Positions 1 to 33,997 of a DNA stretch of 33,997 bases are shown here, in pieces. Positions within the stretch are counted from its first letter, which is position 1. Each line of letters opens with the position of its first letter. A program made the translations under genes and the position numbers. Under the pieces are notes generated by a model that had not been told where the DNA came from, did not search any database, and was given only the letters and a program-made list of their open reading frames with translations. The DNA comes from Thermoleophilia bacterium (GTDB taxonomy: Bacteria > Actinomycetota > Thermoleophilia > Gaiellales > Gaiellaceae), in the NCBI GenBank assembly GCA_025929425.1, contig JAICME010000016.1, positions 1 to 33,997 on the forward strand, written 5' to 3'.

Positions 1-1398
1 ATTGTCGAGGGGATTGGCTCCGATTACGCGATCAAGTATGGGTTTTCTGTTTCGGAGGATTATTTTTTCAAGTCGGGGCGTGGTCTTTCGCATGAGCTTG
101 TCGATGCGATTTCTTCGCATAAGGATGAGCCTGATTGGATGCGGAAGTTTCGGCATCGTAGTCTTGATTATTTTTATGCGCGGCCGGTTCCGCAGTGGGG
201 CGGCAATCTGAACGAGATCGACTTCGACAACATTTTCTACTACATCAAGCCGACCGAGAATCAGGCCTCCTCGTGGGAGGAGTTGCCGGCCGATATCAAG
301 GACACGTGGGACAAGCTGGGCATCCCGGAGGCGGAGAAGAAGTACCTGGCGGGTGTGGGTGCGCAGTACGAGTCGGAGGTCGTCTATCACAAGTTGCAGG
401 AGGATCTGACCGCGAAGGGTGTGGTCTTCTTGGACACCGACACGGCGCTCAGGGAGCATGAGGATCTGTTCAGGCAGTACTTCGGGACGATCATCCCGCA
501 GAACGACAACAAGTTCGCGGCCTTGAACTCGGCGGTCTGGTCGGGCGGCTCGTTCATCTATGTGCCGCCGGGTGTGCAGATCGAGATGCCGCTGCAGGCG
601 TATTTCCGGATCAACGCCGAGAACATGGGCCAGTTCGAGCGGACGTTGATCCTGGTCGACGAGGGCGCCTACGTGCATTACGTGGAGGGCTGCACGGCTC
701 CGATCTACTCCACGGACTCGTTGCACTCGGCGGTGGTCGAGATCGTGGTCAAGAAGGGCGGCCGCTGCCGGTACACGACGATCCAGAACTGGTCGTCGAA
801 CGTCTACAACCTGGTCACCAAGCGCGCCGTCGCCTACGAGGACGCGACGATGGAGTGGGTGGACGGGAACCTCGGCTCGAAGCTGACGATGAAGTACCCG
901 GCGATCTGGCTGCTGGGCGAGCGTGCGCACGGCGAGGTGCTCTCGATCGCGTTCGCCGGCACCGGCCAGCACCAGGACGCGGGCGGCAAGGCCGTCCACG
1001 TCGCCCCCAACACGACCTCGGTGATCACCTCCAAATCGATCTCCAAGAACGGCGGCCGCGCCGGCTATCGCGGCCTGCTCGAGGTGTCGAAGAACGCGGC
1101 CGGCTCGAAGTCGAAAGTCGTCTGCGACGCCCTGATCCTCGACGATCAATCGCGCTCCGACACCTACCCGTACATCAAGATCGACGCCGACGACGTCGAC
1201 ATCGGACACGAAGCAACCGTCTCCAAGATCGGCGAAGAACAACTCTTCTACCTCATGTCACGCGGCCTCACCGAAACCGAAGCGAGCGCCATGATCGTCA
1301 GCGGCTTCGTCGAACCCATCACCAAAGAACTCCCACTCGAGTACGCCGTCGAAATGAACCGCCTGATCCAACTCCAGATGGAAGGGTCGGTCGGCTAG
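1..1398 (+). CDS. sufB: Fe-S cluster assembly protein SufB (5' truncated by window edge)
   Basis: Reading frame is open from base 1 ([46 protein letters not shown]...), upstream of the ORF-track Met at 139. SufB-typical segments: [102 protein letters not shown]. Confidence 0.97.
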
Positions 1399-2270
1399 TG
1401 AGCGGCGTCGACAAGGACGGGCCGGTACTCGTCGACCCGCTGCAGCTCTTCCTGAAAGACATCTCCAAGGTCGGCCTGTTGACGGCGGCCCAGGAAGTTG
1501 CGCTGGCGAAACGGATCGAGCGAGGCGATCTGCACGCGAAGCAGGAGATGGTGGAGGCGAACCTGCGTCTCGTGGTGTCGATCGCGAAGAGGTACCGCAA
1601 CCAGGGCCTGCCGTTCCTGGATCTGATCCAGGAGGGGACGCTCGGGCTGGTGCGGGCGGTGGAGAAGTTCGACCACCGCCGCGGGTTCAAGTTCTCTACA
1701 TATGCCACGTGGTGGATACGGCAAGCGGTAGCTCGAGCGTTGGCGGACACGGCGAGGACGATCCGCATGCCGGTACACAAGGTCGAGAGGCTGCACAAGA
1801 TCCTTCACTCTGAGCGGGTCTTGCGCGCGGAGTTGCACCGCGATCCGACACCTGCGGAGATCGCGAAGGAGGTGGGTCTATCGATGGAGGAGGTGGAGCA
1901 GATCCTGCGGAGCGCGCAGACGCCGGTGTCGTTGCAGACGCCGGTCGGTGACGAGGATGACTGCGAGTTCGGGCACCTCTTGACCGATGAGCACCTGCCA
2001 CTCCCCGAGGATGCGGCACAGAGCGCTGCGCGCACAGCGGCCTTGACGGACTGCCTCGACTCGCTCAACGACCGGCAGCGCACGGTGCTCGAGCTTCGCT
2101 ACGGCCTCGATGGCGGATCTCCGCGCACGCTCGACGAAATCGGGCTCGTCTTCAGCGTGACACGCGAACGGGTCCGTCAGATCGAGAAGCAGTCGCTGAC
2201 CAAGCTCGCCGCGCTGGCTGATGCCCAGCAGCTGCGAAACGTGCCTCTGCCCTTCCCGCGCGCGGTCTAG
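1398..2270 (+). CDS. RNA polymerase sigma-70 factor (group 1/2, RpoD/HrdB-like, no region 1.1)
   Basis: In-frame GTG at 1398 overlaps the sufB stop (TAGTG). Protein has [32 protein letters not shown] (1.2), [62 protein letters not shown] (2), [29 protein letters not shown] (4.2). The ORF-track start at 855 lies within sufB and is out of frame. Confidence 0.93.
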
Positions 2271-2331
2271 GAGCGTCGGGAATGCCTCCTGAAGGCGGCG
2301 GCTTCTGGGCGGAACCCCGTCTTCTCGGGCC

Positions 2332-3384
2332 ATGACCTTGCGGGTCGCTCTGCTCGCGCCGATCTCCTGGCGGGTGCCGCCGCGGCAATACGGTCCGTGG
2401 GAACAGTTCGCCTCCCTCTTGACCGAGGGCCTGGTCAAGCGCGGTGTCGATGTCACCTTGTTCGCCACCGCCGACTCCGTCACGACCGCGCGCCTCGTTG
2501 GCACGGCGCCGACCGGCTACTCCGAGGATTCGGCACTACATGCGAAGGCGTGGGAGGCGCTGCACGTCTCGGCGGTGTTCGAGCAAGCGGACGAGTTCGA
2601 CCTGATCCACAACAGTTTCGACTTCCTGCCGCTGACCTACAGCGGCCTCGTCGACACCCCGGTCCTGACCACGATCCACGGGTTCTCCTCGGAACAGATC
2701 GTTCCCGTCTTCGAGAAGTACAACAAGAGCGGCTACTACGTGGCGATCAGCGATGCCGACCGGCACGAGCGCCTCGACTACGTCGCCACGATCCACCACG
2801 GCATCGACCTCGCCCAATTCGAGCTCGAGGAGAAGCCGGGCGACTACCTCCTGTTCTTCGGGAGAATCCATCCGGACAAGGGGACGGTGGAGGCGATCGA
2901 CGTCGCCGAGCGCACCGGCTTGCCGCTCGTGATCGCCGGGATCGTCCAGGACCGGGGCTACTTCGAGCGGCTCGTTGAACCGCGGCTCAACGGGAAGCGC
3001 GTGAGCTACGTCGGCCCGGTCGGGCCAGACCGCCGCGGACGCCTGCTCGGCGGCGCGCGGGCATTGCTGCACCTCGTGAACTTCGACGAGCCGTTCGGCT
3101 TCAGCGTCGTCGAGGCGATGGCCTGCGGGACACCGGTCATCGCGACGCGGCGCGGCTCGATGGCAGAGATCATTAATCACGCCCAGAACGGCTTTCTCGT
3201 CGATACCCGGGAGGAGGCCGTTGCAGCCGTCGATGCTTCGAGCTCCCTCGACCGGGTAGCCGTGCGCTCATCGGTGGAAGAACGCTTCGACGCCGAGCGG
3301 ATGGTGGACGACTACCTCACCGTCTATCGGCGCGTCGTCGAGCTCCACCGCGACACGCGGATCGGTATCGAGGCCCTCGGCTGA
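2332..3384 (+). CDS. GT4-family (group 1) glycosyltransferase
   Basis: MTLRVALLAPISWRVPPRQYGPWEQFASLLTEGLVKRGVDVTLFAT; FGRIHPDKGTVEAIDVAERTGLPLVIAG; DEPFGFSVVEAMACGTPVIATRRGSMAEII: classic GT-B/GT4 C-terminal motifs. Confidence 0.9.
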   Translation: MTLRVALLAPISWRVPPRQYGPWEQFASLLTEGLVKRGVDVTLFATADSVTTARLVGTAPTGYSEDSALHAKAWEALHVSAVFEQADEFDLIHNSFDFLPLTYSGLVDTPVLTTIHGFSSEQIVPVFEKYNKSGYYVAISDADRHERLDYVATIHHGIDLAQFELEEKPGDYLLFFGRIHPDKGTVEAIDVAERTGLPLVIAGIVQDRGYFERLVEPRLNGKRVSYVGPVGPDRRGRLLGGARALLHLVNFDEPFGFSVVEAMACGTPVIATRRGSMAEIINHAQNGFLVDTREEAVAAVDASSSLDRVAVRSSVEERFDAERMVDDYLTVYRRVVELHRDTRIGIEALG

Positions 3385-4595
3385 GCCCGGGATCGCGGCG
3401 GGAGCTGTTCCGGGTCGGTGTCAACTACTGGCCGGCGACCAGCGCGATGGGCTGGTGGTCGAGCTTCGATCCGGCGGAGGTTGGAGCCGACTTTGCGCGG
3501 ATCGCCGCTTGCGGTCTCGACTCCGTAAGGATCTTTCTCAGCTGGGAAGACTTCCAGCCAACCCCCACCCGGGTCGACGGCGAGATGCTCGCACGGCTCG
3601 TCGTGGTCGCCGATCTCGCAGCCGGGCTCGGCCTCCAACTGATCCCCACCCTGTTCACCGGCCACATGAGCGGAGTGAACTGGATCCCTCCCTGGGCGCT
3701 CGGGGGCTCGGACGGAGATCCGCGTTTCCGGGTCGTCTCCGGTGGCACAGTCGTTGGGCGAGGGCTTCGCAACTGGTACAGCGATCCGGCAATCGGAGAC
3801 GCTCAGGTTCTCCTGGCAGCGGAGGCTGCCGGCGCGCTCGCCGGGCACGAGGCGGTTTGGGCGTGGGACCTCGGTAACGAGAACTCCAACTGCGTCGTCC
3901 CGCCGAACAGGTCATCGGCACGCGCATGGCTCGTCCGCCTCAGCTCGGCGGTCCGCAGTGCCGACGAGACCGCGCTCGTCACCGTCGGGTTGCACATGGA
4001 AGACCTCGAGGAGGATCGCCGGCTTGGGCCACGGCAAGCCTCCCAGGTATGCGATCTCCTTTCGATGCACGGCTACCCGATCTACGCAAGCTGGGCGCAC
4101 GGTGCCAGGGACGAACTACTGGTCCCGTTCCTGGCTCGTGTGACCCGCTGGCTCGGGGACGGTCGCGATGTGCTGTTCAGCGAGTTCGGTCTGCCGACCT
4201 ATCGCCGTGGCGATCCGCATGAGCAGAGGGCCGGCGCGGAGCCTCTGGTCGACGAAGAAGCGGCGGCTGTATACACGACCGCGGCGCTCGAGGGGCTTCG
4301 TCGTGCCGGATGTCTCGGCGCATTGCTCTGGTGCTACTCCGACTACGCCCCAGCGCTGTGGGAGAACCCGCCTTTCGATCTCGCTCCCCACGAGCGCACC
4401 TTCGGACTGTGGCGGATCGACGGCTCACCGAAACCAGCCGTCGCTGCCATCTCGGCCTTCGTCGGCGCCGAACGTTGCACCCGGGGACACGCAGACGCAT
4501 GGATCGACATCGACCGCGACGAGTTCCTCCTCGACCCGAATACGCAGTTGCCCCGCCTCTACCGCCGCTATCGGGAGCAGTCGCGTCCCCTATGA
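3381..4595 (+). CDS. GH5-like / clan GH-A glycoside hydrolase (cellulase/mannanase superfamily)
   Basis: FRVGVNYWPATSAMGWWSSFDPAEVGADFARIAACGLDSVRIFLSWEDFQP; AVWAWDLGNENSN (acid/base Glu in NE); VLFSEFGLPT (nucleophile Glu). The homologous-looking N-terminus extends upstream of the first ATG (3447); a CTG at 3381 overlaps the GT4 stop (CTGA) and is the proposed start. Confidence 0.8.
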   Translation: MSPGSRRELFRVGVNYWPATSAMGWWSSFDPAEVGADFARIAACGLDSVRIFLSWEDFQPTPTRVDGEMLARLVVVADLAAGLGLQLIPTLFTGHMSGVNWIPPWALGGSDGDPRFRVVSGGTVVGRGLRNWYSDPAIGDAQVLLAAEAAGALAGHEAVWAWDLGNENSNCVVPPNRSSARAWLVRLSSAVRSADETALVTVGLHMEDLEEDRRLGPRQASQVCDLLSMHGYPIYASWAHGARDELLVPFLARVTRWLGDGRDVLFSEFGLPTYRRGDPHEQRAGAEPLVDEEAAAVYTTAALEGLRRAGCLGALLWCYSDYAPALWENPPFDLAPHERTFGLWRIDGSPKPAVAAISAFVGAERCTRGHADAWIDIDRDEFLLDPNTQLPRLYRRYREQSRPL

Positions 4596-5561
4596 CCGAC
4601 TGAGTGCGCTCGCCTCCATCTCGCGTGGTGCGGCGACGACGGCGTCGAGCAGGTCTCCCAGTCGTGCGGTGGCGAGGCAGATGGAGCTGTCGGCGGCACC
4701 GTAATAGAGGCGGATCTCGTCGCTGACCTCGTCGTGGAGAAGTCCGGAGGGGAAGACCACGTTCGGAACGTCGCCCGTCCGTTCGTAGTCGGCGAGAGGG
4801 GCGAAGATCCAGGTGGGTAGGCGTCGGAGGACGCGGGTCGGTTCGTCGAGGTCGAGCAGTGCCAGGCCCACGCGATACAGCTCTCCGGCCACGGTGTCCT
4901 TGACGCCGTGGTAGAGGAGCAGCCAGCCGTGCTCGGTGCGGAGCGGCGGGGGACCGATGCCGATCCGTAACGAGTCCCACCAGGCGCCGGCGCGAGGTTG
5001 AAGCACCTGTTCGGGGACGCTCCAGCTTACGAGGTCGTCCGAGCGGGAAAGCACGATCTCGCCGTGCCCGCCGCCGAACTCGGTCTTGGGACGATGGAGC
5101 AGCACCCAGCGCCCGTCGATCCGGTACGGCAGGAGGGCGGCGTTCTTGTCCTCGGGGTGCCTGATCACGCCACGACGCTCGACGGTGGCGAAGTCCTCGG
5201 TCGTAGCGAGAAACACAGCAGGCCCTGCCGGGCCATATGCCGTGCACGTGATTGCCCAATGCCCTAGTTCCTCGACCCACACGACCCGCGCGTCCTCGAA
5301 CCCCCATTGCTCACTTGCGATCCCCTCGGCGGGGGCGAGCAGCGGCTCGGGCTCGATTGTCCATCCGTCGACGCCGTTCGTCGAGCGGGCCACCGTGAGG
5401 TGTGAGATCCCTCGGCGGTCTTCGACGCGCGCGAGCAAGACGGTCTCGCCGTCGCGCACGGCAGCCGCCGGGTTGAAGACGGCGTTCACGGGATAGGGCC
5501 AGTCGCCGGCGGTCAGGATCGGGTTGCCAGGGTGCCGCTCGAAGAGCTCGAGCGCGCTCAT
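4590..5561 (-). CDS. GH130-family beta-mannoside phosphorylase-like protein
   Basis: FERHPGNPILTAGDWPYPVNAVFNPAAAVRDGETVLLARVEDRRGISHLTVARS; WGFEDARVVWVEELGHWAITCTAY; DKNAALLPYRIDGRWVLLHRP; GAWWDSLRIGIGPPPLRTEHGWLLLYHGV; FPSGLLHDEVSDEIRLYYGAADSSICLATA: GH130 five-bladed propeller signature. ATGA overlap with the upstream GT fusion. Confidence 0.88.
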   Translation of the reverse strand: MSALELFERHPGNPILTAGDWPYPVNAVFNPAAAVRDGETVLLARVEDRRGISHLTVARSTNGVDGWTIEPEPLLAPAEGIASEQWGFEDARVVWVEELGHWAITCTAYGPAGPAVFLATTEDFATVERRGVIRHPEDKNAALLPYRIDGRWVLLHRPKTEFGGGHGEIVLSRSDDLVSWSVPEQVLQPRAGAWWDSLRIGIGPPPLRTEHGWLLLYHGVKDTVAGELYRVGLALLDLDEPTRVLRRLPTWIFAPLADYERTGDVPNVVFPSGLLHDEVSDEIRLYYGAADSSICLATARLGDLLDAVVAAPREMEASALSRS

Positions 5562-7807
5562 GCCGCAGCCGGCTCGAGCGCCGCCTCGCGGTCGGCCGCC
5601 CGGACACCGGCGGCGTCGAGGAGCAGTGCGGCGTGGTGGAAGGCGAGCGTCGACTCGGCGCCTTCGTTGTCGTTCAGCGCGTCGCTGCCGAGCCCGTCAC
5701 TGCAACCGCCCGTGGCGAAGTCGTAGAGCGGCTTCTGCAAGCGGTTGCGGCCCAGGAACCACTCGAATGCTCGAATCGCCCGGACTCCGTGCTCGGCCTT
5801 GCGTGTGGCAGCGAAGGCACTCAGCTCGGCTTCGACGAGCGCCGCGGCCTCGAGCGGCTGCTCGTCGCCGGCGCCCGGCGCTTGCTCGCCCCGTCGGCGG
5901 CCGTGGTGACCCGGGAGCCGGAGCGTGTTCTGATCGAGCCCGCACTCGTCGCCGAGCCACCGCAGCGACTCGAGGCCAATCTCGGTGAGCTCCGGCCGGC
6001 CGAGCGCGCTGCCGCCGGTGAGGAGTGCCTGCGACAGCCGCGCATTGTCGTAGCTGAGCACATCCTCGAACCAGCACCAATCCTCCGAGCAGGTGCGCTC
6101 GTACGCCTCGGCGAGCTGCTCGACGAGCCGTTCGAGCTGCCGGTGCGCGGCCGGCTCGAGCCGGTCCGTGTCGAGGCGGGAGAGACCGAGCACGGCATAT
6201 GCCGCCGTTCGCAGCGATATGTCATCGCCGAGCGTGGCGACAAGGTGGTCGAGGAGATCGCGGGCCGGTCGCACCACGGCGGGGATCCACGCCGTCGCCA
6301 GGATGTCCCCCAGCGCCCAGATCGAGCGTCCCACGTGGTCGCCGATATGCGGCTCGTCGAGCCAGCGACGGTCGTAACCCATGAAGTTGTGCATCCCCCC
6401 GTCCTCAGCGGCTGCCTGAAGGAAGGCGAGCGCGCGGTAGAGCTTCGACGTCCAGGTCAGCTCTTCGCCGCGTTCTGCGAGTGCGAGCGAGACGACCGCC
6501 AGGCGGGCGACGTCGTCTACGCAGTAGCCGCTGCTGCGGTTGGGAATGATTCCGTGCGCGTGCTGCACGATGCCGACGTCGTCGGCGAGCGTGAGCAGAT
6601 GGTCGGTCCGTAAGCTCGTCAGGTGCAGGTCGGCGACGCCGGCGGGCCGTCGCTGCGGCGCAAGCTCGGCAGCTTCCTGCAAGACGCAGGCCGTCGCCTC
6701 TGCGACGGCCGGCCAGGCGAGCGTCGAACCGATCCGTCGTGCCTCGGTCCGCGCCGCCAGCAGCGTGTCCGGCCGCTCGATGTAGCTGCAGACGGCATCC
6801 ACCAGCGCTTCCGGATCGCGGAACGGCACGAGAAGCCCGGCCCCCGAGGCGAGCATGTCCTGCGCGTACCAGTAGGGCGTGGAGACGACGGCGCAGCCCG
6901 CCGCGATTGCGAAGGTGAGCGCGCCGGAGGCGATCTGCTCCCGACTCCCGTAGGGCGTCACGAAGACGTCGGTCGCAGCGAGCAGATCCGCGAGCTCGTC
7001 GATCGACAGGAACCGGTCGTCGAACTCGACATGGGCGGCGAGCCCGAGCTCGAGCACGCGCCGCTCGAGCATGAGCCGATACCGCTCCCCCTCCCGGCGC
7101 GCGACATCCGGATGGGTGCGCCCAGCGATCGTGTAGACGATCTCCGGGTGCCGTTCGATCATCGCCGGCAGCGCTTCGATCACCGTCTCCAGGCCCTTAC
7201 CGGGTGAGATCAAACCGAATGTGGAGAGCCGGAAAGGATCATCGACGGCAGACGAAGCAGACCGCGATTCCCGAAGGTTCCTCGCGGCGCGCTCCGCGAT
7301 CCGCAGCGGCGCTCCATGCGGCACCACACGGACTTTCTGCTCCGGGCAAGCGCCCGACTCGACCAGCAAGCGGAGCGCCGTGTCCGTCATCACGATCACG
7401 AGCTCCGCCTCGGCGCACAGGTCCGTCAGCACTTCCGCCTGGTGGGGCGTGGGCTCGGACAGAACCGTGTGCAGGGTCACCACGAGAGGCTGCGCCAGCT
7501 CCTGCGCAAACGACAGCACGTACTCGCCGTCTCGGCCGCCGAAGATCCCGTACTCGTGCTGAAGCAACACGACATCGACGTCGAGCCGCCCCAGCATCCG
7601 GGCCGTCCGGACATAGTCCCCACGCACGGCCTGCGCGATCGTCGCGAGCAGGCCCCGCCGCTGCGGAGCCGACGGTTCGTGCACGACCGCGACGAGATCG
7701 ACGGCCGTCACCCTGCCTGTGCCGGTCAGCGTCGCTCGCAGGTCGGCTGAAAAGGTGCCGATGCCGCAGGCACGCGGCGGGTAGGTGGAGACGATCGCCG
7801 CGCGCAT
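5558..7807 (-). CDS. Two-domain protein: N-terminal GT4 glycosyltransferase, C-terminal six-hairpin/(alpha/alpha)6-like domain
   Basis: N-term MRAAIVSTYPPRACGIGTFSADL ... STFGLISPGKGLETVIEALPAMIERHPEIVYTIAGRTHP ... DVFVTPYGSREQIASGALTFAIAAGCAVVSTPYWYAQDML; C-term GYCVDDVARLAVVSLALAERG ... MHNFMGYDRRWLDEPHIGDHVGRSIWALGD ... LSYDNARLSQALL ... GGCSDGLGSDALNDNEGAESTLAFHHA. Confidence 0.85.
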   Translation of the reverse strand: MRAAIVSTYPPRACGIGTFSADLRATLTGTGRVTAVDLVAVVHEPSAPQRRGLLATIAQAVRGDYVRTARMLGRLDVDVVLLQHEYGIFGGRDGEYVLSFAQELAQPLVVTLHTVLSEPTPHQAEVLTDLCAEAELVIVMTDTALRLLVESGACPEQKVRVVPHGAPLRIAERAARNLRESRSASSAVDDPFRLSTFGLISPGKGLETVIEALPAMIERHPEIVYTIAGRTHPDVARREGERYRLMLERRVLELGLAAHVEFDDRFLSIDELADLLAATDVFVTPYGSREQIASGALTFAIAAGCAVVSTPYWYAQDMLASGAGLLVPFRDPEALVDAVCSYIERPDTLLAARTEARRIGSTLAWPAVAEATACVLQEAAELAPQRRPAGVADLHLTSLRTDHLLTLADDVGIVQHAHGIIPNRSSGYCVDDVARLAVVSLALAERGEELTWTSKLYRALAFLQAAAEDGGMHNFMGYDRRWLDEPHIGDHVGRSIWALGDILATAWIPAVVRPARDLLDHLVATLGDDISLRTAAYAVLGLSRLDTDRLEPAAHRQLERLVEQLAEAYERTCSEDWCWFEDVLSYDNARLSQALLTGGSALGRPELTEIGLESLRWLGDECGLDQNTLRLPGHHGRRRGEQAPGAGDEQPLEAAALVEAELSAFAATRKAEHGVRAIRAFEWFLGRNRLQKPLYDFATGGCSDGLGSDALNDNEGAESTLAFHHAALLLDAAGVRAADREAALEPAAA

Positions 7808-7810
7808 GCG

Positions 7811-7960
7811 CTAGCGCGCCGGCCGTGTCCGCGTCGACAGGCTGAGCGCCTGCATCCGCTGCGGCAGCTGCAGACCACGGCGCACCGACCCTGCTTTTCG
7901 GAGCCTCCCGCTGGTGGCAGTGCGCAGCCGGTCGAGTACCCGCTTCAGGCTCTTTCTCAT
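7811..7960 (-). CDS. Small highly basic 49-aa ORF upstream of the GT fusion
   Basis: MRKSLKRVLDRLRTATSGRLRKAGSVRRGLQLPQRMQALSLSTRTRPAR; ATG at 7960 preceded by AGAGGGAG-type Shine-Dalgarno (GAGAGGGAGCGACATCATG); stop lies 3 nt before the start of the GT fusion (7807). 15 Lys/Arg and one Asp. Confidence 0.5.
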   Translation of the reverse strand: MRKSLKRVLDRLRTATSGRLRKAGSVRRGLQLPQRMQALSLSTRTRPAR

Positions 7961-8269
7961 GATGTCGCTCCCTCTCGTGTGACTCCCCCGAAACAGCAAG
8001 CGGCGGGCTCGTGCGGGAGTCAGAACACGGGGACGCTGACACCACGGTAGCGGAACCCTGAAGCCGCGCAGCTGGGCGTCGCCATCAACGGGATCAGCGG
8101 ACGTTCCTGGTGCGAGTTCGGCACACGGGACCTGGGATCAGAGGACCACACGACGGGCAGCGGCGGGCCCGCGCTGCGAGCCTGGAGCAGGTCCCGACCG
8201 AGCCCAACGAGGATCATCAGCACGCCGACGCCTGTCGTCCAGGAGGATGAACTGCAGGCGTGAGGGCGA

Positions 8270-8554
8270 TCATGCGGCCCGTCCTCTCGGCGCCGCGAGG
8301 ATCCTCGGGCCGACCATCGTGTAGGAGTGATCGCCGACCGACAACCTGGCCGAACCGAGACCGTCGGCTTCGAGCCACGACTGGACGGCGTCGATCACCC
8401 CGACCACCGAACGCGACTCCCATTCGGAACGAACGCGAACCTCTCGTCGCGCTCCATCGTACGAAACCGACGAGCGCTCGAAGAGGCGGCCGAGCCGGCG
8501 CATAAGCCCGTGTATGCGCGTGGCGTCAGTGACGGCTACGCGAATCTCCACCAT
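8270..8554 (-). CDS. Conserved-looking hypothetical protein, 94 aa
   Basis: MVEIRVAVTDATRIHGLMRRLGRLFERSSVSYDGARREVRVRSEWESRSVVGVIDAVQSWLEADGLGSARLSVGDHSYTMVGPRI...; GGAGG Shine-Dalgarno 9 nt upstream of ATG 8554 (CCCGGAGGTTCTCATGG). Confidence 0.65.
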   Translation of the reverse strand: MVEIRVAVTDATRIHGLMRRLGRLFERSSVSYDGARREVRVRSEWESRSVVGVIDAVQSWLEADGLGSARLSVGDHSYTMVGPRILAAPRGRAA

Positions 8555-8749
8555 GAGAACCTCCGGGTCCGAATCACCGACGCCGGCCAGGATGTTGAGG
8601 CCGGTCAGATACGGCTCCAACCCGCTTTCCTGAGGGGAGGACTCTTAGCGGTGCCGCGTACTCCGCGCCGCCGGGTGCTGCGCAACGCCGATGGCTAAGG
8701 CGCCGCAACCCCAAGGGTACCACCAGAGCGGGATCGCCCTGTTGCGCGA

Positions 8750-9398
8750 CTACGTCGCCGAGGCGACCGGAGCGCCGGGCAGTACTCGCGGCGGCAGCAG
8801 TAGGAGATGGCTGTCGACGATCGCCTGGGCCACGTCGATGACGCCTATGGCCGTTGTGCTGCGAATGGTCGCGCAGCATCTCGAAGGCTCGATCTGCATC
8901 GACTGCATGGCGGGCCATCAGGATCCCCTTCGCCTGCTCGATCGTGGCCCGCCCCCCAAACGCTCCTTGCAGGCTGTGGTACTCGGCGAAACGTTGCAGT
9001 GTGATGTCGATCGCGCTCTGGAGCTCGGCCGGGGTGTCCTCGACGATGTACGCAAACACGCCCCGCTTGGCGGCCTCGTGCACGTAGGCGGGATCCTTGG
9101 CCGACAGCAGTGCGATCACCGGGCAGGACGCCTCGCGGACGATCTCGGTGATCAGGTCGAGGGCATGCTCGGAGTGCAGACCCAGTCCCACCAGTGCGAC
9201 GTCGGGCCGCTCTCTGGCTGTCACGGCGCCGACTTCCTTGACGTAGATCTCACGTGCGATCACCTCGTGCCCGAGCCCGGCCACGACCTGGGCGAGCAAT
9301 TCGAGCCGCTCGCGCTTCTCGTTCGCGATCAGGACACGTAGATGCCGGACCTCGTCCAGAGCCATCGGAACCCGAATGTAGCGCGGAGCCATCGGCAC
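8750..9398 (-). CDS. ANTAR-domain response regulator-like protein, interrupted by an apparent +1 frameshift near 8854-8858
   Basis: RVLIANEKRERLELLAQVVAGLGHEVIAREIYVKEVGAVTARERPDVALVGLGLHSEHALDLITEIVREASCPVIALL...; ANTAR start RATIEQAKGILMARHAVDADRAFEMLRDHSQH continues in another frame as TAIGVIDVAQAIVDSHLLLLPPRVLPGAPVASAT*, with stop CTA at 8750-8752. The ORF-track tail 8574..8750 is out-of-frame read-through. Confidence 0.8.
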
Positions 9399-9569
9399 AG
9401 ATGCGCGCTAACCTTCTACTTGCGGCTCCGCAGCACTCGGCGCCGTGAACCACACCCGCGGGGCCAGAAGCATTCCGACCCCGCGCAAGATCCGCCCTCA
9501 ACACACAGGCCGGAGCGTAGGCCGATCGCGGCGCGTGATCGACCTCGATGTCCACGAGGGAGGATCAAG

Positions 9570-9884
9570 ATGCAGGTCGAATCGCACCACCCTGAAACGC
9601 AGAAGGCCCCGGCCGCGCCTGCGGAGGCACGCGGCGACCGTCTGCGCCGGCACGGCCGTCGTACCGGCCTCTACACCTGGGCGTTTGGCCTCGTGGCGCT
9701 GCTCGTCGTGCTGATTGCGCTGGTCGCCGCGAATACGCGACAGGTGAAGCTGAGCTGGGTCGTCGGGACCGGCCACGCGTCGCTGGTCTGGATCATCCTC
9801 GCCGCTGCAGTGCTCGGCTGGCTGCTGGGGATCTTCACCAGCGTCGTCTTCAGATTGCGCACACGGCGCCGGCGATCGGCATAG
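9570..9884 (+). CDS. LapA-domain (DUF1049-like) membrane protein
   Basis: TGLYTWAFGLVALLVVLIALVAANTRQVKLSWVVGTGHASLVWIILAAAVLGWLLGIFTSVVFRLRTRRRRSA; ATG 9570 preceded by GAGGGAGGATCAAG Shine-Dalgarno. Confidence 0.8.
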   Translation: MQVESHHPETQKAPAAPAEARGDRLRRHGRRTGLYTWAFGLVALLVVLIALVAANTRQVKLSWVVGTGHASLVWIILAAAVLGWLLGIFTSVVFRLRTRRRRSA

Positions 9885-9898
9885 GCGGTTTCGACCCT

Positions 9899-11008
9899 GT
9901 GACGCCGGACCCTCGCCCCGAGGTCGACCGTTCCTCCGTGTTGGCCGCGGCGCCGCTGGCGGCGGTTGGGATCGCTGCTCCGATCGTGCTCGAACGCAGG
10001 TACCGGCTGCTCGTCGATGCGCTCGTACGCCTGCATCGCTCACGCCGGGCCCGGTGGTCGGTGGCCGCAGGGTCGGGAGCCACCATGGTCGTGCTGGCGT
10101 TCCTTGCCGCGCGACACTTCGCCACCAGTCCGTGGCCGCTGTCGGGCGGACAGCCCGGAGTGTTGGTAGCGGTCTGCCTGTTACTGCTTCTCGCTCAGGG
10201 CTTCAAGGCCTGGGGATGGGGACGGTTGTTCGCAGCGGGCGAGCGGCCTCGACCGCTCGCACTTGCGGCAGGCAACGGCGGCGCAGCCCTGATCGGGGTC
10301 GTGCTTCCCGGCCGTTTCGACGACGCGATGCGCGTGGCCGTCGTTCGCCGCTATCCAGGCTGTCGCGCCGGCGTCCGGGCACTCTGTCTCTCGCTCGTCA
10401 TGCTGGGCCTGATCGACTCCGTCGCACTCGCGCCACTTGCCGCGGCGGCCGCCGTACTGGGCGGCGGGATCGGCGTGCGCGCCGGGCTCACGGTCGTCGC
10501 TGCCGCGGGCATAGCCGCCGCGGGCCTGCTGGTCGCCCTCCCTCGCCTTGTCGGAAGCAACCGCGCCTCGCGCTTCCGGCTCGGCCGCTGGCTGAACCCA
10601 CGCACCACCTCGATGCGACGCTTGTCGCAGGCGTGGGCACTCGTGTCGGCCTGCTGGCTCCTCCGCGCACTCGCCTCCTTCCTCCTGCTCGGGACACTCG
10701 GGGTCGGCTTCTCGTTCCCACTCGCGTTGCTCTTGCTCTGTGCGGGCGCGGCAGCGGCAGCGGTGCCGGTCGGCCTCGCGGGAGCGGCCACGCAAGTCGG
10801 CGCCGGCGCCGCGGCATTGATCGCCGCCGGCGTCGGGAGTTCGCAGGCGCTCGCGGTGACGCTCGCCGTCGGCGGGCTCGGCGTCCTCACCGGCGCTGCA
10901 ATCTTCCTCGCCGCGATCGTCTGGCGCGTCGGCCTCTCCCTGGCCACGACTCGGATCGCCGCCTGCCCGCCCCAGGGCGGCGGCACATCGGCCAGGTCGG
11001 GATCGTGA
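9899..11008 (+). CDS. Integral membrane protein resembling the LPG-synthase TM / UPF0104 family
   Basis: Multiple hydrophobic helices; VLPGRFDDAMRVAVVRRYPGCRAGVRALCLSLVMLGLIDS and AVPVGLAGAATQVGAGAAALIAAGVGSSQALAVTLAVGGLGVLTGA pattern typical of this flippase-like family; GTG start at 9899. Confidence 0.65.
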   Translation: MTPDPRPEVDRSSVLAAAPLAAVGIAAPIVLERRYRLLVDALVRLHRSRRARWSVAAGSGATMVVLAFLAARHFATSPWPLSGGQPGVLVAVCLLLLLAQGFKAWGWGRLFAAGERPRPLALAAGNGGAALIGVVLPGRFDDAMRVAVVRRYPGCRAGVRALCLSLVMLGLIDSVALAPLAAAAAVLGGGIGVRAGLTVVAAAGIAAAGLLVALPRLVGSNRASRFRLGRWLNPRTTSMRRLSQAWALVSACWLLRALASFLLLGTLGVGFSFPLALLLLCAGAAAAAVPVGLAGAATQVGAGAAALIAAGVGSSQALAVTLAVGGLGVLTGAAIFLAAIVWRVGLSLATTRIAACPPQGGGTSARSGS

Positions 11009-11988
11009 AGGCAGGGCAGGAGTGGCGGGGCGTCCTCGACGCGTACGCGGAGCCGCGGCTCGGTCGGAGCCTGCTCGATCTCGCGACCTCGGCGGTCCCG
11101 TATCTCGCGCTGCTCGTCGCGATGACGCTCGCGCTGCGCGTCTCGCTGCTGTTGTCGCTCGCGCTCGTCGTGCCCGCATCGGCGTTTCTGATCCGCACCT
11201 TCATCGTGTTCCACGACTGCACGCACGGCTCGTTCATGCGCTCGCGGCGCGCGAACGACGCGTTGGGTGCCGCGCTGGGACTGCTCGTGTGGCTGCCCTA
11301 TCGCGGCTGGCAGCACGAGCACGCCGTGCACCATGCGACAGCGGGCGACCTCGACCGGCGCGGAGTCGGGGACGTCGCGACGCTGACGGTCGCCGAGTAC
11401 CAGGCGCTCCCGACGTGGCGGCAGATCAAGTACCGGCTCTACCGCAGCCCGGCGATCATGTTCGGCCTCGGGTGGTTCCTCGTGCTCATGCTGAAGCCGC
11501 GGTTCGTGCGCCCCGGGTCACGGCGACGCGTTCGTAACAGCGTGCTGGCCACGAACCTCGTGCTGGCACTGCTCGTCGCGGGGGCCTGCCTGACGATCGG
11601 CTGGCGCGACTACCTGCTCGTGCAGGGCCCGGTGCTCGTGGTGAGCGGCGCAGTCGGGGTCTGGCTGTTCTACGTGCAACACCAGTTCGAAGACACCTAC
11701 TGGCAGGCCCACGCAGACTGGCGCTACGACCACGCCGCGCTCGCGGGAAGCTCATACCTGAAGCTACCGGGGGTGCTGCGCTTCTTCACCGGCAACATCG
11801 GCTTCCACCACGTGCACCACCTGAGCGTCGGGATCCCGAACTACAACCTGCAAGCCGCGCACAACGGAACCGACCGGCTCCGAACGGTGCCGGAACTCAC
11901 GCTGCAGCAAGGGCTGCGCGCAACGAAGTTCAAGCTTTGGGACGAGAGGCGGGGCCGACTCGTCACCTTCCGCGAAGCTCGCGTCTGA
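11005..11988 (+). CDS. Membrane fatty acid desaturase
   Basis: Three His boxes: HDCTHGSF, HEHAVHH, HHVHH (NIGFHHVHHLSVGIPNYNL). GTG 11005 overlaps the stop of the preceding gene (GTGA). Confidence 0.92.
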   Translation: MKAGQEWRGVLDAYAEPRLGRSLLDLATSAVPYLALLVAMTLALRVSLLLSLALVVPASAFLIRTFIVFHDCTHGSFMRSRRANDALGAALGLLVWLPYRGWQHEHAVHHATAGDLDRRGVGDVATLTVAEYQALPTWRQIKYRLYRSPAIMFGLGWFLVLMLKPRFVRPGSRRRVRNSVLATNLVLALLVAGACLTIGWRDYLLVQGPVLVVSGAVGVWLFYVQHQFEDTYWQAHADWRYDHAALAGSSYLKLPGVLRFFTGNIGFHHVHHLSVGIPNYNLQAAHNGTDRLRTVPELTLQQGLRATKFKLWDERRGRLVTFREARV

Positions 11989-12055
11989 GCAAGCCCACGC
12001 GAGGCGATCACACCGAGAGCGTCGGTGACCCCCTCGCAGACCTTCGTAACAACCT

Positions 12056-12835
12056 CTACATACCCATCGCGTGATAGCCGCTGTCGACGTACAACGTCGT
12101 GCCCGTCACGTTGCCCGCACCCTCCCCGAGCAGGTATGCGGCCGCCGAGCCCACGTCGTCCGCGGTGATGTGGCGCCGAAGTGGTGAGCGCTCCTCGACG
12201 ATGTCCTCCATCGTCGTGAACCCGGCGATCGAGCGGGCGGCGAGCGTCCGCACGGGGCCGGCAGAGATCGCGTTGACGCGAATGTTCTTCGCGCCGAGAT
12301 CCCAGGCGAGGTAGCGGACGGAGGCGTCGAGGGTCGCCTTCGCGACGCCCATCACGTTGTAGTGAGGCACGGCGCGCTCGCCCCCGAGGTAGGTCATCGT
12401 CACGATCGACCCGCCTCCGGCCTTCTCCATGAGCGGCTCCGCGGCGCGTGCGCACGCGACGAGCGAGTAGGCGCTCACGTCCACCGCGAGCCAGAAGCGG
12501 TCGCGCGGCGTGTCGGTGAAGCGGCCCTCGAGATCCTCGGCGGCCGCGAACGCCACGGAGTGGACGAGGAGATCGAGCTCGCCGCCGAACGCCTCCCCCA
12601 CCTCGCCGAAGACCCGCGCCACGTCCTCGTCGGCACGAACGTCACATTCCGTCACGAGCGGCGAGTCGATCGAGGCTGCAAGCTCGCGCACCGTGGACTC
12701 GATCCGCTCTCCCTGGTACGTGAAGGCCAGGCTCGCGCCCCCGTCCGCGAGCCGGCGTGCGATCGCCCACGCGATCGAGCGCTTGTTGGCGACGCCGAGG
12801 ACGAGTCCGCGTTTTCCCTCGAAGGCTCCGGCCAT
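12056..12835 (-). CDS. fabI: Enoyl-[acyl-carrier-protein] reductase (NADH)
   Basis: MAGAFEGKRGLVLGVANKRSIAWAIARRLADGGASLAFTYQ; LVHSVAFA; MTYLGGERAVPHYNVMGVAKATLDASVRYLAWDLGAKNIRVNAISAGPVRTLAARSI: FabI Y-x6-K motif. Confidence 0.96.
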   Translation of the reverse strand: MAGAFEGKRGLVLGVANKRSIAWAIARRLADGGASLAFTYQGERIESTVRELAASIDSPLVTECDVRADEDVARVFGEVGEAFGGELDLLVHSVAFAAAEDLEGRFTDTPRDRFWLAVDVSAYSLVACARAAEPLMEKAGGGSIVTMTYLGGERAVPHYNVMGVAKATLDASVRYLAWDLGAKNIRVNAISAGPVRTLAARSIAGFTTMEDIVEERSPLRRHITADDVGSAAAYLLGEGAGNVTGTTLYVDSGYHAMGM

Positions 12836-12842
12836 CCCCGCG

Positions 12843-12848
12843 ATCCTA
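12843..12848 (-). promoter_or_regulatory. Candidate -10 box TAGGAT for fabI, 7 nt upstream of ATG (leaderless geometry)
   Basis: Minus strand TAGGAT-CGCGGGG-ATG. Confidence 0.5.
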
Positions 12849-12854
12849 GAGAGA

Positions 12855-12860
12855 TAGCCT
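12855..12860 (+). promoter_or_regulatory. Candidate -10 box TAGCCT for the SDR gene, 7 nt upstream of GTG
   Basis: TAGCCT-CTGCAGC-GTG. Confidence 0.45.
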
Positions 12861-12867
12861 CTGCAGC

Positions 12868-13617
12868 GTGCGCCGGGTCGCGGTCGTCACGGGGGCCTCG
12901 TCGGGCATCGGCGCGGAGATCGCGCGGCTGCTCGCGGCTCGTGGCGACCTCTGCGTCCTGCTCGCCCGCCGCGCGGACCGGCTCGAGGCGCTCGCGGAGG
13001 AGATCGGCGGCGAGGCCGAGCCGTGCGACGTCTCCGACCGGGAGGCCGTCGAAGCGGTCGCAGGCCGGGTCCTGGCGCGCCACCCGAAGATCTCGGTGCT
13101 GGTCAACAACGCCGGCGTCCCCGGACGTACGCGATTCCTCGACGGCGACCCCGAGGTGATCGAGCGGTTGATCCGGATCAACTACCTCGGCGGTGTCTGG
13201 TGCCTTCGTGGCTTCCTGCCCGGCCTACGCGCTGCGACTCCCTCGGACGTCGTGAACATCGTCTCCGTCTCGGGTGTCGTGGCCGGGCCGCCGAGCGGCC
13301 CGTACTCGGCGTCGAAGCACGCCCAGCTCGCGTTCTCGCGCACGATCGCGGCCGAGCTCCGCGGTGAGGGGATTCGGGTGCATACGGTCAAGCCCGGCTT
13401 CGCCGAGACGGAGGGATTCCCGCAGTCCTGGCTGCCCCGGCCCGTCCAGCGGATCGTGATCGGGCCGCGCGAGGTCGCGACCCATGTGCTCCGCTCCCTC
13501 GAGGAGGGTCGAGGCGAGACGACGGTTCCCTGGTTCTACGGCCCTGTCGCCCCGCTGCAGGATGCCTTGCCGAACCTTTTCACCCGTGTCCTCTCGCGCA
13601 TCCCCAAAGCTCCGTAG
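12868..13617 (+). CDS. Short-chain dehydrogenase/reductase
   Basis: GTG start; RRVAVVTGASSGIGAEIARLLAARGD (TGxxxGIG), NNAG, PYSASKHAQLAFSRTIAAELRGEGIRVHTVKPGF. Confidence 0.93.
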   Translation: MRRVAVVTGASSGIGAEIARLLAARGDLCVLLARRADRLEALAEEIGGEAEPCDVSDREAVEAVAGRVLARHPKISVLVNNAGVPGRTRFLDGDPEVIERLIRINYLGGVWCLRGFLPGLRAATPSDVVNIVSVSGVVAGPPSGPYSASKHAQLAFSRTIAAELRGEGIRVHTVKPGFAETEGFPQSWLPRPVQRIVIGPREVATHVLRSLEEGRGETTVPWFYGPVAPLQDALPNLFTRVLSRIPKAP

Positions 13618-13620
13618 AAT
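13615..13620 (+). promoter_or_regulatory. Candidate -10 box TAGAAT for marR, 6 nt upstream of ATG, containing the SDR stop codon
   Basis: TAGAAT-CGCCCC-ATG. Confidence 0.55.
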
Positions 13621-13626
13621 CGCCCC

Positions 13627-14049
13627 ATGGTCGAAGAGACGCAGCCCTCGGTCGAGGACGTCATCGCGGTCGCCGAGTTCCGGTCGGCGCTTCGGCACTT
13701 CCTGCGCCGGAGCGAGAAGGTCGCGCGTCAGTCGGGGCTCACTCCCCAGCGCTACACGCTGCTGATGATGATCAAGGGCGCACCCGGCGGTGACGAGCAG
13801 TCGACCGTGACCGAGCTGGCGGAGCGGCTGCAGCTCGCACAGAGCACGGTGACGGAGCTCGTCCGCCGCGCCGAGACCGCAGGGCTCATCGAGCGCGAGC
13901 AGTCGCAGCGCGATGCACGGGTCGCCCATCTGCGGCTGACCTCGGAGGGCGAGCGACGTCTCATGCTCTCCTTCACCGCACTCGAGACCGAGCGCGCACA
14001 GCTGCGTGATGCGTTCTCCAATCTCGACGGTGGCGTCGCCGGGCCCTAG
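13627..14049 (+). CDS. MarR-family transcriptional regulator
   Basis: LTPQRYTLLMMIKGAPGGDEQSTVTELAERLQLAQSTVTELVRRAETAGLIEREQSQRDARVAHLRLTSEGERRL winged-helix MarR pattern. Confidence 0.92.
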   Translation: MVEETQPSVEDVIAVAEFRSALRHFLRRSEKVARQSGLTPQRYTLLMMIKGAPGGDEQSTVTELAERLQLAQSTVTELVRRAETAGLIEREQSQRDARVAHLRLTSEGERRLMLSFTALETERAQLRDAFSNLDGGVAGP

Positions 14050-14742
14050 CTAGGCCCGCGAGAGCAGGTACCAGCCGACCTCCTCGACGAGGAGGCTCGC
14101 ATTGCCGGCCGCCAGCGCCTCGGCGCGCGTGCGGCGTTCTCCCTCGCAGCCTGCAAGATCGAGATAGGCGCTGAGCTCGCGGCCCGCCTCCTCCCGACGC
14201 TCGCGGAGCAGATCGAGGCCGTTGGTCGCGAACAGCTCCCGCAGCTCTGCAGCCGAGAGCAAGCGCACGTGCGAGGGGTCGCGCACCGTCTCGAACTCGT
14301 GCAGTGCGGCGGCCTCGCCCGGGTCGGCGGGCGCGAGCTGGTCGACGACGAGCACGCGGCCGCCCGGCCTCGTCACCCTGGTGAGCTCGGCAACGACGAG
14401 GTCGGGGCGTCCCACGTGGTGGAGCGTGCGGTGGGTGCCGGCGAGGTCGAAGTCGCCGTCCCGAAACGGCAGTGCCGTCCCGTCTCCCTCGACGAACTCG
14501 CTGTTCGGCACGGCCCGCTCGCGCGCGAGCTCGAGGAGCTCCGGCACCGGGTCGAGGCCGACGACCTCACGCACGAACGGAGCGAGGGCGAGCGCCAGCG
14601 CGCCCGCGCCGGTGCCGACGTCGAGGACGCGCTCGTCTCCGCTCGGCCTGACGAAGTCGCGCACGTCTTCCGCGAGTCGCGCGGCGCGGGAGTCCTGCCG
14701 CGCCGCGACCCGATCCGCCGTCCGCGCGAAACGGTCAGTCAC
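14050..14742 (-). CDS. SAM-dependent class I methyltransferase (UbiE/ArsM-like)
   Basis: GTG start 14742 (VTDRFARTADRVAARQDSRAARLAEDVRDFVRPSGDERVLDVGTGAGALALALAPFVREVVGLDPVPELLELARERA ... GRPDLVVAELTRVTRPGGRVLVVDQ); overlaps the 3' end of alr by 8 nt. Confidence 0.88.
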   Translation of the reverse strand: MTDRFARTADRVAARQDSRAARLAEDVRDFVRPSGDERVLDVGTGAGALALALAPFVREVVGLDPVPELLELARERAVPNSEFVEGDGTALPFRDGDFDLAGTHRTLHHVGRPDLVVAELTRVTRPGGRVLVVDQLAPADPGEAAALHEFETVRDPSHVRLLSAAELRELFATNGLDLLRERREEAGRELSAYLDLAGCEGERRTRAEALAAGNASLLVEEVGWYLLSRA

Positions 14743-15754
14743 GGACGATGCGCCGCGCCCGTACGGAGCCCGCATTGATCCCGCAGGCGATTTCGTAGCC
14801 GATCGTGTCGGCCACCTTCGCGTGCTGCTCGATGCGTACACCGTCGCCGATGACGGTGACCAGCGTCCCGACCGGCAGCTCCCGGTCCAGCTCGACGGCG
14901 ACGGCATCCATCGACACCGTCCCGATCGTCCTTCGCCGCTCCCCGTCCACGAGGATCTCGGTGCCGGACATGTCCCGCCGGAATCCGTCTTCGTACCCGA
15001 CCGGAACGATCCCGATCCAGGTCTGCTCCTCGGCGACGAACTGCCGGCCGTAGCCGGTGCTCTCCCCCGGCTCGAGAAGCCGCACCTGGGCGAGCCGGCT
15101 GCGCCACGAGAGCGCGGGCCGGAGGTCGTCCTCCGCAGGGTCGGCGTCGAACGGAGAGATCCCGTACAGCGCGATCCCGCAGCGGGCCGCGTCGAAGCGC
15201 GCGTCCGGCAGCCGGAGCGCGGCCGCGCTGTTCGCGATGTGGCGCGTGAGGTGCGAGTACTCCTCTGTCGCCTCGCGAAACCGCTCGACCTGCTGTCGTG
15301 CGAAGGCAGGGTCGCAGTCGGAGGTCGCGAGGTGGCTCATCAGCCCAACGACGTTCGCGGGCGGCTTCGGCAGCTCGGCCAGCCCCCACCGGCCCATGCC
15401 GGTGTCGAGCTTGAGATGGACAGGGACGTCGCCCGGGATCTCGCCGCCGGAGACGACGAGCTCGAGCCTCGCCTCTCGTGCCGCGGCGATCTCACGCGGC
15501 TCGCTCGGGGGGCCCATGATGAGAATGCGAGCGTCCGGCTCGCGTTGCCGAAGCTCGAGCCCTTCGTCGACCGTGGCCACGCAAAGAGCAGTCGCGCCGG
15601 CGCCGAGTGCGGCGTGTGCGACGTCCCCGACACCGTGGCCGTATCCGTTCGCCTTGACGACCGCCCAGAGCTCGGCGCCGTCGAGCACCTCGAGCAGCCG
15701 CCGCGCGTTGTGGCGGATCGCGCCGAGGTCGATCGTGATCTCGCTCCGGTGCAC
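14735..15754 (-). CDS. alr: Alanine racemase
   Basis: MHRSEITIDLGAIRHNARRLLEVLDGAELWAVVKANGYGHGVGDVAHAALGAGA; LKLDTGMGRWG; GIALYGISPFD; VPVGYEDGFRRDMSG; GTVSMDAVAVEL. Confidence 0.96.
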   Translation of the reverse strand: MHRSEITIDLGAIRHNARRLLEVLDGAELWAVVKANGYGHGVGDVAHAALGAGATALCVATVDEGLELRQREPDARILIMGPPSEPREIAAAREARLELVVSGGEIPGDVPVHLKLDTGMGRWGLAELPKPPANVVGLMSHLATSDCDPAFARQQVERFREATEEYSHLTRHIANSAAALRLPDARFDAARCGIALYGISPFDADPAEDDLRPALSWRSRLAQVRLLEPGESTGYGRQFVAEEQTWIGIVPVGYEDGFRRDMSGTEILVDGERRRTIGTVSMDAVAVELDRELPVGTLVTVIGDGVRIEQHAKVADTIGYEIACGINAGSVRARRIVRD

Positions 15755-15762
15755 CGGCGGCC

Positions 15763-15768
15763 AGCCTA
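15763..15768 (-). promoter_or_regulatory. Candidate -10 box TAGGCT for alr, 8 nt upstream of GTG
   Basis: Minus strand TAGGCT-GGCCGCCG-GTG. Confidence 0.4.
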
Positions 15769-15789
15769 GTTGCCCACCGCACAGAGGAG

Positions 15790-15795
15790 TAGGTT
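15790..15795 (+). promoter_or_regulatory. Candidate -10 box TAGGTT for the LPW membrane protein, 6 nt upstream of GTG
   Basis: TAGGTT-CCCGCC-GTG. Confidence 0.5.
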
Positions 15796-15801
15796 CCCGC
15801 C

Positions 15802-17430
15802 GTGCAGAACCGCTTGCCGTTCGTGGTCTTGCTCGGGAGCGCGCTCACGTTTCTCGCGAGCCTCTTCCTACCTTGGCAGGCACTGCAGGCGCCCACAAGC
15901 GGAACCGGGGTTCTCGGGGTGCTCAACCTCTTCGCGAGTGGCGGGAACATCGAGGGCTGGGGCACGACCGTCGGCGTCGCAGCATCGCTTGCCGCGCTTG
16001 CCCTGGCCGCCCTCGCCGCGGCTGCGCTCATACGGCCGCCCGCGGCCCTCCGGGCCCGGTTCACACCGATTGCCCTGGCGATGCTCTATCTGGCGATTGG
16101 CAGCGTCCTCGTGATGCGGGCGGAAGAGAAGGTCTACGAAAAGGTCTACGGACCGCGCCTGCACTTTCACTACGCCTACGGCATGTTCCTCGGTCTGGCA
16201 GTCGCGGCCGTCGCGTTGGTCGGAGCTGTAGCCCTCGAATCGAGTGCGGTTCGTCGCCCTCGCCCGCTCGAATCACTCACCGCCTTGCTCGGTGTCGGCT
16301 TGCTCGCCTCGGCGCTTCTCCCGTGGGCGTCGCCGTTCGGGCCCGACCGGACGATCAGCTTCCCCGGGGTGATTCTCGGGCTGGTCGTTCTGCTGGCCGC
16401 CGGAGTCTGCGTCATCGTCGGCATGACTCCGTGGGCGGGCACGACCCGGTATGCGGCCCCCGCCGTCGCGGTACTCACCGGCGCCGGCCTCAACGCGATC
16501 TGGCCGAACACGATCCGCTACGGGGCATGGATTGCGCTGGGCTTCGCGATTGCGCTCGTCGTCATGGCCGCCGCCGCGGAACCGGGGTGGCGGCCCGTAC
16601 GACCTCCTTTCGCACTCGGTTTGGGAGCGCTAGCGGCCACAGTGCTCGTCGGCTCGCTGTTCCTGCCGTGGCAGCAGTTCTGCAACCCGGGCGGCCACCC
16701 GTACGGTCACGGCATCGGGAGCTGCATCGGCACAACCGGCTGGGCGACCGGCGAGCCCGGTGCCTCCACCGGAGTCCTCGCGCTGCTCCTGATCTTCGGT
16801 GCGCTTGCAGCAACCCGGCTCGCGTTCCCGCCCACCGAGATAGTCCTGGCGATCGCCACGCTCGTGGCTGTCACGGGCGCGTCGCTCGGGAAGTCCAGCG
16901 GGTATCCGAGTTGGAGCTTCGGCTACGGCGCGTATCTCGGGTTCGCGGCCACCGGGATCCTGCTGTTCGTCGCGCTGTCTCGCGTTCCGCTGCCGCGGAT
17001 CGAGAGCCGACACGCGGTCGCGCGGCTCCTTTCGCCGGCGGCAGCGTTCGCCGCCTTCTTGACGATCGCCCTTCCGCTGTGGTCTGTGCTGCCCGACCGC
17101 TGGAGCTCGCAGGCTGTCGTTCTCAAGGACTGGTACGCGGTGGCGGGCCTGCTGCTCACAATCCACCTCTTGCGGCGCTGGCTCGAATCCGCAAGACGCA
17201 TCCCCTTCCCCTCGGACCAGCTCGTGGTGCTTCCCCTCGCGCTGCTCGCGCTCACGGCGCTCGAGCTCGTCCGGAAACGCAGCGAGGGGATGACCTGGGG
17301 CGGGGGAATCCTCGTCGGGCTCTGTCTGCTCCTCGCCCTGCTCGGCTGGATGGAGCCGAACGGCCGACTCGAGGGCATCCGCGTTCCCGAGGAGTTCTGG
17401 CGGATCGACCGGCTACCGGGCGAGAGCTGA
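15802..17430 (+). CDS. Multi-pass membrane protein of unknown function with three internal LPW repeats
   Basis: GTG start; many hydrophobic helices; repeats GSALTFLASLFLPWQA, VGLLASALLPWASPF, ATVLVGSLFLPWQQF. Confidence 0.85.
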   Translation: MQNRLPFVVLLGSALTFLASLFLPWQALQAPTSGTGVLGVLNLFASGGNIEGWGTTVGVAASLAALALAALAAAALIRPPAALRARFTPIALAMLYLAIGSVLVMRAEEKVYEKVYGPRLHFHYAYGMFLGLAVAAVALVGAVALESSAVRRPRPLESLTALLGVGLLASALLPWASPFGPDRTISFPGVILGLVVLLAAGVCVIVGMTPWAGTTRYAAPAVAVLTGAGLNAIWPNTIRYGAWIALGFAIALVVMAAAAEPGWRPVRPPFALGLGALAATVLVGSLFLPWQQFCNPGGHPYGHGIGSCIGTTGWATGEPGASTGVLALLLIFGALAATRLAFPPTEIVLAIATLVAVTGASLGKSSGYPSWSFGYGAYLGFAATGILLFVALSRVPLPRIESRHAVARLLSPAAAFAAFLTIALPLWSVLPDRWSSQAVVLKDWYAVAGLLLTIHLLRRWLESARRIPFPSDQLVVLPLALLALTALELVRKRSEGMTWGGGILVGLCLLLALLGWMEPNGRLEGIRVPEEFWRIDRLPGES

Positions 17431-18732
17431 CGGTAGCGCCTCGACCACGTCGCCCGCCACAAGGCCGTAGCGCTGCGGAGCCTCGCGGGCCGCGAGCTGC
17501 TGGGCCGCGCACGCCGCCGCGGCCGCTCGGTGCGGTTCCATCCCCTTGGCGAGAAATGCCGCGGTGATCCCCGTCAGGACGTCGCCGGTGCCCGCGGTAG
17601 CGAGTGAGGACGGGCCGAGGGCCGCGACGAGCACACCCTTGCCGGGCGCCGCGACGAGTGAGTCCTCCCCCTTGAGGACGACGACACAGTCGAATCGCGC
17701 CGCCGCCTCCTGCACCGACGCGAGGCGGTGCGCTGCGATCTCGCTCGACGCCCGGCCGAGCAGGCGCCCGAGCTCGCCCTCGTGCGGCGTGAGCACGCGC
17801 GGCGCCGGCCACTCGGCAGGCTCGAGCCGATGGAGGGCATCGGCGTCCACGACCGCGGGAATCGCCAACTCCGCGAGCAGGCGACGGACGAGTGCATGCG
17901 CCTCCTCCCCACGCCCGAGGCCCGGGCCGACAGCGAGCGCCTGCGCGCGCGCCGCTGCCTCGAAGACGTCGTCCAGCGGCCGCTTCACTGCTTCGAGCAC
18001 GAGCGTCTCGAGGACGGGAATCGACTCGGCCGGCGCGGCGATCGTGACGTAGCCGGCATCGGCGCGGAAGGCGGCACGGGCGGCGAGAGAGGCCGCGCCC
18101 GTCATGCCGCGCGCGCCGCCGACGACGAGCACGTGGCCCGCGGTGTACTTGTTGTCGCGCACCGAGCGGCGCGGCACCTCCGCGAGAATCTGCGGCGAGA
18201 CGAGCCGGTGCTGGGTCGCTGCTTGCTCCAGACCTATGTCGGCGACGACGACGCCGCCGGCGAGGAAGCGGCCCGGTGCGACCGCGAGCCCGACCTTCGG
18301 ACCGTGCATCGTCACGGTGATGTCGGCCTGGATCGCCGCGCCCGCGACCTCGCCCGTCGACGCGTTCACTCCGGAGGGAATGTCGACCGCGAGCACCGGC
18401 GCTCCGGATCCGTTGATCTGCTCGATGAGGCGGGCTGTCTCCTCGCGCGGCTCTCCCCTGAGCCCGGTGCCGAGGAGCGCGTCGATCACGACGTCCGGCC
18501 GCTCGTCGACGAGCTCGCGCCCCTGCGCCCGCAAGATCTCGGCCGCGATCCGCCCGTCACCGCCGTTCGCTCCGCCGCCCGCATGGAGGGCGACCCGTCG
18601 CGCGTCCGGATACCGGCGCATCAGCTCCTCCGCGACGGCCCCACCGGCGCGCCGCATCAGCGCATCGATGTCGTGACCCGCCTCGGCGGCCTTCATCTCC
18701 TCCGCGGTGTAGAGCGGCTCGAGCTCAGCCAT
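17413..18732 (-). CDS. nnr: Bifunctional NAD(P)H-hydrate epimerase / ADP-dependent dehydratase
   Basis: N-term ...LMRRAGGAVAEEL, GGGANGGDGRIAAEIL, VVIDALLGTGLRG, VLAVDIPSGVNASTG; C-term KYTAGHVLVVGGARGMTGAASLAARAAFRADAGYVTIA, DADAL, LTPHEGELGRLLG, VVLKGEDSLV, LATAGTGDVLTGITAAFLAKGM. Confidence 0.95.
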   Translation of the reverse strand: MAELEPLYTAEEMKAAEAGHDIDALMRRAGGAVAEELMRRYPDARRVALHAGGGANGGDGRIAAEILRAQGRELVDERPDVVIDALLGTGLRGEPREETARLIEQINGSGAPVLAVDIPSGVNASTGEVAGAAIQADITVTMHGPKVGLAVAPGRFLAGGVVVADIGLEQAATQHRLVSPQILAEVPRRSVRDNKYTAGHVLVVGGARGMTGAASLAARAAFRADAGYVTIAAPAESIPVLETLVLEAVKRPLDDVFEAAARAQALAVGPGLGRGEEAHALVRRLLAELAIPAVVDADALHRLEPAEWPAPRVLTPHEGELGRLLGRASSEIAAHRLASVQEAAARFDCVVVLKGEDSLVAAPGKGVLVAALGPSSLATAGTGDVLTGITAAFLAKGMEPHRAAAAACAAQQLAAREAPQRYGLVAGDVVEALPSALAR

Positions 18733-19096
18733 CGGCGGCGACCGCGACGGCCTGCGCGAGGTCGCGCGAGTGCGTCATCGAGAGGTCGACCGAGCCGATG
18801 CCGAGCGCGGCCGCCCGTTCCGCCAGGCGTCCGGAGAGATGAACCGACGGCTTCGGCCGCCCGACGATCTCGATCTCCTTCCAGGCGAACGCGCGGGCGA
18901 CGCCGAAGCCGAGCGCCTTGCCGACCGCTTCCTTGCCGGCGAAGCGGCCCGCGTAGCTCTGCGCCGGGTTCGAGCGCGAGTCGCAGTAGGCCTGCTCCGC
19001 CTCGGTGAAGCAGCGCTCGCGGAAGCGTGCGTAACGGACGAGCGAGCGCCTGATCCGCTCGATTTCGATCAGATCGGTGCCGACGCGCACCGTCAT
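18725..19096 (-). CDS. acpS: Holo-[acyl-carrier-protein] synthase
   Basis: MTVRVGTDLIEIERIRRSLVRYARFRERCFTEAEQAYCDSRSNPAQSYAGRFAGKEAVGKALGFGVARAFAWKEIEI ... LSMTHSRDLAQAVAVA; ATG 19096; overlaps nnr start by 8 nt. Confidence 0.95.
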   Translation of the reverse strand: MTVRVGTDLIEIERIRRSLVRYARFRERCFTEAEQAYCDSRSNPAQSYAGRFAGKEAVGKALGFGVARAFAWKEIEIVGRPKPSVHLSGRLAERAAALGIGSVDLSMTHSRDLAQAVAVAADG

Positions 19097-19138
19097 TTTC
19101 CGCTCCGGCGCAGCGCACGTCGGCGCCTCCGTTCTTTG

Positions 19139-19164
19139 GTGAGCTCCGTCGAGCCTACGCTCAC
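19139..19164 (-). terminator. Stem-loop at the HAD hydrolase stop codon (possible terminator/processing site)
   Basis: Inverted repeat GTGAGC-N14-GCTCAC overlapping the stop codon; no U-tract. Confidence 0.25.
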
Positions 19165-19940
19165 GCGATGTGCTCCTCGAGCCACTCGGGGAGGTGCGCG
19201 ATCGAGGACACGATCCCGTCCGGCTTGATCCGGGACCTCTCGACGGCGTCCGGACGGAACTTCCCGGTCCGGACGAGCACGGCGCGCATCCCCACGCCAC
19301 GCGCTCCCGCGACGTCGGTCTCGATGTCGTCGCCGACCATCCAGGTCATGGACGGTTCCGCGTCGAGAGAGCGGCACGCGGCGTCGAAATAGGCGGGGCT
19401 CGGCTTGCCGAGAACGGTCGCCGCCGTCTGCGCCGCGTACTCGAGCCCGGCCACGTAGCAGCCCGAGTCGAGCAGCGGGCCGCGCTCCGTCTGCCACCAG
19501 CGGTTCCGGTGCAGGCAGTAGAGGTCGGCTCCGAGCTCGATCTCGGCAAACGCGCGCGCGAGGTTCATGTACGAGAAGACGAGGTTCGTCTCCGGCGAGT
19601 CGTCCGCGCCGCCGATGAGAACGGCCTCGACGTTTTCGCCGACGAGCTCGATGCCCTCGAGGTCACCGACCAGCGCGTGCATGACGAGCGCAAGGACCCG
19701 TCGACCCCGCAGCTTCTCGACCGCGGCGTCTGCCGTCGTCTGTACCTCTGCCACATCGAGCTCGATCCCCATTCCCTGCAGGTTCGCCGCCAGATCCGCC
19801 TTCGATCGCGTCGTCGCGTTCGTGACGAAGCGCAGCCGGTGCCCGTCCATGCGGAGACGCCGCACCGCCTCGGCCGCACCCGGGAGCGGTTGACCGGAGA
19901 CGTGCAGGACGCCGTCCACGTCGAGCAGAATCGCGGCCAT
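19161..19940 (-). CDS. HAD-superfamily subfamily IIA hydrolase (NagD/HDHD2-LHPP-like)
   Basis: MAAILLDVDGVLHVSGQPLPGAAEAVRRLRMDGHRLRFVTNATTRSKADLAANLQGMGIELD; GKPSPAYFDAACRSLDAEPSMTWMVGDDIETDVAGARGVGMRAVLVRTGKF. Confidence 0.92.
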   Translation of the reverse strand: MAAILLDVDGVLHVSGQPLPGAAEAVRRLRMDGHRLRFVTNATTRSKADLAANLQGMGIELDVAEVQTTADAAVEKLRGRRVLALVMHALVGDLEGIELVGENVEAVLIGGADDSPETNLVFSYMNLARAFAEIELGADLYCLHRNRWWQTERGPLLDSGCYVAGLEYAAQTAATVLGKPSPAYFDAACRSLDAEPSMTWMVGDDIETDVAGARGVGMRAVLVRTGKFRPDAVERSRIKPDGIVSSIAHLPEWLEEHIA

Positions 19941-20346
19941 GAACGGCGAGTCTATTCGCGTCACGCGATCCGTCGTGCTGCCGCTCTCCGAGATCGAGCT
20001 TCAGGTCTCCCGTTCGAGTGGGCCCGGCGGACAGCACGCGCAGAAATCAGAGACGCGGGTGGTGGCCGTCTTCGACGTCGAGGCGTCGAGCGCGCTGACC
20101 GAGGCGCAGAAGCGGCGCGTGATCGCGCGCGCCGGCCCGGTACTCAGGGCTGTGGCGCAGGACGAGCGGAGCCAGTCCCGCAACAGGGAGCTCGCGGTCG
20201 AGCGGCTCGTCGCGGCGCTGAGGGAGGCGCTTCGCGTGGTGCGCAAACGCGTTCCGACGAAGCCGACGGCCGCTGCACGCGAGCGCCGTCTCGAGCAGAA
20301 GAAGCGGCGCTCCCGGACGAAAAGGCTTCGGCGCGAGCTCGACTAG
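19939..20346 (+). CDS. arfB: Class-I release-factor domain protein, ArfB-like alternative ribosome rescue factor
   Basis: LQVSRSSGPGGQHAQKSETRVVAVFDV (GGQ motif) with basic C-terminal tail RERRLEQKKRRSRTKRLRRELD. Confidence 0.85.
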   Translation: MNGESIRVTRSVVLPLSEIELQVSRSSGPGGQHAQKSETRVVAVFDVEASSALTEAQKRRVIARAGPVLRAVAQDERSQSRNRELAVERLVAALREALRVVRKRVPTKPTAAARERRLEQKKRRSRTKRLRRELD

Positions 20347-20358
20347 CGGGCTGTTCGC

Positions 20359-22503
20359 CTAGACCTGCGTCGCAGCCGGCCGTTCGACCTCGACGTGCGG
20401 GAGCCAGTCGAGCCAGCGCGGCAGATACCAGCTCCGCCTGTCGAGGAGGCCGAGCATGGCCGGGAGCACGACGGAGCGGATCACTGTCGCGTCGAGCAGC
20501 AGTGCAACCGCGACTCCGAAGCCCATCTGCTGGAACATGACGAGCTTGCCGGCGGCGAAGCCGGCGAAGACGACGACGATGATCAGCGCCGCGCCGGTGA
20601 TGATGCGCGCCGTCGTCGCGACTCCGTCGCTGACGGCACCGTGCGTCGAGCCCGATCCGTCGTAGCGCTCCTTGATCCGGCTCATCAGGAACACCTGGTA
20701 GTCCATCGAGAGCCCGAACAGCACCGAGAAGAGGAAGAGAGGCACCCACGCGTCGATCACGTGCGTGTGCTGGAACCCGAACAGGCCCGCGCCGTCTCCG
20801 TAGAGGAAGACGAGCGTCAGCAAACCGTAGGCGGCGCCGACGGAGAGCAGATTGAGCAGGACGGAGACGAGTGCCACGACGATCGAGCGAAATGCGACCG
20901 TGAGGAGGATGAAGCTCAGGCCGAGCACGAAGAGGAGGACGTACGGCGTCGGGTTCGTCACCGCGTCGAAGTAGTCGACGTTCTCCGCCGTGATACCGCC
21001 GACGTAGACCTGCGCGCCGCTCGTGTCGAACATCGACGGGATCACATTCTTGCGCAGGTCGCGCACGGCGCTCACCGCCGAGCCGCCGACGACGTCGCCG
21101 CGAACGGGCACCGTGAGCAGCGCGATGCCGTCACGGCTCGATCTCTGAATCGTCCCCACACCGAAGTTCCCCTCGTCCACGAGCCGATGGTTGAGCTGCG
21201 TGAGATCGCTGTGGACGGTGGCGGCCTTGCCGCCGACCGCGACGATGCGCACCGGCTCCGGGTTCTGAACCGGGAAGGTGCGCTGGAGCAGGTCGTGCCC
21301 CTGCCTCGAGGGCAGATTCGACGGCAGCGTGCTGACGCCGTTCGCGCCGATGTGCAGGCCGAAGATCGGCGAGGCCGCGGCGAGCATCGCCCCGACGGCA
21401 ACGACCAGCCAGAGCGCCGGCCGGCGCAGCACACCGTCGACGATCCGGCGCCAGAAGCGGCCTTCGGCCGCATCGGCGCGACCGAGATTCCGACCGAGGA
21501 TCGGCACGCGGAGAGAGTCCACCCGATCGCCGAGGACGCTGAGCAGGGCCGGTAGCAGCGTCAGGGCCGCGGCGACGGAGACGATGCCGACGAGGATCGC
21601 CCCGAGCGCGAGGCTGCGCATGATCGACGTGGGCACGATGAACATGCCGATCAGCGCGACGACGAACGTGCTGCCGCTGAAGAGCACGGCGCGACTCGCA
21701 GTGGCGCCCGCAAGCGCGATCGCGTCGTCCTTCGCGAAGCCGAGCAGCCGCTCTTCGCGGTAGCGCGACACGACGAAGAGCGAGTAGTCGATCCCGAGCG
21801 CGAGCCCCATCCCCGTGAGCATGTTCACGATGAAGACCGAGAGCTCGAAGGCCTGGGAGAGGATCGCGACGAGACCGAGGGCGACGATGATCGCGAGGAT
21901 CGCCATCAGCACCGGCACGAGCCCCGCGACGACGGCCCCGAAGACGAGCACGAGGACGATCAGCGCGGCCGGCAGGCCGAAGGCGAGCTCCCCCGTCTCG
22001 AGGTCCTTCTGGGACTGGTGACCGAAGTCGTGGTTCGCGGTGCGATAGCCCGTGATCCCGACGTCGAACGCGCCGCCCGATGCCTGCTCGACGACCTTCT
22101 CCACCGGCGCCGCGCCGGAGTCGCTGCCGATCAGCAGGGACACGAGAGCCGCGTGCTTGTCCGGCGACACGGCCGCCGGCGACGGATGGCTGACATTGCC
22201 CGTGGCCTGGAGCTTGGCTGCGAGGCTTTTCGCGAACGCCTGGAACTGCGGCGAGTCGACCGTGTAGCGGCGCGAGGTGACGACGACCACGTCCTGCTTC
22301 GCGGTCGCGGCCGTTTGCGGGAACGCGCGCGCGATCGCGTCCGCGGCCTTCGTCGACTCCGGTTTGCCGACGACGTGCGAGTTCGAGCTCAGCCCGTGCA
22401 GCGAGGTAGCGATGAGCGCAAGTGCCGCCAGCACCGCGATCCCCCACAGCCCGAACGTCCTGCGCGGTCTCGCAGCCGACGCCCGTGCGAGGCGCTCGGT
22501 CAC
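20359..22503 (-). CDS. MMPL/RND-family transporter
   Basis: VTERLARASAARPRRTFGLWGIAVLAALALIATSLHGLSSNSHVVGKPESTKAADAIARAFPQ; GMGLALGIDYSLFVVSRYREE; FLFSVLFGLSMDYQVFLMSRIKERYDGSG. GTG 22503 overlaps the glmS stop (GTGA); the ORF-track extension to 23379 is out-of-frame within glmS. Confidence 0.93.
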   Translation of the reverse strand: MTERLARASAARPRRTFGLWGIAVLAALALIATSLHGLSSNSHVVGKPESTKAADAIARAFPQTAATAKQDVVVVTSRRYTVDSPQFQAFAKSLAAKLQATGNVSHPSPAAVSPDKHAALVSLLIGSDSGAAPVEKVVEQASGGAFDVGITGYRTANHDFGHQSQKDLETGELAFGLPAALIVLVLVFGAVVAGLVPVLMAILAIIVALGLVAILSQAFELSVFIVNMLTGMGLALGIDYSLFVVSRYREERLLGFAKDDAIALAGATASRAVLFSGSTFVVALIGMFIVPTSIMRSLALGAILVGIVSVAAALTLLPALLSVLGDRVDSLRVPILGRNLGRADAAEGRFWRRIVDGVLRRPALWLVVAVGAMLAAASPIFGLHIGANGVSTLPSNLPSRQGHDLLQRTFPVQNPEPVRIVAVGGKAATVHSDLTQLNHRLVDEGNFGVGTIQRSSRDGIALLTVPVRGDVVGGSAVSAVRDLRKNVIPSMFDTSGAQVYVGGITAENVDYFDAVTNPTPYVLLFVLGLSFILLTVAFRSIVVALVSVLLNLLSVGAAYGLLTLVFLYGDGAGLFGFQHTHVIDAWVPLFLFSVLFGLSMDYQVFLMSRIKERYDGSGSTHGAVSDGVATTARIITGAALIIVVVFAGFAAGKLVMFQQMGFGVAVALLLDATVIRSVVLPAMLGLLDRRSWYLPRWLDWLPHVEVERPAATQV

Positions 22504-24326
22504 TCGACCGTGACGGTCTTCGCCAGGTTCCGCGGCTGGTCGACGTTGAGGCCGCGCAGCCGCGCGATCCGGTAGGCGAGCAGCTGCAACGGGATCACCG
22601 CGAGCGACGCCTGGAGGAAGTTCGGCGTCCTCGGCACGTAGATCACGTCGTCGGCGTGATGCTGGATGTCCTCGTTGCCGTCCGTCGCGATCGCGATCAC
22701 GTGAGCGCCGCGCGCCCGGGTCTCCTGGATGTTCGAGACGATCTTGTCGTAGACGTGGATGTTCGTCGCGACGACGACCACGGGCGTCCCCTCGGCGAGC
22801 AGCGCGATCGGCCCGTGCTTCATCTCGCCGGCCGAGTACGCGTCGGTCGGGATGTACGAGATCTCCTTCAGCTTGAGCGCGCCTTCGAGCGCGACGGGCA
22901 AGCCGATGTGCCGGCCGAGGTAGAGGAAGAACGGTGCGTCGTGGAAGCGCTGCGCGATCGGCTCGATCGGGTGGTCGCCGTCGAGGAACTCCTGCATCTT
23001 CTGCGGCAGCTCGTGCAGCTGGTCGAGGATGAAGTCGATCTCGTTCTCCGGCAGCGTCCGCCGGATCTGGGCCAGCCTCAGCGCGAGCAGGCTCAGGAGC
23101 GCAACCTGCGCGGTGAAGGTCTTCGAGGCGGCGACCCCGACCTCCATCCCGCAGCGCGTGTAGAGCGTCGCCTCGGCCTCGCGCGTGATCTGCGTGCCCA
23201 TGAGGTTCGTGATCGCGAGCGTGCGCGCGCCGCTCTCGCGGGCGAGCTTGATCGCGTTGACGGTGTCGCGCGTCTCGCCCGATTGCGAGATGCCGATCAC
23301 GAGCGTGTCCTTCGACAGGACGGGGTTGCGGTAGATCCACTCGCTCGCGATGTCCGGCTCGACCGGAACGCGCGCCCACTCCTCGAGGATGTAGCGACCC
23401 ACGACGCCGGCGTGGTAGGCGGTGCCGCAGGCGACGATGACGATGCGGCGCAGGTTGCGAACCTCGAGCTCGGTCAGGCCGAGCGCCTCGAGCATGAGCC
23501 TGTGGCCGCGGACGCGGTCGCCGATCGTCTCGGCCACGGCGTCGGGCTGTTCGAAGATCTCCTTGAGCATGAAGGTCTCGTAGCCGGCCTTCTCGGCGCT
23601 CTCCTCGTCCCAGTCGACCTCCTGCGGCTCCGGCCCCTCGATCTCGGCGCCGTCGGAGAAGAAGCGCACCTGGTGCGGAGTCAACTCCACCACCTCACCG
23701 TCATGCGGGTGGATGACGGTGCGCGTCTCGCTGAGAAAGGCGGCGATCGAGGAGGCGAGGAAGTTCTCGCCGTCGCCGAGGCCGATCACGAGCGGCGTCT
23801 GATGGCGGACGCCGACGAGGACGTCCGGCTGGTCGTGATGGATCGCAACGATGGAGAAGTGCCCTTCGAGCTGCGGGTAGACGCGGGAGAGCGCCTGGGT
23901 GAGATCGCCCTCGTACGCCTCCTCGAGAAGGTGGACGACGACCTCGGCGTCGGTCTCGGACGTGAGCGTGTGGCCCCGCTCGGCGAGCTGCTCCCGGAGC
24001 TCGACGTAGTTCTCGATGATCCCGTTGAGGACGATCGCGAGCCTTTCCGGCTCGCAGCCGGTGAGCGGGTGGGCGTTCTGCTCGGTCACGCCGCCGTGGG
24101 TCGCCCAGCGCGTGTGGCCGAGCCCGTGGCGCGAGTGGGAGCCGTTCGGACCGGCGGCCGTGACGAGGTTGCTCAGGTTGCCGACGGCGCGGACGTATTC
24201 GAGCGAGTCGTGCTCGCGCAGCGCGATGCCGGCGGAGTCGTAGCCGCGGTACTCGAGACGGCGCAGTCCCTCCAGCAGGAGCGGCTTCGCCTCACGCGAT
24301 CCGACGTATCCGATGATCCCGCACAC
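22500..24326 (-). CDS. glmS: Glutamine-fructose-6-phosphate aminotransferase (isomerizing)
   Basis: MCGIIGYVGSREAKPLLLEGLRRLEYRGYDSAGIAL (Cys2 nucleophile); HTRWATHGGVTEQNAHP; SQSGETRDTVNAIKLARESGARTLAITN; C-term PRNLAKTVTVE. GTG start with GGGAAAGGAG Shine-Dalgarno. Confidence 0.98.
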   Translation of the reverse strand: MCGIIGYVGSREAKPLLLEGLRRLEYRGYDSAGIALREHDSLEYVRAVGNLSNLVTAAGPNGSHSRHGLGHTRWATHGGVTEQNAHPLTGCEPERLAIVLNGIIENYVELREQLAERGHTLTSETDAEVVVHLLEEAYEGDLTQALSRVYPQLEGHFSIVAIHHDQPDVLVGVRHQTPLVIGLGDGENFLASSIAAFLSETRTVIHPHDGEVVELTPHQVRFFSDGAEIEGPEPQEVDWDEESAEKAGYETFMLKEIFEQPDAVAETIGDRVRGHRLMLEALGLTELEVRNLRRIVIVACGTAYHAGVVGRYILEEWARVPVEPDIASEWIYRNPVLSKDTLVIGISQSGETRDTVNAIKLARESGARTLAITNLMGTQITREAEATLYTRCGMEVGVAASKTFTAQVALLSLLALRLAQIRRTLPENEIDFILDQLHELPQKMQEFLDGDHPIEPIAQRFHDAPFFLYLGRHIGLPVALEGALKLKEISYIPTDAYSAGEMKHGPIALLAEGTPVVVVATNIHVYDKIVSNIQETRARGAHVIAIATDGNEDIQHHADDVIYVPRTPNFLQASLAVIPLQLLAYRIARLRGLNVDQPRNLAKTVTVE

Positions 24327-24390
24327 GCCTGACTCCTTTCCCCAGTGGCCGGAAAGACGCTCCCTGAAAGCACAAAGAGCCCGGCTGCAC

Positions 24391-24418
24391 GACCCGATCG
24401 CTTCGTCGCGGACGGGTC
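24391..24418 (-). other. Stem-loop in the glmM-glmS spacer overlapping the glmM stop
   Basis: Minus strand GACCCG-TC-CGC-GACGAA-GCG-AT-CGGGTC: 6-bp outer stem, 2x2 internal loop, 3-bp inner stem, hexaloop. Confidence 0.35.
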
Positions 24419-25682
24419 AGCCGAGCTCGCGTATCACCAGGGCGGCGATGGTAGCACAGAGCTTTTCCGCCTCTCCCTGCGTCTCGGCCTCCGCGAGCAC
24501 ACGGACGACGGGCTCCGTGCCCGACGGGCGGACGAGCACACGACCCGAGCCACCGAGCTCGTCGTTCGTGCTCTCGACAGCGGCGAGAAGCGCGCCGGGA
24601 AGCGGGCCCCGACCGCTGCGCGGCAGGTTCCGCACGACCTGCGGGAAGCGCGGCATGACGGCTACGGCCTCGGAAAGCGTGCTGCCCCGAAGTGTCTTGC
24701 ACAGCAGGAGCCCGGCGACCAGGCCGTCGCCCGTGACGTGGCCGTCGAGCCAGATCAGGTGGCCGGACTGCTCGCCGCCGAGGAGCAGCCCCTCGCGGCG
24801 CAGCGCCTCGAGGACGTCGCGGTCGCCGCCGTCGGTGCCCACGACCCGGATGCCGCGCTCCTCCATCAGCCGGTGGAAGCCGAGGTTCGTCATCGTCGTC
24901 ACGGCGACGCCCTCGACGCCGAGGTCGAGCGCGAGCACGGTGAGGATCTGGTCGCCGTCGATCGGCTCTCCACGCTCGTCGACTGCGAGCATCCGGTCGC
25001 CGTCGCCGTCGAACGCGATCCCGAGGTCGAAGGCGCCGGTGCGAACGAGCTCCGAGAGCGCCCGAAGGTCGGTCGCCCCGCAGCCGACGTTGATGTTCGT
25101 CCCGTCCGGCCCGTTGCCGATCGCGGTCACCTCGGCGCCGAGCTGCTCGAACGCCCGCGGCGCGAGGCCCGCGTAGGCGCCGTTTGCGCAGTCGACGGCG
25201 ATGCGGAGACCGCTCAGGTCGGTCCCGAAGCGGTCGAGGACGTGATCGAGATAGCTGTCGGCGGCGACTTCGACTCGGTCGACCTCCCCGCCGCCTTCTG
25301 CGGGAGCGTCGAGGAGCGCCTCGATCTCCTCCTCGGCGGAGTCGGTCAGCTTGCGGCCCTCGCGGTCGAAGAACTTGACGCCGTTGTACTGCGGCGGATT
25401 GTGCGAGGCGGAGATGACTACTCCGAGGTCGAGCCGGAGCAACGCCACCGCGGGAGTCGGGAGGACGCCGGCGAGGACGGCCGTTGCGCCCGCCGAGGCG
25501 ACGCCGTCCGCGAACGCGTCCTCGAGCTCGGGGCCACTGGCGCGCGTGTCGCGGCCGACGAAGATGCGACCCCGGCCACACCAAAGCGCTGCCGCCTTGC
25601 CGAGCCGCTCGACGAGCTCGACCGTGAGCTGCTCGCCGACGACGCCGCGGACGCCGTCCGTTCCGAAGTACTGCCGCGCCAC
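24417..25682 (-). CDS. glmM: Phosphoglucosamine mutase
   Basis: VARQYFGTDGVRGVVGEQLTVELVERLG; GVVISASHNPPQYNGVKFFDREGRKL; GIAFDGDGDRMLAVDERG; GGEQSGHLIWLDGHVTGDGL; VRPSGTEPVVRVLAEAE. GTG start 25682. Confidence 0.97.
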   Translation of the reverse strand: MARQYFGTDGVRGVVGEQLTVELVERLGKAAALWCGRGRIFVGRDTRASGPELEDAFADGVASAGATAVLAGVLPTPAVALLRLDLGVVISASHNPPQYNGVKFFDREGRKLTDSAEEEIEALLDAPAEGGGEVDRVEVAADSYLDHVLDRFGTDLSGLRIAVDCANGAYAGLAPRAFEQLGAEVTAIGNGPDGTNINVGCGATDLRALSELVRTGAFDLGIAFDGDGDRMLAVDERGEPIDGDQILTVLALDLGVEGVAVTTMTNLGFHRLMEERGIRVVGTDGGDRDVLEALRREGLLLGGEQSGHLIWLDGHVTGDGLVAGLLLCKTLRGSTLSEAVAVMPRFPQVVRNLPRSGRGPLPGALLAAVESTNDELGGSGRVLVRPSGTEPVVRVLAEAETQGEAEKLCATIAALVIRELG

Positions 25683-25693
25683 GGCGCGGGAGG

Positions 25694-26089
25694 CTAGCGC
25701 TTCGAGAACTGCGGCGCCTTGCGCGCCTTGTGCAGGCCGGCCTTCTTGCGCTCGACCTGGCGCGCATCGCGCGTGAGGAAGCCCTCGCGCTTGAGCGGAA
25801 TGCGCAGTTCCGGGTTCGCCTCGACGAGCGCGCGGGCGATGCCGTGCCGCACGGCTCCTGCCTGTCCCGTCAGGCCACCACCGTGGACGCGGACGCGGAG
25901 GTCGTACTGCCCCTCGACGCCTGCCACCTTGAGCGGCGAGACGGCGATCGTCTGCCAGACGGAGCGCGGGAAGTAGTCCTCGAGCGTACGGCCGTTGACC
26001 CACGTCGAGCCGTCGCCGGGCCGCAGGATGACGCGCGCGACGGACGTCTTGCGCTTGCCGGTGCCGCGGTACTGGGCCAACTCGCTCAT
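25694..26089 (-). CDS. rpsI: 30S ribosomal protein S9
   Basis: [20 protein letters not shown] ... [62 protein letters not shown]. Confidence 0.98.
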
Positions 26090-26520
26090 GAGGCTGTCCC
26101 CAGCGGACGCGGATTCTGGGCCTCGTGCGGATGCTCGGGGCCCGCGTAGATCTTCAGCTTCGTGAGCTGCTGGCGCGCGAGGCGGTTCTTCGGGAGCATT
26201 CCCTTCACGGCGACGCGAAGCACCTCGGTGGGCCGGCGCTCGAGCTGCTCGCGGAGGGTGCGGCTGCGCAGTCCGCCGGGATAGCCCGAATGGCGGTAGT
26301 ACCGCTTCTGATCCAGCTTGTTGCCGGTGACCTGGATCTTCTCGGCGTTCACGACGATCACGAAGTCTCCGGTGTCGACGTGCGGCGTGTACTGCGGCTT
26401 CTGCTTGCCGCGGAGCGTGTCGGCGATCTGGGTCGCGAGCCGGCCGAGCGTCTTGCCCTCGGCGTCGACGAGGTACCACTCGCGTGTGACCTCTCCTGGC
26501 TTGGCGCTGTACGTCTTCAT
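26086..26520 (-). CDS. rplM: 50S ribosomal protein L13
   Basis: [135 protein letters not shown]. Confidence 0.98.
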
Positions 26521-27065
26521 GAAAAGAGGCGGACAGCTGCCCGCCGGCGGCCGATTGTAGCGAATGATCGCCGCAATCCAGCCTCGAAAGCAGCCGCTCC
26601 GCCGTGCGAGGGATGGCGCACGTACGGCGCATCGAGAACGACGGCGGCCAGGCGCCCGACGGCGATCACGGTGCGCTCTCGGGTCAGCTCGCGGAGGAAC
26701 GGCGTCGCGGCCTCGATCTCTAGTTGTGTGGGCCTGCGGTTCGACGTCGCTGTCCCCGGATGCGTCGGCACGACGTTCCAGAGCAGCACCTCGCCCTCGA
26801 TCCCGAGCTTCGCGAGCACGCGGTGGACGATCGTCGCCGTCGCCTCCGCGGGGCCGGTGCCCGTGAGCTGCCGCTCCGAGGTGAAGGGAATCCCGCTGAC
26901 CCGCGCACCGCGGTAGCCGGCCGCCTCGCCGACGAGCACGACTTCGGCGGAGCCATGCGCGTCGAGATACGCGCGCAGGCGGTCACGCAACAGAGGCAAC
27001 GTGGCGTACTGGTTGAACGTCTCGCCGATGGTCGCTGCGGCAAGCCGGCCAACGAGGTCGCCCAT
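26517..27065 (-). CDS. Uracil-DNA glycosylase superfamily protein
   Basis: [48 protein letters not shown]-fold motifs; ATGA overlap with rplM. Confidence 0.82.
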
Positions 27066-27068
27066 GGG

Positions 27069-30000
27069 TCAGGCCAGAGCTTCGGCCGCCGCGCCCGGCG
27101 CGACCGCATCGAGCCGCTCGAGCCACGGCTGCGCCTGCAGGCGCTCGAACGTGTCTCGCGCTTCGGCCAGCAGCGGCTGCGCGTCCGCGGGCCGCATGCG
27201 AGCGTTCAGCCACTCGCCATGCTCGAGCTGGACGACGGCCAGGTAGAACGGAAGCTCGAGAGCGCGGAATTGCGCTGCTGCCGCGGTGTAGTGCCTGTCC
27301 GCGCCGGGATCGTCACCCGCGAGGAGCGCGCGGAAGCGATCGGCAATTGCGTCGAGCAACGGCGCCCGTAAGCCGGCAGGCTGCTCCTCGATCGTCGCAA
27401 TGAGCCGTTCGGCTTTGCCCCGATCACCAAGCGCGACCGCAGCCTCGAGCGCCCGCTCGAAGGCGCGCTTGACGTCCTGGGCATTCATTCCGAGCGAGAC
27501 TCGACCCTCGAAGGAACGTTCGGCGGCTGCGAGCGCACGCTCGGCGTCCCCTTCCGCGAGAGCGAGGGAGGCGGTTGCGGCCTCGAAGCACCCCGCTGCC
27601 TGGACGTCGCTCGAGTTCCGGAGCAGTGCGTCGTGGCACGCGAGCAGCTGCCGCGCCGCGTCGAGCTGCCCGCGCTGCAGGTAGATCTCCAGCGGCCCCG
27701 TCAGGACACTCAGAATGTTCGCGTCAGAGCCGAGTTGCTCCTCCGGGATCTCGGCGAACCGCGCGAGCGATTCGTCCCAACGACCGAGCATCGTCAGCGC
27801 GTGACTCATCTCGCTCAGGGCGAACCATTCCCTGGTTCGATGCCCGATCCTCCGGGAAAGCGCGAGCATCTGCTCTTGGTGGCCGAGCGACTCGGCGTAG
27901 CGATCCATCTGGAACGCAAGGTCCGAGAGCTGACCCTGGAGCGACGACGCCATCGAGTAGATCTCGTCGGTCATCGCCAGGTCGAGAGCGAGCTGATAGA
28001 GGCCACGTGCCTCCTGGGGCCGACTCGCAGTGAGGATCATCGCCCGGGTCGTCCAACACCGGCAAAGAACTTCCGGCAGCCGGAGCGCCTCGGCGAAATC
28101 GAGCGCGAGTTCGTTGCGCTCGGCCGCCCGCTTCGGATCACCGCCGAACCAGTAGGACTGCGCGAGACGCGAGAGTAGAAGTGCGATCGCCTCGTCCGGC
28201 TCGTCGTCGGCAACGACCTCGTAGGCTCGCTCCAGCCGCTCGGTGGCCTCGGCACGACGGCCGCGGGTGCCCTCAACCGTGGCGACCCAACTCGAAGCAA
28301 GCGCGGCCCCGTGGGCATCTCCGCTCTCCTCGTAGAAAGAGAGCGCACGTTCGAAGGCGCTTCCGGCGTAGTCATTGTCCGAGATGCGAAGCGCCATCTC
28401 GCCGGCACGCAGCAGAGCCTTCGCTTTCTCCTCCGGGCGCTCTGCAAGCTCAGCGGTCTGCTCGAAATAGCGCTGCGCCTCTGCGGAGGCGCCGAGGGAG
28501 CCCGCTCTCTCACCGGCTCGCAACAGCGATTCGTGCGCGCGCCGGCGAAGGTTTTCGCCGTCCTCGGCGCCGGGGTCGAGCCGGTAGGCATCGAGGAGAT
28601 GGGAGGCGATGACCTCCGAGACCTCATCCTCGCCGAGAGCGGTTGAGAGATGGTCCGCCGCCGCAAGGTGCTTCTCCCGACGTTCCCGCTTGGGCAACGT
28701 CTCGTATGCGACATGCCGCAGGAGGTCCTGCAGAAAGGTGTACTGGCCCTGTTCGGGCGAGCGGGGATCGGACTGCAGACCCAGCACCTCGCGCCGCACC
28801 ATGGCGGTCAGCAGCTCCTCCAGTCGCTCGGGCTCGAGGCCGCTCAGCGCGGCGAGCGCCCGCGGAGTGAATGTCTTGCCGAGCACGGCCGCGTCGCCGA
28901 GCAGCCGCCGCTCCTCGGGGCCAAGCCCGTCGAGGCGGGCAGCGATGAGCGCATGCAGTGTCTCCGGCACTTCCAGCGTTCCCACTTCGCCGACGACCTT
29001 GTACGCAGAACCGTCCTCGACCAGGAGGCCGCGGTCGAGCAGCATCCGCACCGTCTCCACCGCGTAGAGGGGTACGCCTTCGGCACGTTCGAGAATCTGC
29101 CCGCGCAGCGTGAGCGGCAGCCCGGGCACCAGTCCGATGAGCAGCTCCTCCATCGCCTGCTCGGACAGCGGCTCCAGGTAGAGCGAGGTGAAGTTGCGGT
29201 GCCCGGCACCCCAGGTGGGCCGCTTTTCGAGCAGCTCGGGTCGCGCCATCGTGACCACGAACAGCGCCTTGTCGCGCGACCACTCGAGCAGGTACTCGAC
29301 GAAGTCCAGGAGCGACGCGTCCGCCCATTGCATGTCCTCGAAGGCGAGGATCGTCGGGTACGTGTCGGCGAGCCGCTCGAAGAAGAGCCGCCAGGCGGCG
29401 AACAGGTCCTGGCGATCGTGGGACGCTTCTTCGCCCAGGGCGAGCAGCTGCGCCAGCCGGGGCTGGACGAAGCGCCGCTCCTCGGGATCGAGGAGGTGCT
29501 CCTCCAGCGCAGCGTGGAACTTGGTCAGCGCCTCATCCGGCTCATCGTCCTCGGCGATCCCGCAGCGCCAGCGCACCATGTCGGCGAGCGCCCAGTACGT
29601 CACGCCCTCGCCGTAGGCCAGGCAGCGGCCGCGGTGCCAGTAGATCGTCTGGACGATCCCGTCGAAGTACTTGTAGAACTCCCACGCGAGGCGGGACTTG
29701 CCGATCCCGGCGATCCCGGTCACGGAGACGAGCTGCGCCCGCTGCTCGTCCGCACAGACGTGGAAGAGATCCTTGATCTGACGGAGCTCTCGGTCGCGAC
29801 CCACGAACGGCGCTTCGAGGCCCTCGGACTTCAGCGAGCCCGCCCGTCCCGACACGACCCGCAACGCGCGCCAGAGCGGCGTCTCGCCCTCCTTGCCTTT
29901 CAGCTCGAACGTCCCCGCCTCCTCGTAGACGACCGTGCCTTCCGTCGCCCTCCGCGTCGCTTCGCCCACGAATACGGAGCCCGGCTCCGCGACCGACTGG

Positions 30001-30605
30001 ACTCGCGACGCCGTATTCACGACGTCACCGGCCACCATCCCCTCGCCGACTGCGGCCGTGTTGACTGCGGCCTCGCCCGTCAGTACGCCGGCACGCGCAC
30101 GCAGTCCGTCCAGGCCCGCTTCCTGGCCGAGCGCCTGTACCGCAGCGACGAGGTCGAGTGCGGTGCGGACAGCGCGCTCGGCGTCGTCTTCGGTCGCCAC
30201 CGGAGTTCCCCAGACGGCCATCACCGCGTCGCCGATGAACTTCTCCACCACGCCGCCGTACAGCTCCACGAGACGTCGGCACGTGTCGAAGTAGCGGGAG
30301 AGAAGTTCCCGCACCTCCTCCGGATCACGCGACTCCGAGAGCGAGGTGAAGCCCACGAGGTCTGCGAAGAGCACCGATACGAGCCGGCGCTCGGCGACCG
30401 CAGCCGGCGCCGGCGGAGGGGAAGCCGCCACCCTCCCAGGCACGTCGGAGAGCGACGTGCCGCACTCGCCGCAAAACCTCTCGTCGGGCTCGTATGGAGC
30501 GCCACACGAGCGGCAGGTGAGCTCGGCAGCAAGGGACGCGCCGCAGCCCACGCAGAATTTTCGTCCCTCGCGGTTCTCGCGTCCGCAGGAAGCGCAAACC
30601 GTCAT
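27069..30605 (-). CDS. Class III adenylate/guanylate cyclase fused to double zinc ribbon, AAA ATPase and TPR-like repeats
   Basis: CASCGRENREGRKFCVGCGASL and CRSCGAPYEPDERFCGECGTSL; VSVLFADLVGFTSLSE ... VEKFIGDAVMAVWGTPVATEDDAERAV ... VAGDVVNTASRVQSVAEPG (cyclase); VTGIAGIGKSRLAWEF (Walker A); long C-terminal helical repeats. Confidence 0.93.
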   Translation of the reverse strand: MTVCASCGRENREGRKFCVGCGASLAAELTCRSCGAPYEPDERFCGECGTSLSDVPGRVAASPPPAPAAVAERRLVSVLFADLVGFTSLSESRDPEEVRELLSRYFDTCRRLVELYGGVVEKFIGDAVMAVWGTPVATEDDAERAVRTALDLVAAVQALGQEAGLDGLRARAGVLTGEAAVNTAAVGEGMVAGDVVNTASRVQSVAEPGSVFVGEATRRATEGTVVYEEAGTFELKGKEGETPLWRALRVVSGRAGSLKSEGLEAPFVGRDRELRQIKDLFHVCADEQRAQLVSVTGIAGIGKSRLAWEFYKYFDGIVQTIYWHRGRCLAYGEGVTYWALADMVRWRCGIAEDDEPDEALTKFHAALEEHLLDPEERRFVQPRLAQLLALGEEASHDRQDLFAAWRLFFERLADTYPTILAFEDMQWADASLLDFVEYLLEWSRDKALFVVTMARPELLEKRPTWGAGHRNFTSLYLEPLSEQAMEELLIGLVPGLPLTLRGQILERAEGVPLYAVETVRMLLDRGLLVEDGSAYKVVGEVGTLEVPETLHALIAARLDGLGPEERRLLGDAAVLGKTFTPRALAALSGLEPERLEELLTAMVRREVLGLQSDPRSPEQGQYTFLQDLLRHVAYETLPKRERREKHLAAADHLSTALGEDEVSEVIASHLLDAYRLDPGAEDGENLRRRAHESLLRAGERAGSLGASAEAQRYFEQTAELAERPEEKAKALLRAGEMALRISDNDYAGSAFERALSFYEESGDAHGAALASSWVATVEGTRGRRAEATERLERAYEVVADDEPDEAIALLLSRLAQSYWFGGDPKRAAERNELALDFAEALRLPEVLCRCWTTRAMILTASRPQEARGLYQLALDLAMTDEIYSMASSLQGQLSDLAFQMDRYAESLGHQEQMLALSRRIGHRTREWFALSEMSHALTMLGRWDESLARFAEIPEEQLGSDANILSVLTGPLEIYLQRGQLDAARQLLACHDALLRNSSDVQAAGCFEAATASLALAEGDAERALAAAERSFEGRVSLGMNAQDVKRAFERALEAAVALGDRGKAERLIATIEEQPAGLRAPLLDAIADRFRALLAGDDPGADRHYTAAAAQFRALELPFYLAVVQLEHGEWLNARMRPADAQPLLAEARDTFERLQAQPWLERLDAVAPGAAAEALA

Positions 30606-30611
30606 GGGAAG

Positions 30612-30617
30612 AGCCTA
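30612..30617 (-). promoter_or_regulatory. Candidate -10 box TAGGCT for the cyclase-led operon, 6 nt upstream of ATG
   Basis: Minus strand TAGGCT-CTTCCC-ATG. Confidence 0.5.
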
Positions 30618-30628
30618 GTCCGATGTGT

Positions 30629-31243
30629 CTACGAGCTCCAGCGGTTCCATCTCACAACTTCGTCGATCGAGCGCCGGCGCTGGGAGAAGACGCTCGTCGC
30701 GCGTTCCCAGTCGGGATCCTCGGCCGGATGGCCGACGGTGACGCCGACGACCACCGTCAGGTCGTCGGGAAGCGCCAGCAGCTCGCGCCAGCGGCCGTCC
30801 TCCTCGACCGGAACGCCGTACACGGCTACCGCGAGGCCTTCCTCGAGCGCCGCCAGCCACAGGAGCATCAGCGCCGCCCCCGCGTCGACGTGCCAGAACG
30901 GCACCGGCCAGATCACCTCGACCCCGCCGGTGACGGCGAGCTTGTCGGGCTGGTTGTAGCGGTCGTGGTAGTCCTGCTCCCGCGTCATGACGAGCATGTG
31001 CGCGGCTGCCTTGCCGAACCACTCCTGCGAGCGCTCGTCCTCCTGCCACCCCGCCAGCGTCCCGATCACCTCCGGGTCGTCGACAACGAGGAGCCTCAGG
31101 CCCTGGCTGTAGCCGGCGTTCGGCCCGCGCCGAGCCGCGCGAACGATGCGATCGAGCGTTTCGCGCGGCGCACTCTCGCCGGTGTAGCTGCGGACGGCGC
31201 GCCGCTTCTTCAGGAGCTCGTAGAAGGGCTCGTTTCCGGGCAT
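30629..31243 (-). CDS. Nitroreductase-family protein
   Basis: MPGNEPFYELLKKRRAVRSYTGESAPRETLDRIVRAARRGPNAGYSQGLRLLVV ... VDAGAALMLLWLAALEEGLAVAVYGV; alternative start GTG at 31246. Confidence 0.88.
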   Translation of the reverse strand: MPGNEPFYELLKKRRAVRSYTGESAPRETLDRIVRAARRGPNAGYSQGLRLLVVDDPEVIGTLAGWQEDERSQEWFGKAAAHMLVMTREQDYHDRYNQPDKLAVTGGVEVIWPVPFWHVDAGAALMLLWLAALEEGLAVAVYGVPVEEDGRWRELLALPDDLTVVVGVTVGHPAEDPDWERATSVFSQRRRSIDEVVRWNRWSS

Positions 31244-31249
31244 CACGGC

Positions 31250-31255
31250 ATTATC
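31250..31255 (-). promoter_or_regulatory. Candidate -10 box GATAAT for the nitroreductase gene, 6 nt upstream of ATG
   Basis: Minus strand TGATAAT-GCCGTG-ATG; 5/6 match to TATAAT. Confidence 0.5.
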
Positions 31256-31262
31256 AGCAAGG

Positions 31263-31811
31263 GTGAGAGCGGTCGAGCTCGTCTTCGCCGTGGGATGGGG
31301 AGCATTCTGGCTCTACTGGCTCGCCGCAGCCTTCTCCACGAAGAAAGGTCACATCCCGTGGTCTCGGGAGCTCCGCATCCGCCTCGTGATCGTGGCCGCC
31401 GCCGTGATCGCGGTTCGCCTCGGTGCGTTTCGCGGGCACGGACTGAATGCGGATGTCTGGCGAGCCGGAATCGGACTGGCCCTGTTCGGGTGGGGTCTGC
31501 TGTTCGCGGTCTGGGCACGCGTCCACATCGGGAGCAACTGGGGGACGCCCATGACACGGAAGGACGAACCGGAGCTCGTGACGAGCGGGCCGTACCGGCT
31601 CGTCCGCCATCCGATCTACTCGGGGATCCTCGTCGCGGGGATCGGCACCTCCGTCGCGCTGAGCTGGTGGTGGCTCGTCGCCTTCGGGCTCGTGGCGATC
31701 TACTTCCTCTACGCCGCGACGGTCGAGGAGCGCTTCCTGACCGAGCAGTTCCCGGACGCCTTCCCGGCCTACAGGCGCTCGACCAGGATGCTCGTTCCGT
31801 TCGTCCTCTGA
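31263..31811 (+). CDS. Isoprenylcysteine carboxyl methyltransferase (ICMT/PEMT-like) membrane methyltransferase
   Basis: LFAVWARVHIGSNWGTPMTRKDEPELVTSGPYRLVRHPIYSGILVAGIGTSVAL ... ATVEERFLTEQFPDAFPAYRRSTRMLVPF. Confidence 0.9.
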   Translation: MRAVELVFAVGWGAFWLYWLAAAFSTKKGHIPWSRELRIRLVIVAAAVIAVRLGAFRGHGLNADVWRAGIGLALFGWGLLFAVWARVHIGSNWGTPMTRKDEPELVTSGPYRLVRHPIYSGILVAGIGTSVALSWWWLVAFGLVAIYFLYAATVEERFLTEQFPDAFPAYRRSTRMLVPFVL

Positions 31812-31812
31812 C

Positions 31813-33348
31813 CTACTCCCACTCGATCGTCGCTGGCGGCTTCGACGTCACGTCGAGAACCACGCGGTTGACTCCCGGGATCTCGTTCACGATCCTCGCC
31901 GAGATCGTCTCGACGAGGTCGTACGGGAGTCGTGCCCAATCCGCGGTCATGGCGTCGTCGCTCGTGACCGCACGGATCACGATCGGGTAGCCGTACGTCC
32001 GCTCGTCGCCCTGCACGCCCACCGAACGAACCGCCGGCAGCACTGCGAACGACTGCCACAGCTCGCCGTAGAGATCGGCGCGCCGCACCTCCTCCTGCAG
32101 CACGGCGTCGGCCCGGCGCAGAATCTCGAGCCGTTCCGCGGTAACGGCGCCGATGATCCGGATCGCGAGACCGGGGCCCGGGAACGGCTGGCGCCAGACC
32201 ATCCGCTCGGGCATCCCGAGCTCCTCCCCCACGCGCCGCACCTCGTCCTTGAACAGGAGACGCAGCGGCTCGACGAGGCGCATCTTCATGTCCTCGGGAA
32301 GGCCGCCGACGTTGTGGTGCGACTTGATCGTCGCGGCGACCCCCTCGGTGCCGCCCGACTCGATCACGTCGGAGTAGAGCGTCCCCTGCACGAGCCAGCG
32401 CACGTCACTGCCGCTTTGACTGCTGAGCTTGCGCGCCTCCTCCTCGAAGACGCGGATGAACTCGCGGCCGATGATCTTGCGTTTCTCCTCGGGTTCCTCG
32501 ACCCCATCGAGCAGCGCGAGGAACCGCTCCTGCGCCTGCACGTGGACGAGCGGGACGTGGAAGTGCTCGCCGAAGGTCTCCACGACCTGCTCGGCCTCGT
32601 CCTGGCGCAGCAGGCCGTGGTCGACGAAGACACACGTCAGCTGCTCGCCGACCGCCTTGTGGACGAGCAGCGCAGCGACGGCCGAGTCGACGCCGCCCGA
32701 CAGCGCGCAGAGCACGCGCTCGTGACCGACCTGCGCCCTGATGCGCGCTACCTGCTCCTCGATCACGGCGGCCGGCGTCCACGCCGGCGGCGCGTCGGCA
32801 GCGCGGTAGAGGAAGTTCTTCAGCACGTCCATCCCGTGTGGCGTGTGGACGACCTCGGGATGGAACTGAACGCCGTAGAGGCCGCGCTCGGGCGCCTCGA
32901 AAGCAGCGACCGGCGTGGCGGGCGAGCTTGCCACGACGCGCGCGCCCTCCGGCGCGGCGACCACGGTGTCGCGATGCGACATCCAGACCGTCTGCTCGGG
33001 AGGCGTGTCGGCGAGCAGCTCGGACTCGGTCACCTCCATCGAGGTGCGCCCGAACTCGGAGACGCCGGTGCGGTCGACGCGGCCGCCGAGCTCGAGAGCC
33101 ATGAGCTGCGCGCCGTAGCAGATGCCGAGCGTCGGGATGCCGAGCTCGAACAGCCCGGGGTCGACACGCGGCGCGTCGTCGGAGTAGACCGAGGACGGGC
33201 CGCCGCTCAGAACGAGCGCGTACGGGTTTCGGGCGCGCACCGCCTCGGGTGTGATCGTGTGGCCGACGAGCTCCGAGTACACGCGGCACTCGCGCACGCG
33301 CCGCGCGATCAGCTGCGAGTACTGCCCACCGCAGTCGAGGACGAGCAC
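31813..33348 (-). CDS. guaA: GMP synthase (glutamine-hydrolysing)
   Basis: [111 protein letters not shown]. Confidence 0.98.
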
Positions 33349-33391
33349 AGGCCGGTCCTCCCGGGCCGGGAGATCGAGAACCTGTGCCTTC

Positions 33392-33997
<606 letters not shown>

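Follow-up and report, generated by a model that had tools for sequence, protein, structure and literature searches.

A GT4-(alpha/alpha)6 fusion protein and a GH130 mannoside phosphorylase form the conserved core of a compact glycan cassette in a Thermoleophilia bacterium, found in a 33,997-nucleotide contig stretch (the window). The cassette very likely builds and recycles a mannose-containing glycan inside the cell. Its reading as an intracellular mannose-glycan synthesis-and-recycling module carries a probability of about 0.6. The usual view of GH130 enzymes is that they degrade mannans from the diet or the host. The main genomic partner of the large uncharacterised GH130 clade described here is a biosynthetic enzyme with no accompanying importer, which suggests that a mannose glycan of the cells' own making is common, though so far unisolated in the literature searched.

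Gene layout and the conserved core

The cassette consists of two coupled gene pairs. On the forward strand a cytosolic GT-B type GT4 glycosyltransferase, GT4a (P0001, 350 aa, 2332..3384; Pfam PF00534, 2.7e-24), is followed by a GH5-like hydrolase of the beta-mannosidase/mannanase type (P0002, 404 aa, 3381..4595). The stop of the first and the start of the second overlap as CTGA at 3381-3384. The conserved N-terminus of the GH5-like gene contains no ATG, GTG or TTG, so the CTG at 3381 is its only plausible start; the same CTGA overlap occurs in the relative locus L036. On the reverse strand the fusion (P0004, 749 aa, 5558..7807) overlaps the GH130 gene (P0003, 323 aa, 4590..5561) as ATGA at 5558-5561. 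The fusion comprises a GT-B half at about 6653-7807, termed GT4b (Pfam GT4, 4.6e-15, residues 196-344), and a C-terminal (alpha/alpha)6 domain of 364 aa, termed AA6 (5561..6652). The GH5-like and GH130 genes converge and their stops share 6 nt (4590-4595). All three joints were checked on the sequence. The four-gene arrangement described by the sequence-only reading is thus confirmed, including positions and overlaps. That reading had carried the cassette on to 7960; it was right about the fusion, but the fusion starts at 7807 and positions 7811-7960 hold a separate ORF of 49 codons. This small basic reverse-strand ORF, read from the sequence, lies directly upstream of the fusion, with its TAG and 3 nt preceding the fusion ATG. 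A similar ORF stands upstream of the fusion in loci L034, L037 and L038, and none was found there in L036 and L039.

Relatives of the fusion occur in at least 592 contig stretches in a search of genome contigs. A set of 88 fusion loci was chosen by rank of similarity to the fusion or by occurrence in the same order; in 77 of them a GH130 gene lies within 6 kb, and only three of the 88 have complete flanks and no GH130. The pair is adjacent in approximately 20 phyla, Lokiarchaeota included. Among 129 genomes of the host order, all 24 that bear AA6 also have a GH130 (Fisher p = 1.4e-19, a nominal value as the genomes are related). Conservation across phyla together with this co-occurrence excludes a chance origin of the cassette. 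Co-occurrence of all four families, a check proposed along with the original observation, holds for the fusion and GH130 and fails for the full set: a second GT4 is found in 21/88 loci and a GH5 in only 4/88. The GH5 is therefore an optional part of the cassette and was rejected as a core component. A GH5 near the Deinococcus cassette is not equivalent to P0002 (BLAST E 0.012, with a signal-like N-terminus).

The 104 neighbouring ORFs surveyed include no recurrent importer, export, flippase, polymerase or lipid gene; BPD_transp_1 appears in three of them and the other neighbours look random. Among the four cassette genes and immediately next to them there is no transporter, and no Sec-like or hydrophobic N-terminal segment was seen in the cassette proteins. 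From the sequence, the absence of importer and secretion genes had been noted and that of signal peptides expected.

Active sites and folds of the four proteins

The GH130 assignment is secure: P0003 matches Pfam PF04041 (3.6e-50; 171 bits against a cut-off of 26) and carries the catalytic Asp. Its active-site residues are E89-D90, K139, R199, H218 and Y229, the last four forming a phosphorylase-type phosphate site. The best PDB scores belong to the GH130_2 beta-1,4-mannooligosaccharide phosphorylases TM1225 (9e-54), RaMP2 and Uhgb_MP. In a tree, the cassette enzymes form their own clade, sister to this beta-1,4 group; the beta-1,2 enzymes group apart from it. They nevertheless differ from GH130_2 in having Glu-Asp and Lys where TM1225, RaMP2 and Uhgb_MP have Tyr-Asp and Arg. 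Tyr before the catalytic Asp serves as a criterion for GH130_1 and GH130_2 (PMC4264767). It is present in the three solved beta-1,4 enzymes and replaced by Glu89 in P0003; on this ground the top PDB score by itself was rejected as a basis for placing P0003 in GH130_2. The Glu-Asp/Lys pattern of solved beta-1,2-mannoside enzymes, that is, beta-1,2-mannoside phosphorylases and Uhgb_MS (Lin0857, Teth514_1788/1789, 9erg), is found in 67/67 core cassette GH130s. However, the cassette clade is separate and scores only about 125-150 bits against them in a PDB search; the linkage is putative. The best match of P0003 to NCBIfam beta-1,2-mannobiose phosphorylase models (3.2e-56) is likewise below the cut-off.

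The GH5-like protein has no match in a Pfam profile search. Its PDB relatives are GH5-type beta-mannanases and mannosidases, led by the endo-beta-mannanase 7bob (1.5e-22) and including 6gvb and GH5_18 enzymes. The acid/base E167 (LGNE) and the nucleophile E268 (EFG) are invariant in alignment A3, as in GH5-type enzymes. By residues and relatives P0002 is a GH5 of the beta-mannosidase/mannanase type, with a predicted beta-mannoside substrate.

The closest solved relative of GT4a is the glucosylsucrose synthase TeGSS (7fg9, 1.7e-79, 43% identity), which takes UDP-glucose (PMC9909042). GT4a keeps its catalytic residues (Y20, E75, R178, K183 and E253), which might suggest that the cassette makes a compatible solute, with GT4a transferring glucose onto sucrose or another small acceptor like it. 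The acceptor site argues otherwise: the TeGSS sucrose-site residues W10, Y70, R117, N122 and W254 are replaced in P0001 and in the other cassette GT4a proteins, and GT4a was rejected as a glucosylsucrose synthase on this basis. Moreover, no sucrose-phosphate synthase scores above the cut-off in the organism's own genome, and the GH130 and the mannose genes would be left unexplained. Synthesis of a solute of this kind is very unlikely.

The C-terminal half of the fusion was proposed from the sequence to be an (alpha/alpha)6 domain, and structure prediction agrees. The AlphaFold model of AA6 has a pLDDT of 92.6 and a pTM of 0.92, and Foldseek places 7tem (YPO2471) first (1.6e-13), followed by cellobiose and GlcNAc 2-epimerases and GH76. 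AA6 shares the (alpha/alpha)6 fold with the 2-epimerases of the AGE superfamily (Foldseek E about 1e-7, TM 0.6-0.7), but its sequence is related only to the uncharacterised 7tem. Among 64 aligned sequences 23 columns are invariant, D46, D47, D105 and E333 (domain numbering) among them. None of the 23 is a histidine, although H18 and H31 are kept in at least 90% (counted by alignment column). A simple epimerase was rejected on this basis, with some room left for it. The domain family has no Pfam entry and is named here.

The GT4b half resembles EpsE, MshA and PimA profiles. Most GT4 enzymes serve envelope glycans, and the cassette may be thought to assemble or turn over a glycolipid, glycoprotein or envelope polysaccharide at the cytosolic face, the GH130 and GH5 recycling failed products. 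Against this stand the lack of any flippase, polymerase, export or lipid gene recurring beside the cassette and of hydrophobic N-terminal segments in its proteins, and a role in glycoconjugates appears unlikely.

Mannose metabolism and proposed function

In several lineages mannose genes are part of the cluster, in agreement with the suggestion of a possibly mannose-based product. The Sphingobium locus contains ManC/PMI, PMI and PMM, the S. paucimobilis locus ManC/PMI, the Devosia and Sinorhizobium loci PMI, and two Firmicutes loci a fused mannose-1-phosphate guanylyltransferase-phosphomannomutase. Mannose genes are thus joined to the core pair in Sphingomonadales, Hyphomicrobiales and Firmicutes, a minority of the lineages. 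A phosphomannomutase/phosphoglucomutase homologue scores 472 bits in the organism's own genome, which also contains a fused nucleotidyltransferase-mutase-like ORF; a beta-helix search found no ManC-type guanylyltransferase in this genome, which is 86% complete. A predicted mannose chemistry of the cassette is supported by these genes.

A cluster with the same enzyme classes is present in Thermoanaerobacter sp. X-514 (Teth514_1785-1796). It contains GH5, two Glu-type GH130s, mannose-1-phosphate guanylyltransferase, GT4 and five ABC-transporter genes, with a proposed recycling of mannose-1-phosphate that is read as salvage (PMC4264767). By analogy, GH130 and GH5 would break down imported beta-mannosides to mannose-1-phosphate, which would pass through GDP-mannose to the glycosyltransferases. 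The window, in contrast, has no transporter, no transporter family recurs beside the cassettes, and GH130 is conserved alongside a biosynthetic glycosyltransferase fused to an (alpha/alpha)6 domain. Salvage of imported mannosides is distinctly unlikely.

In the favoured synthesis-and-recycling module, the two GT4s would build a cytosolic oligosaccharide or glycoside from nucleotide sugars, mostly with alpha bonds, GDP-mannose being the most likely donor for at least one of them. Binding or trimming of the chain that the fused GT4 makes is the probable function of the (alpha/alpha)6 domain. GH130 may add beta-mannosyl residues to the same glycan or, more likely in net flux, phosphorolyse them to mannose-1-phosphate. 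This could return to GDP-mannose without ATP or enter glycolysis via phosphomannomutase and isomerase. The GH5, where present, would trim beta-mannosides out of GH130 reach. GT4 enzymes are retaining and form alpha bonds whereas GH130 and GH5 cut beta-mannosides; the bond formed by the one set is therefore probably not the bond cut by the other. The make-and-break cycle first suggested is thus retained as intracellular and mannose-linked, but not as the making and breaking of one bond.

A role as reserve or compatible solute is putative, and so is a likeness to Leishmania mannogen, an intracellular mannose polymer turned over via mannose-1-phosphate by proteins with a GH130-like fold. There, GT108 proteins are both transferase and phosphorylase on beta-1,2-mannan (PMC8950772). 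The cassette differs in using separate GT4 and GH130 families. A tentative link to stress comes from three plasmid neighbourhoods.

It is possible, though only tentatively proposed, that the cassette makes an unrecognised mannose-based storage or protective glycan inside the cell, with the fusion as synthase and a dedicated GH130 clade mobilising it again, in about 20 bacterial phyla and some archaea. Such a glycan would match glycogen or trehalose in breadth. No product of the core pair is described in the literature searched. The available parts of two papers on GH130 with GT4 (PMC11131427, PMC5352709) do not describe the cassette; a GH130 network study (Microb Genom 2020) might mention it. 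Sphingobium, Dactylosporangium, Catenulispora and Anaerolinea are cultured hosts that lend themselves to a search for the product.

Architecture and distribution of the cassette

The cassette consists of two tight gene pairs that converge. On the plus strand GT4a (P0001, 2332-3384) is followed by a GH5-like gene (P0002, 3381-4595), and these face a GT4-(alpha/alpha)6 fusion (P0004, 5558-7807) and a GH130 (P0003, 4590-5561) on the minus strand. The genes overlap by CTGA in the plus-strand pair and by ATGA in the minus-strand pair, and the stops of the two pairs overlap by 6 nt. The GH5-like gene begins with CTG, an unusual codon but the sole plausible start upstream of the conserved FRVGVNYWP segment; the related locus L036 has the same CTGA overlap. 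None of the four proteins carries a hydrophobic N-terminal segment (best Kyte-Doolittle mean 0.2 to 1.0 over 19-residue windows starting within the first 25 residues). The host is a 2.7-Mb, 86%-complete MAG, in which the cassette lies on contig C21; of the named matches listed in the P0004 search, those closest to it are Thermoleophilia MAGs, Candidatus Gaiellasilicea among them. The sequence-only reading had recognized this four-enzyme cassette, and the comparative data bear it out more strongly than that reading could know. Its boundary at 7960 moves, however, as the fusion starts at 7807 and the remainder is a separate ORF. This basic 49-codon ORF (7811-7960, minus strand) has a good ribosome-binding site, and its end lies 3 nt upstream of the fusion gene. 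Similar small ORFs of about 41-49 aa (MRKSLKRVLDRLR...) also precede the fusion in loci L034, L037 and L038, and none is found in L036 or L039.

A search with P0004 alone returned at least 592 encoded relatives, the best 80 of which span many phyla. These loci and those of the window's order gave 88 non-redundant fusion loci, 77 of them with a GH130 within 6 kb, an adjacency partly built in for the order, whose loci were retrieved with a GH130 query, and not built in for the P0004-search loci, retrieved without one. Among the 11 loci lacking GH130, eight have a short flank ended by the contig end and three (L072, L102, L108) have full flanks. GT4a is present in 21 of the 88 loci, a long form of GH130 in 18 and the GH5-like gene in four. 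The phyla include Actinomycetota, Chloroflexota, Rhodothermota, KSB1, Bipolaricaulota, Myxococcota, Bacillota, Planctomycetota, Acidobacteriota, Spirochaetota, Bacteroidota, Pseudomonadota, Deinococcota, Fusobacteriota and Lokiarchaeota. Within the order, the (alpha/alpha)6 domain occurs in 24 of 129 genomes, all 24 of which encode GH130, and eight genomes have GH130 without the domain (Fisher 1.4e-19, nominal since the genomes are related). Apart from a few common families, none recurred in Pfam scans of 104 other neighbour ORFs. Given this and the conservation of the fusion-GH130 pair, the cassette looks like a self-contained module rather than part of a polysaccharide export or utilization locus. 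No paper describing it was found in the literature searched; a 2020 GH130 network study lies outside that set, and prior mention is possible. The cassette is rated as known enzyme families in a recurring, uncharacterized intracellular arrangement.

A second cassette type occurs in five loci of the window's family (L048, L052, L053, L054, L062). Its fusion is divergent and in some cases split, and it has two GH130 genes, one at about 50% identity and the other low-scoring and encoded on the opposite strand.

Predicted activities of the four proteins

P0001 is a GT4 whose closest solved relative is the glucosylsucrose synthase TeGSS (1.7e-79), described in PMC9909042. Residue comparison shows that cassette orthologues retain the catalytic Y18, E74, R179, K184 and E256 of TeGSS and uniformly replace its sucrose-site residues (W10 by Ser/Ala, R117 by Phe, N122 by Ile, W254 by Phe), so these proteins probably share its chemistry and probably act on another acceptor. 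P0002 matches no Pfam family. The PDB search relates it to an endo-beta-mannanase, an exo-beta-1,4-mannosidase and GH5_18 enzymes, and the two GH5-type glutamates are invariant among its relatives.

P0004 joins a GT4 to a C-terminal domain of 364 residues that matched no Pfam family. AlphaFold models the latter as a confident helical barrel (pLDDT 92.6), matched best by Foldseek to the uncharacterized YPO2471 (1.6e-13) and next to cellobiose and GlcNAc 2-epimerases and GH76. Of its positions, 23 are invariant across 64 sequences; Asp, Arg, Trp and Asn are frequent among them and His is absent. This pattern would fit a site that binds or cleaves a glycan and lends no support to an epimerase. 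In an Alicyclobacillaceae MAG (L087:7920-10205) the fusion is two adjacent ORFs that part where the domains meet, which supports reading it as two domains. Among solved structures, only YPO2471 (7tem_A), a putative exported Yersinia pestis protein, is related to the (alpha/alpha)6 domain in sequence, and what YPO2471 does may hint at the role of the domain.

Overall similarity of P0003 favours the beta-1,4 enzymes (TM1225, 9e-54), unlike its diagnostic residue. The catalytic Asp is preceded by Tyr in GH130_1 and GH130_2 and by Glu in the others (PMC4264767). P0003 and all 67 core cassette GH130s have Glu there and Lys at the beta-1,4 enzymes' Arg position, exactly the pattern of the four solved beta-1,2 enzymes. 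In the tree the core proteins group as a separate clade of 68 members (support 0.74) whose sister is the beta-1,4 group (0.965), so the residues shared with the beta-1,2 enzymes may be ancestral. They retain Lys/Arg at 139 and 199, His218 and Tyr229, residues that a phosphorylase should have. The long form, extended at the N-terminus to about 450-530 aa (L099:12244-13749, L121:15141-16607, L116:12287-13750, L153:10259-11608), replaces or accompanies the short one. It is monophyletic (support 1.0) and has beta-1,2-mannoside phosphorylases as closest solved relatives. Two of its active-site positions hold Gly and Gln; with Gln at the position of R199, it may differ.

A probable cytosolic glycan cycle and the link to mannose

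The cassette most likely encodes a cytosolic cycle of glycan synthesis and recycling. The two GT4s would build a glycan from nucleotide sugars in the cytosol, GH130 would remove beta-mannosyl ends, or add them in reverse, with Man-1-P as currency, and GH5 would trim where present. GT4s retain donor configuration and alpha bonds are expected, whereas GH130 and GH5 cut beta-mannosides. This limits the make-and-break cycle proposed earlier, a reading that is partly supported. Either GH130 would make the beta part from Man-1-P by reverse phosphorolysis, or the glycan would be of mixed linkages.

Within the window it is GH130 and GH5 alone that would tie the proposed synthesis-and-recycling cycle to mannose. 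The host genome encodes a phosphomannomutase/phosphoglucomutase homologue (472 bits) and a fused nucleotidyltransferase-mutase-like ORF; no ManC-type protein was found in its 86%-complete assembly. In other genomes the fusion-GH130 pair lies in explicit mannose operons. The order in Sphingobium yanoikuyae is groES-groEL-ManC/PMI-PMI-fusion-GH130-phosphomannomutase; since its GH130 is of the long form, arguing for mannose from this operon means crossing between subfamilies. In Sphingomonas paucimobilis the order is ManC/PMI-fusion-GH130, with dnaK, grpE and a universal stress protein gene nearby, and in Devosia and Sinorhizobium a mannose-6-P isomerase gene overlaps the fusion gene. In two Firmicutes loci (L101 and L107, the latter with a core GH130) the cluster contains or adjoins a gene for a mannose-1-P guanylyltransferase fused to phosphomannomutase. 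On two Rhizobium plasmids an AGE-family epimerase/isomerase directly follows the fusion and GH130 (L150:11658-12791, L160:11658-12788), which suggests an epimerization step in some cassette variants.
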